In this document: positions 1-64,000 of the stretch, one piece after another | How the letters are laid out: every line of letters starts with the position of its first letter | Numbering within the stretch: the first letter of the stretch is position 1 | Source: Micromonospora sp. NBC_01796 | GTDB lineage: Bacteria; Actinomycetota; Actinomycetes; Mycobacteriales; Micromonosporaceae | NCBI RefSeq assembly: GCF_035917455.1 | Contig: NZ_CP109078.1 | Location: forward strand, 6,866,001 to 6,930,000 | Length of the DNA: 64,000 nucleotides | Reading direction: 5' to 3' | Position numbers and translations under genes: made by a program | The notes under the pieces: generated by a model | Seen by the model: the letters and a program-made list of their open reading frames with translations, nothing else | Told to the model about the DNA's origin: nothing | The model's database searches: none

Positions 1-398
1 CCGACGACGCTTCCGCCTTCACCGCGGTCACCGACGCCTACCGGCTGCCCAAGGAGTCCGAGGCGCAGCGGACCGCCCGTTCGCAGGCCATCGCATCCGC
101 CCTGGTCGGTGCGGCACAGCCACCGGCCCGGGTGATCGCGGCCGCCACGACCCTCATCACGCTGGCGGAGGAGCTGCTGCCGGTCGGCAACCCGAACGTC
201 AGCTCCGACGTGGCCGCCGCCGTCGAGGCCGCCCGCGCCGCCGCCACCACCGCGCGGGTCAACGTCGAGATCAACCTCAGCGGCGTACGCGACGACGCCG
301 CCCGCGCGGAACTCGTCGCCGCCACGGACCGGGTCGACGAGCTGGCCGACCGGGCGGACCGGGTCACCGCCGCCGTTCGGGCGGGAATCGCCGGATGA
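1..398 (+). CDS. Cyclodeaminase/cyclohydrolase family protein, 5' end outside window
   Basis: C-terminal part (reading from base 3) of a helical protein of the formiminotransferase-cyclodeaminase / methenyl-THF cyclohydrolase (FTCD_C, FchA) family. The family signature PNVSSDVAAAVEAARAAA and the following helix ending NVEINL are visible; they match the part of FTCD_C proteins that lines the folate channel. Members either deaminate formimino-THF or hydrolyse methenyl-THF. The stop overlaps the folD start by 4 bp (ATGA), so the two are translationally coupled and very probably act on the same C1-folate pool. The N-terminus is missing, so length and full catalytic set cannot be judged. Confidence 0.85.
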   Translation, partial: DDASAFTAVTDAYRLPKESEAQRTARSQAIASALVGAAQPPARVIAAATTLITLAEELLPVGNPNVSSDVAAAVEAARAAATTARVNVEINLSGVRDDAARAELVAATDRVDELADRADRVTAAVRAGIAG

Positions 399-1252
399 GC
401 GGGCTCCTGCTCGGCGGCCGTGAACTGGCCGCCGCCATCCGCGCCGAGACCGCGCAACGGGCCGCCCTGCTCACCGCCGCCGGCACACCGCCCCAGCTCA
501 CCGTCGTGGTCGCCACCGACGACGAGGCGAGCGCCTGGTACGTACGGTCGATCAGCACCGCGGCGGTGAAGATCGGAATCAGCTGTACGGTGATCGAGCT
601 GGGCGCCGACGCCGACGCCGCGACGATCCGCGCCACCCTGGCCCGGCTCAGCGCCGACGAGCTGGTGCACGGCATCATCCTGCAGACCCCGCTGCCCGCC
701 GGGGCGAGACTGGAGGACCTGGCCGGGGCGATCGCCGTGGAGAAGGACGTCGACGGGGCGAACCCGCTCAGCCTCGGCCGGCTCGCGGCCGGACTGCCCG
801 CGTACCCGCCCGCGACGGCTGCGGCGGTGCTGGCGATCCTCGACCACCACGGGGTCGAGCTGGCCGGGCGGCGGGCTGCCGTGATCGGGCGCTCCACCGT
901 GGTCGGCAAGCCCGTCGCGCATCTGCTGCTGGACCGGCACGCCACGGTGACCGTCTGCCATTCCCGTACGCCCGACCTGGCTGCTGCCACCTCGACGGCC
1001 GACATCCTGGTGGCCGCCGTGGGCCGGGCCGGACTGGTCACCGCCGAGCACGTCAAGCGGGGCGCGGTGGTGGTCGACGTCGGCACCAACCCGACGCCGG
1101 CCGGCGGCCTGGTCGGAGACGTGGACGCGGATTCGGTCGCGGAGCATGCCGGCGGGCTCACCCCGGTACCCGGCGGCGTCGGTCCGGTGACCACGGCACT
1201 GCTGCTGAACCACACCGTACGGGCCGCGGCGGCGCAGGTCGGTTCGGCGTAA
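395..1252 (+). CDS. folD: FolD-type methylene-THF dehydrogenase (cyclohydrolase Lys replaced)
   Basis: 285 residues, normal FolD length. Recognised by QTPLPAG, EKDVDGANP, the NADP-binding VIGRSTVVGKP and the C-terminal LTPVPGGVGPVT. FolD interconverts 5,10-methylene-THF, methenyl-THF and 10-formyl-THF in the cytosol. In canonical enzymes the active-site motif is YxxxK, the Lys being needed for cyclohydrolysis (K54 in E. coli, K56 in human). Here the aligned stretch is SAWYVRSISTAAVKIGI, so Y49 is kept but the Lys position is I53 (codon ATC at 551-553), and the second basic residue is Thr. The Gln and Asp of the folate site are conserved. Dehydrogenase activity is expected; cyclohydrolase activity is doubtful and may be supplied by the coupled upstream protein. 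Confidence 0.93.
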   Translation: MSGLLLGGRELAAAIRAETAQRAALLTAAGTPPQLTVVVATDDEASAWYVRSISTAAVKIGISCTVIELGADADAATIRATLARLSADELVHGIILQTPLPAGARLEDLAGAIAVEKDVDGANPLSLGRLAAGLPAYPPATAAAVLAILDHHGVELAGRRAAVIGRSTVVGKPVAHLLLDRHATVTVCHSRTPDLAAATSTADILVAAVGRAGLVTAEHVKRGAVVVDVGTNPTPAGGLVGDVDADSVAEHAGGLTPVPGGVGPVTTALLLNHTVRAAAAQVGSA

Positions 1253-1533
1253 CCGGGGCCCCGTCCCGCCGGTACGCCGAACGGATCGACGGGAACCCAT
1301 TGACCGGGTGCTGCCGGGCATGCTCCGATGGTCGGTATCGCCACGGTGTCGGGGGCAACCACGCCGGTCGGCGGAGCCGGATCAGGCACAGGCGGTGGTC
1401 GTCGCGTTGAGCGGCGCCCCCGGACCGGGTTTGTGACCAGAGCTCAGCCAACGCCCCGGCACCGCAGGAACACCACCACGCGACACGACCGTGCTGGCGT
1501 TCCCCGCCGGGGTCCGACCGGTGATGGGAAGAC

Positions 1534-2127
1534 ATGCGAGTTTCTCCGGAAGATGTCGAGCCGGCCACGGCGTCGGCCTGGTGGCGCAACCGCTTCGTCT
1601 GGGTTAGCGTCATCCTGTTGGCGGTGTCGGCCACGGTCGTACTCCTGGTCAACACCGCCGGTTCGCAGCCGGCGCCGGCCGACGACCTCAACAGTCAACT
1701 CGGCCGCCGCCTGGTCGGGGTGCTCGAACAGCTCGAACCGGAGCAGCACCAGGGCCACGGCGAGCACGCCCGGGACGTGGCGGCGGAGACGAAGGTCGTC
1801 TGCGGGGCACGCGTCTTCGGCTTCGAGCCGGCCGAGGCGACCACCGTCTCCGAGGTACGGACGGCGTACGGTTTCCACCTCTGCGGGGTCGCCGAGCCGA
1901 ATCGGCCCTGGGACTGGGCGGTCAAGCTCGTCGGGCCGATCGTGGTGGCGATGGGCACCGAGCCGCCGACCGTGCAGGTGGCCGAGGCGACCAACGAGAT
2001 CTCGTTCAGTGATCGCGTCGGGCAGCTTTTCCCCGAGCAGTACCAGCAGCAGGCGCGCCAGGAGTCGCTGGGTGAACAGGGAATGCGCGAACTGCGCCAG
2101 CGCTACGACCGGGCGGCCGGCCTGTAA
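1534..2127 (+). CDS. Hypothetical single-pass membrane protein
   Basis: 197 residues. About 20 cytoplasmic residues are followed by one membrane helix (around residues 21-42, WVSVILLAVSATVVLLV) and an extracytoplasmic domain with two Cys (VVCGARVFGF and GFHLCGV) that could form a disulfide. A GGGAAG Shine-Dalgarno lies just before the ATG. No enzyme motif is recognised. The preceding 280 bases after folD contain no convincing gene. Confidence 0.75.
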   Translation: MRVSPEDVEPATASAWWRNRFVWVSVILLAVSATVVLLVNTAGSQPAPADDLNSQLGRRLVGVLEQLEPEQHQGHGEHARDVAAETKVVCGARVFGFEPAEATTVSEVRTAYGFHLCGVAEPNRPWDWAVKLVGPIVVAMGTEPPTVQVAEATNEISFSDRVGQLFPEQYQQQARQESLGEQGMRELRQRYDRAAGL

Positions 2128-2335
2128 GCGAGCCGCCGACCGTCGGCGTTCCCGACTACTGGGGTGAGTCCGGCATATCCGTCTGATGACTGGATTAGCG
2201 GGTTGATGCTGACTGGTTATGACATAGCCCACACGGGGCCGGCGCCTCGTTGCGTACCGGCGTCGACACCGGGCAGGGTACGAGCCTTACCGCGCTGACC
2301 TCGGCGTTTCCGTCTCACCCGCACCGGGAGCTGCC

Positions 2336-2971
2336 GTGCCCGCCCACCGCCGCCCGCTACCGCCCCCACCCCGGCCCGCGATCGGGGTGCTCGCCGCGAT
2401 CCTCGTCGGCAGCGTCGGGCTCGGCGTCGCGCTCACCGCCGTCGGTACGGCAAATCCCGATCGGGGACCGCGGACGAACGGTCAGCCCACCCAGGGGCTC
2501 GGTCGCGCCGCAACGGCCGGCCTGGCGGTCACGCCGTACGACCCGGTGTCGGCGAGCCCGACCGACATCATCGTGCCGATGAGCCCGGCCTCGGCCGAGA
2601 CCAGCGTGCCGACGCCGACGGTGACGGGCTCCGGCGGCACCGGAGCAGCCGGTCCGGTTACGAGCACCGGCGCCGCCTCCCACCCCCGGCCGTACGCCGC
2701 CCCGTCGAAGACGCCCAGGTCGACCCCGCGCCCCTCGACGTCGGGCCACCCCACCTCGACACCGAGCAGTCCGACCCCGACGCCGCCGGTGACCTCCGTA
2801 CCGGCCACGCCGACGCCCACGCCGAGCGAGACACCGTCGCCCTCGCCGTCCACCACCCCGGACACCGAGCCGACTCCCACCCCGACCGTCACCGCGACCC
2901 AGGACCCGACGTCGACCCAGGTCCCGACACCATCCGCCAGCGCCGACCCGACGGCATCGCCCCTCGGCTGA
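2336..2971 (+). CDS. Pro/Thr/Ser-rich exported or membrane-anchored protein
   Basis: 211 residues from a GTG start. A short basic, proline-rich N-terminus precedes one hydrophobic segment (about residues 14-35, IGVLAAILVGSVGLGVALTAV). The remainder is low-complexity, with many PT, SPT and TPTP repeats typical of actinobacterial extracytoplasmic stalk regions that may be O-glycosylated. No folded domain is recognisable. It may be a surface protein or an anchor with no catalytic role. Confidence 0.65.
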   Translation: MPAHRRPLPPPPRPAIGVLAAILVGSVGLGVALTAVGTANPDRGPRTNGQPTQGLGRAATAGLAVTPYDPVSASPTDIIVPMSPASAETSVPTPTVTGSGGTGAAGPVTSTGAASHPRPYAAPSKTPRSTPRPSTSGHPTSTPSSPTPTPPVTSVPATPTPTPSETPSPSPSTTPDTEPTPTPTVTATQDPTSTQVPTPSASADPTASPLG

Positions 2972-2989
2972 GCCGCGTCCAGCGTCGGC

Positions 2990-4198
2990 TCAGGAATCGT
3001 CGGCGCTGCTGCCGCCCGGCTCGCCGGACGCGGTCAGGTGCGTCATCGCCCGCGCCAGTCGCCTGACGCCCTCCTCCAGGAGGTCGGGTGCGAACAGGGA
3101 GAACGACAGACGCAGGTGGTCGTCCCCGCCGTCCGTGACGAAGAAGTGGGTTCCGGGCAGGTACGACACCCCGCTCGCCTCGGCGTACGGCAGCAGCGCG
3201 GTCGCGCTGACCGGCGCGGGCAGGCGCAGCCAGAGGAACCAGCCCCCGGCGGGAGTGTCGAAGGCGACCTCCGGCAGGTGGTGCCGGACGGCCGGGACCA
3301 GGGCGTCACGCTGCCCCCGGTAGCGGTCCCGTATCCGTTCGAGGTGGTGCTCGTACGCACCGGCGCGGGCGAATTCCGCCATCGACAGGGCGTTGGCGTG
3401 GTTCACCCCGCCGCCGCTGTCGATGTAGCCCCGCCTCGCCAGGGCGGTGATCACCGGCGGTGCGGCGGTGAGCCAACCGAGCCGCAGCCCCGGCGCGACG
3501 GTCTTGGCGAACGAGCCGAGCCGGATCACCGCACCGTCCTCGGCCGCGCTGTAGAGCGACGGTGGTGCGGTGCCGTCGTACGCGAGTTCCCGGTAGGTGT
3601 CGTCCTCGACCAGGACGAGCCCGGTCTGCTCGGCCACCGCGACCAACTCCGCCCGGCGGGTTGACCCCAGACTCCATCCGGTCGGATTGCCGAACGTCGG
3701 TACGAGGTAGAGCAGCGGTACCCGTCGCCCGTCCCGCCGCAGGTGTGCGACCAGGTCACGGGTTGCCGCCGGGTCGATCCCGTCCCGGTCGGACGGGGTC
3801 GGCACGAGGGTCACCCCGTGATCGGCGAGGACCCGGAACGCCAGGTGGTACGTGGGCGCGTCCACCAGGACCGTGTCGCCCCGCCGGCAGAGCAGCCCGG
3901 CCACCAGGTCGAGCGCGTGCGAGGCACCGGCGGTGACGAAGATCCGTGACGGGTCGGGCGCCCGGCCGTCGGTGTGACCGAGCCGCTCCGCCAGCCACTC
4001 GACCAGCGGAGCCGGTCCGTTCGCGTAGCCGTACGTCAGCGCGGAGCCGCCGTACCGGCGTAGCGCGCCGACGCACGCCTCGGCCCACTCCCGCACCGGG
4101 AGGGTGGTCGGATCGGGATGGCCCCAGGAGAGATCCACGGTTTCCGGTCGGCTGTGGAACTGCACGATCGGCAGCGCGTTCGACGCGGTGGGGGACAT
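2990..4198 (-). CDS. PLP-dependent class I/II aminotransferase
   Basis: 402 residues from the chosen ATG at 4198; the frame stays open upstream, but that extension is low quality and lacks the winged-helix domain of MocR regulators. Fold-type I features: TAGASHALDLVAGL near the start of the large domain, the pyridoxal-ring Asp and Tyr region VLVEDDTYRELAYDG, the Schiff-base lysine in SFAKTVAPGLRLGW, and a C-terminal small domain. The closest recognisable type is the LysN/ARO8-like group (2-aminoadipate or aromatic amino acid aminotransferases); the substrate cannot be told. It is divergent from the response regulator at 4403. An alternative ATG lies at 4267. Confidence 0.85.
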   Translation of the reverse strand: MSPTASNALPIVQFHSRPETVDLSWGHPDPTTLPVREWAEACVGALRRYGGSALTYGYANGPAPLVEWLAERLGHTDGRAPDPSRIFVTAGASHALDLVAGLLCRRGDTVLVDAPTYHLAFRVLADHGVTLVPTPSDRDGIDPAATRDLVAHLRRDGRRVPLLYLVPTFGNPTGWSLGSTRRAELVAVAEQTGLVLVEDDTYRELAYDGTAPPSLYSAAEDGAVIRLGSFAKTVAPGLRLGWLTAAPPVITALARRGYIDSGGGVNHANALSMAEFARAGAYEHHLERIRDRYRGQRDALVPAVRHHLPEVAFDTPAGGWFLWLRLPAPVSATALLPYAEASGVSYLPGTHFFVTDGGDDHLRLSFSLFAPDLLEEGVRRLARAMTHLTASGEPGGSSADDS

Positions 4199-4402
4199 CT
4201 GCCCAAGATAGTCATCGGATCGAACCGCGCGAACCCTCGCGGACGGTCGGGGTCGAAGGTCCTCCATGCCGGACTGCGTGTCCGTTCCCGTCACCGGGTC
4301 CGTTTGCGTACCGTGCGGGCTTTGTAACCTGACGTTACGATGTCGTTCGGTCCAGTCGACACGAAGGGTCACCGTCGGCCGATGCCGGGATCGGGAGGCT
4401 CC

Positions 4403-5008
4403 GTGATCCGTGTGCTGATCGTCGAGGAGACGGGCCTGCTCCGAGGTGCCCTGCGGATGCTGCTGTCCAGCGAGGACGACCTGGAGGTGGTGGCCGACCT
4501 CGCTCCGTCGGCCGACGTGGTCTCGGTGGTACGGCGGGAACGCCCCGACGTCGTACTGATCGACATCGGGCCGGCCCGTCACGATCCGCTCGTGGTGCTA
4601 CGGCAACTCGACGTGACCGCGCGGGGGACCAATGTGCTGGCGATGAGCGCCCACCGCTGTCCGGTGACCCTGCAGGCCGCGCTCCGCGCGGGCGTACGAG
4701 GATTCGTCGACAAGAACCTGCCGCCGGCCGAGCTGGTCCGGTTGCTCCGGTTGGTCGCACTGGGGGAGCGGGTGATCGATCCGGTCGCCGCTGTCGCCGC
4801 GCTGAGTCCGCCGGTCGGGCCGCTCACCGTACGGGAGCGGGAGGTGTTGCGGGCGGCGGCGGAGGGCCTGCCGTTGAAGGAGATCGCCTGTCGGCTGTAT
4901 CTGGCGTACGGAACGGTGCGCAACCACCTCACCGTGATCCTGCGCAAGACCGGCGCCCGCAACCGGCTGGAGGCGGTACGGCGAGCCCAGCGGGACGGTT
5001 GGCTGTGA
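4403..5008 (+). CDS. Orphan NarL/LuxR-family response regulator (DesR/RamR-like)
   Basis: 201 residues from GTG 4403, which has a good GGGAGG site 4 nt upstream. An N-terminal receiver domain (RVLIVEETGLLRGALRMLL; acidic residues E8/E9, phospho-acceptor D54 in VVLIDIG, conserved K104 in FVDKN) is followed by a C-terminal GerE/LuxR helix-turn-helix (LTVREREVLRAAAEG and GTVRNHLTVILRKTGARNR). No histidine kinase is adjacent. It sits beside the lanthipeptide locus, which is convergent. In Streptomyces the SapB genes are controlled by the orphan response regulator RamR, so a pathway-specific role is inferred. Confidence 0.9.
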   Translation: MIRVLIVEETGLLRGALRMLLSSEDDLEVVADLAPSADVVSVVRRERPDVVLIDIGPARHDPLVVLRQLDVTARGTNVLAMSAHRCPVTLQAALRAGVRGFVDKNLPPAELVRLLRLVALGERVIDPVAAVAALSPPVGPLTVREREVLRAAAEGLPLKEIACRLYLAYGTVRNHLTVILRKTGARNRLEAVRRAQRDGWL

Positions 5009-5131
5009 CCGGTGACCGTCGTGCCGACGAGCGGGACACCAGCCTTCATGCTTAAATCCCTACATATGCTGACTCTGTCGACCTGAACTGTCTTTCGGCG
5101 CCACCTCGAACGCGAGAGAGGTAACGGTAGA

Positions 5132-5734
5132 TTGATCCGGACGCTGCTGGCTCTCGACGGTGCGCTGATCCGTGGCGCGCTGGCCTTCGTACTGACCACT
5201 GAGGACGACATCGACGTGGTGGCCGAACTCGATCGGATCGAGCAGGTCGAGCCCGCGATCCGGTCGAGCCGGGCGGACGTCGTCGTGGTCGACTCCGGGC
5301 TGCTCGGCACCGGCAGACCGGCCGAGGCGGCGCCCCGGTACGAACACCCCTGTCCGGTGCTCGTGCTGGTCGACGCCCGGCGACCCGGATCACTCGGCGG
5401 GGCGCTGCGCGCCCGGAGCCGGACCGTCGGTTTTCTCGGCAACGACGTCACCCCGCAACGGGTGGTGGACGGGGTGCGCCGGCTCGCCCGGGGCGAACCG
5501 GTGGTCGACGCCGATCTGGTCGTCGCGGCGTTGAACACGGAGAGCCCGCTGACCGTCCGGGAGACCGAGGTGCTCGAGATCGCTGCCGACGGGGCACCGG
5601 TGGTCGAGATAGCGGCACGGGTGGGGTTGTCGCCGGGAACCGTACGCAATCACCTCTCCCGGATCGCGACCAAGGCCGGCGCGCGGACCCGGATCGAGGC
5701 GGTGCGGATCGCCCGCGACGGCGGCTGGATCTGA
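5132..5734 (+). CDS. Atypical LuxR-family response regulator with degenerate receiver
   Basis: 200 residues, TTG start with a purine-rich GAGAGAGG site 11 nt upstream. A paralogue of the preceding gene: receiver-like domain plus LuxR helix-turn-helix (LTVRETEVLEIAADG, GTVRNHLSRIATKAGARTR). D54 is kept (VVVVDSG), but the conserved Lys of the phosphorylation site is N104 (GFLGND) and one of the N-terminal acidic residues is lost (LLALDG). Such pseudo-receivers usually work without phosphorylation or bind a ligand. The tandem pair followed by a convergent lanthipeptide operon suggests both regulate it, possibly as heterodimers. Confidence 0.88.
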   Translation: MIRTLLALDGALIRGALAFVLTTEDDIDVVAELDRIEQVEPAIRSSRADVVVVDSGLLGTGRPAEAAPRYEHPCPVLVLVDARRPGSLGGALRARSRTVGFLGNDVTPQRVVDGVRRLARGEPVVDADLVVAALNTESPLTVRETEVLEIAADGAPVVEIAARVGLSPGTVRNHLSRIATKAGARTRIEAVRIARDGGWI

Positions 5735-5768
5735 CCGGCCGAGAGCCGGGGCCCGAACCGGGGAGGAC

Positions 5769-5802
5769 GCCCTGGGTGGGCGCGTACACACCCACCCAGG
5801 GC
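5769..5802. terminator. Bidirectional terminator-like hairpin
   Basis: A perfect 12-bp inverted repeat (GCCCTGGGTGGG at 5769-5780 and CCCACCCAGGGC at 5791-5802) with a 10-nt loop. It lies between the converging ends of the second regulator and the lanthipeptide precursor gene, so it probably terminates both. There is no U-tract, as is common in actinobacteria. Confidence 0.75.
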
Positions 5803-5817
5803 TCGGTGTCGAACCGA

Positions 5818-5946
5818 TCAGTTGCAGGTCGTCAGGGACAGCGAGCTGTCGCCGCAGAGCAGCAGGCTGGCCCGGCTTCCACCGGTGTCACCGCCCTTGA
5901 GCTCCTCCGCGGTCAGTTCCAGGCCCTGCAGGTCGAGAAGCGCCAT
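5818..5946 (-). CDS. ramS: Class III lanthipeptide precursor, SapB/RamS-like
   Basis: A 42-codon gene. The leader begins MALLDLQGLELTAEEL, containing the LxLQ-type motif that class III synthetases recognise. The C-terminal core SRASLLLCGDSSLSLTTCN differs from the S. coelicolor SapB core only at one residue in this stretch (Leu for Ile), with one extra Gly before it. Both ring motifs fit S-x2-S-x3-C (S24/S27/C31 and S34/S37/C41), the pattern for lanthionine or labionin formation. A GAGGTGG ribosome site precedes the ATG. The gene starts 16 bp after ramC, the same ramC-ramS order as in Streptomyces. SapB is a surfactant peptide that helps hyphae leave the aqueous surface; the same role here is inferred. 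Confidence 0.96.
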   Translation of the reverse strand: MALLDLQGLELTAEELKGGDTGGSRASLLLCGDSSLSLTTCN

Positions 5947-5962
5947 GTCGTGCCACCTCATC

Positions 5963-8635
5963 TCATTCGTTCGATCGGTTGTCCACCCTCGCGGGCGCGA
6001 GGGAGTCTCGGGTGGGGTCGCCCGGTGACCGCCGCGCGGTCGGGGCCCAGGGCGTGAGGAAGGGCAGCGTCACCGGTCGGTCGGACCGGGCCGACGTGAT
6101 CGCGAGCAGGACGCCCGCGCTGCCGGTGGCGAGGTCCATGGAGAGCCGCAGCAACTGTTCGCCGGGAAACGCGAGACCGTCCCGGTAGGGCATCGCGTGC
6201 CAGCTCAACCGCCGGAGCTGACCATCCAACTCCCGCCGGTCCTCGTCCGACCCGTCCGGCACGGGCGCACCGGCCCGGCTCGACCCGGCGGTCGCGATGC
6301 GGGCGGCGAGGTAGACGATGATGCCGGCCCGGCCCGCGAACAGACCGGACTGGACGTAGAGCGGCGACCGGGCGGCCCGCCGGATCGCCAGGGCCGCCTC
6401 GGTGAACTGCTCGTCCGGGCGGTGCCGGAGATACTGGTCGAGGACCAGCCCGATGCCGACGCTGCCGTGCGCCAGGTAGGGCATCGTCCGCCAGCCCTCG
6501 TCGACCTCCATCGCACCGTCCGCGCGGACCACACAGCGCCGCAGGTCCTGGCGGAGCGCGGTCGCGGCAAGGTCGAGCAGGGCGGGGTCGCCGGAGACCT
6601 CATGGAGCCGCAGGAACATCAGCGCCGGGCCCGACCGGCCCCGGGTCAGCCCGGCGTACGGATGCTGCCCGCCACTGGTCCGGCTCCCGGTGTCGTCGGC
6701 CTCGCGTACCCGGTCGGTGACCAGGTCGGCGGCCCGCCAGGCGGCTTCCCACAGTCCCGGCTCACCGGTGCGGTGGGCCAGTTCGGCCAGGTTCAGCGCC
6801 ATTCCCGACAGGCCACCGGCCAGGTCGTGTCCGAGTCGGGTCCACGGCTCGCGCAGGCAGATGTCGAGTACGTCGAGGGCCCGTTGCCGGTGGCCGAGAT
6901 GCTCCAGCGCGTACGCCACCCCGTGGAGTCCGTCGTAGAAGCCGCACCGGCTGCCCGAGGGCGGATCGAGTGCCCGTTCGACCAGCCAGTCCTCGTGTTC
7001 GGGGAACCGGCCGGCGTCACCGGCCGCGAGGGCGTACAGGACACCGGCGGCGCCGTGGGCCAGGTTCAGTCCGCCCGCCCGGAACTGTTCGATGTCGCCG
7101 GGAAAGAGCCGGTCCGTACGGTCCGGGGTGGCGCTGGCCAGGATCGCCCCGGCGAGGCGGGTACGCGACCTCTGCCAGTCGGCCGGTCCGGTCGGGAACT
7201 CCAGTGTCCCGGTGTCGGCCGTCTCCCGACCGCCGGTGATCTCCTCGACCGCCTCGTCCAGGAACGACCGGGGGACCGGGAAGTTGGCGGCGATGATGTC
7301 GGCGAAGTGCCGCGCCTTGGCCGGTGCGAGTCGGACGAGTTGGGTCAGCGGCAGGAACAGCGCCAGCCGTAGGCAGGCCAGCGCGTACCGGTCGAGGGCG
7401 AAGCCGGTCCGTTCGCGCGGGGCGGCGAAGCCCTGGTTGCGCAGCCCAGGTCGGCCGGTCTCGGTGACCGGTGCGGCGACCTCGAAGTCGACCAGGGTGA
7501 CCCGGTCGTCCGGGCCGATCATGATGTTGAACAGGTGCAGGTCGCCGTAGACCACACCCCGCTCGTGGATCGCCTCGATGGTCGCCTCGACCTGCCGGTA
7601 CACCTCCAGGGCCCAGGTCGCGTACGCGCCCAGCCGGTCGGTGTCCGCGTCGGCGTCGATCAGCGGGTAACGCTCGACCAGGACCCGGTTCAGCGGCTGC
7701 CCGACGACGAACTCCAGGGCCAGGAAACGGTGCTCGCCCAGCCCGAACTCGTCGTGCACCCTCGGCAGTCGCGGCACGTCCGCCAGCCGGCGCAGCATGT
7801 CGCCCTCTCGGGCCAACCGGGTCACCGCGTCGGCACCGGTGGCGTCCAGTCCGGCGTACGGGCGGGCCTCCTTGAGCACCACCTGGGTGTCGTTGCGCAG
7901 GTCCCGGCCGACGTAGAGACCGCCACCGTTGGAGAAGTGGATGACCCGTTCGATCCGGTAGGGCAGGTCGGTGGTGCTGGTGGCGTTGCGGGCGGCGAGG
8001 TGAGGGGCGAGGAAGTCCGGCAACGTCACCCAGTCCGGCAGGTGCAGCACCGGGTCCCGCCGGTCCGGCACCAGCGTTCCGGAGGGGTCGGCGATCGCCG
8101 GTACGACCTGCCCGTGCGGGGAGAGGCAGTAGCGGGCGGCGAACCCGCCGTAGCGTACGAACACCGGGCCGGTGCCGTACCGCAGGTCACTGAGGATGTA
8201 CGGCCCCGCCTCGCCGGCCAGCCGCTCGTCGAGTTCCTTGCACGCCAGCTCCAGCTCGTCCGGGTCCCGTGGGTAGATGGTGACGAACTTGCCGCTGGAG
8301 CCGCGCGGCGCGTACTTGGCGTTGCGCAGCAGCAACAGGCGCGGCCCGCGAAGGAACTTGAACGACAGTCCACGGGGAACGCAGTAGTCCCAGACGCCGG
8401 CCAGCACCCGGTCGGCGTTGTCCAGGGTCGCCGAGAGGTGGATCTTCCAACCCTGGGTTGGCAGGGCGCCACCGACCGGCCCGTAGACGTACCAGTCGTC
8501 CTTGGGTTCCCGCTGCCAGCCGTCCGGTACCGCGCGGGCGGCGACGGCGAACTCGGCCGTCGTCGTGCCGGTGGTCGCCAACGAGTCGTAGAAGAGCGGG
8601 TCGGCAGCGCAGTACGCGTCGTAGCGTTCGTCCAT
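5963..8635 (-). CDS. ramC: Class III lanthipeptide synthetase (LanKC, RamC-like)
   Basis: 890 residues, typical of the family, with three domains: an N-terminal phospho-Ser/Thr lyase region (about 1-215), a Ser/Thr-kinase-like domain (about 225-480: VVLKEA with K255, catalytic loop GDLHLFN with D365 and N370, and DFE with D383), and a C-terminal LanC-like cyclase (about 520-870). In the cyclase the Cys-His-Gly zinc site of class I, II and IV enzymes is replaced (AHGSVGIG), as expected for class III. It phosphorylates, eliminates and cyclises Ser/Cys residues of the precursor encoded directly downstream. A GGAGGAG site lies 8 nt before the ATG. No RamA/RamB exporter or protease gene follows. 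Confidence 0.95.
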   Translation of the reverse strand: MDERYDAYCAADPLFYDSLATTGTTTAEFAVAARAVPDGWQREPKDDWYVYGPVGGALPTQGWKIHLSATLDNADRVLAGVWDYCVPRGLSFKFLRGPRLLLLRNAKYAPRGSSGKFVTIYPRDPDELELACKELDERLAGEAGPYILSDLRYGTGPVFVRYGGFAARYCLSPHGQVVPAIADPSGTLVPDRRDPVLHLPDWVTLPDFLAPHLAARNATSTTDLPYRIERVIHFSNGGGLYVGRDLRNDTQVVLKEARPYAGLDATGADAVTRLAREGDMLRRLADVPRLPRVHDEFGLGEHRFLALEFVVGQPLNRVLVERYPLIDADADTDRLGAYATWALEVYRQVEATIEAIHERGVVYGDLHLFNIMIGPDDRVTLVDFEVAAPVTETGRPGLRNQGFAAPRERTGFALDRYALACLRLALFLPLTQLVRLAPAKARHFADIIAANFPVPRSFLDEAVEEITGGRETADTGTLEFPTGPADWQRSRTRLAGAILASATPDRTDRLFPGDIEQFRAGGLNLAHGAAGVLYALAAGDAGRFPEHEDWLVERALDPPSGSRCGFYDGLHGVAYALEHLGHRQRALDVLDICLREPWTRLGHDLAGGLSGMALNLAELAHRTGEPGLWEAAWRAADLVTDRVREADDTGSRTSGGQHPYAGLTRGRSGPALMFLRLHEVSGDPALLDLAATALRQDLRRCVVRADGAMEVDEGWRTMPYLAHGSVGIGLVLDQYLRHRPDEQFTEAALAIRRAARSPLYVQSGLFAGRAGIIVYLAARIATAGSSRAGAPVPDGSDEDRRELDGQLRRLSWHAMPYRDGLAFPGEQLLRLSMDLATGSAGVLLAITSARSDRPVTLPFLTPWAPTARRSPGDPTRDSLAPARVDNRSNE

Positions 8636-8673
8636 CGTCGCGGCTCCTCCGGCGGACCCCGAGAGGATCCACT

Positions 8674-8776
8674 GACTCGATCGATGGTTCGAGTCTCGTG
8701 CACGGGACGGTCGGCCTCTAGTGTGCTAAGTCATCGTCCCGCGTGCGGGACGCACAGTCATCGGTGACAAATGTCA
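8674..8776. promoter_or_regulatory. Cluster of three dyads upstream of ramC
   Basis: Within the 354-base divergent gap between ramC and the FAD oxidoreductase (8636-8989) there are three inverted repeats: GACTCGA/TCGAGTC (8674-8680 and 8689-8695), GTCCCGC/GCGGGAC (8736-8742 and 8745-8751) and TGACA/TGTCA (8765-8769 and 8772-8776). Their placement fits operator sites for the two LuxR-type regulators, but no binding site is established. The rest of the gap holds no gene. Confidence 0.4.
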
Positions 8777-8989
8777 GTGCGGGTCGCGCCGGCGCCGGCG
8801 CCCGCCACCCGGCCGCCCAGCACCGCGAAAGCGCTTGCGTCCGCAGTGAACGCCGACAACGCTGGGGCCGGCCACGAACCAAGGCCGACCAACGCGCAAC
8901 CCGGCAACCGTGCACGGTCGGCCGACGAGCAGCATTGCCCTGTTCCCGCGGGTCGAGTCGGTTGCCGCTGCTCAGGAAGGGATGACGTC

Positions 8990-10039
8990 ATGTCTCACTC
9001 CCGGCTCGCTCGGTCCGGTGGCGGCTCCACTTCAGCGGAAACGGTCATCGTGGTGGGCGCGGGCATCGTCGGCGCCTCGGTGGCGTACCACGCCGCCCGG
9101 GCCGGTGCCGTGGTGACCCTCGTCGACGCCGGGCGGCCGGGCGCCGGCGTGACGGCGAACTCGTTCGCCTGGATCGGTGCGTCCGGCGTACGCACCGGTC
9201 CGGCCGCCGCGCTGCGGGCGACCGCGACGCAGGAGTACCGCCGGATCGAGGCCGAACTGCCGGGCCTCCCGGTGACCTGGTCCGGCTCCCTCTCCTGGGG
9301 TGCGGCGGACACCGCGCCGGAGGCGGGGCCCGGGCAGGAGATTCTGGACGCGGCCACCGTGGCGACGATCGAGCCCACCCTGCGGCAGCCCCCGGAGTGG
9401 GCCGTCTGGGCGCCCGATGACGGTTCCGTCGACCCGGTGGGCGTGACCGAGCGGCTGGTCGCCGGCGCCCGCGCCCACGGTGCCCGGATCCATCCGGACA
9501 CCCCGGTCACCGCGATCCGCCGGGACGCCGCAGGTCGGGTCGCCGGGGTCGAGACGGCTGGGGGACCCCTTCCCGGTACGACCGTGGTGCTCGCGGCAGG
9601 GGTGGCCACGGCCGCGCTGAGCGCGCCGCTCGGCGTACGCGTCCCGGTCGAACCGTCCCCGGCGACGCTCTTCCGGTTCCGCGCTCCGGCCGGTCTGGTC
9701 CGCACCGTGGTCAACAACCCGGACTTCGATCTCCGGCAGGTCACCGCGGAGCAGCTGGTCGCCGCCGCGGACTCGCCCGACCGGACCCTCGCCGCCGTCC
9801 GGTCCACCTTCCGCGGCGCCACGAACGTCGAGTTGCTCAGCTCCCGGGTCGGCGTACGCCCCATGCCGGTCGACGGCGAGCCGATCATCGGCCCGGTCGC
9901 CGAGGTGCCCGGCCTCTACGTGGCGGTGCTGCACTCCGCCGTCACGCTCGCCCCGGCCGTCGGCCGCCTGGTCGCACGGGAGCTGGTCGACGGCGCCGCC
10001 GAGCCGATGCTGGCGGGCTGCCGCCTCGACCGCTTCTGA
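8990..10039 (+). CDS. FAD-dependent oxidoreductase, DAO family
   Basis: 349 residues from the ATG at 8990, which follows AGGAAGG by 9 nt; the frame is open further upstream, but that part has no SD and looks non-coding. The N-terminal dinucleotide-binding motif VIVVGAGIVGASVAYHAA and the VDAGRPGAGVTANSF stretch are those of D-amino acid oxidase / glycine oxidase / sarcosine oxidase-type flavoproteins; the C-terminal part VGVRPMPVDGEPIIGP is the usual FAD-closing motif. It should oxidise an amine or amino acid with FAD. The substrate is unknown. It is divergent from ramC, and nothing ties it to lanthipeptide modification. Confidence 0.85.
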   Translation: MSHSRLARSGGGSTSAETVIVVGAGIVGASVAYHAARAGAVVTLVDAGRPGAGVTANSFAWIGASGVRTGPAAALRATATQEYRRIEAELPGLPVTWSGSLSWGAADTAPEAGPGQEILDAATVATIEPTLRQPPEWAVWAPDDGSVDPVGVTERLVAGARAHGARIHPDTPVTAIRRDAAGRVAGVETAGGPLPGTTVVLAAGVATAALSAPLGVRVPVEPSPATLFRFRAPAGLVRTVVNNPDFDLRQVTAEQLVAAADSPDRTLAAVRSTFRGATNVELLSSRVGVRPMPVDGEPIIGPVAEVPGLYVAVLHSAVTLAPAVGRLVARELVDGAAEPMLAGCRLDRF

Positions 10040-10097
10040 GCGGGGCCGACAGGGTTCGCGTTCGCGGCTCGGCGACCGCTGAGCCGCTCACCGAAAC

Positions 10098-10146
10098 GGC
10101 CAGCGGGCCGGTACGCGGAGGGGGGCCGCGTACCGGCCCGCTGGCC
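10098..10146. terminator. Strong bidirectional terminator hairpin
   Basis: A perfect 21-bp inverted repeat (10098-10118 and 10126-10146) with a 7-nt G-rich loop, between the converging ends of the FAD oxidoreductase and the 68-residue membrane protein. It is the longest perfect hairpin noted in the window. Confidence 0.85.
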
Positions 10147-10169
10147 GGAGTTGACGCTATGAGGAAGGG

Positions 10170-10376
10170 TTACTTCGAGGGCTGCGGTACCTCGCAGCTG
10201 ACCTTGGGGTTCAGCCCGACATAGTTGAGCGGGCCGGCGATGACCGTCACGACCGTGGTACCGGCCTCCGCACAGTTGTCGTTGGAGCTGTCGAAGTAGC
10301 CGCGTTGACCGGCTGCTATCGCTCCGATGATCAACCAGATGACAAGGATGGCCGCTCCTGCTGATCCGATGCGCAC
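10170..10376 (-). CDS. Small secreted or membrane protein, 68 aa
   Basis: Starts MRIGSAGAAILVIWLIIGAI, one hydrophobic segment acting as a signal anchor, followed by a 45-residue extracytoplasmic part with two Cys (NDNCAEAG and VSCEVPQP) likely to pair. A GAGGAGG site lies immediately upstream. It resembles small conserved actinobacterial proteins of unknown function. Confidence 0.75.
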   Translation of the reverse strand: MRIGSAGAAILVIWLIIGAIAAGQRGYFDSSNDNCAEAGTTVVTVIAGPLNYVGLNPKVSCEVPQPSK

Positions 10377-10466
10377 TGTTGCCTCCTCGTCCGAGAGCCT
10401 GGATCTGCGTGCTCCTGATACCCACTACGGCGGGTCACGCAAACGCGTACCGCGAGGCTTCGATCG

Positions 10467-11384
10467 ATGACGGTCGGTTACCGTGACCGGGTGGCGGACG
10501 GGACATGGTGGAGCGAACGGGTACGGCTGCGCCTGCCGTCGCCGGTGGTCGAACTGGACGACGACCGGCTCGCCCGGCACGGCGTACGGCTGCTGCTGAA
10601 GCGGGACGACCTGATCCATCCCGACCTGCCCGGCAACAAGTGGCGCAAGCTGAAGTACAACCTAATGGCGGCGCGGGAACGGGACCTCCGGACGCTGGTG
10701 ACCTTCGGCGGTGCGTACTCCAACCACATCCGGGCGGTGGCGGCGGCGGGTGCCCACTTCGGGTTCGCCACGGTCGGGGTGATCCGGGGCGAGCAGCACC
10801 TCCCGCTGAACCCGTCCCTGGCGTACGCGGTGGAGCGCGGGATGCGGCTGACGTACCTGGACCGGGCCGGCTACCGGGACAAGGACAACCCGGAGCTGCT
10901 GGCCCGGCTCCGGTCGGAGTTCGGCGAGCACTACCTGTTGCCCGAGGGCGGCAGCAACGAGCTTGCCGTACGGGGCTGCGCCGAACTTCCGGCCGAGATC
11001 ACCGAACCGTTCGACGTGATCTGCGTACCGGTCGGCACCGGGGGCACGCTCGCCGGTGTCGCCGCCGGTCTGGCACCGGGCCGGTCCGCGATCGGCTTCT
11101 CGGTGCTGCGGGGCGGGCAGTTCCTGGACGCCGAGGTGGAACGGTTACAGACCCGTGCCGGTGGATCGGTCACCGACAACTGGCGGATCGAGTACAACTT
11201 CCACTTCGGCGGGTACGCCAAGCGCCGCCCCGAGCTGGACACCTTTGTCGTCGACTTCGCCGACCGGCACGGCCTGACCCTCGATCCCGTCTACCCCGCG
11301 AAAATGATGTACGGCATCTTCGCGCTCGTCGCGGCGGGCGGATTCGCGCCCGGCACCACCATCGTCGCCGTGCTGACCGGCTGA
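10467..11384 (+). CDS. D-cysteine desulfhydrase / ACC deaminase family PLP enzyme
   Basis: 305 residues, fold-type II PLP enzyme. LLKRDDLIHPDLPGNKWRKL contains the PLP lysine, GGAYSNHIRAVAAA the substrate-binding Ser-Asn-His, and VPVGTGGTLAG the phosphate loop. The family includes 1-aminocyclopropane-1-carboxylate deaminases and D-cysteine desulfhydrases, which release ammonia (and sulfide) from their substrates. In actinobacteria most are D-cysteine desulfhydrase-like; the sequence alone does not separate the two activities. It is convergent with the LCP gene, with only about 50 bp between. Confidence 0.88.
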   Translation: MTVGYRDRVADGTWWSERVRLRLPSPVVELDDDRLARHGVRLLLKRDDLIHPDLPGNKWRKLKYNLMAARERDLRTLVTFGGAYSNHIRAVAAAGAHFGFATVGVIRGEQHLPLNPSLAYAVERGMRLTYLDRAGYRDKDNPELLARLRSEFGEHYLLPEGGSNELAVRGCAELPAEITEPFDVICVPVGTGGTLAGVAAGLAPGRSAIGFSVLRGGQFLDAEVERLQTRAGGSVTDNWRIEYNFHFGGYAKRRPELDTFVVDFADRHGLTLDPVYPAKMMYGIFALVAAGGFAPGTTIVAVLTG

Positions 11385-11434
11385 GCCGTCCGTCCCCGGC
11401 GCTGACCGGGGCGTTCGAGGCCGACGCGGCCGGT

Positions 11435-12667
11435 TCAGGCGGGGTTGGGAGGGAGCAGGTCCTCCGGGTGCTGCGTGACGTACTCGCCGACGGTGCCGGT
11501 CTTGAACGCCTCCCAGAGCCGCTCCCGCCGATCCGGTACGAGGTCCGGGTCCGGTGCGCCCCTCTCGGCGCTGCTGGTCGTGCTCCCGGTCGGCGCGGTG
11601 AGGAACCAGATGCTGTCCGTCCCGACCGCGCCGGCGGCCTGCGCCACCTCGCGCAACTCGTCGCGGCCGAAGTGGTCGTCGACCGAGACCGCGCGGGTGA
11701 GCGCGTCCAGCAGCCGGTAGCTCGTCAACGCGTTGGCGTCCGGTGGGGGCGAGGCGACCTTGACCAGCAACGCCCGGAGCAGGTTCTGCTGGCGCTGGAT
11801 CCGGTCGACCGTCCCGTCCGGCAGGTTCGCCGGCTGCCGCAGGTACGCCCGAGCCCGAGCGCCGTCCAGTTGGTTGACGCCGCCGTGGAACCGTACGCCG
11901 CTGCGGTCGGTGACCTCGGCGGCGACCGTCACGTCGACCCCGCCGAGGACGTCCACCACGGGGGCGAGTTCCTCGAAGTCGACCACCATGAAGTGGTCGA
12001 CCCGTGCGTCGGTGAGCTGTTCGACCGTGCGTACCAGCAGTGTCGGACCGCCCAGCGCGTACGCCCCGGCGATTGTCGACCGGCCGTGACCGGGCACGTC
12101 GACCCTGGTCAGGTACGGGATCGAGATCACCGAGGCCGAGTCGTCGCGGGGATCGAAGCGGATCAGCATGATCGCACCCGCCGGGGGCTGCCCGATCCGG
12201 GCCAGTGCCTCGTCGTCGGCGGGAGCGGGGGCGGGAACCAGGTCGGGGGGCGGGTCGTCGGCGTACCGGTCGGCGGCCGACCCGTCGGGGCCGCCACCCT
12301 GTCCCTGGCCGGCCGGGTCGTCCTGCGGTCCGTTCGACGCCTCGCCGTCCCGGTCGGGTCCGCGCAGCTCGGCGCCGATGGCCAGGATGCTCCGGCCGTC
12401 CTGCACCGCGGCGCTGGTCACCGGCCGTTCGGCGCTCTCGACGGGGCCGAACACCTCACCGACCCGGGAGACCTGGCCGGTCAGATCGGAGCTGGTGAGG
12501 TAGCCGATGGCGAGCACGCCCACAGTGCCGGCCGACACCAGGATGGTGGTGCTCAGCGCGAGTCGGCGCAGCCGTCGGCCCCAGCGATGTCCCTCCGGTT
12601 CCTCCGGAGGCCGTCGCGGTGGTCGCGGGGTGATGCCGTCGAAGAGGAAATCGAGCCCGTCGTTCAC
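11435..12667 (-). CDS. LytR-CpsA-Psr (LCP) family protein, atypical active site
   Basis: 410 residues: a cytoplasmic basic N-terminus, one membrane helix (about residues 36-57), an acidic Pro/Gly-rich linker and an extracytoplasmic LCP domain (IMLIRFDPRDDSASVISIP; IAGAYALGGPTLLVRTVEQL; VDFEELAPVVDVLGGVDV; DRIQRQQNLLRALL). LCP proteins transfer undecaprenyl-phosphate-linked glycopolymers to peptidoglycan. The usual SIPRDT motif reads SIPYLT, so the pyrophosphate-binding Arg is absent, and the later R-x-R pair is altered. It is last in an apparent operon with the MraY-like transferase and epimerase, which supports a role in attaching their product, possibly with weak or changed catalysis. Confidence 0.85.
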   Translation of the reverse strand: MNDGLDFLFDGITPRPPRRPPEEPEGHRWGRRLRRLALSTTILVSAGTVGVLAIGYLTSSDLTGQVSRVGEVFGPVESAERPVTSAAVQDGRSILAIGAELRGPDRDGEASNGPQDDPAGQGQGGGPDGSAADRYADDPPPDLVPAPAPADDEALARIGQPPAGAIMLIRFDPRDDSASVISIPYLTRVDVPGHGRSTIAGAYALGGPTLLVRTVEQLTDARVDHFMVVDFEELAPVVDVLGGVDVTVAAEVTDRSGVRFHGGVNQLDGARARAYLRQPANLPDGTVDRIQRQQNLLRALLVKVASPPPDANALTSYRLLDALTRAVSVDDHFGRDELREVAQAAGAVGTDSIWFLTAPTGSTTSSAERGAPDPDLVPDRRERLWEAFKTGTVGEYVTQHPEDLLPPNPA

Positions 12668-12722
12668 CCCACGTCACCACCGAGCCGTCGGCGGGCCGGG
12701 ATCCGTACCACGTCCACGTCGG

Positions 12723-13798
12723 TCAGCCTCGCACCGTGTCGGGGGCGCGGCTCGCCGTCGTCGCGGACGTCGGCTGTTCGCGCCGGGTCGGTTGTCCGTA
12801 ACCGGCTGGCACCTGCAACAGCAGCACGATCAACACGGCCACCGCACCCAGCGCCCCGAGCAGGGCGGTGCTGCCGGGCACCACACCGGCCGAGACCAGG
12901 ACCGCGATCAGGCCGGCGGTCGACGTGCCCAGGAAGAGGGCGCCGAGCAGCGCGTGCGGTCCGACACCGGTACGCAGCAGCCGGTGCGCGACATGGTCGG
13001 TGCCGCCCTGGAGCCACGACCTGCCGGCCCGTTGCCGGGACACCAGGACGAGCCCGGTGTCGACGGCGGCGACGAAAATGATCAGCAGGAGAATGGCCGA
13101 CCGGTCCACCGTCGCCCGTCCGGGAGCGACCATCGCCGCGCCGGTCGCGATCAGGAAACCGATGAACAGCGATCCACTGTCGCCCATGAAGATCCGGGCC
13201 GGTGCGGCGTTGTGCAGCAGGAATCCGGTGCAGGCGGCGGCCAGGCAGAGCAGCAACAGGGCCAGGTCGGGCTGGCCGGCGACAACGGCGAAGACCGACA
13301 GCGGTACGGCGGTCGCGCAGGCCACCGTGGCCAGTGCCCCGTCGGTGTTGTCCAGCAGGTTGAACGAGTTGGTCACCACGATGATCCAGCCGACCGTGAG
13401 CACTAGATCGAGCTGGTCCTGACCGATAAGGTTCAGCCGTACGCCGCCCAGTGCCACGGCGGTGGCGAGCAGCGCCTCGATCGCCATCCGGGTGCTCGGC
13501 CTGAGCGCACGGGCGTCGTCGACCAGGCCGAGCACGGCGATCCCGAGCGCGGCGGCGAGCACCAGCCAGATCCGGGACCGCTCGAGGTCCACGAGCGCGG
13601 CGGTCGGTATCAGCGTGGCGACGACGAGGGCCGCCCCGCCGAGGTACGGGGTGACCCGCCGGTGTGCCTTGTGCGGGGCGGGTCGGTCGGTGAGGCCGCA
13701 GCGCAGCGCCACCCGCCGCGCCGGCTCGACGAGTACGGCCACCAGCAGGAGCGCGGCGAGTGCACCGATCGCCGTCTCGGTGGCCGGTAGTGGCACGT

Positions 13799-13802
<4 letters not shown>
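12723..13802 (-). CDS. MraY/WecA-type polyprenyl-P sugar-1-phosphate transferase
   Basis: 359 residues, polytopic (roughly ten helices). Family motifs are the Asp pair in LGLVDDAR, NSFNLLDNTDG and ARIFMGDSGSLFIGF, all involved in Mg and undecaprenyl-phosphate chemistry, plus a cytoplasmic DHVAHRLL near the end. It should start a lipid-linked glycan by moving a sugar-1-phosphate (GlcNAc-1-P or similar) from UDP to undecaprenyl phosphate. The GTG start overlaps the stop of the upstream epimerase (GTGA), showing translational coupling. A second in-frame GTG lies 6 nt later. Confidence 0.9.
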
Positions 13803-14800
<998 letters not shown>

Positions 14801-15020
14801 GGAACGTCCCCTCTGTTTCGCTCGCTGACGTGCCGCGAGTCCCGTTGGAATTCGGCCCCGTTGAGCACGATAGGCCATATACCATCGCCAGGGCGACAAA
14901 TAGTGATTTCGTACAACATGATCGTTTATCGTGTGGTCCAGGGCGGGAAGGTGCCTCAGTGCTGGGGTGTCGCCCGACGTCCAGGTTGTCTAACTCGTTC
15001 CGTGCAGAGAGGGATATCGG

Positions 15021-15983
15021 GTGAGAGTCCTCGTTACCGGCGGAGCCGGCTTTATCGGTGCCAACACCTGTCGAGAGTTGGTTGATAGGCCGGAAATCGG
15101 GCAAGTTGTCGCGCTGGACGACCTCAGCACCGGCTTCGAGGGGAACCTCGCCGACCTCCCGGTCCGGCTCGTGACCGGGTCGATCCTCGACCGCGACCTG
15201 CTCGACGAACTGGTGGACGGCATGGACGCCGTCATCCACCTCGCCGCACGCCCGTCGGTGCCACGCTCACTGGCCGACCCGGTGGCCAGCCACGAGGCGA
15301 ACGCGACCGGCACCCTCTACCTGCTGGAGGCGTGCCGCCGCGCCGGGACCTACCTGGTCGCGGCCTCGTCCTCCTCGGTCTACGGATCCGTGGCCGAGCT
15401 GCCCAAGCACGAGGACCTCGCCACCCGACCGATGAGCCCCTACGCGGCCAGCAAGCTCGCCGCCGAGGCCCAGGTGCTGGCGTACCACTCGGCCTTCGGG
15501 GTGCCGACCCTGGCGCTGCGGTTCTTCAACGTCTACGGACCGTTGCAGTCGGTCGGGCACGCCTACGCCGCCGTGATCCCGGCCTTCGTGGACGCCGCGC
15601 TGCGCGGTGAGCCGCTGACCGTGCACGGCGACGGGGCCCAGAGCCGGGACTTCACGTACGTCGGCACGGTCGCCCAGGTGCTCGCCGACGCGGTCGTACG
15701 CCGGGTCACCTCGACCGTCCCGGTCAACCTCGCGTACGGCAACCGGGTCTCCCTGCTCGCCCTGATCGGCAAGCTCGCCTCGCTGGTCGGCCGTCCGGTC
15801 GAGGTCGCACACGGTCCCGCCCGGGTCGGTGACGTACGCGAGTCGCAGGCGGACTCGACCCGCCTCACCAACCTGTTTCCGGCGATCCGTCCGGTGCCGC
15901 TGGACGACGGCCTGGCCCAGACCGTCGACTGGTACCGGAGTCAGTCCCGGCACGCCCCGGAGCCGGTGCCGGCCGCCGGTTGA
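15021..15983 (+). CDS. UDP-sugar 4-epimerase-like extended SDR
   Basis: 320 residues, GTG start. VTGGAGFIGANTCREL (NAD site), LAARPSVPRS, SSSSVYGS, and YAASKLAAE with catalytic Tyr and Lys, then RFFNVYGPLQ. The pattern resembles WbpP-type UDP-N-acetylglucosamine 4-epimerases as well as GalE. With the dehydrogenase at 16700-17962 it could make UDP-GalNAcA- or UDP-Glc/GalA-type donors; this is inferred from context. The 220-base divergent gap before it is relatively AT-rich and should hold the promoters for both directions. Confidence 0.88.
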   Translation: MRVLVTGGAGFIGANTCRELVDRPEIGQVVALDDLSTGFEGNLADLPVRLVTGSILDRDLLDELVDGMDAVIHLAARPSVPRSLADPVASHEANATGTLYLLEACRRAGTYLVAASSSSVYGSVAELPKHEDLATRPMSPYAASKLAAEAQVLAYHSAFGVPTLALRFFNVYGPLQSVGHAYAAVIPAFVDAALRGEPLTVHGDGAQSRDFTYVGTVAQVLADAVVRRVTSTVPVNLAYGNRVSLLALIGKLASLVGRPVEVAHGPARVGDVRESQADSTRLTNLFPAIRPVPLDDGLAQTVDWYRSQSRHAPEPVPAAG

Positions 15984-16062
15984 CCCCACCCGTACACCCG
16001 AACTCACCTGCCGGCGTCGGCTGCGGACATCTCCTGTCGTACCACGGCACTAGGCTGCCCTG

Positions 16063-16656
16063 GTGGTGAAGACGATCGAGGGTGAGACGTTCCGGAACGA
16101 GGACTGGTACGGGGACGAGTTCACCGACAGCACCTACGTCGGATGCACCTTCCTGCACGTCGACCTGATGGAGGCCTCGACGCGGGGCACGGTGTTCCAG
16201 GACTGCACCTTCGGCAACGTCCAGTTCAACGCCTCCCGGCACACCGACTCGGCCTTCCTGCGCTGCACCTTCAAGCGCTGCAACCTCTTCGAGGCCGAGT
16301 TCACCGGCTGCAAGTTCGTCGGCAGCACCTTCACCGAGTCCGACCTGCGTCCACTGCGGGTGTTCGGGGGTGACTGGTCGTTCGTCGGCCTGTCCGGCGC
16401 CGACCTGCGCGGGGTGAGGTTCGAGGGCGTACGGATGCGCGAGATCGACCTCACCGCCGCAAACTGCGCCGAGGCGGCCATCGTCAACGTGGACCTCTCC
16501 GGCGCCCAACTGCACCACGCCAACCTCGTCCGGTGCGACCTTCGCGGCAGCGACCTGAGCGCGCTCGATCCGAGCACCACCCAACTGACCGGCGCGATCA
16601 TCGACCCGGCCCAGGCGGTGGTCATCGCCCAGACCCTCGGCCTGGAGATCCGCTGA
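16063..16656 (+). CDS. Pentapeptide repeat protein
   Basis: 197 residues made mostly of A(D/N)LXX-like pentapeptide units (CTFLHVDLMEAS, CTFKRCNLFEAEF, GADLRGVRF, AQLHHANLVRCDLRGSDLSALD), which fold into a right-handed quadrilateral beta-helix. Some members mimic DNA and protect gyrase; others have no known role. The repeats here are imperfect and Cys-rich, and there is no other domain. It is convergent with the UDP-sugar dehydrogenase. Function unknown. Confidence 0.88.
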   Translation: MVKTIEGETFRNEDWYGDEFTDSTYVGCTFLHVDLMEASTRGTVFQDCTFGNVQFNASRHTDSAFLRCTFKRCNLFEAEFTGCKFVGSTFTESDLRPLRVFGGDWSFVGLSGADLRGVRFEGVRMREIDLTAANCAEAAIVNVDLSGAQLHHANLVRCDLRGSDLSALDPSTTQLTGAIIDPAQAVVIAQTLGLEIR

Positions 16657-16699
16657 GCCCGGTCAGCCCTCGAGTTCCCGCCCCCGACGCGTCACCGGG

Positions 16700-17962
16700 T
16701 CAGAGCCGTTCGACCGCCCGACCGACGCACCGGTTGCGGCTGTCGAAGACGTACGTCGCGGACGAGCCGATCATCTCGTAGTCCAGCCCGTCGTGGTCGG
16801 TCACGATCAGCACCGCGTCGGCGGCGTCGACCTCGTCCTCGGTCAGGTCCACCACGGTCACCCCGACCGGGATGTGGTGCGGTTCGGCGTACGGCTCGAC
16901 CGCCCTGACCTCGGCGCCGAGCGCGCGGAGCCGGGCCGCCACCTCGATGGCGGGGGAGTCCCGCATGTCCCCGGTGTTCTTCTTGTACGCCAGCCCGATC
17001 AGCAGCAGCCGGGCTCCGTTGATCGTCCGCCCCTGCTTGTTCAGACCCACCATGAGCCGCTGGACCACGTGCTGCGGCATCTCGTGGTTGATGTCGTTGG
17101 CCAGCTCGACGAACCGGAACTGCCGACCGAGCGTCCGTTTGACCTGCCAGGACAGGTAGCACGGGTCGATCGGCAGGCAGTGGCCGCCGACCCCCGGGCC
17201 GGGCCGGAACGGCATGAAGCCGAACGGCTTGGTGGAGGCGGCGTCGATCGCCTGCCACACGTCGACGCCCAGCTCGCTGGCGCACATCGTCAGCTCGTTG
17301 ATCAGGGCGATGTTGACCTGGCGGAACGTGTTCTCGATCAACTTGGTCAGCTCGGCCACCCGGGTCGAGTCGACCGCGACGGTCTGCTCGACGATCCGCC
17401 GGTAGAAGCCGTCCACCCGGGCGAGGGCGTTGGCGTCCACCCCGGAGACGACCTTGGGGGTGTTCTCCAGCCGCCAGGTCGGGTTGCCGGGATCGATCCG
17501 CTCCGGGCTGTAGCCGAGGTGGAAGTCGCCGGGGCTCTGCAGGCCGGTGGCCTCCTCCAGCAGGGGCCGGAGCAGTTCCTCGGTGGTGCCGGGGTAGGTG
17601 GTCGACTCCAGGATGACCGTGCAGCCGGGCCGGACGTACGGGGCGATGGCCGTACCGGCGTGCTCGACGTAGCTCAGGTCCGGTGCGCCGTCGCGCAGCG
17701 GGGTCGGCACGCTGATCACGCAGACGTCGAAGTCGCGGGCGTCGGTGTAGTCGCTGCTCGGTCGGTAGCGTCCGGTGGCCAGCGCGGCGTTGAGGCGGTT
17801 GGTGGAGATGTCCTCGATGAACGACTCCCCGGCGCTGAGCCGCTTGACCCGGCTGTCGTCCAGGTCCAGGCCGACGACGTCGAGGCCGGCCTCGACCGCG
17901 CGGATCGCCAACGGCAAGCCGACATATCCCTGACCGATGACGACCAGCTTTTCAACGCTCAT
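16700..17962 (-). CDS. Nucleotide-sugar (UDP-HexNAc/UDP-Glc) dehydrogenase, WbpA/WecC-like
   Basis: 420 residues. N-terminal NAD domain (VVIGQGYVGLPLAI), SVPTPL motif, central KLIENTFRQVNIALINEL, catalytic cysteine in GVGGHCLPIDPCYL, and C-terminal domain (LAYKKNTGDMRDSPA). It oxidises the C6 hydroxyl of a UDP-sugar twice to the uronic acid; the HCLPIDPCYL form is typical of UDP-GlcNAc or UDP-ManNAc dehydrogenases. AGGAG precedes the ATG. Together with the epimerases and the MraY-like enzyme it points to a uronic-acid-containing wall polymer such as a teichuronic-acid-like glycan. Confidence 0.92.
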   Translation of the reverse strand: MSVEKLVVIGQGYVGLPLAIRAVEAGLDVVGLDLDDSRVKRLSAGESFIEDISTNRLNAALATGRYRPSSDYTDARDFDVCVISVPTPLRDGAPDLSYVEHAGTAIAPYVRPGCTVILESTTYPGTTEELLRPLLEEATGLQSPGDFHLGYSPERIDPGNPTWRLENTPKVVSGVDANALARVDGFYRRIVEQTVAVDSTRVAELTKLIENTFRQVNIALINELTMCASELGVDVWQAIDAASTKPFGFMPFRPGPGVGGHCLPIDPCYLSWQVKRTLGRQFRFVELANDINHEMPQHVVQRLMVGLNKQGRTINGARLLLIGLAYKKNTGDMRDSPAIEVAARLRALGAEVRAVEPYAEPHHIPVGVTVVDLTEDEVDAADAVLIVTDHDGLDYEMIGSSATYVFDSRNRCVGRAVERL

Positions 17963-18161
17963 ACGGGGCTCCTAGGGCTGTAACCAGGTAACCCGCACTT
18001 TATGGCGACTTATGCGCGCAGGAGCGTGAAACAGGATTAATGGCGTTCTCGCGTTCCGAAGGTGGCACGACCCCGCGCCGGCCTCCCGCGAACCGGCGTC
18101 ACACGGCCGACGCCCCGCCGGGTGCAGGGCTGCCCGTGCAGGTCAGGAGCGCCCGTCCGAG

Positions 18162-19658
18162 TCAGGGGTTGCCCGGCGACGCTACCGGGACCTGCGGTTC
18201 GGCCGGCGCATCCGGCGTAGCGGGCGCGTCGGTCTCGGGTGGTGGGGTCTGCTCCGACGAGGTCTGGCTCGCCGTGGGGCGGGCGGAGGTCGGCGCCGGG
18301 CTCGGCGTGGCACTCGGCACCGTGCTCGCCGACGCCACCGGAGACCCGGTCGCCGCCGGACCGGACGGTGCGCCGGGGGCCGGCGCGTTCGAGGTACGCC
18401 CCGACGGTGCGGCATCGTCCTGGCCGGCGCCAGCGCTCGGGCCGGCACCCGGTACCGCCCCGGTGGCGCTCGGGTTGACCGGCGGCGTCTGCCCCCTGCC
18501 GCCGTCGTCGCGCACGAAGGCGAGCACGCCCAGCAGCGCCCCACCGGCGAGCAGGGTGGCGGCCCCGGCCATCACCACCGCACGGCGGCCCGATGCCCGA
18601 TTCGGGCGGGCACCGGCTGGAACGGGCGCACCGGTCCCGTCGCCGGGTCCGCCCCGGAAGTCACGGACGACCGGCATTTCGGGCAGGGTCCCCGTGCCCA
18701 CGCCGCCATCCGTTCCGGTCGACCGGGAAGCGATGGCGGCGCCGGCCAGCGCGCCCCCGACCGGGGCGAGGCCGGCAACCGGCGCGGTGGCGGCACCGAC
18801 TGATCCGTCGGTGCCGGCCAGAGCGGCGTCGGCCGCCTCGGCGAACGCCGCCGCACTCGGGTACCGATCCTCGGGCGCCTTCGCCAGTGCCCGGCTGACC
18901 AGCGCGGCGACCGGTGCCGGCAGGTCCGCCGGCGGGGTCGGCGGTGGGTCGTGCAGGTGCCGGACGGCAACCTCCAGCGCGGTCTTGCCCGAGTACGGCG
19001 GCTCCCCGGCGAGGCAGTGGTACGCCACCGCGCCGAGTGCGTAGATGTCGGTGGCTGCCGACACCGGTCGGCCCGCCGCCTGCTCCGGTGCCATGTAGAG
19101 GGCGGTGCCCGGAACCGCGTTGGTGCTGGTGATCCGGGTCATGGTGGCGGAGCGGGCGACTCCGAAGTCGACCAGGACCACCGTGCCGTCCGGCTGGATC
19201 AGGAGGTTTCCCGGCTTCACGTCACGGTGCACGATGCCGCTGCGGTGCGCGGCGTCCAGGGCCCGTGCCGCCTGTGCCACCACCGACAGGGTCTGCTCGA
19301 TACCCATCCGGCCGGCCGCCTCGATCCGCCGGGAGAGCGGTTCACCGGCCACGTACTCCATGACCATGTAGTCGGCGGTGGTGCCCCCGCTCAGCACCTG
19401 TTCCCCGCAGTCGTACACCTGTACTATGCCGGGGTGGTGCAGGGTGGCCATCATCCGGGCCTCGGCCCGGAACCGGGTGATGAAGTCCGGCTCGGCCACC
19501 AGTGCCGGCAGCAGCACCTTGAGCGCGACCTGTCGGCCGAGCAGGAGGTCTGTCCCGCGCCACACGTCACCCATCCCGCCGGTGGCGAGCCGTGCGTCGA
19601 GTTGGTAGCGATCGTTGAGGAGAACTCCCGGAGCCAGCACGACTGCATCCCTACCCAC
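18162..19658 (-). CDS. Receptor-type Ser/Thr protein kinase (PknB-like)
   Basis: 498 residues, GTG start with GGAG 8 nt upstream. Hanks-type kinase domain about residues 17-275: glycine loop LATGGMGDVW, VALKVL (ATP Lys), HRDVKPGN catalytic loop, VDFGVA, and APEQ. A juxtamembrane linker is followed by one membrane helix (AVVMAGAATLLAGGALLGVLAF) and a Pro/Ser/Thr-rich tail outside the cell with no PASTA repeat. It probably senses an envelope signal. The neighbouring polymer genes make envelope control plausible, but targets are unknown. The 199 bases upstream of the dehydrogenase contain no gene. Confidence 0.93.
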   Translation of the reverse strand: MGRDAVVLAPGVLLNDRYQLDARLATGGMGDVWRGTDLLLGRQVALKVLLPALVAEPDFITRFRAEARMMATLHHPGIVQVYDCGEQVLSGGTTADYMVMEYVAGEPLSRRIEAAGRMGIEQTLSVVAQAARALDAAHRSGIVHRDVKPGNLLIQPDGTVVLVDFGVARSATMTRITSTNAVPGTALYMAPEQAAGRPVSAATDIYALGAVAYHCLAGEPPYSGKTALEVAVRHLHDPPPTPPADLPAPVAALVSRALAKAPEDRYPSAAAFAEAADAALAGTDGSVGAATAPVAGLAPVGGALAGAAIASRSTGTDGGVGTGTLPEMPVVRDFRGGPGDGTGAPVPAGARPNRASGRRAVVMAGAATLLAGGALLGVLAFVRDDGGRGQTPPVNPSATGAVPGAGPSAGAGQDDAAPSGRTSNAPAPGAPSGPAATGSPVASASTVPSATPSPAPTSARPTASQTSSEQTPPPETDAPATPDAPAEPQVPVASPGNP

Positions 19659-19933
19659 CTCGCGTCTCCGTCACGCCTTGCTCCACAGCCGAGTACGGCA
19701 CCGCGCCAGGGGCTTGCGTTGATCGGCATGAATTTGTTGTGCTGCTCCGGTGCGGATGCGACTACACCGCGTCCGACGCCGGGTACGGATCGTGAATCCG
19801 TTTCGCGCTCTGGACGGAGTTCGTCTGGTAGACACGAGGAGGTGGCACTCCCGACAGCCCGGCCGGTCAAGGTCGGATTGGAAAACGACGGCAAGGGTAG
19901 TTCCAGTCGGTCGAACGAAGGGAGATCGATGCC

Positions 19934-21166
19934 GTGATACCGGCCGACCTCGACACGCCACCCGTCCTGCGCGAGTTGTCCGACGCGGAGGGCTACCTGG
20001 CGAAGATCTGTTTCAAGACCGGACCACCGATGCTCAGCGGCGTAGAACTGGAATGGACCGTTCACGACCGTACAGACCCGGCCCGACCGGTCGACCCGGA
20101 CCGATTACGGGCCGCGCTCGGATCGCACGCACCACAGACACTCGACCCGGCCGGCGCATCCTCGCCGCTGCCGGGACACGGCACGGTCAGCGTCGAGCCC
20201 GGCGGGCAGGTCGAGATCTCCTCCGCCCCGCACCGCTCCCTACGCGCCCTGCACCTGCACACCAGCGCCGACATCGACCGCCTCACCGAACTGCTGGCCA
20301 GCGCCGGCCTGAGGCTCGGTCGCAGCGGTATCGACCCGTACCGCACACCCACCCCGGTGGTGGACACCCCCCGCTACCGCGCGATGCGCACCGCCTTCGA
20401 CCGTCGCGGCCCAGCCGGGCGGACGATGATGTACAGCACCGCCGGCCTGCAGGTCTGCCTCGACGCCGGCACCCCGGAGGGGTTCCGGGACCGCTGGGAC
20501 GCACTCCACTGGCTCGGACCACCGCTGCTCGCCGCGTTCGCGACCGCGCGGCACCACGCCGGTCGTGACACCGGCTGGGCCTCGGCCCGGATGGCGGCCT
20601 GGTTCGCCATCGATCCGCCCCGCACCCGGCCGGCCTGGACGGCGGCCCGCGCGGGCGCGGATCCGGTCGCCACCTGGTCGGCCTACGCACTCGGCGCGCC
20701 ACTGCTCTGCGTACGGCGACCCGACGGGGACTGGAGGGTGCCGGACGGGATCACGTTCCGCGACTGGATCGGCGGCGCACTGCCGCAGCCGCCGACCCAG
20801 GAGGACCTCGACTACCACATCAGCACCCTGTTCCCCCCGGTACGGGCCCGCGGCTACCTCGAGGTCCGTTACCTCGACGCACAGCCGCCCGGCGAGTGGA
20901 TCGCACCCGTCGGGGTGCTCGCCGCGCTGCTCGACGACACCGCCGCCTTGAGCCTGGCCAGGGAGGCGTGCGAGCCGGTGCTCGACCGTTGGGACGAGGC
21001 GGCCCGGCACGGCCTGGCCGACCCGGCCCTGGCGCGGGCGGCCGCCACCGTACTGCGGGTCGCGCTGGCGGCGGTGGACCGTACCGACCTGGCGCCGGCG
21101 ACCCGAGATCAGATCAGCCACATCGTGCAGCGGCGACTGGGCGCCGCGGACAGGAGACGACCATGA
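19934..21166 (+). CDS. egtA: Ergothioneine biosynthesis glutamate-cysteine ligase EgtA
   Basis: 410 residues, GTG start with GGGAG upstream. Glutamate-cysteine ligase family (GCS2-like): GVELEWTVHD near the N-terminus, GTVSVEPGGQVEISS for substrate and metal binding, MMYSTAGLQVCLDAG, and YLEVRYLDAQPPGEW. It makes gamma-glutamylcysteine, the sulfur donor for ergothioneine. It is first in egtABCD; its stop overlaps the egtB start (ATGA). The 275 bases upstream hold no gene and should contain the operon promoter. Confidence 0.95.
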   Translation: MIPADLDTPPVLRELSDAEGYLAKICFKTGPPMLSGVELEWTVHDRTDPARPVDPDRLRAALGSHAPQTLDPAGASSPLPGHGTVSVEPGGQVEISSAPHRSLRALHLHTSADIDRLTELLASAGLRLGRSGIDPYRTPTPVVDTPRYRAMRTAFDRRGPAGRTMMYSTAGLQVCLDAGTPEGFRDRWDALHWLGPPLLAAFATARHHAGRDTGWASARMAAWFAIDPPRTRPAWTAARAGADPVATWSAYALGAPLLCVRRPDGDWRVPDGITFRDWIGGALPQPPTQEDLDYHISTLFPPVRARGYLEVRYLDAQPPGEWIAPVGVLAALLDDTAALSLAREACEPVLDRWDEAARHGLADPALARAAATVLRVALAAVDRTDLAPATRDQISHIVQRRLGAADRRRP

Positions 21167-22488
21167 CCTCCGCGGGATCGGACCGGGATCTCCGGGTACG
21201 GATCGCAGACGAATTGGAACGGGCCCGTACCCGGAGCGCGCTGCTCACCGAGGCGGTGGACGAGACCGAGCTGATGCGTCAGCACTCGCCGATCATGTCG
21301 CCGCTGGTCTGGGACCTCGCCCACGTCGGCAACCAGGAGGAACTCTGGCTCGTCCGCGACGTCGGTGGCCGCGAGCCGGTACGCCGCGACATCGACGACC
21401 TGTACGACGCGTTCAAACAGCCCCGCCGGGACCGGCCGGCGCTGCCCCTGCTCCGGCCCGACGAGGCCCGGTCCTACCTGGTCACCGTCCGGGACAAGGT
21501 GCTCGACCTGCTCGACGGGATCCGGTTCGACAGCCGTCGGTTGGTGAGCGACGGGTTCGCGTTCGGGATGATCGTCCAGCACGAGCAGCAGCACGACGAG
21601 ACGATGCTCGCCACCCACCAGTTGCGGATCGGTCCACCGGCACTCGCCGCACCCCCGCCACCGCCCGCGGTCGTGCCGGTCTCCGGGGAGGTACGGGTGC
21701 CCGGCAGCCGTTTCACCATGGGCACCTCGACCGACCCCTGGGCGCTCGACAACGAGCGCCCGGCACACGTGGTGGACGTACCGGAGTTCTTCATCGACGC
21801 GGCGCCGGTGACCAACGGGGAGTACCTGGCCTTCCTGACCGGAGGCGGTTACGACAACGAGCGCTGGTGGAGCGGGCCCGGCTGGCAGCACCGGCAGGAG
21901 GCGGGACTGACCGCGCCCCTGCACTGGCGGCACGACGGGACCGAGTGGGGTTACGTCCGTTTCGGTCGGTACTCCCGCCTGATCATGGACGAGCCGGTGG
22001 TGCACGTCTGCTTCTACGAGGCCGAGGCGTACGCCGCCTGGGCCGGCAAGCGGCTGCCAACCGAGGTGGAGTGGGAGAAGGCGGCCCGCTGGGACCCGGC
22101 CACCGGACGCTCCCGCCGCTACCCGTGGGGGGACGCCGATCCGGGTCCGGAGCAGGCGAATCTCGGCCAGCGGCACCTGGCGCCGGCACCGGTCGGCGCG
22201 TACCCGGCCGGTGCGTCGCCGCTGGGGGTGCACCAGTTGATCGGGGACGTCTGGGAGTGGACGTCGAGCGGGTTCGAGGGTTACCCCGGTTTCACCGCGT
22301 TCCCGTACCGGGAGTATTCGGAGGTCTTCTTCGGCAACTCGTACCGGATGTTGCGGGGTGGGTCGTTCGGCACCGACCGGTCGGCCTGCCGGGGCACCTT
22401 CCGCAACTGGGACCTGCCGATCCGGCGGCAGATCTTCAGCGGCTTCCGCTGTGCCCGGGATCCCCGCCCGGAGGAGACCGGCGCGTGA
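21163..22488 (+). CDS. egtB: Hercynine oxygenase EgtB
   Basis: 441 residues. N-terminal DinB-like iron-binding domain (His in WDLAHVGNQEELW and the HEQQHDE motif, giving the three-His iron site) followed by a formylglycine-generating-enzyme-like sulfatase-modifying domain (GSRFTMGTS, RLPTEVEWEKAARW, MLRGGSFGTDRSACRGTFRNW, FSGFRCAR). With O2 it joins hercynine to gamma-glutamylcysteine as the sulfoxide. Its substrates come from EgtA and EgtD in the same operon; EgtC acts next. Confidence 0.97.
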   Translation: MTSAGSDRDLRVRIADELERARTRSALLTEAVDETELMRQHSPIMSPLVWDLAHVGNQEELWLVRDVGGREPVRRDIDDLYDAFKQPRRDRPALPLLRPDEARSYLVTVRDKVLDLLDGIRFDSRRLVSDGFAFGMIVQHEQQHDETMLATHQLRIGPPALAAPPPPPAVVPVSGEVRVPGSRFTMGTSTDPWALDNERPAHVVDVPEFFIDAAPVTNGEYLAFLTGGGYDNERWWSGPGWQHRQEAGLTAPLHWRHDGTEWGYVRFGRYSRLIMDEPVVHVCFYEAEAYAAWAGKRLPTEVEWEKAARWDPATGRSRRYPWGDADPGPEQANLGQRHLAPAPVGAYPAGASPLGVHQLIGDVWEWTSSGFEGYPGFTAFPYREYSEVFFGNSYRMLRGGSFGTDRSACRGTFRNWDLPIRRQIFSGFRCARDPRPEETGA

Positions 22489-22537
22489 GCCACCGGCACC
22501 CGTACGGTCGTCCCCGGCCGCGTCCGGTGGTCGGCTG

Positions 22538-23287
22538 ATGTGCCGGCACCTGGTCTACCTCGGACCGCCGGTATCCCTGGCCGCCCTGCTGTTCGACCCG
22601 CCGCACGGGCTGGTCCGGCAGTCCTGGGCGCCCCTGGACATGCGCGGCGGCGGGACCGTCAACGCCGACGGCTTCGGTGTCGCCTGGTACGCCGACGCCC
22701 CCGACCCGGTCCGCTACCGCCGGTCGACCCCGATCTGGGCGGACGCGGCCCTGCCGGCGCTGGCCGCCTCGACCCGTTCCGGGGCGGTCCTGGCGGCGGT
22801 CCGTTCGGCCACCGTCGGCATGCCGGTGGTGGAGACGGCGGCGGCGCCCTTCGCGGAGGGGCGCTGGCTGTTCAGCCACAACGGGGCGGTTCCCGGCTGG
22901 CCGGAGACGCTGGTGCCGCTGGCCGAGGGGCTGCCGGTCCGGGACCTGCTCACCCTCGACGCCCCCACCGACGCGGCACTGCTCTGGGCCCTGGTACGGC
23001 ACCAGCTCCGGACCGGCGTCCCACCGGACCTGGCGATCGCCGCCACCGTACGGATGGTCGCCGCCGCCGTACCCGGATCCCGGCTGAACCTGATGCTCAC
23101 CGACGGCGTGACCGCGGTCGCCTCCACCGCCGGACACGCCCTGTCGGTACGCACCGGCCCCGGTTCGGTGCTGATCAGCTCCGAACCGCTCGACGACGAC
23201 CCGGCCTGGGCCGGGGTACCGGACGGCCGACTGGTCGTCGCCACCACCGACGAGCTGCACCTGCGACCGATAGGAGAGTTGGCGTGA
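22538..23287 (+). CDS. egtC: Gamma-glutamyl hercynylcysteine sulfoxide hydrolase EgtC
   Basis: 249 residues. Class II glutamine-amidotransferase (Ntn) fold: Cys2 immediately after the initiator Met (MCRHLVYLG) is the nucleophile, with NADGFGVAWY and FSHNGAVPGW as the other active-site regions. It removes the glutamyl group from the EgtB product. A gap of 49 bp follows egtB; the stop overlaps the egtD GTG by 4 bp. Confidence 0.95.
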   Translation: MCRHLVYLGPPVSLAALLFDPPHGLVRQSWAPLDMRGGGTVNADGFGVAWYADAPDPVRYRRSTPIWADAALPALAASTRSGAVLAAVRSATVGMPVVETAAAPFAEGRWLFSHNGAVPGWPETLVPLAEGLPVRDLLTLDAPTDAALLWALVRHQLRTGVPPDLAIAATVRMVAAAVPGSRLNLMLTDGVTAVASTAGHALSVRTGPGSVLISSEPLDDDPAWAGVPDGRLVVATTDELHLRPIGELA

Positions 23288-24249
23288 CCGCGGATCCGTT
23301 GGAGATCTACCTGGAAGAGCGGGACCTGGCCCGAGCGCTGCGCGAGGACGTCCGGACCGGGCTGACCGCGTCACCGAAGTGGCTGCCGCCGAAGTGGTTC
23401 TACGACGCGCGGGGCAGCGAACTGTTCGAGGAGATCACCCGGCTGCCGGAGTACTACCCGACGCGGACCGAGCGGGCGATCCTGGCCGAGCACGCCGCCG
23501 AGATCGCCCGGGTCACCGACGCGAAGACGCTGATCGAGCTGGGGTCGGGGTCGTCGGAGAAGACCCGGCTGCTGCTCGACGCGTTCACCCGGCACGGTGG
23601 GCTGGGCACCTTCGTACCGCTGGACGTCTCGATCAGCGCGCTGCGGCAGTCCACGGCCGAGATCGCCGAGGCGTACCCGGGTCTGCGCGTCCGTGGCCTG
23701 GTCGGCGACTTCACCCACCAGCTCGACCGGCTGCCCACCGGTGGCAGCCGGTTGGTGGCCTTCCTCGGCGGGACGATCGGCAACCTGGTGCCGGCCGAGC
23801 GGGCGGAGTTCCTCCGGTCGATGCGGGACGCGCTGGAGTCCGACGACTGGTTGCTGCTCGGGGTCGATCTGGTCAAGGACCCGGCGGTGCTGGTGCCCGC
23901 GTACGACGACGCGGCCGGGGTGACCGCCGAGTTCAACCGCAACGTGCTGTCGGTGATCAACCGGGAGTTGGGGGCGGACTTCGATTCGGCCGCGTTCGAG
24001 CATGTGGCGATCTGGGACCCGGAGCACGAGTGGATCGAGATGCGGCTGCGGGCGCGCCGGGCGAGCCGGGTCCGGGTGCTCGACCTCGACGTGGACTTCG
24101 CCGAGGGCGAGGAGATGCGGACCGAGGTGTCCGCCAAGTTCCGACCCGAGGGCGTCACCGCGGAGCTGGACTCGGCCGGTTTCCTCGTCCGCCACTGCTG
24201 GACCGACGAGCGCGACCTTTTCGCGGTGGTTCTCGCCCAGGTCGCCTGA
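23284..24249 (+). CDS. egtD: L-histidine N-alpha-methyltransferase EgtD
   Basis: 321 residues. SAM methyltransferase with LIELGSGSSEKTRLLLDAF (SAM loop), FLGGTIGNL and the EgtD-specific YYPTRTERAIL and EMRLRARRAS regions. It trimethylates histidine to hercynine, the first committed step of ergothioneine synthesis. It is last in the operon. No EgtE-type PLP lyase follows; the next gene is the Mn exporter with its own riboswitch. Confidence 0.96.
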   Translation: MTADPLEIYLEERDLARALREDVRTGLTASPKWLPPKWFYDARGSELFEEITRLPEYYPTRTERAILAEHAAEIARVTDAKTLIELGSGSSEKTRLLLDAFTRHGGLGTFVPLDVSISALRQSTAEIAEAYPGLRVRGLVGDFTHQLDRLPTGGSRLVAFLGGTIGNLVPAERAEFLRSMRDALESDDWLLLGVDLVKDPAVLVPAYDDAAGVTAEFNRNVLSVINRELGADFDSAAFEHVAIWDPEHEWIEMRLRARRASRVRVLDLDVDFAEGEEMRTEVSAKFRPEGVTAELDSAGFLVRHCWTDERDLFAVVLAQVA

Positions 24250-24339
24250 CCTGCACCGACTCCTCCTCCGGCCGGCTCGCCGGTCCGCTCGGCGGGCCGG
24301 CGGGCCGACTGGGCGGGAGATCGGTTAGGCTCGGTGACG

Positions 24340-24433
24340 CGAAGGGGAGTAGCTCCCAATGTCGTGGTCGACATACTGGTGCGCAAGCATCCGGCCACGC
24401 GGCCTCACCACGGTGAGGCGGGCGAGACCTTCG
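24340..24433 (+). promoter_or_regulatory. yybP-ykoY Mn2+ riboswitch aptamer
   Basis: Conserved elements are in the right order: P1 arms CGAAGG (24340-24345) and CCTTCG (24428-24433) pair perfectly; the GGGGAGTAGCT box is at 24344-24354; a GCCTCACC/GGTGAGGC hairpin follows (24392-24419); and the CGAGACCTT box begins at 24423. These two loop boxes form the Mn2+ site in known members. It lies directly upstream of a GDT1-family exporter, the best-known partner of this riboswitch. High Mn2+ should switch expression on. Confidence 0.93.
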
Positions 24434-24475
24434 ACCAGGCTGTTCAAGCCGGGTCGAGGTCGATCGCGCCCTGGA

Positions 24476-24500
24476 CCCGGTCCCGACCGGGAAGGGTTTT
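24476..24500 (+). promoter_or_regulatory. Riboswitch expression platform hairpin overlapping the RBS
   Basis: CCCGGT (24476-24481) pairs with ACCGGG (24486-24491) around a CCCG loop. The 3' arm overlaps the start of the ribosome-binding region GGGAAGGG (24489-24496), and a short TTTT precedes the ATG. It could hide the RBS or act as a weak terminator when Mn2+ is low; sequestration looks more likely because the T-tract is so short. Confidence 0.55.
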
Positions 24501-24501
24501 C

Positions 24502-25089
24502 ATGGAGGGCTTTTTTGTTGCCCTGGTGGTCAGCTTCGGCGTGATCTTCGTTGCCGAACTCGGCGACAAGTCACAGCTCATAGCGCTGACCTTCGCCACC
24601 AGGTTCAAACCGGTGCCGGTGCTGATCGGTATCACGATCGCCACCGCGCTGGTCCACCTCGCCTCGGTGGCGATCGGCTACGGGCTCGGTGCGACGTTGC
24701 CCACCGGCTGGATCGCGCTCGGCGCAGGTGTGGCGTTCCTCGGCTTCGGCGCGTGGACGTTGCGCGGCGACAGGCTGACCGAGGAGGAACGGGCCAAGGC
24801 CGAGCAGACGAAACGGTCGGCGATCATCGCCGTCTCGGTCGCGTTCTTCATCGCCGAGTTGGGCGACAAGACGATGCTGGCGACGATCACCCTGGCCACC
24901 CAGTACGGCTGGTTCGGCACCTGGGTCGGCTCGACGGTGGGCATGGTCGCGGCGGACGCGTTGGCCATCCTGGTCGGCCGGATGCTCGGCCGTCGGCTGC
25001 CGGAAAAGGTCATCAAGTACGGCGCCGCCGCCCTGTTCGCGATCTCCGGCCTCTGGCTGCTGCTCGACGGGCTGAAGGAACTGCTCTGA
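24502..25089 (+). CDS. GDT1/TMEM165 (UPF0016) family Mn2+ exporter
   Basis: 195 residues from the ATG at 24502. Two homologous halves of three helices, each with the family signature E-x-G-D-K-(S/T): AELGDKSQ and AELGDKTM. A charged cytoplasmic linker (LTEEERAKAEQTKR) separates them. Members export Mn2+ (or Ca2+) in exchange for protons. The Mn riboswitch directly upstream supports manganese detoxification. The reading frame stays open further upstream, but that part is the riboswitch. Confidence 0.95.
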   Translation: MEGFFVALVVSFGVIFVAELGDKSQLIALTFATRFKPVPVLIGITIATALVHLASVAIGYGLGATLPTGWIALGAGVAFLGFGAWTLRGDRLTEEERAKAEQTKRSAIIAVSVAFFIAELGDKTMLATITLATQYGWFGTWVGSTVGMVAADALAILVGRMLGRRLPEKVIKYGAAALFAISGLWLLLDGLKELL

Positions 25090-25168
25090 CCCGTTCCGGC
25101 CTACTCGGCCCGGCGTGGGGTAACCGCCCTCGGGTGTGCCCCACGCCGGGTGGGCCGAGGGAGCCGGG

Positions 25169-25552
25169 TTGGCCGAGGAACTGCTGCGCGATGTCTCCGG
25201 TGTGCTGGTCACCGTGGTGGAGGCGGTCGGCGCGTGTGTCATCTTCGCCGGGGCGATCTGGGCGGCGGTACGGTTCGTCGTGCTGGCGGTGCGCCACCGT
25301 ACCGCTGCGGTCTTCACCCCCGTCCGGCTCTCGCTGGGCCGGTTCCTCACCCTCGGCCTCGAATTCCAGCTCGCCGCGGACGTGCTCCGTACGGCGGTCG
25401 CTCCGAGCTTCAACCAGATCGGGCAGTTGGCGGCCATCGCCACCATCCGGACCGCGCTGAACTACTTCCTGCGCCGCGAGATCGAACAGGAACAGCGCCA
25501 GATCGCCGGCCGTACCTCACCCGCTGATTCTCCGCACCGGGACACGCAGTGA
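25169..25552 (+). CDS. DUF1622 family small membrane protein
   Basis: 127 residues from TTG 25169, which has GAGGGAG 6 nt upstream; a GTG at 25136 is an alternative. One or two hydrophobic segments (VLVTVVEAVGACVIFAGAIWAAV) are followed by the DUF1622 core (LGRFLTLGLEFQLAADVLRTAVAP, IATIRTALNYFL). The family is widespread and of unknown function. Its stop overlaps the next start (GTGA). Confidence 0.85.
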   Translation: MAEELLRDVSGVLVTVVEAVGACVIFAGAIWAAVRFVVLAVRHRTAAVFTPVRLSLGRFLTLGLEFQLAADVLRTAVAPSFNQIGQLAAIATIRTALNYFLRREIEQEQRQIAGRTSPADSPHRDTQ

Positions 25553-25860
25553 TCCGGTCGATGGCGATCAGTCTGATCACCGCGGCCGCCCTGTTCTCCG
25601 GACTGGTGACCCTGCTGACGGTCCGGTCCTGGCGTACCGCCCTGCGGTTGCTGCTGGACCTGCTGACCGCGGCCAGCCTGATCCGGCTCGCCTCGGCCGA
25701 GCACTGGGCCGACATCGCCACGGCGGGAACGATCGTGCTGTTGCGTACGGTGATCGGCGCGGTGCTCGCGACCCCCGCCACCGGCTCGGGCCCGGCCCGC
25801 CCGGTGCCCGCCACCCCTCCCGACCGGCCTGATCCGGCGCCGACGGGCCCGACCGGGTGA
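25549..25860 (+). CDS. Small membrane protein, 103 aa
   Basis: Two to three hydrophobic helices (MAISLITAAALFSGLVTLL, ALRLLLDLLTAASLIRLA, IATAGTIVLLRTVIGAVLA) and a proline-rich cytoplasmic or external tail. Translationally coupled to the DUF1622 gene by a 4-bp overlap, so the two probably act together. No domain is recognised. Confidence 0.75.
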   Translation: MIRSMAISLITAAALFSGLVTLLTVRSWRTALRLLLDLLTAASLIRLASAEHWADIATAGTIVLLRTVIGAVLATPATGSGPARPVPATPPDRPDPAPTGPTG

Positions 25861-25996
25861 CCCGGGCAATGCCCGGCGTTTGCCATCCCACCGTCTCCGC
25901 CATGCCTACCGTGAGTGGTGCTCGGGCCGGTCCGGCCCGTGCATACGCGGCCGTGACCGACTGCTCGGGGCGGCCCGACGAACAGGGGGTCGAGCG

Positions 25997-26221
25997 ATGA
26001 CCACACCACCCGATGGCGGGGCTCGCCACGACGAGCCGAACGAGTACGGCTTCGCCGGTGACCCGACGGTGCCGGAGCCGGAGCGCACGAACCGCCCGGA
26101 CGAGCTCGACGAGGCGGAGGAGGTGGCGGTGCCCGGGGACGACTTCACCGAAGGCCTCAGCGAGTCCCTCGACAACGAGGAATCCCACGACCCCCACCGC
26201 GGCGACGCCAAACCTCGGTAG
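25997..26221 (+). CDS. Small acidic hypothetical protein
   Basis: 74 residues from the ATG at 25997. Very acidic and probably disordered (DELDEAEEVAVPGDDFTEGL), with no hydrophobic segment. Similar short acidic proteins are common in Micromonosporaceae; no function can be given. The reading frame extends upstream, but without a credible start. The 177 bases after it precede the tyrosine kinase and are less GC-rich, fitting a promoter region. Confidence 0.55.
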   Translation: MTTPPDGGARHDEPNEYGFAGDPTVPEPERTNRPDELDEAEEVAVPGDDFTEGLSESLDNEESHDPHRGDAKPR

Positions 26222-26398
26222 CAATATCGGCCGTGTTGGGCCGAATACGGGCACAAGGGCGGTTCGGTCCTCTACATTCGGTTCGGCGCTGAATACAGGC
26301 GGTATGGATCTTTTTCATACTGTCTGAGTTTCCGGGCGTACCGAATAGCCCGCACGCCGGATCAACCGTTAACGCCGCAGATAGGGAGGTCTGGCCTG

Positions 26399-27931
26399 AT
26401 GGATCTGCGCACCCACCTTGCCGTCGTGCGCCAACGCTGGTGGCTCGTACTGGCGACGGTCATGGTCGGGCTCGGCGCCGCCGGTCTCGTGACCGTACGC
26501 ACCGAGCCGCTGTACACCTCGTCGGTGACGTTCTTCGTCACCACGCAGAGCCAGGGCGTGACCGACGCGTACCAGGGTGGCCTCTTCCTCCAGCAGCGGG
26601 TGAAGTCGTACGCCGACCTGCTCACCAGCGACCGGCTCGCCCAGAGCATCGTCGCCGACGGGCCGGTGGGGCTCACCGCCGACGAGGTGCAGGCCCGGAT
26701 CACCGCGCGGGTGGAGGCGAACACCGTACTGCTCCGGGCCACCGTCACCGACAGCGATCAGGCGCGGTCGCTGCGGCTCACCGAGTCGGTCGCGTCGCAC
26801 TTCGTCTCGCTGGTCCAGCGGTTGGAGACACCGCCCGGCGCGCAGGAACCGCCGGTGAAGATCGAGACGGTGAGCGGCCCCCGGGTCAGCGCCGATCCGG
26901 TCTCGCCCCGACCGGCCCGCAATCTCGCCGTCGGTGGGGTGCTCGGCCTGCTGCTCGGCATCGCGCTCTGCGTGCTCCGCGGACTGATCGACAACACCGT
27001 CCGCGACGGCGCCACCCTCCAGCAACTGACCGGCAGCCCGCTGCTGGGGCAGATCCCCTGGGACGTGGAGGCGCTCACCGCGCCACTGATCGTCGGCACC
27101 GCGTCACATTCGTCGCGGGCGGAGGCGATGCGCAAGCTCCGTACCAACCTGCGGTTCGTGGACGTGCACGAGTCGGCGCGGGTGATCGCGGTGACCAGTT
27201 CGGTCCAGGGTGAGGGCAAGACGACCCTCTCCTGCAACCTGGCCATCTCACTGGCCGAGGCCGGCTGGCAGGTGCTGCTGGTCGACGCCGACCTGCGCCG
27301 CCCGAAGATCGCCCAGTACCTGGGGTTGGAGGCCGGCATCGGCCTGACCGACGTGCTGATCGGCGAGGTCGAGGTCGCGGACGTGGTGCAGCCCTGGGGC
27401 GACAAGTCGCTGCTGGTCCTGCCCGGCGGCTCGATGCCCCCGAACCCGAGCGAGTTGCTGGGCTCCAAGGGCATGGCCGACCTGCTGCGGGCGCTGCGCG
27501 ACTCGGCCGACATCGTCATCGTCGACACCGCTCCGCTGCTGGCCGTCACCGATGCCGCGGTGGTCGCGGTGCAGACCGACGGGGTACTGCTCGCCACCCG
27601 GCACGGCAAGACGACCCGGGCGCAGGTGGCAACGGCCACCGAGGCGCTGGAGGCGGTCTCCGCGCGGGTCCTCGGCTGCGTACTCAACATGGCCAAGGTG
27701 GCCAGGTCGGACAACTACCAGTACGAGATGTACCGGACCCTCGTCGCCGACCCGCCACCGGCGGAGCCGATCCCGGCGGCGCCGGCGGCCGAGCAGGTCG
27801 ACTGGCCCGTCGCCACCGGCGCCGGGACGGCACCGGCGGGGGGACACGAGGACGAGTTGGGACCGCTGCGGGAGGATCCGCGGACGGTCGGGGCGACACC
27901 GACCCAGGAACTCAGCCGGATACCGCGATGA
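26399..27931 (+). CDS. Polysaccharide co-polymerase / BY-type tyrosine autokinase
   Basis: 510 residues. N-terminal Wzz-like chain-length domain flanked by two membrane helices (about residues 14-35 and 178-200), then a cytoplasmic BY-kinase domain: Walker A VTSSVQGEGKTTLS, Walker A' VLLVDADLRRP and Walker B VIVDTAPLL. The tail has one Tyr-containing stretch (DNYQYEMYRTL) that could be the autophosphorylation site. Such proteins control length and export of surface polysaccharides. It faces a low-molecular-weight tyrosine phosphatase convergently, the usual kinase/phosphatase partnership. The 3' ends overlap by 20 bp. Confidence 0.93.
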   Translation: MDLRTHLAVVRQRWWLVLATVMVGLGAAGLVTVRTEPLYTSSVTFFVTTQSQGVTDAYQGGLFLQQRVKSYADLLTSDRLAQSIVADGPVGLTADEVQARITARVEANTVLLRATVTDSDQARSLRLTESVASHFVSLVQRLETPPGAQEPPVKIETVSGPRVSADPVSPRPARNLAVGGVLGLLLGIALCVLRGLIDNTVRDGATLQQLTGSPLLGQIPWDVEALTAPLIVGTASHSSRAEAMRKLRTNLRFVDVHESARVIAVTSSVQGEGKTTLSCNLAISLAEAGWQVLLVDADLRRPKIAQYLGLEAGIGLTDVLIGEVEVADVVQPWGDKSLLVLPGGSMPPNPSELLGSKGMADLLRALRDSADIVIVDTAPLLAVTDAAVVAVQTDGVLLATRHGKTTRAQVATATEALEAVSARVLGCVLNMAKVARSDNYQYEMYRTLVADPPPAEPIPAAPAAEQVDWPVATGAGTAPAGGHEDELGPLREDPRTVGATPTQELSRIPR

Positions 27932-28526
27932 GTCCCACGGTCGGTCGGAGCGCACGCTCGATCTCGCGTACGCAGTGACGGAACTCCGCGATCGGCAGCC
28001 CCACCGGGTCGGTCAGGTCGTCGTCGTCGGGCCGGGCCGGAGGCTGCAACCCGGCCCGGGCCCGGCTGGCCGCCGCCACCGCCGCGTCGAGTCGGCGCAC
28101 CGGGTCCCGTGGCCCGTCCGGCGTCGTCGCGCCCTGCTCGCCCGTTCCGCCCTGCTGGACCGCGGCGGCGGCGAGCCGGGCGAACTGGCGCAGGGTGAAC
28201 GTACGGCGCAGCGCGGACGGCGCCAGCGAGACGCAGGTGGTCCGCTGGGCCCTGGTCGCGGTGAGGATCAGCCCGGCCCCGCGGAGCTGCTCGGCGTGCA
28301 GCGGCCGGCTGCGGAACGCCTCGGGGTCGGTGCCGCGTTCGGCGGTGACCCGGGCGGCGTGCGGGTGCATCGGGTAGCCGGGCACCGCGTGGGTGCCGGC
28401 GCTGCCGACCGGTACGCCCGCCGCCTCGCCGCCGAGCCGCTGCGCCAGCAGTTCCCGGGCGAGGTACTCCGCCATGGGGGACCGGCACAGATTCGCGTGG
28501 CAGACGATCAGCACCCCGCCGAGCAT
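27912..28526 (-). CDS. Low-molecular-weight protein-tyrosine phosphatase
   Basis: 204 residues from the ATG at 28526, which follows GAGGAGG. The P-loop CHANLCRS (C-x5-R-S) lies near the N-terminus, and the general-acid Asp is likely in LTDPVG near the C-terminus. It is longer than the roughly 150-residue norm because of an insert with a poly-Ala/Gln/Gly stretch around residues 115-150. It probably dephosphorylates the autokinase encoded on the opposite strand. Confidence 0.9.
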   Translation of the reverse strand: MLGGVLIVCHANLCRSPMAEYLARELLAQRLGGEAAGVPVGSAGTHAVPGYPMHPHAARVTAERGTDPEAFRSRPLHAEQLRGAGLILTATRAQRTTCVSLAPSALRRTFTLRQFARLAAAAVQQGGTGEQGATTPDGPRDPVRRLDAAVAAASRARAGLQPPARPDDDDLTDPVGLPIAEFRHCVREIERALRPTVGLIAVSG

Positions 28527-28765
28527 GTCTCCTCCTCGCTGCTCCGGCGTCACGGTCGGCCGGTAGCCCACCGGGTGCAACGAGCGGCCGGTCGGTGCGA
28601 TCCGCGACGAACGGCTCCGGATCGGCGAGCGCCGCGCTGAGTGCGAGCTTTACTCACAAGCCGCCACGTATGGGCTGTAAAAAGCCTGTACGACGGCGAA
28701 GAAACGAATAACCGTGCTATAGAGATCTGTAGCAATTACATCCTTATGGTCGTTTTGCCCAAACT

Positions 28766-30580
28766 ATGGAGTGTGTTGGTGTGACGCAGGGCGAATCTGC
28801 CCCGATGCAACACTCACGACGCCGGTCCAGCCGGCCCCGGTCGCGAGTGGGGCTGCGCCGTACCCTGATCACCGTTCTGGTGGTCGCCTGCCTGCTGTTC
28901 CTCGGCGTCGGCTGGCTCGGGTTGCGCGGCTGGCAGGCTCGGGGTCACCTGCTCAGCGCCGCCGGACTCGCGGGCGAGCTGAGCGAACAGGTGCTCGCCG
29001 GCGACACGGAACAGGCCGCCCGCACCCTGTCCGCACTCCAGTCGCAGGCCGGGGCGGCCCGCTCCGCCACCGGCGACCCGACCTGGCGGCTGGCCGGTCA
29101 CGCGCCGTACGCCGGTGACGACCTGACCGCCGTACGGGACATCGCCGTTGCCGTCGACGACCTCGCCCGCCACGCCTTCCCGTCGCTGCTCAGGTTGGAC
29201 CTGGCCACGCTGGTGCCGAAGGGCGGTCGACTCGACCTGACCCGGTTGCAGGCCGCCGCCCCCGAACTGAGCACCGCCGACACCGCCGTCCGGCAGGCCC
29301 GCGAACGGGTCGACGGGATCCGCTCCGCCGGACTCCAGGCACCGGTCCGGGACGCGGTCGAGCAACTGCGCGCCGAGTTGGACCGGCTGGCCGATCTCAC
29401 CTCCACCGCCCGCCACGGCGCGGTCCTGCTCCCGCCGCTGCTGGGCGCGGGCGGCCCGCGTACCTATCTCGTCGCCTTCCAGAACCTGGCCGAACCGCGC
29501 TCGACCGGCGGCATCTTCGGCGCGTACGCGGTGATCCGGGCCGAGGGCGGCAAGGTGCAGATCCTCAAGCAGGGCGCCGCCGCCGAACTGGGTGGCTTCG
29601 ACAAGCCGGTCAGCGTCCTCGACAAGGACATGCGCGGGCTCTACACCGACCTGCTCGGCATCTACCCGGCCGACGTGAACCTGACCCCGCACTTCCCGAC
29701 CGCCGCCGCCCTGTTCCGTGAGATGTACCGGCGCCGGACCGGCACCGTCGTCGACGGCGTGCTCGCCACCGACCCGGTGACCCTGTCCTACCTGCTCGAG
29801 GCGATCGGGCCGGTGCCGGTGCCCAAGCACCCGACGCTGACCTCGGCCACCGCCGTGAAGACCCTGCTCTCCGACGCCTACGAGCGGATCGACGCGCCCA
29901 AGGACCAGGACAAGTACTTCGCCAACGCGGCGATGTCGGTCTTCGACGCCCTGCTGACCCGCACGGTCGACCCGCGCAAGCTGCTCGACGCACTGGACCG
30001 GGCGGTCGACGAACGGCGGATCCTGTTCTGGAGCGCCCACCAGCAGGAGCAGGACGACCTGGTCGACACCCGTGTCGCCGGGGTCCTCCCGGAGCAGGAG
30101 GCGGTGCCGACGGTCGGGGCCTTCCTCAACGACGGCACCGGGTCGAAGCTCGGTTACTACCTGACCCGTTCCGCCGAGCTGACCGTGGGCGGCTGCCGCC
30201 CCGACGGCCGGCGTGAACTCAAACTCCGGCTCGCGATCGGCTCGACCGCGCCGAGCAAGGGCCTCAGCGATTCCGTACTCGGCCTGCAGCTTCCCGGGGA
30301 CCCGTACCGCAACCGAGTCGTGGCCTACGTCTTCAGCCCGGTCGGCGGCGCCCCGGTACGCGCCCGGCTCGACGGCGCGGCCACCCCGATCGGTGCCGGA
30401 ATGGAACGAGGGCGGCGGGTCGCCGTCCTCAGCGTCGACATCCCACCGGGCAAGACCCGGGAACTGGAGGTCGACCTGTTGACCCCGGTGACCCGGACCG
30501 GCACCGCAGATCTGTGGCTGACGCCCGGCGCCACACCCTGGACCACCCGTGTCAATCCTGCAACCACGTGTGAACAGTAG
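28766..30580 (+). CDS. DUF4012 domain protein, membrane anchored
   Basis: 604 residues. A basic N-terminus (RRRSSRPRSRVGLRR), one membrane helix (about 31-52) and a large extracytoplasmic region containing DUF4012 (FQNLAEPRSTGGIFGAYAVI is its signature). The family occurs next to surface polysaccharide genes in actinobacteria; its activity is not known. The 239-base gap upstream is AT-rich (around 28650-28760) and probably holds the promoter. It is followed after 14 bp by the LPxTG protein, so the two form an operon. Confidence 0.88.
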   Translation: MECVGVTQGESAPMQHSRRRSSRPRSRVGLRRTLITVLVVACLLFLGVGWLGLRGWQARGHLLSAAGLAGELSEQVLAGDTEQAARTLSALQSQAGAARSATGDPTWRLAGHAPYAGDDLTAVRDIAVAVDDLARHAFPSLLRLDLATLVPKGGRLDLTRLQAAAPELSTADTAVRQARERVDGIRSAGLQAPVRDAVEQLRAELDRLADLTSTARHGAVLLPPLLGAGGPRTYLVAFQNLAEPRSTGGIFGAYAVIRAEGGKVQILKQGAAAELGGFDKPVSVLDKDMRGLYTDLLGIYPADVNLTPHFPTAAALFREMYRRRTGTVVDGVLATDPVTLSYLLEAIGPVPVPKHPTLTSATAVKTLLSDAYERIDAPKDQDKYFANAAMSVFDALLTRTVDPRKLLDALDRAVDERRILFWSAHQQEQDDLVDTRVAGVLPEQEAVPTVGAFLNDGTGSKLGYYLTRSAELTVGGCRPDGRRELKLRLAIGSTAPSKGLSDSVLGLQLPGDPYRNRVVAYVFSPVGGAPVRARLDGAATPIGAGMERGRRVAVLSVDIPPGKTRELEVDLLTPVTRTGTADLWLTPGATPWTTRVNPATTCEQ

Positions 30581-30594
30581 AGAGAGGATCCATC

Positions 30595-31194
30595 ATGCGG
30601 CTCACCCGCATCGTCGCCTCGGCCATGGCGGCATTCGTCATGGCCGGCGCGCTTGCCACCATGACATCCAGCCCGGCGGCCGCCCAACCACAACCGCCCT
30701 ATCCGCCGCAGCCGCCGGTGCTGACTCTGAGCGAGTCGGCCGTGGCGATCGGCGAGGAAGTGACGTTGTTCGGCCGGTTCTACGGCCCGACCGAGACCGT
30801 CGACATCGTCTTCACGCCACAGGCGGCGGCGGCCGGTGCCGTCGAGCGGACCACCGTCCGTCAGGACAACGGCACGACCGTCGCGATGGTGCCGGTCGCG
30901 TACCCGTCGGGACCGCCGCCGGCGCTGGTCGCGGTGACCAACGCCCAGGGCGAGTTCCAGATCACGTTCGACGCGGACTGGAAAGGCACCTGGCTGATCA
31001 CGGCGACCGGTCGCGAGTCGGGCCTGAGCGCGAGCGTCGTGCTGACCGTGGTGCACCGCCAGTTGCCGGTCACCGGTAGCTCGCTCGGTCGCCAGCTCGG
31101 CGTCGGTGCCGGGCTGCTGCTCCTCGGTGTGGTCCTGGTCCTGTTGACCGTGGTCCGTCGCCGTCGCGGCGGTATGCGCGCCGGTACGGCCTGA
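30595..31194 (+). CDS. Sortase-anchored LPxTG surface protein
   Basis: 199 residues. Signal peptide with Ala-x-Ala-like cleavage site (ASAMAAFVMAGALA ... SPAAAQ), a proline-rich stretch, an Ig-like beta domain of about 110 residues, then a cell-wall sorting signal: LPVTG, a hydrophobic helix (GVGAGLLLLGVVLVLLTVV) and a basic tail RRRRGG. It should be linked to peptidoglycan by a sortase not present in this window. GAGAGAGGA is upstream of the ATG. Confidence 0.92.
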   Translation: MRLTRIVASAMAAFVMAGALATMTSSPAAAQPQPPYPPQPPVLTLSESAVAIGEEVTLFGRFYGPTETVDIVFTPQAAAAGAVERTTVRQDNGTTVAMVPVAYPSGPPPALVAVTNAQGEFQITFDADWKGTWLITATGRESGLSASVVLTVVHRQLPVTGSSLGRQLGVGAGLLLLGVVLVLLTVVRRRRGGMRAGTA

Positions 31195-31244
31195 TCCGAA
31201 CCGCGGGGAGGATGGCCGATCTCCCGTGGTGGCGTTTCGCGCCT

Positions 31245-31286
31245 GAGCGCCGGTCGGACGAGCGAGAGCTTGTCCGACCGGCGCTC
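31245..31286. terminator. Terminator-like hairpin
   Basis: A perfect 15-bp inverted repeat (31245-31259 and 31272-31286) with a 12-nt loop, 50 bp after the LPxTG gene stop. It most likely ends the DUF4012-LPxTG transcript. Confidence 0.8.
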
Positions 31287-31372
31287 GCCCATGTCCGAAC
31301 GCGTACGCAGTTGGTCCTGATGGCGGCCGTCGTGGCACCACTTCCGTCGCCGGTCCGGCCACAATTGATCAG

Positions 31373-31840
31373 ATGAACCGTCCCCTGCTGTTCCTCGACA
31401 TCGATGGGGTGCTGAACCCGTTCGACGGCCCCTGCCCCGCCGGTTTCTCCGAACACGACCTGTTTCCGGGCGAGGAGTCCATCCGGATCAACCCCGGTCA
31501 CGGTGCCTGGATCACCGAGCTGACCGCCACCTTCGACGTCACCTGGGCGACCAGCTGGAACGACGACGCGAACCGCCTCCTCGTACCGTTGCTGGGCATT
31601 TCCCCGCTGCCCGTGCTCACCATGCCGCCGGTGCCGTTCCATCCGAACGCCAAGGTGCCGCTGATCGCCGCACTGGCCCAGGACCGGCCGACCGCGTGGA
31701 TCGACGACGCGCACACCCACGAGGCCCGGACCTGGCGCGACAACCGGAGCGCACCGACCATCCTGGTCGCCGCCGACCCCGCCGTCGGCCTCACCCGCGC
31801 GCACGTCGACCAGATCCTCACCTGGTCCGCCGGCCTGTGA
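31373..31840 (+). CDS. HAD-superfamily hydrolase-like protein
   Basis: 155 residues. Begins with the HAD nucleophile motif LFLDIDGVLNPF (DxDG), a Thr/Ser-containing WATSWNDDANRLL as motif II, a Lys in NAKVPLI and the acidic WIDDAH as motif IV. These are the four HAD catalytic elements with a minimal cap. It is a probable phosphatase of unknown substrate, common in actinobacteria as a stand-alone gene. Confidence 0.85.
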   Translation: MNRPLLFLDIDGVLNPFDGPCPAGFSEHDLFPGEESIRINPGHGAWITELTATFDVTWATSWNDDANRLLVPLLGISPLPVLTMPPVPFHPNAKVPLIAALAQDRPTAWIDDAHTHEARTWRDNRSAPTILVAADPAVGLTRAHVDQILTWSAGL

Positions 31841-31960
31841 CCGCCTGAACTCTCGCCACCGCACCGTGATCCGCCAGACAGGAGTGAAAACTTCTCACCT
31901 CGGGTAGTAGCCGCCCCGCGCCGCCGGTCTGTGCGGTGCCGGTGAAGGAGGGGTGGCGGC

Positions 31961-33616
31961 GTGGATGGCGGCCTGAGACTGAACATGAACGCGCTGGACT
32001 ACGTGATCCTGGCGCTCTACTTCGTCACGGTGCTCGGGGTGGGCTTCATGGCCCGCCGGGCGATCCGGAACAGCACCGACTTCTTCCTCTCCGGCCGGTC
32101 GCTGCCGGCCTGGGTGACCGGGCTGGCCTTCGTGGCGGCGAACCTCGGTGCGCTGGAGATCATCGGGATGGCCGCCAACGGCGCCCAGTACGGCATGATG
32201 ACCCTGCACTACTACTGGATCGGTGCCGTACCGGCGATGGTCTTCCTGGGCATCGTGATGATGCCCTTCTACTACGGCTCCAAGGTCCGCAGCGTTCCGG
32301 AGTACCTCCGGCTGCGGTTCAACCGGCCGACTCACCTGTTCAACGCGCTGAGTTTCGCGCTGGCCCAGGTGCTGATCGCCGGGGTGAACCTCTACGCCCT
32401 CGCGCTGGTGATGCAGGCACTGCTCGGTTGGCCGCTCTGGCTGTCCATCGTGGTTGGTGCGGCGATCGTGCTGGCGTACATCACCATCGGTGGGCTGACC
32501 TCGGCGATCTACAACGAGGTGCTCCAGTTCTTCGTCATCCTCGCCGGGCTGATCCCGATCACCGTGATCGGTCTGGTGAAGGTCGGCGGCGTCGACGGGC
32601 TCTTCGACGCGGTGCGCTCCTCGGAACTCGGTGAGGCCGGGCTGCACACCTGGGCCGACACCGGCAGTTCCGCCAACCCGCTCGGCGCGAACTGGATCGG
32701 GCTCGTCTTCGGCCTCGGTTTCGTGCTGTCGTTCGGTTACTGGACCACGAACTTCGCCGAGGTCCAGCGGGCACTGTCCGCGCGGAACATGAGCGCCGCC
32801 CGGCGTACGCCGATCATCGCCGCGTACCCGAAGCTGCTGATCCCGGTCGTGACGGTCATCCCCGGCCTGATCGCCCTGATCACGGTGCAGGGGCTCGGGG
32901 CGGAGAGCGGTGCGTTGCAGTACAACAACGCGATCCCGCTGCTGATGCGCGACCTGCTGCCCAACGGGGTGCTGGGGGTTGCGGTGACCGGCCTGCTCGC
33001 CTCCTTCATGGCCGGGATGGCGGCGAACGTCAGCGGCTTCAACACCGTCTTCACGTACGACATCTGGCAGTCCTACGTCCGACGCGACCGTGACGACGAC
33101 TACTACCTGCGGGTGGGCCGGATCGCCACCATCGGCGGTGTTGTCGTCGGCATCGGTACGGCCTTCATCGCGGCCGGCTTCAGCAACATCATGAACTACA
33201 TCCAGACGCTGTTCTCCCTGTTCAACGCCCCGCTGTTCGCCACCTTCATCTTCGGCATGTTCTGGAAGCGGATGACCGCCTGGGCCGGCTTCTGGTCCCT
33301 GCTCGCCGGCACCGTCGGCTCGCTCGCCACCTACCTGCTCTACCTGGCCGACGTGCTCAAGTTCGACTCCGACCTGGAGGAGAGCTTCTGGGGCGCCGGG
33401 GTGGCGTTTGTCCTGGTCGCGATCGTGGCGGCGGTGCTGACACCGTTCGGCGTGCCCAAGCGCGACGACGACCTGCGGGGCCTGGTCTACGGCCTGGGCG
33501 GGGTCGACCTCAAGGGCGACGTGCTCGCCGGTGACGCCGCCTGGTACCGCTCGCCGCTGCTGCTCGGCGGCATTGCCCTTGCCCTGTCCGGTCTGCTCTA
33601 CCTGCTGGTCCTCTGA
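31961..33616 (+). CDS. Sodium:solute symporter (SSS family)
   Basis: 551 residues, GTG start with GGAGGGG upstream; about 13-14 membrane helices. SSS features: SGRSLPAWVTGLAFVAANLGALEI at TM1-2, the SVPEYLRLRF loop and GLTSAIYNEVLQFF. Most similar in pattern to the SGLT-like sugar/myo-inositol branch, so an Na+-driven sugar or polyol import is plausible. It is followed within 14 bp by a small membrane protein, which suggests an operon. Confidence 0.9.
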   Translation: MDGGLRLNMNALDYVILALYFVTVLGVGFMARRAIRNSTDFFLSGRSLPAWVTGLAFVAANLGALEIIGMAANGAQYGMMTLHYYWIGAVPAMVFLGIVMMPFYYGSKVRSVPEYLRLRFNRPTHLFNALSFALAQVLIAGVNLYALALVMQALLGWPLWLSIVVGAAIVLAYITIGGLTSAIYNEVLQFFVILAGLIPITVIGLVKVGGVDGLFDAVRSSELGEAGLHTWADTGSSANPLGANWIGLVFGLGFVLSFGYWTTNFAEVQRALSARNMSAARRTPIIAAYPKLLIPVVTVIPGLIALITVQGLGAESGALQYNNAIPLLMRDLLPNGVLGVAVTGLLASFMAGMAANVSGFNTVFTYDIWQSYVRRDRDDDYYLRVGRIATIGGVVVGIGTAFIAAGFSNIMNYIQTLFSLFNAPLFATFIFGMFWKRMTAWAGFWSLLAGTVGSLATYLLYLADVLKFDSDLEESFWGAGVAFVLVAIVAAVLTPFGVPKRDDDLRGLVYGLGGVDLKGDVLAGDAAWYRSPLLLGGIALALSGLLYLLVL

Positions 33617-33630
33617 GAGAGGTGGACACG

Positions 33631-33957
33631 ATGCCCGAGAACACCGAGCCGAGCACCGACACGCTCGACCCGACCGACGCCGAGCGCCGCTCGGCCGCCG
33701 CCCGCCGGTTCGACCTGCGCCGGGTGATCGGTGGGCTGTTCCTGGTGTACGGAGTGATCGTCACCGGGATGGGTCTGTTCGACTCCGACGCCGAGATCGC
33801 CAAGGCCCAGGGCGTACGGATCAACCTCTGGGCCGGGCTGGCCATGCTGCTCTTCGGCCTCGCGTTCCTGCTCTGGCAGTGGCTGCGCCCGGTCGAGGCC
33901 CCTGAGCCGTCGCCCACCGATCGGGATGCCGGCAGCCCCGACGACCCGGCCCGCTGA
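33631..33957 (+). CDS. Small two-helix membrane protein downstream of symporter
   Basis: 108 residues from the ATG at 33631, with AGAGAGG about 9 nt upstream (a GTG at 33622 is an alternative). Two helices (VIGGLFLVYGVIVTGMGLF and INLWAGLAMLLFGLAFLLWQW) separated by a short loop with DSDAEIAKAQGVR. Charged, disordered ends. Its position suggests an accessory subunit of the symporter; the function is not known. Confidence 0.75.
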   Translation: MPENTEPSTDTLDPTDAERRSAAARRFDLRRVIGGLFLVYGVIVTGMGLFDSDAEIAKAQGVRINLWAGLAMLLFGLAFLLWQWLRPVEAPEPSPTDRDAGSPDDPAR

Positions 33958-34055
33958 CCGGCCCCGGCCGTCGCACGCTCGTTCCCCTTGACCTTCACAC
34001 CGGTCTGAGCGTTGATGATTCTGTCAGGACCATCACGACCCTCGGGGGTACGCGC

Positions 34056-34487
34056 ATGACCGCCACACCATTCGACCCACGTACGCTGCTGGCCGCAAGC
34101 CGGCTGGGAGTGCTCGCGACGATCAAGGCTGACGGCCGTCCCCAGCTTTCCCCCGTGATGCCCTTCTACGACCGGCAGGCCGGTGTCCTCTACGTGTCGA
34201 TGACCGAGGGGCGGGCCAAGACGGCGAATCTGCGTCGTGATCCTCGGGCCACACTGGAGGTCACCAGCCCGGATGGCCGCGAGTGGGCCACCGCCGAGGG
34301 CGTCGCGACCCTGACCGGTCCGGGATCCGACCCGCACGGTCCCGAGGTCGAGGCGCTGGTGGACTACTACCGCCTCGCCGCGGGGGAGCACCCGGACTGG
34401 GACGAGTACCGGTCGGTGATGGTGTCCGACCGCAGGGTGCTCATGGTGATGACCGTCGACCACGTCTACGGCGCCAGCATCCGCTGA
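34056..34487 (+). CDS. PPOX-class F420-dependent oxidoreductase
   Basis: 143 residues, split beta-barrel flavin/deazaflavin fold. LGVLATIKADGRPQLSPVMPFYD is the typical first hairpin and KTANLRRDPRATLEV the cofactor-binding region. Members of this actinobacterial group reduce substrates with F420H2 (biliverdin, nitro compounds and others) or bind F420/FMN without known activity. It is convergent with the P450 gene; any functional link is unproven. Confidence 0.85.
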   Translation: MTATPFDPRTLLAASRLGVLATIKADGRPQLSPVMPFYDRQAGVLYVSMTEGRAKTANLRRDPRATLEVTSPDGREWATAEGVATLTGPGSDPHGPEVEALVDYYRLAAGEHPDWDEYRSVMVSDRRVLMVMTVDHVYGASIR

Positions 34488-34537
34488 CCGCCACCGGTCC
34501 TGCGCGTCGCCGCCCGAACGGCGAGCGCGGTCCGGCG

Positions 34538-35833
34538 TCAACCGGTGACCGGTAGGAACCGTGCCCGGAGCCCCACCGGTGCGAGCCGGCCGAGGAACTC
34601 CGGGTCGGCCGTCTGCGCGTTCGGCGACTCGATGGTGAAGCGTTGGGCCAGGCGTGAGGTGGCGAGCGTGAGCTGCCGCATGGTCAGTGCCGACCCCACG
34701 CAGACCCGTGGACCGGCACCGAACGGAAGGTACGCCACACCGGGCGCCGGTCGTCCGGTCAACCAGCGGGTGGGGTCGAACTCGTCCGGTCGTTGCCACC
34801 ACCGTGGGTCCCGGTGGATCAGGTACGGATTGAGCAGCACGTCGTCCCCGGGGCGCAGCGACCACCGGCCCAGAGTCGTGGCCGTACTGGCAGTGCGAGT
34901 CATCAGCCACACCGGCGGGTAGAGCCGGAGGACCTCCTTGACCACGGCCTCGGCCAGCGGAAGCCGCGCAGCCGGCCGGGCGTCACCGCCGCTCGACCCG
35001 TTCGCCTCCGCGCGCAGGTCGGCGGTGAGTCGAGGTTGGCGGGCCAGTTCCCGGACGATGGAGGCGAGCGCGGCGGCGGGGACACCGTGGCCGCCCATCA
35101 GGATGCCGCGAAGGGTCGACATCACCGCCCGGTCGGGCATCCCCGGATCGGCGGCGAGCAGCAGGGAGAGCAGGTCGCCGTGGGTCGCCCCGGTACCGGA
35201 GGCACGCCGCCGCGCGACGATCCCGGTCAGGGTGTCGATGGTGTGCCGGTGGGAACGGAAGAAGCGGCGGTTGCGGCGCAGCGGCAGCCAGGCGGGCAAC
35301 TGGTACGACGTGCCGGAGAACGGCCGGGTGACGTCCAGGCTCTCGGCGAGCAGGTCGGGGATCTCGGTGGAGTCGGGACCGAAGCAGTACTCGGAGATCG
35401 ACCGGGCGGTGAACGTACGCATCAGGGGGAGCACGTCACACTCGGCACCGGTCACCGAGTCCGTCACCTCGTCCAGGATCTCGACGGTCCGGTTGTCCGC
35501 CGTGACAGAGGCGGAGTGGTTGAGCCCCGGCCACACCGTACGGCGCGCGGACATCCAGGAGCTGCCCTGCCGGGCGGCCTGCTCGACGTCCCGTCGGGTG
35601 TCGAACGGTGCCAGTTCCGTGACGAAGTCCTGGTTCGTCCGGGCGAGTACGTCGTGGGTCAGGTCCGGGTCGATCACGAACACGGTCCGCTCGTCGTACG
35701 AGAAGACGTCGCCGTACTCCGTGTGGCAGCGCCGGAGGAACCCGATCCGGTCGTTGTCGTACGCCGGGATGTTGCCCATCAGCCAGTGCCCGCGCGGACC
35801 CGGCGGTCGACTGGTCTCCTTGACGTGTGCCAT
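34538..35833 (-). CDS. Cytochrome P450 with atypical I-helix
   Basis: 431 residues from the ATG at 35833, with GGGGGG 5-6 nt upstream; the frame could start at 35857, but that lies inside the preceding hairpin. C-helix WMSARR, ExxR motif EVLRLYPP, and heme-binding FGAGPRVCVG are all present. The I-helix oxygen-activation motif, normally AGxE/DTT, reads GGHGVPAA: the acid-alcohol pair is missing. This is often seen in P450s doing coupling or other unusual chemistry. It lies about 110 bp downstream of a 32-codon gene with an aromatic tail, so it may cross-link that peptide. No ferredoxin gene is adjacent. Confidence 0.93.
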   Translation of the reverse strand: MAHVKETSRPPGPRGHWLMGNIPAYDNDRIGFLRRCHTEYGDVFSYDERTVFVIDPDLTHDVLARTNQDFVTELAPFDTRRDVEQAARQGSSWMSARRTVWPGLNHSASVTADNRTVEILDEVTDSVTGAECDVLPLMRTFTARSISEYCFGPDSTEIPDLLAESLDVTRPFSGTSYQLPAWLPLRRNRRFFRSHRHTIDTLTGIVARRRASGTGATHGDLLSLLLAADPGMPDRAVMSTLRGILMGGHGVPAAALASIVRELARQPRLTADLRAEANGSSGGDARPAARLPLAEAVVKEVLRLYPPVWLMTRTASTATTLGRWSLRPGDDVLLNPYLIHRDPRWWQRPDEFDPTRWLTGRPAPGVAYLPFGAGPRVCVGSALTMRQLTLATSRLAQRFTIESPNAQTADPEFLGRLAPVGLRARFLPVTG

Positions 35834-35853
35834 CCGGGCCCCCCAAGAGAGAA

Positions 35854-35883
35854 TCACAGGATCCCCGTCCGGGGATCCTGTGA
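35854..35883 (-). terminator. Intercistronic hairpin between small peptide gene and P450
   Basis: A perfect 13-bp stem (TCACAGGATCCCC at 35854-35866, GGGGATCCTGTGA at 35871-35883) with a GTCC loop, located between the 32-codon gene and the P450. Such hairpins between precursor and enzyme genes usually allow partial read-through or stabilise the upstream mRNA, so precursor is made in excess. Confidence 0.75.
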
Positions 35884-35941
35884 TCGCTGTGTGTTCCGTC
35901 GTCGTGGTGGGAGTCGTTCCTGGCAGTGGCAGGGCGCCGGA

Positions 35942-36040
35942 CTAGTTCTCGTCGTAGCCGTAGAACCAGTACGGGTAACGTCCGCTGACCTGGGGCTTGC
36001 CCACCAGGCGAGCCGCCACGTGCCGCAGCATCCGGGTCAT
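35942..36040 (-). CDS. Putative P450-modified RiPP precursor peptide, 32 aa
   Basis: 32 codons, ATG at 36040 preceded by an excellent GGAGGTG ribosome site 4 nt away. The basic, helical N-terminus (MTRMLRHVAARLVGKPQVSG) looks like a leader; the C-terminus RYPYWFYGYDEN has aromatic residues at Y22, Y24, W25, F26, Y27 and Y29. It is followed on the same strand by a hairpin and a P450. Known P450 RiPPs (cittilins, biarylitides, tryptorubin-type atropopeptides) have short precursors with clustered Tyr/Trp whose side chains are linked by the P450. This exact core pattern is not one I recognise. The link rests on context and composition. Confidence 0.75.
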   Translation of the reverse strand: MTRMLRHVAARLVGKPQVSGRYPYWFYGYDEN

Positions 36041-36462
36041 GAGCACCTCCTACATCGATAGGGGACGATCATCTGAGCGGATCGTGTCACAGGGGATTGC
36101 GCCCCGGCAACGGGTCCCGACGCGGGCCACTACGGTGTGGGAACCGGGAAAATCGCCTCCCGAGACGACCCCGGAAACGTGGGGGTGGAGTGGCCACGAC
36201 CGCTTCGCGTCGGGGGAGAGTGCCCTGACCGGCGGGTACCCGGGTGTTGTCGTCACCCGGTGGCCACCTGTACCGCCGCCGACAGTCGATCACCAGAGCG
36301 GTCGTCGACAGCACATGGCTCCAAAAAGGACTATCCCGCTGACGCCGGCATCACCGTACGCATCAGCACAAGATCGCATCGGCCCGTCCTGGACCGCGAA
36401 TACGGCGGCCCGGTCGCTCGTGCGGCCGGAGTGCAGCGGCTTTGCCCCGATATGCTGCACAA
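36041..36462. other. Divergent intergenic region, no gene seen
   Basis: 422 bases between the small peptide gene and the IMPase-like gene. The open frames here have no credible start or domain. It should contain the promoters for both directions; a TATCGAT-like stretch lies just upstream of the peptide RBS (around 36054-36060, minus strand), but no confident -35 was found. Confidence 0.5.
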
Positions 36463-37260
36463 ATGATCAACTCGTTCACGGGAACCGATGATGCAGGGGT
36501 GGCGATAGCCGCGGCAGGTGCCGGCGCCGAGGTGGTGCGCGGCATGTACGGCCAGCGGCTCACCCGGATCGACAAGGGCGCCGGGGACTTCGCCACCGCC
36601 GCCGACGTGGCGGCCGAGCGGTCGATCCTCGACGTCATCCGGGCGGCGCGGCCCGACGACGCGGTGCTCGGCGAGGAGGGCGGGCAGCAGGGCGCGGCCG
36701 ACTCCGTACGTCAGTGGTTGGTGGATCCCCTCTGCGGCACCCTGAACTACGCCGTCGGGAACATGCTGGTGGCGGTCAACGTGGCACTGCGTGACGGTGC
36801 GGCAGCGGTGGCCGACCCGTTCAGCGGCGAGATCTTCTTCACCGACGGTGAGACGGCACGGGTACGCCACAACGGACTCGACGCACCCCTGACCCCCACA
36901 CCCGCCACCCAGTTGGTCGACGTCAACCTGGATCCGCCGTTCCCGAACGCGCCCGGATTCCGGGCCGTGGAGCTGATGGCCCACCCCGACTTCGTGGCAC
37001 GGTTCCGGCCCCGGGTCGTCTCCACGACGCTGGCGTTGACCTGGGTCGCCGCCGGCAAGCGTGCCGCGTACGTCACCGACGGTGGTGACCTCTCCGGGAG
37101 CGTGCACTTCGCGGCGGGGATCGCGATCTGCCGGGCCGCAGGTTGCGTGGTCACCGGCATCGACGGCGCCCCGATCGGACCCGGAGGCCGGGGACTCGTG
37201 GTGGCCGCCGACGCGGAGACCCACAGCCAGCTCCTGTCTCTGGTCCGCACCAGGCGCTGA
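36463..37260 (+). CDS. Inositol-monophosphatase-like protein lacking two metal ligands
   Basis: 265 residues from the ATG at 36463. IMPase fold elements: VLGEEGG (metal Glu, E71/E72), WLVDPLCGTLNY, and the C-terminal GSVHFAAGIAICRAAG. In active enzymes the motif is W-x2-D-P-x-D-G-T; here D88 is kept but the second Asp is C91 (codon TGC). The C-terminal W-D-x-A-A-G is V-H-F-A-A-G, so the third metal Asp is H215. Either it is a pseudo-enzyme, or it uses a different metal set (Cys/His). It may bind a phosphosugar without hydrolysing it. Confidence 0.85.
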   Translation: MINSFTGTDDAGVAIAAAGAGAEVVRGMYGQRLTRIDKGAGDFATAADVAAERSILDVIRAARPDDAVLGEEGGQQGAADSVRQWLVDPLCGTLNYAVGNMLVAVNVALRDGAAAVADPFSGEIFFTDGETARVRHNGLDAPLTPTPATQLVDVNLDPPFPNAPGFRAVELMAHPDFVARFRPRVVSTTLALTWVAAGKRAAYVTDGGDLSGSVHFAAGIAICRAAGCVVTGIDGAPIGPGGRGLVVAADAETHSQLLSLVRTRR

Positions 37261-37408
37261 GGGCCGGCAGCGGCTGTTGACATCCCCGGACGCCCGACAT
37301 AATTTATGAAAACATCGGATCGATGATGGCCCACGTCGTCCGCCGGATCCCGCAAAGTCCCGATCCAGCCGGTAGAGATCCGATGAATGCGTCGGAAGGG
37401 AAACCACC

Positions 37409-39781
37409 GTGCTCGAATCGTCCCGTCGTGACTTCCTCCGCCTCACCGGTGCGGCCGGGGCCGGTCTCGCGATCGCCGGCGCCCGCCCGTTCGCCGCGAA
37501 CGCCGCCCCGGCCCGTCCCACCGAAGCCACGCTCGTCCCGGACGCCCAGGCCACCACGCTCTGGTACCGCACACCGGCGAAAGAGGACCAGATCATCCGG
37601 GAGGGCCTGCCGATCGGGAACGGTCGACTCGGTGCTCTGACCGGCGGCAACCCCGCCGATGACGTCGTCTACCTCACCGACGGCTCGTTCTGGACCGGTG
37701 GGCGCAACGACACCCTCCAGAGCGACGGACAGCTCCCGTACGACGGGAACGGCTTCGGCAGTTTCGGTCTGCTCGCCCAGGTACGCGTCGCGCTCACCGG
37801 CCACAACCCGCAGACGTACACGGACTACCGCCGCACCCTCGACCTCAGCAACGGGATCGTGTCGGTCAGTTACCGGATCGGGAAGGCGCACTACCGGCGG
37901 GAGATCTACGCCAGCCATCCCGACGACGTGATCGTCCTGCGGCTCACCCAGTCCGGCGGCGGCACCCACACCGGCGCCGTGTCCCTGGTCGGCACCCACG
38001 GCGAGACCACCACGGCCGCCGGCAGCCAGGCCAGCTTCGACGGCACCCTGCCCAACGGCCTGCGGTACGCGGCGGCGGTCACCGCGGTCGGCACCGGCGG
38101 CCGGATCGGGACCGACGGTTCCAAGGTCACCTTCGAGGGCTGCCGGGAACTGCTGGTGGTGATCTGCGGGGGCACCGACTACTCCCGTGACGCGGCGAAG
38201 AACTTCCGCGATCCCGCGGTCGACCCGCTCGCGCTCGCCCGTACGAAGATCGCCTCGGCCGCCCGGATCCCCGGAGCCGGCCTGCTCGCCACGCACGTCG
38301 CCGACTACCGGCGGCTCTACGACCGGATGCGGTTGCGCCTGGGCGAGTCGAGCCAGGTGCAGCGGGCACTGGACACCTGGTCACGGGTTGCCGTCCGCTA
38401 CACCGACCCGACCACCCCCGACCCGGAACTGGAAGCAATGTACGTCCAGTTCGGCCGGTACCTGAACATCACCGGCTCCCGTGACCGCCTGCCGATGAAC
38501 CTCCAGGGCATCTGGGTGCACAACAACAACCCGGACTGGTACGGGGACTACCACACCGACATCAACATCCAGATGAACTACTGGCTGGCAGACCCGGCCG
38601 GGCTCGGCGAGACCGGGCACGCCCTGGCCGACTACTGCGTGTCCCAGTTGCCGGTCTGGACCGACGTGACCCGGCGGCTGTACAACGACCCCCGCAACCG
38701 GTTCCGCAACAGCAGCGGAAAACTGGCCGGCTGGGCGGTCGCGTTCTCCACCAACATCCACGGCGGCAGCGGCTGGGTCTGGCACCCGTCCGGCAACGCC
38801 TGGCTGTGCAACTCGCTGTGGCGGCACTACGAGTACAGCCTGGACCGGGCGTACCTGGAGAAGATCTATCCGGTGCTCAAGGGAGCGGCCGAGTTCTGGC
38901 AGGCCCGGCTCATCCCGACCACCGTCACCGAGCCGGACGGTACGACCCGCGAGGTGCTGATCGACGACAACGCCTGGTCTCCCGAGCACGGCCCGGACGC
39001 GAAGGGCATCACGTACGCCCAGGAACTCGCCTGGGACCTGTTCCAGCAGATCAAGGTCGCCTCCGAGGTGCTCGGCCGGGACGAGGACTTCGCCGCCGAG
39101 GTCACCGACCTCCAGGCCCGGCTCTACCTGCCCAGGGTCAGCCCGAAGAGCGGCTGGCTGGAGGAGTGGATGACCCCGGAGAACCTCGGCGAGACCACGC
39201 ACCGGCACCTCTCCCCGCTGATCGGTTTCTACCCCGGCGACCGGATCAACACCGACACCAGCCCGAAGGAACTGATCGACGGCGTACGGGCGTTGCTCAC
39301 CGCCCGGGGCATGGACAGTTACGGCTGGGCCTGCGCGTGGCGGTCGCTGTGCTGGTCCCGGCTCAAGGACGCCGAGAACGCCTACCAGCTCTACCTGACC
39401 GTGCTGCGGCCCTCGATGAACAACGGAAACGGCACCTCGGCCAACCTGTTCGACATGTACAGCCAGGGCAGCTACACCATCTTCCAGATCGACGCGAACC
39501 TCGGCGGTGCCGCCGCGGCGCTGGAGATGCTGCTCTACTCCCGCCCCGGCGTGATCGAGCTGCTGCCCGCGCTCCCGGACGCCTGGGCACCCAACGGCGA
39601 GGTGACCGGCGTCGGCGCCCGAGGCGGCTTCGAGGTCGATCTCGCCTGGCGCAACGGCAAGGTGACCAGCGCAACGATCCGCAGCGTCGGCGGCACCGAG
39701 ACCGAGGTACGTGCGGGGACCTGGCGGCGCCGGATCGCGCTCAAGCCGGGCCGGTCCGTCACCGTGACCCCCGGCCGCTGA
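37409..39781 (+). CDS. Tat-exported glycoside hydrolase family 95 (alpha-L-fucosidase-like)
   Basis: 790 residues, GTG start. Twin-arginine signal (SRRDFLRLTGAAGAGLAIAGA) followed by an Ala-x-Ala site. GH95 N-terminal beta-domain (LWYRTPA, GLPIGNGRLGALTGG, DGSFWTGGRND), then the (alpha/alpha)6 barrel with QGIWVHNNNPDWYGDYHTDINIQ-type active-site region (read at 38499-38570) and EHGPDAKGITYAQELAWDLF, and a C-terminal beta-sheet domain. Family enzymes remove terminal alpha-L-fucose or alpha-L-galactose from glycans. A strong hairpin follows the gene. Confidence 0.93.
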   Translation: MLESSRRDFLRLTGAAGAGLAIAGARPFAANAAPARPTEATLVPDAQATTLWYRTPAKEDQIIREGLPIGNGRLGALTGGNPADDVVYLTDGSFWTGGRNDTLQSDGQLPYDGNGFGSFGLLAQVRVALTGHNPQTYTDYRRTLDLSNGIVSVSYRIGKAHYRREIYASHPDDVIVLRLTQSGGGTHTGAVSLVGTHGETTTAAGSQASFDGTLPNGLRYAAAVTAVGTGGRIGTDGSKVTFEGCRELLVVICGGTDYSRDAAKNFRDPAVDPLALARTKIASAARIPGAGLLATHVADYRRLYDRMRLRLGESSQVQRALDTWSRVAVRYTDPTTPDPELEAMYVQFGRYLNITGSRDRLPMNLQGIWVHNNNPDWYGDYHTDINIQMNYWLADPAGLGETGHALADYCVSQLPVWTDVTRRLYNDPRNRFRNSSGKLAGWAVAFSTNIHGGSGWVWHPSGNAWLCNSLWRHYEYSLDRAYLEKIYPVLKGAAEFWQARLIPTTVTEPDGTTREVLIDDNAWSPEHGPDAKGITYAQELAWDLFQQIKVASEVLGRDEDFAAEVTDLQARLYLPRVSPKSGWLEEWMTPENLGETTHRHLSPLIGFYPGDRINTDTSPKELIDGVRALLTARGMDSYGWACAWRSLCWSRLKDAENAYQLYLTVLRPSMNNGNGTSANLFDMYSQGSYTIFQIDANLGGAAAALEMLLYSRPGVIELLPALPDAWAPNGEVTGVGARGGFEVDLAWRNGKVTSATIRSVGGTETEVRAGTWRRRIALKPGRSVTVTPGR

Positions 39782-39810
39782 AAGTCTCCGCTACCGGTAC
39801 GCACGTCACG

Positions 39811-39857
39811 ATCGTGAGGAGTTCGGCTTCGCTCCCGTAGGCCGAACTCCTCACGAT
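39811..39857. terminator. Terminator hairpin after GH95 gene
   Basis: A perfect 17-bp inverted repeat (39811-39827 and 39841-39857) with a 13-nt loop, 30 bp after the GH95 stop. Confidence 0.85.
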
Positions 39858-39910
39858 CCCGAAACCACTCAGGGGCGGCGAGCAGGCCGCGAGTTCGGTA
39901 CCGTCCCGCC

Positions 39911-40117
39911 GTGAACCTTGGATCTCAGCGGACCACTCACAAACGGGCCCTTGGCACCATAGCGATCCTCGCCGGCCTCTTCGTATCGGTAGTGTCCATG
40001 ATGGACGACAACGCCGTTTCGGTGGCAGCGCTCGTCCTCTCGATAGTCCTGGTCCTGACCGGGGTCGGACTGCGTATCGAGGTGGCGATCAACGAGTCCC
40101 GGAGCTACAGAGGTTGA
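39911..40117 (+). CDS. Small two-helix membrane protein, 68 aa
   Basis: GTG start. Two helices (ALGTIAILAGLFVSVVSMM and VSVAALVLSIVLVLTGVGLRI) separated by a DDN turn, with a basic N-terminus. No domain is recognised. It lies between the GH95 terminator and the decayed accessory region. Confidence 0.6.
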   Translation: MNLGSQRTTHKRALGTIAILAGLFVSVVSMMDDNAVSVAALVLSIVLVLTGVGLRIEVAINESRSYRG

Positions 40118-40160
40118 ATAGTCTGGGTTACGGCGACTGGCTTGTCGAGTGGGGCTGACG

Positions 40161-40508
40161 ATGGTGGACGGCGCGCCTGTGCGTAATTCACGGATTCTTG
40201 GTGTGTTCGCCGAGATCGTGCTCGCTCCGCTGGGAACCCTGCGGGCTGTGGAGATCGCCGGACGGGGCATCGCCGCCGAGGCACGTTGCACACTCGCCGT
40301 GCTTGCGGACAAGACGCCCTCGGGTTCGGATGCTGCGCTTCAGGCTGGCCTTGCATACGCTGACCGGCTGATGGAACTCGGCACGATCGAGGACGGTCTT
40401 GTCGAGTTGTGGCGCAGTCGGCGCGCGGAGGACCTCGACGATGGGGCCTTTGAGAAAGCGCTGCGTCACCTCGTCGTGCGCTTGGAGGCGTGGCCGGGCA
40501 GGAAGTAG
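40161..40508 (+). CDS. Hypothetical protein, mostly helical
   Basis: 115 residues from the ATG at 40161 (a GTG at 40149 is possible). A hydrophobic N-terminal half (ILGVFAEIVLAPLGTLRAVEIAGRGIAAEA) and a charged helical C-terminus (RRAEDLDDGAFEKALRHLVVRLEAW). Not recognised. Base composition is slightly less GC-rich than upstream genes, in keeping with its place at the edge of the island. Confidence 0.5.
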   Translation: MVDGAPVRNSRILGVFAEIVLAPLGTLRAVEIAGRGIAAEARCTLAVLADKTPSGSDAALQAGLAYADRLMELGTIEDGLVELWRSRRAEDLDDGAFEKALRHLVVRLEAWPGRK

Positions 40509-40548
40509 ACCGCTTGAGGTTGGATCGGCCGATGCAGCGGTTTATCTC

Positions 40549-40731
40549 TGGCGACGGCGGTGGCTGCTCGGCGGTGAGCCCGAGCTGGCCTCCAAGGGCC
40601 GGTCGGGTGGCGGCTGCCGGCTGCCTGACGCCCAACTCGATGCCCTCGTGGCCGCGCTCGAGGAGGGTCCTGCCACGCACGGCTGGGTCGAGGACCAGTG
40701 CTGGACGTTGGCCCGGGTGGAGGAGCTGATC
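40549..40731 (+). pseudogene. IS630-family transposase remnant (N-terminal wHTH)
   Basis: A 61-codon fragment reading WRRRWLLGGEPELASKG, then LPDAQLDALVAALEEGP, then HGWVEDQCWTLARVEELI. This matches the winged-helix N-terminus of IS630-type transposases (W-R-x-x-W-x-x-G-G-E-x-x-L-A-S-K-G; W-T-L-x-R-V-x-x-L-I). The recognisable match stops at the LI position; the DDE domain is absent. The 5' start is also missing. It marks past transposition at the left border of the accessory island. Confidence 0.75.
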
Positions 40732-40786
40732 ATGAATGGGGGTGGTGGGTTGACTCTCGGGTGGGTTGAGACCTGATGCTTGCGGG

Positions 40787-41356
40787 GTGGATGACAAGGA
40801 GCTTCTCAACATCGGTGCGTTTGCGCTGCTCAGCGGCTTGTCGATTGCGGCGCTGCGGCACTACGACGAGATCGGGCTGTTCAAGCCGGCTCGTGTCGAC
40901 CCCGACAGCGGCTACCGCCAGTACGCGCACGACCAGGTGGAGCAGGCCCGGCTGATCTGTGGCCTGCGTGCGGTCGACCTGCCCATCGAGGAGATCCGGG
41001 TGCTGCTGGCGGGGAGCAGGGAGCTTGTCCCGCCGGCTCTCGACGCCCACCGGGAGCGCCTCGTCGCCCAGGTGCGTGAGCTGTCGCAGCGGGTCGTGGC
41101 GGTGGACGAGTTCATCGAGAAGGGGGAGCTGATGCCCGAGTTGCAGACTGTTCGTCCGGCGCAGATCAGGATCGGGGTGACGGACGTACGGGCTGCGGCA
41201 AGCTTCTACACGAAGGCGTTCGATGTCGTCTTCAACGAGGCGATCGACTCGATAATAGTCGGCAACGACCACAGTGCGTGGTTTTGTTCATTATCCTGGG
41301 TAAATCAACCCCCGACTTGGCCAGCCGTGGCGACACCCACTTCCGACTGCCGGTAG
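40787..41356 (+). pseudogene. MerR regulator fused to glyoxalase-like domain, frameshifted
   Basis: From GTG 40787 an intact MerR helix-turn-helix (IGAFALLSGLSIAALRHYDEIGLF, DPDSGYRQYAHDQVEQARLI), a coiled linker and the first strand of a VOC/glyoxalase domain (RIGVTDVRAAASFYTKAFDVVF). The frame then ends with CSLSWV...; the expected continuation (VLFIILGKSTPDLASRGDTHF) is found in another frame from 41278, so an indel occurred in the T-run near 41281-41286. Downstream of about 41353 the sequence no longer resembles a VOC domain. Such fusions sense small hydrophobic or antibiotic ligands; this copy looks inactivated. Confidence 0.75.
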
Positions 41357-41574
41357 GCGACGGGGCTGCGTTGGTCCGGCGACATCGTGTTGATCACAAC
41401 CCGTCTGCCTGGCTCGCCGCCATCAATGCTGAAACGTCTCGGGCTGACCTGCGCAAGAGCTTTGTCGACAATGCGACGAGGGGTTATCGGACATCAGTGC
41501 CATTACATAGGGTGGTGACTTCGTTGCGTTTGCCAGAATACTTGGAGTGTCGGCGACATTAAGGACGGTATGTA

Positions 41575-43209
41575 GTGGCCAGATCCGCCGCAAAACCAAA
41601 CGTGCGTCGACGAATTCAGAGCGACTTCAATCTCGGTGGCGGTGCTGCGGAAGCAGATGGCCTACTTCAGGAAGCGTTTTTCGAATCAGGCCATTACCGT
41701 GCCATAGCTAGTCGCACGGAACGAAAGTGTTTCCTTGTTGGGCGCACGGGTAGTGGGAAGTCGGCCGCGCTGCGGAAGGTGGAAGAAGAACACCCGTCGC
41801 ATGTCATCCGCATCAACCCTGAAGATTTGTCCCTGCCTTACATAACTGATCTCGGAGTGATTCGGTATCTCTCTTCACTTGATGTGCACATGGATCCGTT
41901 GTTTATAGCGCTTTGGAAGCATGTGCTCCTCATAGAGGTTATCAAGCATCGCTATAACGTGGATTCCCCGGGTGCCATGCAGCGCTTCATGTCCACTCTG
42001 ATGGATCGCATAAGGCGCGATCGGAGCAAGCAAGCCGCACTGGAGTATCTCGAAGAGTTCGAAGGCCGCTTCTGGTGTGAAACCGACGAAAGAGTAAAAG
42101 AGATTACGAAGCGCTTCGAGAATCAAGTCGAGGCGGAAGCCGGGGGGAAACTCCCGGGCGCGTTTAGTATCAAGTCGGGCGGTAGCTCAAATTCGGCGAT
42201 TGAAGAGCGAGCTGAGCTAGCCCAACGGTTCCAGCGGATAGTCAACGAGACTCAACTTCCTCGTCTCAACAAAATGATGACAGTGCTCGATGACGACATC
42301 CTTGACTCCCCTCAGCACTATACGTACGTGGTGATCGATGACTTGGATCGCGACTGGGTTGACGAGAAGGTGAAGAACGACCTAATACGCTGCCTCTTCC
42401 GTACTGTCGCTGAGCTGGTAAGGGTTGACAATCTAAAGATTCTTGTGGCCCTACGTACCAACATCCTTGAATCTCTAGATTTTGGGCAGGCGGGGGGACA
42501 GGAGGAGAAGTTTCGAGACTTGAGTTTGCGTGTGCGGTGGACCAGGGGGGATCTCCAAGAGTTATTGGACGGAAGAACGCGGGTGGCGGCAGAAATGCAT
42601 GGCCTCGCGCATATCCACTCGCTGGCCGATTTGCTTCCCGTGCCAACAAAGACGCAGAAAGACCCGCTCGATGTCATATTGAATCGGACGCTCATGCGAC
42701 CACGCGACGCGATCGCGTTTCTTAATCAATGCTTGGAAAACTCTAGCGGGGACGAAAGAATAACGTGGGAAGCGATTTACGCGGCGGAGCAGGCCTACTC
42801 CGAAGACGGGCTTCTCGCGTTGCGCGATGAGTGGAAGCCAACCTATGCGGGCATCGATCGCGTCTTGCGAATCTTCACTGGTGCATCTCGAACGATAAGC
42901 AAAAATGACTTGATAGTGCGTATGGACGATTGCATCCTTCTGACGACGGAGCATGATTTCGCCGGTAATCGATGGATGGTCGAGGCTGGCAGTGTTGCTC
43001 TGTTCGGCCATGGGGATTGGGCCGATATGTATCATCCGCTCGTGAAGCTTCTCTATAATATCGGCTTCTTGGGGTGTTCGCTGGGTAAGAAAAATCCTCT
43101 GATTTACAGTCATGACGACAGTGACTTTATGAATAAAGTCGCCAACCTGCGCGAAGTTGCATTCTTTTCGGTACACCCAGCTTTTCAACCGGCTCTCGAT
43201 ATTAGCTAG
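41575..43209 (+). CDS. Low-GC P-loop ATPase (Sll1717/STAND-like), possible defence gene
   Basis: 544 residues, GTG start with AAGGA upstream. Walker A GRTGSGKS (56-63), Walker B YVVIDDLDRDW (251-260) and a sensor-like ILVALRTNI near 288, followed by a helical region (MRPRDAIAFLNQCL) resembling the AAA lid, then an unrecognised C-terminal domain of about 150 residues. It resembles the stand-alone P-loop ATPases annotated as the Sll1717 family, which occur in mobile and defence islands. Codon use is unlike the neighbours, with many A/T third positions (ATA, TTT, TTG, GAA). No effector domain is obvious, and no partner gene is adjacent. Confidence 0.8.
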   Translation: MARSAAKPNVRRRIQSDFNLGGGAAEADGLLQEAFFESGHYRAIASRTERKCFLVGRTGSGKSAALRKVEEEHPSHVIRINPEDLSLPYITDLGVIRYLSSLDVHMDPLFIALWKHVLLIEVIKHRYNVDSPGAMQRFMSTLMDRIRRDRSKQAALEYLEEFEGRFWCETDERVKEITKRFENQVEAEAGGKLPGAFSIKSGGSSNSAIEERAELAQRFQRIVNETQLPRLNKMMTVLDDDILDSPQHYTYVVIDDLDRDWVDEKVKNDLIRCLFRTVAELVRVDNLKILVALRTNILESLDFGQAGGQEEKFRDLSLRVRWTRGDLQELLDGRTRVAAEMHGLAHIHSLADLLPVPTKTQKDPLDVILNRTLMRPRDAIAFLNQCLENSSGDERITWEAIYAAEQAYSEDGLLALRDEWKPTYAGIDRVLRIFTGASRTISKNDLIVRMDDCILLTTEHDFAGNRWMVEAGSVALFGHGDWADMYHPLVKLLYNIGFLGCSLGKKNPLIYSHDDSDFMNKVANLREVAFFSVHPAFQPALDIS

Positions 43210-43529
43210 CGACGTTGATGCTTTGGGTGTTGGCCATGCGTCACTCTCGGCCCCCCGGGGCCTGGCGCGGCCCAACCCCAGTTCAAGATGGTCCGACGGC
43301 GGATGAGCCGTGCCGACGTAGAGGTCGTGCGACCCGTTGAAGAGGGGAATGACGATTCTCCTTGGACGACGTCGGTTCGGAGTGGATGAGGACGCTCAGC
43401 ATCGTCACGGGCGGTTTCAGGAGTCGTAGGCGTTAGCGTCTCGGAGAGCAACTTGTACTCGGGCTCGGTCGGCTCAGCGGGCTCAGTACGCGAGCTGAGG
43501 AGATGTTGACGAGGCGGTAGCGTCGGACC
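43210..43529. other. Gap at right edge of low-GC island, no gene seen
   Basis: 320 bases between the ATPase and the NUDIX gene. Composition returns to high GC. Only short, unsupported open frames were found on either strand; no repeat matching the left side was noticed. Confidence 0.5.
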
Positions 43530-44093
43530 ATGACCGATGACAGCCCGGACTCGATGCGTTGGCGGGTGTACGGCGAGCGTGCCATCTACGATCACCGTTG
43601 GGTACGTCTGACGTTGGCAGACGTCCAGCCGCCGGGAGGTGGTGACCGGTTCGAGCACCATGTGGTCAGGCTGTTCCGAGCTGTCGTCGCTGTGGTCATG
43701 GACGACCAGGACCGGGTGCTGATGCTGTGGCGGCATCGGTTCGTCTCTGATCAATGGGGCTGGGAGCTGCCTGGTGGTGTCGTGGATGAGGCTGAGGACG
43801 AGGCGGTTGCGGCCGCACGGGAGGTCGAGGAGGAGACCGGTTGGCGCCCGGGTCCGATGCGCCGCCTGGTGTCCTACCAGCCAATGACCGGGATGGTCGA
43901 CTCGCCGCACGCAGTTTTATTCGCACGGAATGCCGAGCTCGTCGGTCCGCCGAGTGATCCACAGGAGGTCGGCCGGGTCGAGTGGGTGCCGCTTGCTGCG
44001 GTACGCGACCTAGCGGCAAAGCAGGAGCTCCTAGGCTCCGGGACCTTGATTGGCCTCCTGCATGTGCTCGCCTTCGGCCCGCCGGCAGACTAA
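43530..44093 (+). CDS. NUDIX hydrolase
   Basis: 187 residues. A complete Nudix box, GGVVDEAEDEAVAAAREVEEETG within the expected spacing (G-x5-E-x7-R-E-x2-E-E-x-G; read at 43770-43845). ADP-ribose/NDP-sugar pyrophosphatase-like pattern with a proline-rich GPPSDPQEVGRVEWVPL after the box. The substrate cannot be assigned. Its 3' end overlaps that of the convergent XRE-TPR regulator by 4 bp; NUDIX genes beside such regulators are frequent in actinobacteria. Confidence 0.92.
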   Translation: MTDDSPDSMRWRVYGERAIYDHRWVRLTLADVQPPGGGDRFEHHVVRLFRAVVAVVMDDQDRVLMLWRHRFVSDQWGWELPGGVVDEAEDEAVAAAREVEEETGWRPGPMRRLVSYQPMTGMVDSPHAVLFARNAELVGPPSDPQEVGRVEWVPLAAVRDLAAKQELLGSGTLIGLLHVLAFGPPAD

Positions 44094-45283
44094 ACGACGT
44101 TTGCGAGGGACAGCATCAGCCGGTCGAGCCGTCGTCGGTGTCGGAGGGATCCGGTGCGGTTTACGAGCATCCGGGCTTGTCCCGCTTGACGTCGTGCTTC
44201 GCCAAGCTCGCCGCTGGCGTAGTAGGCCTGCCCGAGATCGATGCGGAGACCGGCCTGTGCTCTCGCGAACGTGGGGTCGAGACGGTCCAGCGCACGATGC
44301 AGGTCGGCCAGGGCGCCTGCGTCCCCGAGCTGCGCCAGCGCGTTGCCTCGCCATCTGGCGAGGTGGCTCTCGTTGAGGAAGACGCCGGGTACGTCCGCGT
44401 CGCGGGATTCCGCGCCGGATGGCAGCGCGGCGGAGGCCTCGTCCAACGCCGCCCGGCACGCTAAGTCGTCTCCGCTGATGGCGGTCATCTCGGCTTCCGC
44501 CGCCGCCAACCACGCCAGCAGTCTTGCGGGGGATCTACCTAGCGCCGATCTCCGGGCTTCCCGGATGAGTTGCACCGCAAGGTTTGTGCGGCCCGCGTCG
44601 ACCAGCACGTAAGCCTGCTCGCCCATGGCATGGGCGAGCAATGCGGGATTCTCTGCCTCAACAGCAGCACGGCGTGCGGTCTCGTAGTGCCGCCAGGCTC
44701 GATCTACAGCACCAACGTCCAGCGCTTGCCAGCCGGCGAGGGTTGAGGCGCTGGCCAGCACTTTTGCTACGGGCCGCCTGGCAGTGGGTAGTACCGCGTA
44801 GGCAAGCGCGTTTTCAAGTGTTGCGAGATGCGCGTTCATTCGGTCAACGAGAATGGCCGCGCCGAGCTGGCGGTCCATCGTCCGGAAGAGTTCGGTCTGT
44901 TGGACGAGAGTGTCGATCATCAGGGGGTCGATGGCGGTTGCTGTCTCGATTTTGTCGGCCAGCTCGGTGTATGCCTCGTCGAGCGAGGGAAGCTCACGCT
45001 CGGGGTCCACAGCGAACAGCTCGCCATCGGTTTGCCCGAACACCTCCCGCAGCACTGCGCGGTATTCCGGTCCAATCGCCCGGCGGCTGTTCTCCCACTC
45101 CGAGATATAGACCTTCAAGCTTGCGGTCGTGACAGTCGGCTGTCCCGCTGCGGCCAGGCGGCGTTCGATCTCATGCACCAGCCGGCTTTGTGACCAGCCG
45201 CGGGACAGCCGTGCGTCCCTGATTCGGCTCGACAACCCATGCTCCTCAGCGTGCAACTCGGTCGGCTTCTCACGGATAAGCAT
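44090..45283 (-). CDS. XRE-family regulator with C-terminal TPR-like repeats
   Basis: 397 residues. N-terminal Cro/CI helix-turn-helix (IRDARLSRGWSQSRLVHEIERRL ... TASLKVYISEWENSRRAIGPEYRAVL) with a Nudix-adjacent actinobacterial architecture: a long alpha-helical region built of TPR-like units (HYETARRAAVEAENPALLAHAMGEQ, LADLHRALDRLDP, GQAYYASGELGEARRQ). The TPR part probably binds a peptide or partner protein. The start follows an upstream gap of 222 bases that holds nothing else recognisable. Confidence 0.85.
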   Translation of the reverse strand: MLIREKPTELHAEEHGLSSRIRDARLSRGWSQSRLVHEIERRLAAAGQPTVTTASLKVYISEWENSRRAIGPEYRAVLREVFGQTDGELFAVDPERELPSLDEAYTELADKIETATAIDPLMIDTLVQQTELFRTMDRQLGAAILVDRMNAHLATLENALAYAVLPTARRPVAKVLASASTLAGWQALDVGAVDRAWRHYETARRAAVEAENPALLAHAMGEQAYVLVDAGRTNLAVQLIREARRSALGRSPARLLAWLAAAEAEMTAISGDDLACRAALDEASAALPSGAESRDADVPGVFLNESHLARWRGNALAQLGDAGALADLHRALDRLDPTFARAQAGLRIDLGQAYYASGELGEARRQAGQARMLVNRTGSLRHRRRLDRLMLSLANVV

Positions 45284-45505
45284 GCCCTGTTGGTTCGATG
45301 AATCACAGGGGTTAACACCCGGCTGTTAATAGCCATGACCTATCGCGACAGTGTCGGGCGGAGTTTGCTCGATACGACAGCTACTCACGATGGCGTGGCT
45401 GGTCAACGATGACGGATCGGGATCCTGGGCTGTCGAAGCTGCGGAGATTGTTTAGGCGCTGGCCGCTCTGGTCGGTGCCCGTCTGACGATCGAACAGGGG
45501 TTCTT

Positions 45506-45808
45506 GTGGGCATGCCCGAACCGGGTGACGTGCTCGGCGTAGGAGCGCCCGCTTCGGTCCAGTTCGGTGGCGCGAGTGCGATCACCTTCCGGGTCACGGT
45601 CGTCTCGAAGCAGCCCACGTACGACGGCTGGGTCTGGCTGACGGGATACGTGCTCAACCGGAAGGGCGAGGCGACGGAGAAACGCGAGATCTTCGTGCAG
45701 CTCGACGGCCTGCGCCTGCTCGCCCGCCCCCATAGGACGACTCAACTGGCCAGCCAGCCCGCAACCCCGACCGCGACCACCAGCAGACCAACCGGCACCC
45801 GCCGCTGA
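45506..45808 (+). CDS. Hypothetical protein, 100 aa
   Basis: GTG start (an ATG two codons later is an alternative). A compact beta-rich region (FGGASAITFRVTVVSKQPTYDGWVWLTGYVLN) and a Thr/Pro/Arg-rich tail. It resembles short conserved proteins of Micromonosporaceae. It is the first of four co-directional small genes (to 46549). Confidence 0.65.
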   Translation: MGMPEPGDVLGVGAPASVQFGGASAITFRVTVVSKQPTYDGWVWLTGYVLNRKGEATEKREIFVQLDGLRLLARPHRTTQLASQPATPTATTSRPTGTRR

Positions 45809-45861
45809 CCCCGTCCGGCGCCGCTACCTAGCGACGAAGGAACCCCGAGCAAGAAGGAGAG

Positions 45862-46158
45862 ATGAGAATCGTGACCTCGGCCGTAGGAGTCTCCCGAGTG
45901 GTCCAGCGACTCACCCGGTTGCGACCCGAGCAGGTTCGACTCACCCGCTTTCGGCGTACGCGGATCGGTCGTCGCGGGTTGGCCGAGGAGCAGGTGTACG
46001 CCTTCGTGCGGCGGGTGACGGACGAGCTGGTGGCGCGGGACGCGACCGAGGCGGCGTTGCGCGAGGAGAACCTTCGGCTCAAGGAGGCGCTGCGCGCCTG
46101 GCACACCGAGCAGGCGCGACTCCGGCCGGTGAACGCGGGTCGCTGGACCGACCGGTAG
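45862..46158 (+). CDS. Short DivIVA-domain protein
   Basis: 98 residues. The stretch LTRFRRTRIGRRGLAEEQVYAFVRRV has the form of the DivIVA N-terminal membrane-targeting/coiled-coil segment (F-R-x-x-x-x-G-x-x-x-x-x-V-x-x-F), followed by a coiled coil (AALREENLRLKEALRAW). It lacks the long C-terminal coil of true DivIVA/Wag31. Similar short versions lie in small-gene clusters of this type and may be localisation adaptors. Confidence 0.75.
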   Translation: MRIVTSAVGVSRVVQRLTRLRPEQVRLTRFRRTRIGRRGLAEEQVYAFVRRVTDELVARDATEAALREENLRLKEALRAWHTEQARLRPVNAGRWTDR

Positions 46159-46176
46159 CGGAAGGCGGTGCGATCG

Positions 46177-46317
46177 GTGGCGAAGATCCTGAAGCACGGG
46201 CGCGTACGCCGGTGGTGGCGTCCGTGGCGGGTGGCGTGCGCGTGCGGCTGGCCGTACTACCCCTGTTATTACGTACGCCAGCGGCAGGCCAACCGCGGAA
46301 CCGGCGGCGATGGCTGA
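46177..46317 (+). CDS. Small Cys/Trp/Tyr-rich basic protein, 46 aa
   Basis: GTG start. Arg/Trp-rich N-terminus (RVRRWWRPWRV), then CACGWPYYPCYYV with three Cys, which could bind a metal or form disulfides. Its stop overlaps the next ATG (46310) by 8 bp, a sign of translation coupling. Not recognised; the reading frame, codon bias and overlap support it as real. Confidence 0.65.
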   Translation: MAKILKHGRVRRWWRPWRVACACGWPYYPCYYVRQRQANRGTGGDG

Positions 46318-46549
46318 CCAGCCCGCGCTGCACGGCCCCTCGCGTCCCGACTGGGCGTGCATCGCCTGCGGCACGCCCTGGCCTTGCCTGATGCGGCGGC
46401 GCCAGTTGAAGGAGCTGTGCCAGTGCGACCCCGACGTTTTGCGCCGCTACCTGACGCCCTACCTCCAGGTCGCCCGGACCGAGTTGACCGAGCTGACCGC
46501 CGAGCAGCTCGATGACCGCTTCCTGGGATGGTTCGGCGAAAGATCTTAA
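46310..46549 (+). CDS. Small Cys-rich protein, 79 aa
   Basis: RPDWACIACGTPWPC near the N-terminus has a C-x2-C ... C arrangement like a small zinc site, and LCQCDPDVL follows. The C-terminal half is an amphipathic helix pair (LQVARTELTELTAEQLDDRFLGWF). Conserved-looking small actinobacterial protein of unknown role, overlapping the preceding gene. Confidence 0.75.
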   Translation: MADQPALHGPSRPDWACIACGTPWPCLMRRRQLKELCQCDPDVLRRYLTPYLQVARTELTELTAEQLDDRFLGWFGERS

Positions 46550-46638
46550 GGCCCTAGGGAATCCGGGGCCAGCACGCCGAGGACCTGCGGCGCCAACTCG
46601 CGCAGCAGGTCCTCGATGCGGAGATCGCTAGTCAGCCC

Positions 46639-47040
46639 TCACAGGTCCTGCGGCGGGGCGGACAGCACCGGGTGCACCTCGATCGGCATGTTGAGCGGAC
46701 GTCCGCCGGGGCCGGGCGCGGTGGAGATGTACGCGGCCAGGTCCACCGCCCGCTGCGGGCTGTCGCAGTCGACGATCCAGAAGCCGGCGAGGAACTCCTT
46801 CGTCTCGGCGAACGGCCCCTCGGTGACCACGGGCGTCCCGCCCTCACCGGCGCGGACGATCCGGGCCTGCTGCGGGCCACCGAGGCCCTGCCCGTCGACC
46901 CACTCGCCCGCGGCGGTGAGCTTGCCGTTGACCTCGCCCATGAACGCGATGTGCGCCTGGACCTCTTCCTGCGTCCAGTTCTCGATGCCGGGGAAGTCCG
47001 TTCCGGCGGCGCTGAACTGCATCAGCAGCATGTACTTCAT
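46639..47040 (-). CDS. YCII-related (DGPF-domain) protein
   Basis: 133 residues from the ATG at 47040 (GAGGAGC just upstream). MKYMLLMQF start, VTEGPFAETKEFLAGFWIVD (the DGPF-like motif, here EGPF) and the RAVDLAAYI helix. The ferredoxin-like dimeric barrel fold is known; many family members are annotated without a tested reaction, and some resemble muconolactone isomerases. Often found with ECF sigma factors; none is adjacent here. Confidence 0.88.
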   Translation of the reverse strand: MKYMLLMQFSAAGTDFPGIENWTQEEVQAHIAFMGEVNGKLTAAGEWVDGQGLGGPQQARIVRAGEGGTPVVTEGPFAETKEFLAGFWIVDCDSPQRAVDLAAYISTAPGPGGRPLNMPIEVHPVLSAPPQDL

Positions 47041-47276
47041 GTTTTGCTCCTCATGGCTGTGCACCCTCTTCGGTGCTCTCACCCTGAGGTAGAAGCAGCC
47101 GGCACCGTTCTCGACATCCCGACGAAGAAATTTTCAGGCGATTCCGGTGACCTCCAGCAGCCAGACGTCGGGATCCACCGGGAATCCACATGGATAAACA
47201 CGAACAGCCACTGGCGCCCGCTTCGATGTTGGAACCTGTTGACTTCGGTGTCCTGTGGGGTGCACCCTCAGCTCTC

Positions 47277-49280
47277 ATGCGGCAATGGCAGGGTGACGGC
47301 ATCCTTTTCGGCGGCGACTACAACCCCGAGCAGTGGCCCGAGCAGACCTGGTCGGAGGACATCGACCTGATGCGCCGGGCCGGGGTCAACCTGGTCTCGG
47401 TCGGCATCTTCTCCTGGGCCCTGCTGGAGCCCGCCCCGGGCCGGTTCGAGTTCGGCTGGCTGGACCGGGTGCTGGACCTCCTGCACGCCGGCGGCATCCG
47501 GGTCGACCTGGCGACCGCCACCGCCAGCCCGCCACCGTGGCTGGCCCGGTTGCACCCGGAGACGCTGCCCCGCCGAGCCGACGGCACGATCCTCTGGCCG
47601 GGCGGACGGCAGGCGTACTGCCCCAGCTCACCGGTGTTCCGCGAGCGGTCGCTGGAGCTGGTGCGGGCGGTCGCCGGCCGCTACGCCGAGCACCCCGCCG
47701 TGGTGATGTGGCACGTCTCCAACGAGCTGGGCTGCCACAACGTGCACTGCTACTGCGACGTCAGCGCCGAGGCGTTCCGGGGCTGGCTGCGGGAACGCTA
47801 CGGCGACCTGGACCGCCTCAACGCCGCCTGGGGCACCACGTTCTGGAGCCAGCGCTACGGCGACTGGGCCGAGATCAACCCTCCGCGTACCGCACCGACC
47901 TTCGCCAACCCCACGCAGCAGCTCGACTTCCTGCGCTTCTCCTCCGACGAACAGCGCGCCCAGTTGCGCGCCGAACGCGGCGTGCTCGCCACCCTGGTCC
48001 GTCAGCCGGTCACCACCAACTTCATGATCGGCACGGGCGTCAAGCACCTGGACTACCGGTCCTGGGCCGACGATGTGGACCTGGTGTCCAACGACCACTA
48101 CCTGACCGCGGCCGACCCGCAGGCGCATCTCGGACTGGCGCTCGCCGCCGACCACACCCGGGGCGTGGCCGGCGGTGACCCGTGGTTGCTGATGGAGCAC
48201 TCCACCAGCGCGGTCAACTGGCAGCCGCGCAACGTGGCCAAGCTCCCCGGGCAGCTACGCCGCAACAGCCTGGCGCACGTCGCCCGTGGCGCCGACGGGG
48301 TGTTGTTCTTCCAGTGGCGCGCCTCCCGGGCCGGCGCGGAGAAGTTCCACTCCGCGATGGTGCCGCACTCGGGACCGGACACCAAGATCTTCCGCGAGGT
48401 CTGCCAGCTCGGCGCCGACCTCAGGGCGCTGGCCGAGGTACGCGGCAGCCGGGTGGATGCCGACGTGGCGATCCTGTTCGACTGGGAGGCGTGGTGGGGT
48501 GTCGAGTTGGATTCGCACCCCAGCATCGACGTCCAGTACGCCGACCGGCTGACCGCCCTGCACCGAGCGCTCTGGCGTGCCGGCGTGACCGCCGACATCA
48601 TCCACCCGTCGGCGGACCTCGGCGGCTACCGGCTGGTCCTGGCACCGACCCTCTACCTGGTCCGGGACGCCGACGTCGCGGCACTGCACCAGTACGTCGA
48701 GGGCGGTGGGACCGTGGCGGTCACCTACTTCAGCGGCATCGTCGACGAGAACGACCACATCCGGCTCGGCGGCTATCCGGGCGCGTTCCGGGAGCTGCTC
48801 GGCGTACGCACCGAGGAGTTCTTCCCGCTGCGCGAGGGCGAGCAGGTCCGGCTCGACGACGGCAGCACCGCCGACGTGTGGACCGAGTGGCTGCACGCCG
48901 ACGGTGCCGAGGTGCTCGCGTCGTACACGGATGGGCCCTTGCCGGGTGTGCCGGCGTTGACCCGGCACCGGGTCGGCGACGGCGCGGCCTGGTACGTCGG
49001 CACCCGACTGGACGAGCCGGCCACGGACCGGCTGGTCGCCCGACTCGTGGACGAGACCGGCGTGCGCCCGGCGGCGTCGGCGCCGTCCGGAGTGGAGGTG
49101 GTACGCCGCCGCGACGACGACCGGACCTGGCTGTTCGCGATCAACCACACCGACGCCGAGGTACGGCTCCCGGTGACCGGCACCGACCTGTTGACCGGGG
49201 CACGATGCGCCGGTGAGCTGACGTTGCCAGCCGGTGACGTGGCGGTCGTCCGCGAGGATCGGACCGGCGATCCGACCTGA
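47277..49280 (+). CDS. Beta-galactosidase, GH42
   Basis: 667 residues from the ATG at 47277; the frame continues to an ATG at 47190, but the family begins close to the chosen start. GH42 features: LFGGDYNPEQWPEQTW, GVFSWALLEP-type loop (SVGIFSWALLEPAPGRF), acid/base Glu in WHVSNELGCH, the Cys-containing CHNVHCYCD zinc site region, nucleophile Glu in LLMEHSTSAVNW, then trimerisation and beta-sandwich domains. There is no signal peptide, so it is cytosolic. It is followed after 35 bp by a DeoR regulator, likely its controller. Confidence 0.93.
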   Translation: MRQWQGDGILFGGDYNPEQWPEQTWSEDIDLMRRAGVNLVSVGIFSWALLEPAPGRFEFGWLDRVLDLLHAGGIRVDLATATASPPPWLARLHPETLPRRADGTILWPGGRQAYCPSSPVFRERSLELVRAVAGRYAEHPAVVMWHVSNELGCHNVHCYCDVSAEAFRGWLRERYGDLDRLNAAWGTTFWSQRYGDWAEINPPRTAPTFANPTQQLDFLRFSSDEQRAQLRAERGVLATLVRQPVTTNFMIGTGVKHLDYRSWADDVDLVSNDHYLTAADPQAHLGLALAADHTRGVAGGDPWLLMEHSTSAVNWQPRNVAKLPGQLRRNSLAHVARGADGVLFFQWRASRAGAEKFHSAMVPHSGPDTKIFREVCQLGADLRALAEVRGSRVDADVAILFDWEAWWGVELDSHPSIDVQYADRLTALHRALWRAGVTADIIHPSADLGGYRLVLAPTLYLVRDADVAALHQYVEGGGTVAVTYFSGIVDENDHIRLGGYPGAFRELLGVRTEEFFPLREGEQVRLDDGSTADVWTEWLHADGAEVLASYTDGPLPGVPALTRHRVGDGAAWYVGTRLDEPATDRLVARLVDETGVRPAASAPSGVEVVRRRDDDRTWLFAINHTDAEVRLPVTGTDLLTGARCAGELTLPAGDVAVVREDRTGDPT

Positions 49281-49315
49281 TCCCGACGACAGTCACCGCG
49301 CGAAGGAGTTCCCGG

Positions 49316-50092
49316 ATGCTCGCCCAGCAGCGGCAGATCGCCATCCTCAACCTGATCCGCCAACACGGCGGCGTACGGGTGAGCCACCTGGTCAGCCGGT
49401 TCGGCGTCTCCGACATGACGATCCGGCGCGACCTGGAGGCGCTGGCCGAGCGTGGCCTGGTGGACAAGGTGCACGGCGGTGCGACGCTCGCCGGGCCGGG
49501 TTCGGCCGAGGAACCCGGCTTCGCCGCGAAGTCGGTCCGCCAGCAGGCGGAGAAGCGGGCCATCGCCGAGCGGGCCGCGAGGATGGTGGAGCCGGGGATG
49601 GCCATCGCGCTCTCCGCCGGCACCACCACCGCCGCGCTGGCCACCCTGCTCTCCGACGTACCGGGGCTGACCGTGGTGACCAACTCGATTCCGGTGGCCG
49701 ACGCGCTCTACCAGAACCCGCGCGCCGACCAGACGGTCGTGTTGACCGGCGGGATCCGTACCCCGTCGGACGCGCTGACCGGGCCGGTCGCCGAGGCGGC
49801 GATCAGCGCGCTCAACGTCGACCTGCTTTTCCTCGGCGTGCACGGGCTCAGCCCGCGGACCGGGTTCACCACGCCGAACCTGCTGGAGGCGGGGGTCAAC
49901 CGGTGCCTGATCAGTGCGGCCCGTCGGCTCGTCGTGCTCGCCGACCACACCAAATGGGAAACCATCGGCATCGCCACCATCGCCCCGCTGGAGGCCGCCG
50001 ACGTGCTGATCACCGACGTCGGGCTGCCCGGGGACGCCCGCACCACGATCGGCGAGCAGGTCGGCGAGCTGGTGGTCGTCGAGCCCGTCTGA
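49316..50092 (+). CDS. DeoR-family transcriptional regulator
   Basis: 258 residues. N-terminal winged HTH (QQRQIAILNLIRQHGGVRVSHL ... FGVSDMTIRRDLEALAERG), then a DeoR sensor domain (ALSAGTTTAALA, TVVTNSIPVADAL, DLLFLGVHGLSP, LADHTKWE) which binds phosphosugars. GAAGGAG lies upstream of the ATG. Its position directly after the beta-galactosidase gene suggests that it responds to a galactose- or related sugar phosphate and regulates the GH42 operon. Confidence 0.92.
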   Translation: MLAQQRQIAILNLIRQHGGVRVSHLVSRFGVSDMTIRRDLEALAERGLVDKVHGGATLAGPGSAEEPGFAAKSVRQQAEKRAIAERAARMVEPGMAIALSAGTTTAALATLLSDVPGLTVVTNSIPVADALYQNPRADQTVVLTGGIRTPSDALTGPVAEAAISALNVDLLFLGVHGLSPRTGFTTPNLLEAGVNRCLISAARRLVVLADHTKWETIGIATIAPLEAADVLITDVGLPGDARTTIGEQVGELVVVEPV

Positions 50093-50202
50093 CGAAACCC
50101 CTACCGGCAACAGACTGGTGATTTTGCCGATGCGTGGCCGGTCCGGCACGTCAAACACTGGTGGACGTCGATATGACCCCGACGAACAGGGAGTACACCG
50201 AC

Positions 50203-51108
50203 GTGCAACCACACACCTCCGCCCCCGCCCCCACCCGTACGAGATCCGCTCTTCTCGGGCTTGCCCGGTTCGCCGCGGCGGCGACCCTGGTCGCGACCGG
50301 CCTCGTCGCGGTGCCGGGTGCCGCCCAGGCCGCCGGCCCGTACGAGCGTGGTCCGAACCCGACCAGCGCGATCCTCGAAGCCAGCCGTGGCCCGTTCGCC
50401 ACCTCCTCGCAGAACGTCTCCTCGCTGGTCAGCGGGTTCGGCGGCGGGGTCATCTACTACCCGACCAGCACCAGTGAGGGCACCTTCGGTGCCGTCGCGA
50501 TCTCGCCCGGCTTCACCGCGAGCTGGTCGAGTATCAGTTGGCTCGGTCCCCGGATCGCCTCGCACGGCTTCGTGGTGATCGGCATCGAGACGAACACGAT
50601 CTACGACCAGCCGGCGAGCCGGGGTCAGCAGCTTCTCGCCGCCCTCGACTACCTGGTCGAGGACAGCTCGGTGCGGACCCGGATCGACCCGAGCCGGCTC
50701 GCCGTCGCCGGTCACTCGATGGGTGGTGGCGGTTCGCTGGAGGCGGCCCGGAGCCGTCCGTCGCTCCAGGCGGCGGTGCCGCTGGCCCCGTGGAACGCGA
50801 CCAAGAGCTGGTCGACGCTGCGGGTGCCGACGCTGATCATCGGTGGCGAGAACGACTCCGTCGCGGCGGTGTCGTCGCACTCGATTCCGTTCTACAACAG
50901 CATCCCCGCGTCGGCGGAGAAGGCGTACCTGGAGCTGAACGGGGCCAGCCACTTCTTCCCGCAGACCACCAACACCCCGACCGCGAAGCAGGCGGCGGCC
51001 TGGCTGAAGCGGTTCGTCGACGACGACACCCGGTACGAGCAGTTCCTCTGCCCGGGACCGTCCGGCACGGCGATCGAGGAGTACCGCAACACCTGCCCCA
51101 GCTCCTGA
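50203..51108 (+). CDS. Secreted cutinase/PETase-like polyester hydrolase
   Basis: 301 residues from GTG 50203 (AGGGAG 9 nt upstream; ATG 50173 is an alternative). Signal peptide ending in a GAAQA-type site, then the actinobacterial cutinase (Thermobifida Tfu/LCC, PETase type I) fold: oxyanion region [23 protein letters not shown], nucleophile Ser in GHSMGGGGS, Asp in GGENDSVA, His in GASHFFP, and the C-terminal disulfide [25 protein letters not shown] is nearly a family fingerprint. It likely cleaves cutin or synthetic polyesters outside the cell. Two strong hairpins follow. Confidence 0.93.
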
Positions 51109-51163
51109 TCTCCACCACCGGAGCGGTCGGCCCACGGCCGCCTCCGGTGGCGATCGTTCTCGC

Positions 51164-51193
51164 GACCGCGCCGGGCTTCCGTCCGGCGCGGTC
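51164..51193. terminator. Terminator hairpin after polyester hydrolase
   Basis: GACCGCGCCGG (51164-51174) and CCGGCGCGGTC (51183-51193) form an 11-bp stem with an 8-nt loop. An additional 9-bp stem lies just upstream (51115-51123 and 51142-51150), so a tandem terminator separates this gene from the acyl-CoA dehydrogenase. Confidence 0.8.
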
Positions 51194-51200
51194 GTGCGTT

Positions 51201-51221
51201 TATATTGCACCCACGATGCAA
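51201..51221 (+). promoter_or_regulatory. -10 and inverted repeat before acyl-CoA dehydrogenase
   Basis: TATATT (51201-51206) looks like a -10 element. TTGCA (51205-51209) and TGCAA (51217-51221) form an inverted repeat around the probable transcription start, so it could be a TetR-type operator. A related arrangement, TAGTATTAGCAC then ATGCATAT, occurs before the SDR gene at 61024-61046. Confidence 0.45.
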
Positions 51222-51239
51222 ATACATGAGGAGAGAAGC

Positions 51240-52406
51240 GTGGCCGACGACGACGACGCTGCGGCCGACCGGCTCCGCGACCGGGTCGCCGCGTTTCTCG
51301 GGCAGCACGACCCGCACGGCGACCGGATCGAGTTCCTCCGTGCCCGGTTCGACGCCGGCCTGGCCTGGGTGCACTACCCGGTCGGACTCGGCGGGCTGGG
51401 CGCGCCCCGGCACCTGCAACCGGTGGTCGACGCCGCGTTCGTGCTGGCCGGGGCGCCGGACAACCAGCCCCGCCGCAACAGCATCGGCATCGGCATGGCC
51501 GCGCCGACCCTGCTCCGGCACGGCACCCCGGACCAGCACCACCGCTTTCTGCGCCCACTCTGGACCGGCGAGGAGATCTGGTGCCAGCTGTTCAGCGAGC
51601 CGGGCGCCGGGTCCGACCTGGCCGGCGTCACCACCCGGGCGGTACGCGACGGCGACGACTGGGTGGTCACCGGGCAGAAGGTGTGGACCTCGATGGCACA
51701 CCGGGCGCGCTGGGCGATCCTGCTCGCCCGTACCGATCCTGAGCTGCCGAAACACCGGGGGATGACGTACTTCGTCTGCGACCTTTCCGGACCGGGAGTG
51801 GAGGTGCGACCGCTGCGGCAGCTCACCGGGGAGGCCGAGTTCAACGAGGTGTTCCTGACCGACGTGCGGCTGCCCGACTCGCTTCGGCTCGGTGCGGTGG
51901 GGGAGGGCTGGCAGGTGGCCAGGACCACGCTGATGAACGAGCGGGTCTCGATCGGCGGCGCCCCGATGCCCCGCGAGGGCGGCATGATCGGGCTGCTCAC
52001 CCGTACCTGGCGGGACCGGGCCGATCTGCGTACGCCGGGCCGGCACGACGAGATCCTGCGCCTCTGGGTACGCGCCGAGGCCGCCCGGCTCACCGCACTG
52101 CGACTGCGCCAGCAACTGGTGGCCGGCGAGCCCGGCCCGGAAGGTTCGGCGGTCAAGCTCTCCTTCGCCGGGCTGGCCCAGGCGATCAGCGGCACCGAGG
52201 TCGAACTGCTCGGCGCCGACGGGCTGCGACACGACGACTGGTCGCTGCGCCGCTCGACCGAACCGGACCTGCTCGGCCGGGGCGCCACCTATCGCTACCT
52301 GCGGGCACGCGGGAACTCGATCGAGGGTGGCACCTCCGAGATCCTGCGCAACATCATCGCCGAGCGGGTCCTCGGGCTGCCGGCCGAACCTCGGGTGGAC
52401 CGATGA
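51240..52406 (+). CDS. Acyl-CoA dehydrogenase family protein (FadE-like) 1
   Basis: 388 residues from GTG 51240, with GAGGAGAG upstream; an in-frame ATG at 51216 could be a leaderless start. Central beta-domain motif CQLFSEPGAGSDLAGV and WVVTGQKVWTS (FAD and substrate), then the C-terminal helical domain with RGNSIEGGTSEILRNIIAERVLG, which carries the FAD-binding end. Coupled by a 4-bp overlap to a second dehydrogenase; such pairs form heteromeric ACADs in actinobacterial steroid and alicyclic acid catabolism. The substrate is unknown. Confidence 0.93.
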   Translation: MADDDDAAADRLRDRVAAFLGQHDPHGDRIEFLRARFDAGLAWVHYPVGLGGLGAPRHLQPVVDAAFVLAGAPDNQPRRNSIGIGMAAPTLLRHGTPDQHHRFLRPLWTGEEIWCQLFSEPGAGSDLAGVTTRAVRDGDDWVVTGQKVWTSMAHRARWAILLARTDPELPKHRGMTYFVCDLSGPGVEVRPLRQLTGEAEFNEVFLTDVRLPDSLRLGAVGEGWQVARTTLMNERVSIGGAPMPREGGMIGLLTRTWRDRADLRTPGRHDEILRLWVRAEAARLTALRLRQQLVAGEPGPEGSAVKLSFAGLAQAISGTEVELLGADGLRHDDWSLRRSTEPDLLGRGATYRYLRARGNSIEGGTSEILRNIIAERVLGLPAEPRVDR

Positions 52407-53482
52407 CCAACCTGCGCTACGACGAGACCGAAGAGGCGCTGCGCGAGAGCGTACGGGCCCTGCTCCGGGCACACAGCCCGTGGTCGGCGGTGCTGGCCCG
52501 GGTCGACGGGGTCGAGTCGTACGACCCGGGGCTGTGGCGGCGGCTCGGCACCGACCTGGGGCTCGCCGGGTTGGCCGTACCGGAGGCGCTGGGCGGGGCG
52601 GGTGCGGGCTTCCGGGAGGTGGCGGTGGTGCTTGAGGAACTCGGGCGGGCGGTCGCGCCGGTGCCGTACCTGGGTCACGCGGTTGCCGTACGCGCGCTGC
52701 TGACCTGTGTCGAGACCGATCTGCTCGGCGAAGTGGCGACCGGTGAGCGGATCGCCGTGCTGGCGGTTCCGTTCGCGACCCCACCAGGACCGCCGGAGCC
52801 CACGGTCGTCGGGGGCGGGGACCTCACCGGGACCATCGTCGGGGTCGCGGACGCGTTGCCGGCGGACCTGCTGCTGGTGCCGGCCACCGACGGTCTGTAC
52901 CTGGTCGAGGCGGACGGGCCGGGGGTCTCCAGGGTGCCGGTGGTTTCGCTCGACGCCACCCGGCAGCTCTGCGACATCGTGCTCGACGGTGCCCCGGGCC
53001 GGCGGATCGCGGCAGGTCACGCCGCTGTCGGGGCGGTCACCGACGCCCTCACCGCGGGTGCGGCACTGCTCGCCGCCGAGCAGGTCGGGGTGGCTCAGTG
53101 GTGCCTGGACACCACGGTCGAGTACGTGAAGCAGCGGCACCAGTTCGGTCGGCCGGTCGGCTCGTTCCAGGCGGTCAAGCACCGGCTCGCCGACGTGTGG
53201 GTGAGTGTGACCGAGGCCCGGGCGGTCGCCCGGTACGCGGCCGACTGCCTGGCCAACGACTCCGTCGACACCCCGGTCGCGGCGGCGCTGGCGCAGGCGT
53301 ACTGCGGGGACGTGGCGGTGACGGCGGCGCAGGAGTGCGTCCAGTTGCACGGCGGGATCGGCTTCACCTGGGAGCACCCGGCGCACCTGTATCTGAAGCG
53401 GGCCAAGAGCGCCGCGATCGGGTTCGGCACCGCCGACCGGCACCGGGCGAAGCTCGCCATTCTGGCTGACCTGCCCGGATGA
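52403..53482 (+). CDS. Acyl-CoA dehydrogenase family protein (FadE-like) 2
   Basis: 359 residues. Shorter, degenerate ACAD: N-terminal helices (EALRESVRALLRAHS, PEALGGAGAGFREVAVVLEELGRA), a middle domain without the usual SEP-GAGSD motif, and a C-terminal RHQFGRPVGSFQAVKHRLADV with HGGIGFTWEHPAHLYLKRAKS. The catalytic base region is hard to place, as in the partner subunits of heteromeric FadE pairs. It overlaps the upstream gene (ATGA) and probably forms a complex with it. Confidence 0.9.
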   Translation: MTNLRYDETEEALRESVRALLRAHSPWSAVLARVDGVESYDPGLWRRLGTDLGLAGLAVPEALGGAGAGFREVAVVLEELGRAVAPVPYLGHAVAVRALLTCVETDLLGEVATGERIAVLAVPFATPPGPPEPTVVGGGDLTGTIVGVADALPADLLLVPATDGLYLVEADGPGVSRVPVVSLDATRQLCDIVLDGAPGRRIAAGHAAVGAVTDALTAGAALLAAEQVGVAQWCLDTTVEYVKQRHQFGRPVGSFQAVKHRLADVWVSVTEARAVARYAADCLANDSVDTPVAAALAQAYCGDVAVTAAQECVQLHGGIGFTWEHPAHLYLKRAKSAAIGFGTADRHRAKLAILADLPG

Positions 53483-53535
53483 CCGATGTGTAAACGGCTT
53501 AGCTACTGCTAAGTAACAAGTACGCATCGAAGGTA

Positions 53536-53591
53536 TTGACGCCAGGTTTCGGAAACGTACACTCCGAGTGTAATTAGTTCGGAGACCGAAC
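53536..53591 (+). promoter_or_regulatory. Promoter with two palindromes ahead of the LIV-type ABC genes
   Basis: TTGACG (53536-53541), 16-nt spacer, TACACT (53558-53563): good -35 and -10 matches for a housekeeping sigma factor. ACACT-CCG-AGTGT (53559-53571) overlaps the -10, and GTTCGG-AGA-CCGAAC (53577-53591) sits between promoter and RBS. Both look like repressor operators controlling the importer operon. Confidence 0.65.
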
Positions 53592-53602
53592 GAGGGATGT
53601 TG

Positions 53603-54457
53603 ATGACGGAGCACGGGCTCGCGTTGCACGGCATCGGGGTGCGCTTCGGTGGGCTCACCGCCCTCGACGACGTCTCGCTCCGGGTGCCCGCCGATCGGGT
53701 CGTCGGCGTGATCGGGCCCAACGGTGCTGGCAAGACCACCCTGTTCAACGTGGTCTGCGGCCTGGTCCAACCGTCGACCGGCACACTGACCCTCGACGGG
53801 CGACCGCTGCGCCCCCGCCCGCACCGGCTCACCCGCCTCGGCATCGCCCGTACCCTGCAGGGCGTCGGACTCTTCGCCGGGCTCACCGTGCTGGAGAACG
53901 TGATGGCGGGCGCCACCAACTCGGCCAGGGCCGGGTTCGCCGCCGCCCTGTTCGGGCTGCCGCGCAGCGATCGGGACGAACGCCGGCTGCGCGAACACGC
54001 ACTGACCATCCTGGAAGGTCTCGGCGTGGCCGATCGGGCCGGCGCCGCCCCGGGCACGCTTCCCTTCGCCGTACGCAAAAGGGTCGCCCTGGCCCGCGCG
54101 CTCGCCGCCCGACCCCGGCTCCTGCTGCTCGACGAGCCCGCCGGTGGCCTCGGCGCCGAGGACATCGACGAACTCGGCGCCCTGATCCGCGACCTGCCCC
54201 GACGCACCGATCATCCGTGCGCGGTCCTGCTGGTCGAACACCACATGGACCTGGTGATGGCGGTCTGCGACGAGATCGTGGTGCTCGACTTCGGTCGGGT
54301 GATCGCCGCCGGTCCGCCCAACGTGATCCGGGACGACCCGGCGGTCACCGAGGCCTACCTCGGCGCCGAAGTCGACCAGACCACCGACGCCGCTGCGACC
54401 GACGCCACCGCCACCGCCGATGCCGGCGTCGAGGCGGAGAAGGGGGCGGTCGCGTGA
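53603..54457 (+). CDS. livG: Branched-chain-type ABC importer ATP-binding protein, LivG-like
   Basis: 284 residues from the ATG at 53603 (GAGGG 6 nt upstream; ATG 53597 is too close to the RBS). Walker A GPNGAGKTT, Walker B RLLLLDEPAGGL and switch His in LLVEHHMD. The signature is degenerate (LPFAVRKRVALARAL instead of LSxGQ), as in some LivG. Fold and order match the livGFHMK-type importers for branched-chain amino acids or, more broadly, small carboxylates. The C-terminal Ala/Asp/Thr-rich tail is unusual. It starts the five-gene importer cluster. Confidence 0.9.
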   Translation: MTEHGLALHGIGVRFGGLTALDDVSLRVPADRVVGVIGPNGAGKTTLFNVVCGLVQPSTGTLTLDGRPLRPRPHRLTRLGIARTLQGVGLFAGLTVLENVMAGATNSARAGFAAALFGLPRSDRDERRLREHALTILEGLGVADRAGAAPGTLPFAVRKRVALARALAARPRLLLLDEPAGGLGAEDIDELGALIRDLPRRTDHPCAVLLVEHHMDLVMAVCDEIVVLDFGRVIAAGPPNVIRDDPAVTEAYLGAEVDQTTDAAATDATATADAGVEAEKGAVA

Positions 54458-55179
54458 GCGCCGACAACGCGCTGCTGAGCGTACGTGGACTCGTCGCCGG
54501 GTACGGAGCCGCGCCGGTGCTGCGGTCGGTGGACCTGACCGTCTCGCCCGGCACCATCGCCGCCGTACTCGGTGCCAACGGTGCCGGCAAGACCACGCTG
54601 CTGCGTACGCTCTCCGGCCTGGTTCGGCCGACCGGCGGACAGATCGTCTTCGACGGCGACGACCTGCGCGGCGTCCCGGTCGAACAACTCGTCCGACGGG
54701 GCCTGGCGCACGTGCCCGAGGGGCGCGGGGTGGTCGCCGAACTGACCGTGGACGAGAACCTGCGCCTCGGCGGACTCTGGCGACGCGACCGGGCCGACGC
54801 CCGGGTGGCCCTCGACGAGGTTTATGACCTGTTCGAACCGCTCACCCGACGGCGACGCCACGCCGGCCACCAGCTCTCCGGCGGCGAACGGCAGATGCTC
54901 GCCCTCGGCCGAGCCCTGGTCGGCCGACCCCGGCTGCTGCTGCTCGACGAGCCGTCGCTCGGGCTCGCGCCACGGGTCACCGCCCAGATCATGGCGCTGC
55001 TGCGGCAGTTGCGCGACCGTACCGGGCTCACCGTGCTCCTGGTCGAGCAGAACGTACGCAGCGCGCTGTCCGTCGCCGACCAGGGCGTGGTGATGTCCCT
55101 CGGGAAGATCGTCATCGCCACCAGCGCGGCCGGACTGCGCGACGACGCCGACCTGCGGCACGCGTACCTCGGGTTCTGA
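54454..55179 (+). CDS. livF: Branched-chain-type ABC importer ATP-binding protein, LivF-like
   Basis: 241 residues, GTG start overlapping the upstream stop. Walker A GANGAGKTT, canonical signature LSGGERQML, Walker B RLLLLDEPSLGL, and the LivF-type EGRGVVAELTVDENL. Pairs with LivG to power the importer. Confidence 0.93.
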   Translation: MSADNALLSVRGLVAGYGAAPVLRSVDLTVSPGTIAAVLGANGAGKTTLLRTLSGLVRPTGGQIVFDGDDLRGVPVEQLVRRGLAHVPEGRGVVAELTVDENLRLGGLWRRDRADARVALDEVYDLFEPLTRRRRHAGHQLSGGERQMLALGRALVGRPRLLLLDEPSLGLAPRVTAQIMALLRQLRDRTGLTVLLVEQNVRSALSVADQGVVMSLGKIVIATSAAGLRDDADLRHAYLGF

Positions 55180-55227
55180 CCGGACCCCGCGTCACCCCCA
55201 CATCGGACAGCTCGGAGGGAGGAATCT

Positions 55228-56106
55228 TTGGACCGCTTCGTTTTTCTCACGTTCGACGGCCTGGCCAGGGGAGCGGTGTACGCCGCCTTCGCCCTGGCGC
55301 TGGTACTCATCTGGCGTGCCGCCCGCATCGTCAACTTCGCCCAGGGGGCGATGGCGGTCGCGACCGCGTACGTCGCCCACAGCGTGTCGGTCGCAACCGG
55401 CTCCTACTGGCTCGGCTTCGTCGCCGCGCTCGCCGCCGGACTGGTGCTCGGTGCCGTGGTGGACCTGACGGTCATGCGCTTCGTCAGCCACACGTCACCA
55501 CTCAACGCGGTCATCGTCGCCCTCGGGCTGGTCCTGGTCATCCAGGCCGTCCTCGGCATCGTGTACGGCAACGAGTTCCTGCCCGCACCGGCGCCGTTCG
55601 ACCGTACCGCGCTCACCGTCGGGGGGCTGGTCCTGCTCGCCCCGTACGACCTGTTCGTCTTCGCCGCGGTCGGCGCGGTAGTGCTCGGCCTGGCCTGGAT
55701 GTTCGGCCGGACCCCGGTCGGCCTCCGGATGCGGTCGGCGGCCTTCGCCCCCGAGGTGTCCCGGCTGCTCGGGGTCAACGTCGGCGGCATGCTCACCCTC
55801 GGCTGGGCGCTCGCCGCCGGGGTCGGCGCACTCGCCGGCATGCTGGTCATCCCGACCGAGCTCGGGCTGCACCCGCACGCCATGGACCTGGTCTTCGTCT
55901 CCGCGTTCACAGCCGCGGTCGTCGGCGGGCTCGACAGTCCACCCGGCGCGGTCATCGGCGGGCTGGTGGTCGGGTTGCTGCTTTCCTACGTCAGCGGGTA
56001 CGTCGGCGGCGACGTCACCCCGCTCGCCGTCCTCGCCCTGCTGCTGGTTGTCCTGCTGACCCGACCGGGCGGCCTCTTCTCCGGTGTCGCGGCGAGGCAC
56101 GTGTGA
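55228..56106 (+). CDS. livH: ABC importer permease, LivH-like
   Basis: 292 residues, TTG start with GGAGGGAGG upstream; about eight membrane helices. ARIVNFAQGAMAV is the typical LivH N-terminal feature, with a GVNVGGMLTLGWALAAGVGALAGML EAA-like loop region. Forms the heterodimeric channel with LivM. It overlaps the next gene by 4 bp. Confidence 0.92.
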   Translation: MDRFVFLTFDGLARGAVYAAFALALVLIWRAARIVNFAQGAMAVATAYVAHSVSVATGSYWLGFVAALAAGLVLGAVVDLTVMRFVSHTSPLNAVIVALGLVLVIQAVLGIVYGNEFLPAPAPFDRTALTVGGLVLLAPYDLFVFAAVGAVVLGLAWMFGRTPVGLRMRSAAFAPEVSRLLGVNVGGMLTLGWALAAGVGALAGMLVIPTELGLHPHAMDLVFVSAFTAAVVGGLDSPPGAVIGGLVVGLLLSYVSGYVGGDVTPLAVLALLLVVLLTRPGGLFSGVAARHV

Positions 56107-57185
56107 GCGCCCCCACGCAGGTCGCCGCGCCCCCGGCGGTACGCAGGTCCGCGGCGCTGGGACGGTCGACGCTGCTGCGTCACCTCGGCATCACCCTCGT
56201 CGCGGCGCTGCTGCTGCTGGCCGCCACGTACGGGCTGGAGCCGTTCCGCAACTTCCAGCTCGCCACGGTGGCCGCGTACCTCTGCGCCACCGCCGGGCTG
56301 ACCGTACTCACCGGACTCAACGGGCAGCTCTCCCTGGGGCACGGCGCGCTGATGGCCACCGGTGCGTACACGGTCGCGCTGACCCAGACCCGGATCGCCG
56401 ACAGCGGTGCCACCTCCGGCTGGCTGCTCGCGGTGTCGCTGCTGACGGCGGTGGTGATCACGGTCGCCGTCGGCGCGGTGATCGGGCTCGCCGCCGCCCG
56501 GCTGCGCGGCCCGTACCTGGCCGGTCTGACCCTGGCGGTCGCGGTGGTCGTGCCGGCGGTGGCGATCACCTTCGACGAGGTGTTCGGTGGTGAACAGGGA
56601 CTGTCGGTGCCGGTCGCGCCACCACCGCTCGGGCTCGGCACCTACTTCCCCTACGAACGCTGGCAGGCCTGGCTGGCCGGTGCGGTCACCCTGCTCACCA
56701 TGCTCCTGCTGGCGAACCTGGTCCGCAGCCGGTTCGGCCGTTCCCTGCGCGCCGTGCGCGACGACGAGATCGCCGCCCGCCTCGCCGGGATCCACGTCGC
56801 CCGGACCCAGGTGCTGGCGTTCGTGGTCAGTGCCGGCTGCGCCGGCCTCGGCGGCGGGCTGCTCGCGGTGCTGGCGCAGAGCGTGTCACCGGGGGCGTTC
56901 TCGCTGACCCTGTCGCTGTTCCTGCTGATGGCGATCGTCATCGGTGGACTCGGCAGTCTCGCCGGTGCGGTCTGGGGCGCGGTGCTGCTGGTCGCGCTTC
57001 CCGACCTGACCCACTCGCTGACCGAACTGTTCACGCTGTCGCCCGCCGTGGCGCAGCGGTGGGAGGGAAACCTCCCGCTGGCGATCTTCGGAGTCACGTT
57101 GATCGTCGTCATGATCGCCGCTCCGGGCGGCATCCAAGGGCTGCTGACCCGGATCGGGCGTGCGCTGCCCCGTCGGCGGCGCTGA
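56103..57185 (+). CDS. livM: ABC importer permease, LivM-like
   Basis: 360 residues, GTG start, about ten helices. LivM features: GLTVLTGLNGQLSLGHGALMATGAY, and the EAA-type loop RDDEIAARLAGI. Pairs with LivH. The C-terminus is basic (RRRR). The solute-binding protein follows. Confidence 0.92.
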   Translation: MSAPTQVAAPPAVRRSAALGRSTLLRHLGITLVAALLLLAATYGLEPFRNFQLATVAAYLCATAGLTVLTGLNGQLSLGHGALMATGAYTVALTQTRIADSGATSGWLLAVSLLTAVVITVAVGAVIGLAAARLRGPYLAGLTLAVAVVVPAVAITFDEVFGGEQGLSVPVAPPPLGLGTYFPYERWQAWLAGAVTLLTMLLLANLVRSRFGRSLRAVRDDEIAARLAGIHVARTQVLAFVVSAGCAGLGGGLLAVLAQSVSPGAFSLTLSLFLLMAIVIGGLGSLAGAVWGAVLLVALPDLTHSLTELFTLSPAVAQRWEGNLPLAIFGVTLIVVMIAAPGGIQGLLTRIGRALPRRRR

Positions 57186-57268
57186 CCGGCACCGCCCGTA
57201 CCACTCACCGCACCAGCACACACACCACCGTCAGACAGAACCGGACCGAGAAAGGTCGGTGCCTCCCC

Positions 57269-58561
57269 ATGATGCAACGCAGCATCGTACGACGCGGTCT
57301 CGTGATCGCCACCTCGCTCAGCCTGCTCGTCACCACCGCCGCGTGCAGCGACGACGGTGATTCGGGCGGCGGCGGGGCACCCGTGCCCGGCGTCACCGAC
57401 ACCGAGATCGTGCTCGGTACGCACATGCCGCTGACCGGGCCCGCCGCGGCCGGCTACTCGAGCATCGCGCCGGCGACCAAGGCCTACTTCGACTATGTCA
57501 ACGCCAACGGCGGGGTACACGGTCGGAAGATCACCTACAAGATCATGGACGACGGGTACAACCCCGCCAACACCCAGCAGGTGGTCCGGCAACTCGTGTT
57601 GCAGGACAAGGTGTTCGCCGTGGTCAACGGCCTCGGCACCCCGACGCACACCGGGGTGCTCGACTTCCTCAAGACCAACCGGGTGCCGGACCTCTTCGTC
57701 GCCTCCGGCAGCCGGAGCTGGGACCAGCCGGAGAAGTACCCATCGACGTTCGGGTACAACACCGACTACACCGTCGAGGGCAAGATCCTGGCGAACTACA
57801 TCAAGACCAACCTCGCCGGGCAGAAGGTCTGCTTCCTCGGCCAGGACGACGACTTCGGCCGGGACAGCCTCGCCGGGGTGGAGAAGATCCTCGGGGCCGG
57901 TACGGTCGCCGCCAAGCAGACGTACGTCACCAGCAACACCAACGTCGCCCCGCAGATCGGTGCGTTCAAGGCGGCCGGCTGCCAGGTTGTCGTGCTGGCG
58001 ACCGTACCGGGCTTCACCGCGCTGTCGATCGGCACCGCGGCCCGGCTCGCCTTCAAGCCCCAGTGGATCGTGTCCAACGTCGGCGCCGACTACGACACGC
58101 TCGCCAAGTCGCTCGGGGCGGCCGCACCGCTGCTCGAAGGCGTGGTGGGGTCGAACTACATGCCGATGGACAACGACGCGGCGAACCCGTGGATCCAGCT
58201 CTTCACGAAGGTCAACAAGGAACACAACGGTGACGCCCCGTTCGACGGCAACACCGTCTACGGCATGTCGGTCGGTTACCTGACCGTGCAGGCCCTGCTC
58301 GCGGCCGGCAAGGACCTGACCCGCGAGTCGCTTCTCGCAGCCGTGGAGAAGGGTGGCTTCCAGGGCCCCGGCCTGGCACCGCTGCGGTTCTCCAAGACCG
58401 ACCACTCCGGGTACGGCGGAGCGCGGCTGAGCAAGGTCACCGGCGGGGTGCAGAGCTACTTCGGTGCGACGTACGAGACGGACGAGGCGGACGGCCCGGT
58501 CAACGAGTACACCGTGGCACCGGCCGCACCACCGGCGAACGGCATCCCCACCGCTTCCTGA
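57269..58561 (+). CDS. livK: Periplasmic-type substrate-binding lipoprotein, LivK-like
   Basis: 430 residues from the ATG at 57269. Lipoprotein signal: hydrophobic stretch ending LLVTTAAC, so the Cys after the lipobox is acylated. Type I solute-binding domain (VLGTHMPLTGPAAAGY, YFDYVNANGGVHGRKI, DDGYNPANTQQVVRQLV). The ligand cannot be read; given the neighbouring FadE genes, a carboxylate, steroid degradation product or branched amino acid is possible. A hairpin follows the stop. Confidence 0.92.
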   Translation: MMQRSIVRRGLVIATSLSLLVTTAACSDDGDSGGGGAPVPGVTDTEIVLGTHMPLTGPAAAGYSSIAPATKAYFDYVNANGGVHGRKITYKIMDDGYNPANTQQVVRQLVLQDKVFAVVNGLGTPTHTGVLDFLKTNRVPDLFVASGSRSWDQPEKYPSTFGYNTDYTVEGKILANYIKTNLAGQKVCFLGQDDDFGRDSLAGVEKILGAGTVAAKQTYVTSNTNVAPQIGAFKAAGCQVVVLATVPGFTALSIGTAARLAFKPQWIVSNVGADYDTLAKSLGAAAPLLEGVVGSNYMPMDNDAANPWIQLFTKVNKEHNGDAPFDGNTVYGMSVGYLTVQALLAAGKDLTRESLLAAVEKGGFQGPGLAPLRFSKTDHSGYGGARLSKVTGGVQSYFGATYETDEADGPVNEYTVAPAAPPANGIPTAS

Positions 58562-58601
58562 CCTACCCCGCGCTTCCGTCGTCGGGAGCGCAGACAGTCG
58601 G

Positions 58602-58640
58602 CAACTGGCCTCATCCCCGTGGAGGGGAGGAGGCCAGTTT
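58602..58640. terminator. Terminator hairpin after LIV-type operon
   Basis: AACTGGCCT (58603-58611) pairs with AGGCCAGTT (58631-58639), extended inside by CCCC/GGGG. It is followed by T-rich bases (TTTG). It lies about 40 bp after the substrate-binding protein stop. Confidence 0.75.
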
Positions 58641-59053
58641 GCTGTTCGCAGAGTGTGTAGGAATAGGTGCGGGCAACGGCGGTGGAGGCGACTCTTCCCG
58701 TACGTTCGGGTCCTCGGCAACGGCGTCGGGGAAGTCTGTCGAAAATGGTATTGGCGATACCACAAAAGCGAGTACGCGTCACCGTCGCCCCGCGGGGCAC
58801 GGACCGGACGGGACCGAGAATCCTCAGGCCACGATGGTTGCTGCCGGATCAAGTGGCTGATGCTGCCCGGACGTGAATGAACGCGAGAGAACTCGACCGG
58901 TGGGGGTGTCGCGACGGTAGGGATGACGATGTCCCGCTCGGAATACCCCCGCTCCACTCGCCGCGACACAGAGGAATAGGAACCGATCTCAGATGTCGAC
59001 GGAGATCGGACCGTCAGGTCATTGCCGCTGATTCTCATGTCCGGAGGTCCCAC
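58641..59053. other. Intergenic region upstream of ABC exporter
   Basis: 413 bases without a supported gene. It contains a TGGTAT-TGGCG-ATACCA palindrome (58745-58761), a candidate operator, in a locally AT-richer stretch that probably carries the exporter promoter. Small open frames here have no homology I recognise and poor codon pattern. Confidence 0.45.
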
Positions 59054-61003
59054 GTGACAGCATCCGCCACCGACGACACCACCCGCGACAACGGTGACCG
59101 AGCCGAGCCTCGACCGGCGGGCGGGGGACCGGCGGAATCGGTACTGCCGGAACTGCGCACCATGTGGTGGGAGACCGGTCTGCGGGCCCGGGTCGACGCG
59201 GGACTGCTCGCCGTCTTCGCCGAGTTGCCCCGACTGGTGGCCAGGGCGGTCATGATCAGTTGGCGGGCCGACCGGACCCGTACCACGGTTGTGGGTGTCG
59301 CGACGGTTGGCGCCGGGGTGATGGCGGCGTTCGGGCTGCTGGCCACCCAGCGGGTGCTGGTGGAACTGTTCGCGGGCGGCCCGACACCGGACAAGGTCGC
59401 CGCCGCCCTGCCCGCGCTGGTGCTGCTGGCGGCGGCGACCGCGATCCGCGCCGGGCTGGGCATCGCCACCGGGTACGCCCAGAACGGTCTCACCCCACGG
59501 GTCAGCCGGGAGGTCGAGCGCGGTCTGTTCGAGGTCACCACCCTCGTACGGCTGGACGCCTTCGACGAGGACGCGTTCGCCGACGACATGGAACGCGCCT
59601 CCCGTGGCACGGACTCCGCCATCGCCCTCGTCCAGGGCGCGATGAACCTGCTGGCCGGACTGGTCAGCCTGCTCGCCGTGACCGTCGCGGTGATCGTGAT
59701 CCACCCGCTCCTGCTCATCGCCCTGCTGGTCGCGACCGTCCCGAACGCCTGGGGCGCCCTGCGCGCGGGACACCAGCGTTACCAGACCTACATCGCCGGC
59801 TCCGTACGCCGACGCCGGTTGTGGATCCTGCACCGGCTGATGGCGGAGCGTGCCTCGGCACCGGAACTGCGCTCGTACGGGCTGCGCCGTTTCCTGCTCG
59901 ACCAGTACGACCGGGTCATGGGGGTGGAGACCGACATCCAGATCGCGCTGGCCCGGAAGGTCACGACCACCACCAGCATCGGTTCGGTGATCGGCGGGGT
60001 CGCCACCGGTGTGGTGTACGTGCTGCTCGGTGTCCTGCTCCTGGACGGACAGATCCCACTGGCGGCGGCGGCCACGTGTGTGCTCGCGGTGCAGGCCGCG
60101 CAGCGGTCACTGACCACGGTCACCTTCCACATCGACCACATCTACAGCGACGGCCAGCACTTCAGCGACTACACCGGGTTCATGACCCGGGCGACGAACT
60201 ACCTGCCCGCCGCCGGTGGCGGTGAGCCGGTCACCCGGTTGGAGGAACTCGCCGTACGCGGGGTGAGTCTGCGTTATCCGGAGCGGGTCGACGCGGCGGT
60301 GGACGACGTGACGCTCACCATCCGGGCCGGTGAGACGGTGGCGTTCGTCGGCGAGAACGGGTCGGGCAAGACGACCCTGGCCGCGATGATCGCGGCCCTG
60401 CGGGTGCCGAGCCACGGCACCATCGAGTGGAACGGGCGGCCGCTGCGCGAGTGGGATCCCGGCGGGTTGCGGGCCCGGGTCGCCGTGGTGACCCAGGAGT
60501 ACCACAAGTGGCCGTTCACGGCGGCGACCAACATCGCCATCGGTGACACCGAGACCGAGCCGAGGCAGGACCGGATCGAGGTCGCCGCCGAGCGCGCGGT
60601 CGCCCACGAGATGATCCGGGACCTGCCGTACGGGTACGAGACGCTGCTCGACCGTACGTTCGCCAACGGGCAGGACCTCTCCGGTGGGCAGTGGCAGCGG
60701 ATCACGGCGGCACGCGGGTTCCTCCGCGAGGCCGAGCTGCTGATCATGGATGAGCCGTCCTCGGCGCTGGACCCGCGTGCCGAGGACGCGCTCTTCCAGG
60801 CGATCCGGGACCGTCAGGGCCGGGCGACCACGATCCTGATCACCCACCGGCTGGCCAACGTACGGCATGCCGATCGGATCTTCGTGCTGCACAACGGCGC
60901 ACTGGTCGAGTCGGGCCGGCATGACGAGCTGGTCTCCGCCGGCGGCCGGTACGCCGAGCTGTTCGCGTTGCAGGCCGCCGGCTACCGGGCGACCGAGCGT
61001 TGA
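59054..61003 (+). CDS. Fused ABC transporter (membrane domain plus ATPase)
   Basis: 649 residues from GTG 59054 (GGAGGT 5 nt upstream); the frame continues upstream, but without a credible start. N-terminal six-helix export-type membrane domain, then an ATPase with Walker A GENGSGKTT, signature LSGGQWQRI, Walker B ELLIMDEPSSAL and switch His in LITHRLA. Exporters of this type move peptides, lipids or drugs. A peptide exporter is possible, but it is over 50 kb from the lanthipeptide genes and not evidently linked to them. It interrupts the acyl-CoA gene region. Confidence 0.92.
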   Translation: MTASATDDTTRDNGDRAEPRPAGGGPAESVLPELRTMWWETGLRARVDAGLLAVFAELPRLVARAVMISWRADRTRTTVVGVATVGAGVMAAFGLLATQRVLVELFAGGPTPDKVAAALPALVLLAAATAIRAGLGIATGYAQNGLTPRVSREVERGLFEVTTLVRLDAFDEDAFADDMERASRGTDSAIALVQGAMNLLAGLVSLLAVTVAVIVIHPLLLIALLVATVPNAWGALRAGHQRYQTYIAGSVRRRRLWILHRLMAERASAPELRSYGLRRFLLDQYDRVMGVETDIQIALARKVTTTTSIGSVIGGVATGVVYVLLGVLLLDGQIPLAAAATCVLAVQAAQRSLTTVTFHIDHIYSDGQHFSDYTGFMTRATNYLPAAGGGEPVTRLEELAVRGVSLRYPERVDAAVDDVTLTIRAGETVAFVGENGSGKTTLAAMIAALRVPSHGTIEWNGRPLREWDPGGLRARVAVVTQEYHKWPFTAATNIAIGDTETEPRQDRIEVAAERAVAHEMIRDLPYGYETLLDRTFANGQDLSGGQWQRITAARGFLREAELLIMDEPSSALDPRAEDALFQAIRDRQGRATTILITHRLANVRHADRIFVLHNGALVESGRHDELVSAGGRYAELFALQAAGYRATER

Positions 61004-61023
61004 CGGGTCCGTCGCGGGGCTCG

Positions 61024-61081
61024 TAGTATTAGCACTGTGAATGCATATTTTGTCGTCCGGTCAGTCAGCCGGTCCCGGTGA
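61024..61081 (+). promoter_or_regulatory. Promoter and possible 14-codon leader peptide before the SDR
   Basis: TAGTAT (61024-61029) fits a -10, and a GTG 7 nt later (61037) begins a 14-codon open frame whose TGA (61079-61081) overlaps the SDR start (GTGA). The spacing fits a leaderless leader peptide with translational coupling, since the SDR lacks a good RBS of its own. ATGCATATT nearby is partly palindromic and shared with the region at 51201. Confidence 0.4.
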
Positions 61082-61875
61082 CCTCCGCCGGACTGGACCT
61101 GGCCGGTGCAGGGGTGGTCGTGACCGGAGGCGGTTCCGGTATCGGTGCCGCGCTCGCCACCCGGTTCGCCGCCGCCGGTGCCCGGGTGATCGTCAACGAC
61201 CTGGACGCCGACGCCGCCCGCGCGGTCGCCGACCGGATCGGTGGACACGCCGTGCCGGGCGACGCCTCGGACCGGGCCGAGGTGGGCCGGCTGGTCGACA
61301 CCGCGTACGAGCTGCTCGGTCGGGTCGACCTGTTCTGTGCCAACGCCGGAGTGGCACCCGGCGGCGGGGTGGACGCCGACCTCGACGACTGGGATTCCGC
61401 CTGGCGGGTGAACGTACTCGCCCACGTGCACGCCGCCCGCGCGCTGCTGCCGTACTGGCTGCCGGCGGGGCGGGGACGGCTGGTGGTGACCGTGTCCGCA
61501 GCCGGTCTGCTCACCCTGCTCGGGAAGGCGCCGTACTCGGTCACCAAACACGCGGCACTCGGCTTCGCCGAATGGCTGCGCGCCACGTACGCCCACCGGG
61601 GCATCACCGTCCAGGCGCTCTGTCCGCAGGGTGTGCGTACGCCCATGCTCGCCAGCGGCGACGGCCCCGGCGCCACCCTGCTCGACGCCGACGCGCTCGA
61701 ACCCGAACAGGTGGCGGAATGCGTGCTGGCGGCGCTCGACGGGGACGGTTTCCTGATCCTGCCGCACCCGGAGGTCGCCACCTTCTACGCCCGACGGGCC
61801 GCCGACCCGGACCGCTGGCTGCGCGGGATGAACCGCGTACAGCAGGGTCTCGACGCGGCGGCCGACGGACGGTGA
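61078..61875 (+). CDS. Short-chain dehydrogenase/reductase
   Basis: 265 residues, GTG start without a clear RBS. Classical SDR: VVVTGGGSGIGAALA (cofactor), NAGVAPGGG, catalytic Ser in VTVSAAGLL, and YSVTKHA (Tyr/Lys). Asp after the second strand (VNDLDAD) suggests NAD preference. It probably oxidises a hydroxyacyl-CoA or similar step with the adjacent dehydrogenases. The stop overlaps the next GTG. Confidence 0.92.
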   Translation: MTSAGLDLAGAGVVVTGGGSGIGAALATRFAAAGARVIVNDLDADAARAVADRIGGHAVPGDASDRAEVGRLVDTAYELLGRVDLFCANAGVAPGGGVDADLDDWDSAWRVNVLAHVHAARALLPYWLPAGRGRLVVTVSAAGLLTLLGKAPYSVTKHAALGFAEWLRATYAHRGITVQALCPQGVRTPMLASGDGPGATLLDADALEPEQVAECVLAALDGDGFLILPHPEVATFYARRAADPDRWLRGMNRVQQGLDAAADGR

Positions 61876-62891
61876 GCGGCCCACGGTCGGCGGCCGACCC
61901 GCAACCCGGCCGGGCGCTACCCGGTCTCGACCTGGGCCGGTTGCGCGGCTACCTCGACCGGGAGGCGCCCGACCTGGTCGACGGCCCGCTGCGCGGCGGG
62001 GTGCTCCCCGGCGGCAAGTCCAACCTCACCTACGCGGTGACCGATGGCCGGACCCGGTTCGTGGTACGCCGACCGCCGCTGGGCCACGTGCTCGCCACCG
62101 CCCACGACATGGGTCGCGAGTACCGGGTGCAGCGGGCCCTCGCGCCAACCCCGGTACCGGTGCCGCGGGTGCTCCTGCACTGCCCCGACGCGAAGGTCAT
62201 CGGCGCACCGTTCTATCTCATGAGCCACGTCGACGGACGGGTCTACCGGGTGCCGGCCGAGCTGACCCCGCTCGGTCCGGCCGCCGTCGCCGGGCTCGCC
62301 CGGTCCCTGGTGCACACCCTCGCCGACCTGCACGCCGTTGCGCCCGACAGCGTCGGGCTGGCTGACTTCGGCCGCCCGGACGGGTTCGCCGCCCGGCAGG
62401 TTCGCCGGTGGAAGACCCAACTCGACGCCTCCCGCAGCCGGGACCTGCCCGGCATCGAGGAACTGCACGACCGGCTCGCCGCCGCCGTACCGGTGGCCGG
62501 TGCCGCCACCGTCGTGCACGGCGACTTCCGGTTGGACAACGCGGTCGTCGGACCGGACGGCGACATCCGCGCGGTGCTCGACTGGGAGATGTCCACCCTG
62601 GGCGACCCGCTCACCGACCTCGGCCTGCTGCTGGTCTACTCGGCCCGGCTGCACGCCCCCGGCTGGCCCGCCCCCGACGAACTCGCCGTGGCCTACGCCG
62701 ACCGGACCGGCCGGGACGTACGCGACCTGGGCTGGTACGTCGCCTTCGCCTCGTTCAAGCTCGCCGTGATCCTCGAGGGCGTGCACTACCGCTACGTACG
62801 CGGACAGACCGTCGGCGCCGGATTCGACCGGGTCGGCGAACGGGTCCCGCCGCTGATCGCACAGGGCCTGAGCACACTGGGGGAGAGCTGA
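61872..62891 (+). CDS. Phosphotransferase-family (APH/ACAD10-like) protein
   Basis: 339 residues. APH/ChoK kinase-like fold: KSNLTYAV at the ATP region, VVRRPP, HGDFRLDN catalytic loop (Asp/Asn), LDWEMSTLGDPL as the metal-binding segment. This group is regularly encoded with acyl-CoA dehydrogenases, and in eukaryotes fused to them as ACAD10/11, where it phosphorylates 4-hydroxyacyl-CoAs in hydroxy acid catabolism. It is between an SDR and a dehydrogenase here, so the same route is plausible. Confidence 0.9.
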   Translation: MSGPRSAADPQPGRALPGLDLGRLRGYLDREAPDLVDGPLRGGVLPGGKSNLTYAVTDGRTRFVVRRPPLGHVLATAHDMGREYRVQRALAPTPVPVPRVLLHCPDAKVIGAPFYLMSHVDGRVYRVPAELTPLGPAAVAGLARSLVHTLADLHAVAPDSVGLADFGRPDGFAARQVRRWKTQLDASRSRDLPGIEELHDRLAAAVPVAGAATVVHGDFRLDNAVVGPDGDIRAVLDWEMSTLGDPLTDLGLLLVYSARLHAPGWPAPDELAVAYADRTGRDVRDLGWYVAFASFKLAVILEGVHYRYVRGQTVGAGFDRVGERVPPLIAQGLSTLGES

Positions 62892-64000
62892 TGGACTTCG
62901 GCCTGGACGACACCACGGTCCGGATGCGCGAGCGGCTGCTCGATTTCATGACCGAGCAGATCTACCCGGCGGAAATGGAGTTCGCCCAGCAGGCGCGCAC
63001 CGGTGACCCGTGGACCGCCCCGCCGGTGGTGGACCGGCTCGCCGCCGAGGCCCGTCGGCGCGGGCTGTGGAACCTGTTCCTCCCCGGTGAGCACGGCGCC
63101 GGCCTGACCAACCTCCAGTACGCCCCACTGGCCGAGATCACCGGCCGTAGCCCCGGCCTGGCCCCGGCCGCCCTCAACTGCGCCGCCCCCGACACCGGAA
63201 ACATGGAACTGCTCGCCGAGTTCGGCACCGCCGAGCAGCGCGAACGCTGGCTGACCCCGCTGCTCGACGGCCGGATCCGGTCCGCGTTCGCGATGACCGA
63301 GCCCGACGTCGCCTCCTCCGACGCCACCAACATCGCCACCCGGATCGAGCGGGACGGCGACGACTACGTGATCGACGGCCGGAAGTGGTTCATCACCGGG
63401 GCGATGAACCCGCGCTGCGAGATCCTCATCGTGCTCGGACGTACCGACCCGGACGGGCCGAGGCACCGCCAGCACAGTCAGATCCTGGTACCCCGCGACA
63501 CGCCCGGGGTGAACATCCGCCGGGGCATGTCCACGTTCGGCTACGACGACGGCGACCACGGCGGACACGCCGAGATCGACTTCGTCGACGTACGGGTACC
63601 GGCCGGCAACCTGATCGGGGCGCCCGGTGACGGTTTCGCCATCTCGCAGGCCCGGCTCGGACCCGGCCGGGTGCACCACTGCATGCGCCTGATCGGCATG
63701 GCCGAACGGGCGCTGGAACTGCTGTGCCGGCGGGCCGGTGCAAGGCAGGCGTTCGGCGGGCCGCTCGCCGGCCAGGGGGTGATCCAGGACTGGATCGCCG
63801 AGTCGCGGGTGCGGATCGAACAGGCCCGGCTGCTGGTACTCAAGACCGCCTGGCTGATGGACACCGTCGGTAACCGGGACGCGCACACCGAGATCCAGGC
63901 GATCAAGATCGTGGTCCCGCAGGCGGTCGAGTGGATCCTCGACAAGGCCATCCAGGCCCACGGCGCGGCCGGGGTCAGTCAGGACTCCCCACTGGCCCAG
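62891..64000 (+). CDS. Acyl-CoA dehydrogenase, ACAD10/11-like, 3' end outside window
   Basis: At least 370 residues; the frame is open at the window end. ACAD features: FAMTEPDVASSDATNI (FAD/substrate loop), YVIDGRKWFITGA, GFAISQARLGPGRVHHCMRLIGMAERALELL and RRAGARQAFGGPLAGQGVIQDWIAESRV. The form GPGRVHHCMR is that of the ACAD11-like group. The ATG overlaps the stop of the preceding kinase-like gene by one base. With the SDR and kinase-like protein it gives a likely hydroxyacyl-CoA dehydration route. Confidence 0.93.
   Translation, partial: MDFGLDDTTVRMRERLLDFMTEQIYPAEMEFAQQARTGDPWTAPPVVDRLAAEARRRGLWNLFLPGEHGAGLTNLQYAPLAEITGRSPGLAPAALNCAAPDTGNMELLAEFGTAEQRERWLTPLLDGRIRSAFAMTEPDVASSDATNIATRIERDGDDYVIDGRKWFITGAMNPRCEILIVLGRTDPDGPRHRQHSQILVPRDTPGVNIRRGMSTFGYDDGDHGGHAEIDFVDVRVPAGNLIGAPGDGFAISQARLGPGRVHHCMRLIGMAERALELLCRRAGARQAFGGPLAGQGVIQDWIAESRVRIEQARLLVLKTAWLMDTVGNRDAHTEIQAIKIVVPQAVEWILDKAIQAHGAAGVSQDSPLAQ

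Follow-up and report, generated by a model that had tools for sequence, protein, structure and literature searches.

The window, by which we mean the whole 64,000-nucleotide stretch of DNA that was analysed, carries on its minus strand a 32-codon gene (ATG at 36040, stop codon at 35942–35944) followed by the gene for a cytochrome P450 (Table 1). An AGGAGG sequence lies 5 nt ahead of the ATG, in agreement with the near-perfect ribosome-binding site of the original prediction, and the encoded peptide ends in RYPYWFYGYDEN, with six aromatic residues (Y, Y, W, F, Y and Y) among its final 12, the number originally counted. A 108-nt spacer that contains a hairpin separates the stop codon of the short gene from the start of the P450 gene; judging from the alignment, this start is more likely the ATG at 35833 than the GTG at 35857 given in the list of open reading frames (ORFs). 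The flanking genes are a divergent ORF of the inositol monophosphatase family upstream of the precursor gene (36442–37260) and a convergent gene for an F420-dependent PPOX-class protein downstream of the P450 (34056–34487), and the operon therefore comprises two genes. Elements of the form TTGNNN-17/18-CANNNT occur 65–72 nt ahead of the precursor start at 20 of 29 loci, a raw count with no chance control; a generic sigma-70 scan reported nothing at the promoter-like element of the window.

Table 1 Features of the locus and of related loci (positions refer to the window unless a locus is named)
Feature	Position	Strand	Basis or context
Putative RiPP precursor, 32 aa + stop, MTRMLRHVAARLVGKPQVSGRYPYWFYGYDEN	35942..36040	−	Homology (38 distinct genes); leader and YxYW under purifying selection
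P450, 431 aa, predicted peptide cross-linker, GGHGVP I-helix	34538..35833	−	Pfam PF00067, family alignment, trees, fold model
Ribosome-binding site AGGAGG	36046..36051	−	Sequence; purine-rich stretches before many homologous precursors
Promoter-like element TTGCCG-18-CACGAT, upstream of precursor gene	36081..36110	−	Similar elements at related loci
Core motif Y22-P23-Y24-W25, predicted cross-linking site	35966..35977	−	Y-x-(Y/W)-W in 38/38 distinct precursors
Intercistronic hairpin, 15 pairs, 4-nt loop	35852..35885	−	Homologous hairpin in 19/32 spacers; covariation; folding z
SARP-type regulator	L048:5337-8165	−	Nonomuraea
SARP-type regulator	L059:5340-8459	−	Streptomyces
SARP-type regulator	L102:1896-4841	+	Micromonosporaceae genome, genus label same as G530

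A conserved gene pair and an invariant core motif

The short gene and the P450 gene are kept together across Micromonosporaceae, Streptomycetaceae and Streptosporangiaceae, in which we counted 38 distinct precursor genes at 35 loci with the same kind of P450 alongside. Duplicates were removed, and the counting pattern demanded Y-x-(Y/W)-W; all 33 strong profile matches, found without demanding this motif, also have it. Of 100 other relatives, 8 had strong homologues (E < 1e-6) of the 32-aa peptide. Strong matches to a 13-precursor profile came from 20 of 300 genomes in the family to which the window belongs (its own genome counted). A 19-row profile detected such matches in the family that includes Streptomyces fuscichromogenes (2 of 345 genomes) and in the one that includes Nonomuraea roseoviolacea (6 of 250), in each case counting the named genome. 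Among 394 genomes drawn from the class, the sole strong match was the genome of the window itself, and four weak matches had no P450. The P450 adjoins all 33 precursor matches at E < 1e-5 in the three family scans, at 44–100% identity to the P450 of the window, and adjoins none of the 12 weak matches examined (E > 1e-3). This conservation beside the P450, together with synonymous change within the gene, rules out a chance ORF.

The reverse search, starting from the P450 on genome contigs, returned 31 relatives; it used two short patterns (PPGPRGHW and MGN..) and is therefore biased towards P450s that contain those words. Every relative with at least 45% identity (19 of 19) has the precursor just upstream, as the original prediction expected of orthologous P450s. 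Among the 12 relatives with at most 33% identity, ORF scans found an aromatic precursor of such a type in 2, both in Xanthomonas (L053 and L056) and ending in GYIYTY. Genetic linkage holds at 35 distinct loci, in three families and in differing surroundings. A short precursor gene that is adjacent to and co-inherited with a P450 is expected of P450-modified RiPPs in the broad sense, and is seen here (33 of 33 and 19 of 19).

The 38 genes encode precursors of 28–33 aa with 25 different cores, 35 of the genes reading YxYW and 3 YxWW, with P, I, T, G, L, M, E or D at the x position. Residues Y22, 24 (Y or W) and W25 are kept in all 38; Y27 is Tyr in 34 and Phe or Ile in the other four, and Y29 is kept in part of the family only. 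After the Trp, many Micromonosporaceae have an FYxY-like tail; PYHxx or PYQLR occurs in Streptomyces, Nonomuraea and one Micromonosporaceae genus, and a deeper branch has NFWN, NIFN or AFGK. In the leader, which mostly reads RHxAARLxGxxxVSG, R6 and G14 are present in 19 of 19 aligned rows. Pairwise pN/pS over 28 distinct genes (uncorrected, YxWW genes left out) was 0.59 for the leader, about 0.30 for YxYW and 1.56 for the tail, the YxYW value being approximate because Tyr and Trp codons leave scant synonymous room; R or K immediately precedes the motif in 24 of these 28 genes. Within ten Micromonosporaceae genes the corresponding values were 0.50, 0.15 and 0.69. Invariant residues show synonymous change: R6, for instance, is encoded by five different Arg codons and G20 by four Gly codons. 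Free variation of the Tyr and Trp positions, which would have spoken against a precursor, is thus not what we see: they are kept in 38 of 38 genes, and pN/pS is about 0.30 there compared with 1.56 in the tail.

The P450 family and the intercistronic hairpin

The P450 matches Pfam PF00067 with 200.6 bits and has the heme loop PFGAGPRVC. The I-helix of P450s usually contains AGxET; here it reads LMGGHGVPAAA, and the absence of the acid–alcohol pair at GGHGVP, pointed out in the original prediction, is evident in the family alignment. The pair is lost in all 17 aligned rows of the YxYW family (GGHGVP, GGHGIP, GGYGVP, AALGVP or AAYGVP). Elsewhere it is intact in the myxobacterial locus L139 (SGHETT) and broken in Xanthomonas (SALEPM) and in L140 (AAHQPT).

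In a 64-row P450 tree, the YxYW family forms a clade of 32 rows (support 99/99). It is joined next by L134, from a Streptomyces fuscichromogenes genome (100/99), and then, at a moderate 88/92, by the cittilin-type P450 of L139, the Xanthomonas P450s and two myxobacterial P450s. When long rows were left out (35 rows), the family was again a clade (100/100), borne on a long stem, and the tree did not resolve its closest relatives. Of the NCBIfam models, ApyO fits the P450 of the window best, with 145.6 bits, far below the cut-off of 525, and ApyO membership was rejected on this score; the match is not specific, because a second P450 encoded in the genome reaches 159.2. Among the best 60 of 211 sequence matches in the PDB, the nearest is CYP184A1, followed by BM3-type and sterol P450s, and P450Blt (8U2M) is not among these 60. 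A fold search identified the P450 fold and nothing narrower. An AlphaFold model of the precursor and P450 as one chain placed most P450 blocks above 85 pLDDT; the precursor blocks averaged only 63, 59 and 54, which makes the model uninformative on binding.

Several relatives outside the clade have loci of their own. At L134, whose P450 is the outside row nearest the YxYW clade on a long branch, a 32-aa ORF, MIAKLLRKLSFTRHYGAYGAHEWDAYAGAEQD (1264–1362, plus strand), with a ribosome-binding site, lies directly before the P450 frame that begins at 1363; this is possibly another P450-modified RiPP with a different core. The 26-aa Xanthomonas precursors ending in GYIYTY (L053:3749–3829 and L056:3735–3815, both plus strand) precede a CitB-like P450 with the broken pair, and represent a cittilin-like locus outside the myxobacteria. 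The P450s of L140 and L141, from the Archangium family set, are 44–45% identical to the cittilin-type P450, and no aromatic short ORF of such a type was found within 1.5 kb of them.

The spacer hairpin was originally described as 13 bp long; its existence is borne out, and its length is corrected to 15 pairs in unbroken succession, one of them a terminal G-U. When 102 nt of the spacer were folded as RNA, z was −3.0, and at least 14 pairs arose in 5 of 1,160 mononucleotide-shuffled regions. A homologous hairpin, with consensus GATCGCAGGATCCC-loop-GGGGTCCTGCGATC, occurs in 19 of 32 spacers. In these, 93.5% of cells pair, 6 of 14 pairs have changed on both sides and G-U pairs are frequent; the observed covariation score was reached by 0 of 500 shuffles and the number of further pair types by 42 of 500. 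Across these 19 spacers, the hairpin covaries as RNA. That it is a DNA operator is less likely, as many substitutions in the arms create G-U pairs, and these would disrupt a palindrome in DNA. The family hairpin is missing from the spacers of L042–L047, L048, L059, L102, L107 and L108 and was not found in L039; in L042–L047, the PGP motif of the P450 begins 32–33 nt past the precursor stop codon. The spacer of the deep-branching L103 has, in the same place, a 16-bp hairpin, GCGTGCCGGCGGGTGCACCGTGCCCGCCGGCACGC (5928–5962, plus strand), whose sequence is not related to that of the family hairpin.

Predicted product and relation to known P450-modified peptides

We consider it likely, from the sequence comparisons and by analogy with characterized enzymes, that the locus is a minimal two-gene operon for a P450-modified RiPP in which the P450 cross-links aromatic residues within Y22-x-Y24-W25. 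The conserved pair, the invariant motif and the pattern of selection support the two-gene pathway originally proposed; the cross-linking itself we infer. The first gene would give a 32-aa precursor composed of a leader (MTRMLRHVAARLVGKPQVSG-R), predicted to be recognised by the P450, and the aromatic core YPYWFYGYDEN. The P450 would then oxidatively couple side chains within the motif, with a loss of 2 Da per link and most likely one or two links, much as CitB acts on YIYY and ApyO on YLY. The [M+H]+ values calculated for YPYW are 628.2766 when linear, 626.2609 with one link and 624.2453 with two; for YPYWFYGYDEN they are 1516.6056, 1514.5899 and 1512.5743. We predict that Tyr22 is coupled to residue 24, on the strength of these precedents and of the R or K directly ahead of the motif, probably with a further link to Trp25. 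Y27 and Y29 are less likely to be obligatory partners, because Y27 is replaced by Phe or Ile in four genes and Y29 is not conserved. A protease encoded elsewhere would cut off the leader, probably near R21; this is presumably a housekeeping protease, as proposed for atropopeptides (PMC11450843). The likely role of the hairpin is to protect the 3′ end of the precursor message or to let only part of the transcription through, and we therefore propose that it could provide for much precursor and little enzyme.

It is unlikely that the P450 acts on the peptide by hydroxylation, nitration or another reaction in place of cross-linking. P450s with such activities exist: some biarylitide-type P450s have turned to tyrosine nitration for rufomycin (PMC13417212), RufO being the enzyme described (PMC12186263), and SroB adds a hydroxyl group besides its cross-link (PMC11002830). 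Three spaced, conserved aromatic residues and the exchange of Tyr for Trp fit coupling better, and the lost acid–alcohol pair fits a reaction other than ordinary hydroxylation, against which it would therefore argue.

One chemical precedent for coupling by the P450 is found in the cittilins, tetrapeptides in which CitB makes both a biaryl and an aryl ether link (PMC8708641). We took L139 as a cittilin locus because it encodes a 27-aa precursor ending in YIYY (2857–2940, minus strand), a P450 and a methyltransferase, as described in that source. The cittilin system of Myxococcus (CitA, CitB and a methyltransferase) shares with the YxYW loci a short precursor, a C-terminal Y-x-Y-aromatic core and a single P450, and the N terminus of the L139 P450 shares PPGP(R/K)GH with that of the window. 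In contrast, the cittilin core is YIYY, which among the loci examined occurs only at L139, whereas the present cores are YxYW or YxWW with a variable tail and another leader; the cittilin operon has a methyltransferase, which the operon of the window does not, its next gene being of the PPOX class; and the two P450s are 29% identical, with the acid–alcohol pair kept in L139. A grouping of the family with CitB-type enzymes is seen at 88/92 in one tree, is unresolved in the smaller tree and corresponds to 29% identity. The weakness of this link counts against the cross-linking reading, as do the low ApyO score, the low-confidence precursor blocks of the fold model, the lesser conservation of Y27 and Y29 and the lack of a shared protease or transporter around the loci compared.

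The second precedent, ApyO, couples the two Tyr residues of YLY, also acts on WLY, in which it forms an N–C bond, and requires Arg or Lys before the motif (PMC13192836). A Y-x-Y sequence, Trp in place of one Tyr and a basic residue ahead of the motif are common to both systems; the aminopyruvatides differ in their 66-aa ApyA precursor and in the several further metalloenzymes of their cluster. No ApyO partner enzymes were detected among the neighbouring proteins scanned, and no true ApyO for comparison was found in 321 genomes of the class of Xanthomonas. By analogy, the L139 layout and the action of ApyO on YLY provide chemical precedent for Y-x-Y coupling by a P450.

In biarylitides, too, one P450 links aromatics at i and i+2, as predicted here, but they derive from 5-aa precursors of the form MxYx(Y/H) (PMC13417212), compared with 28–33 aa here. 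Pseudosporamide has a carbon–carbon link from Tyr to a Trp two residues on (PMC11002830), and micitide 982 is a Tyr C6–Trp C5′ peptide that contains a proline unit (PMC13250620). In the window, by comparison, Tyr-Pro precedes a Tyr and then a Trp, and the third position is also an invariant Tyr or Trp.

A divergent atropopeptide with the core YWFYGY is very unlikely, despite resemblances in size and in layout. Atropopeptides such as tryptorubin and scabrirubin likewise come from two-gene operons with a short precursor, an aromatic core and a leader read by one P450, and have Trp at core position 2 (PMC11450843), as would the core encoded in the window if counted from Y24. Trp takes this position only with residue 24 as the first of the core, and the invariant Y22, as well conserved as W25, would then belong to the leader. 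Their cores conserve xWxxxx rather than YxYW, and their leaders carry a KSLK-type motif (KSLK, RSLK, ESLK, KSRK, KPLK or PSLK), which is present in none of 31 distinct precursor strings. The nearest solved structures given above would also speak against this group. The original prediction did not recognise the core from the cittilin, biarylitide or tryptorubin types. This distinction stands with respect to the atropopeptide leader motif (0 of 31), biarylitide size and the absence of YIYY. YxYW-family cores were not found in the literature searched, whose scope did not extend to the main surveys of P450-modified RiPPs; precursors of this group may already be included in those of He 2023, Hu 2023, Nam 2023 and Liu 2024. 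Overall, the YxYW family is actinobacterial, differs from the best-known P450-linked peptides and very probably yields a small cross-linked aromatic peptide.

Two-precursor genomes and genomic context

Three genomes (G516, G528 and G544) have two precursors around one P450: a precursor with YEWWYYHQA or YDWWYYHQA before the P450 gene and one with YIYWPYHYE or YMYWPYHYE after it. Position 24 in these genomes changes only from Tyr to Trp, one oxidisable aromatic residue for another. A long GC-rich hairpin follows the second precursor in L096 and L097, and in L097 the next gene lies on the opposite strand.

These genomes argue strongly against a regulatory upstream peptide, in which Tyr and Trp codons and the hairpin would serve attenuation, by sensing of aromatic amino acids, or ribosome stalling to control a P450 with another substrate. 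An aromatic-codon-rich short ORF, a strong hairpin and an enzyme gene make up a classical attenuator layout. The window matches this layout and has at its hairpin a weak terminator-like site with a T-rich tail. The second precursor of L097 has nothing to regulate, since a long GC-rich hairpin and then an opposite-strand gene follow it. Six Nonomuraea and Bailinhaonella loci keep the peptide without the hairpin, with the PGP motif close behind the stop codon, and the leader is kept as amino acids with synonymous change, for which codon sensing has no need. We rejected the attenuator on the second precursor after the P450 in three genomes and on the hairpin-less lineages, and regard it as very unlikely.

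Tentatively, and with somewhat more doubt than confidence, we propose a separate family of YxYW peptides, in which one P450 without the acid–alcohol pair would stitch Tyr22, Tyr24 and Trp25 into an undescribed bicyclic or triaryl unit, some strains obtaining two products per enzyme, from a YxYW and a YxWW precursor that flank the P450 gene. P450-modified RiPPs offer some of the simplest ways to make strained cross-linked peptides, with one short gene and one enzyme. The YxYW family offers 25 natural cores on one leader type, in an operon small enough for direct expression, and the three two-substrate genomes are a ready-made test of how such P450s pick coupling positions. The family also adds a probable peptide cross-linker to the P450s that have lost the acid–alcohol pair, and its covarying RNA hairpin may determine how much precursor is made per enzyme.

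To compare neighbourhoods, we took all ORFs of at least 90 aa around 31 loci, with the P450 masked. No gene family is common to all 31, and neither a protease nor a transporter common to the family was seen around the compared loci. The comparison gave 20 cross-genus groups of frames, two of which consist of frames overlapping the precursor. One neighbour recurs in three genera: a SARP-type regulator (Pfam BTAD, Trans_reg_C and TPR), adjacent and convergent to the P450 at L048, L059 and L102, all of the deep YxYWNxxN branch. SARP-type regulators are a class known for antibiotic clusters, and their adjacency in this branch suggests a role in specialised metabolism. Among the annotated groups, the other cross-genus neighbours are second, different P450s (frames in L042, L033 and L093) and a response regulator (L096). 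Elsewhere in the window, a gene at 41575–43209 (plus strand) encodes a P-loop ATPase of the Sll1717 family (NF047389, over the cut-off), with a sub-threshold match of 25.7 bits to the anti-phage protein model NF053860.
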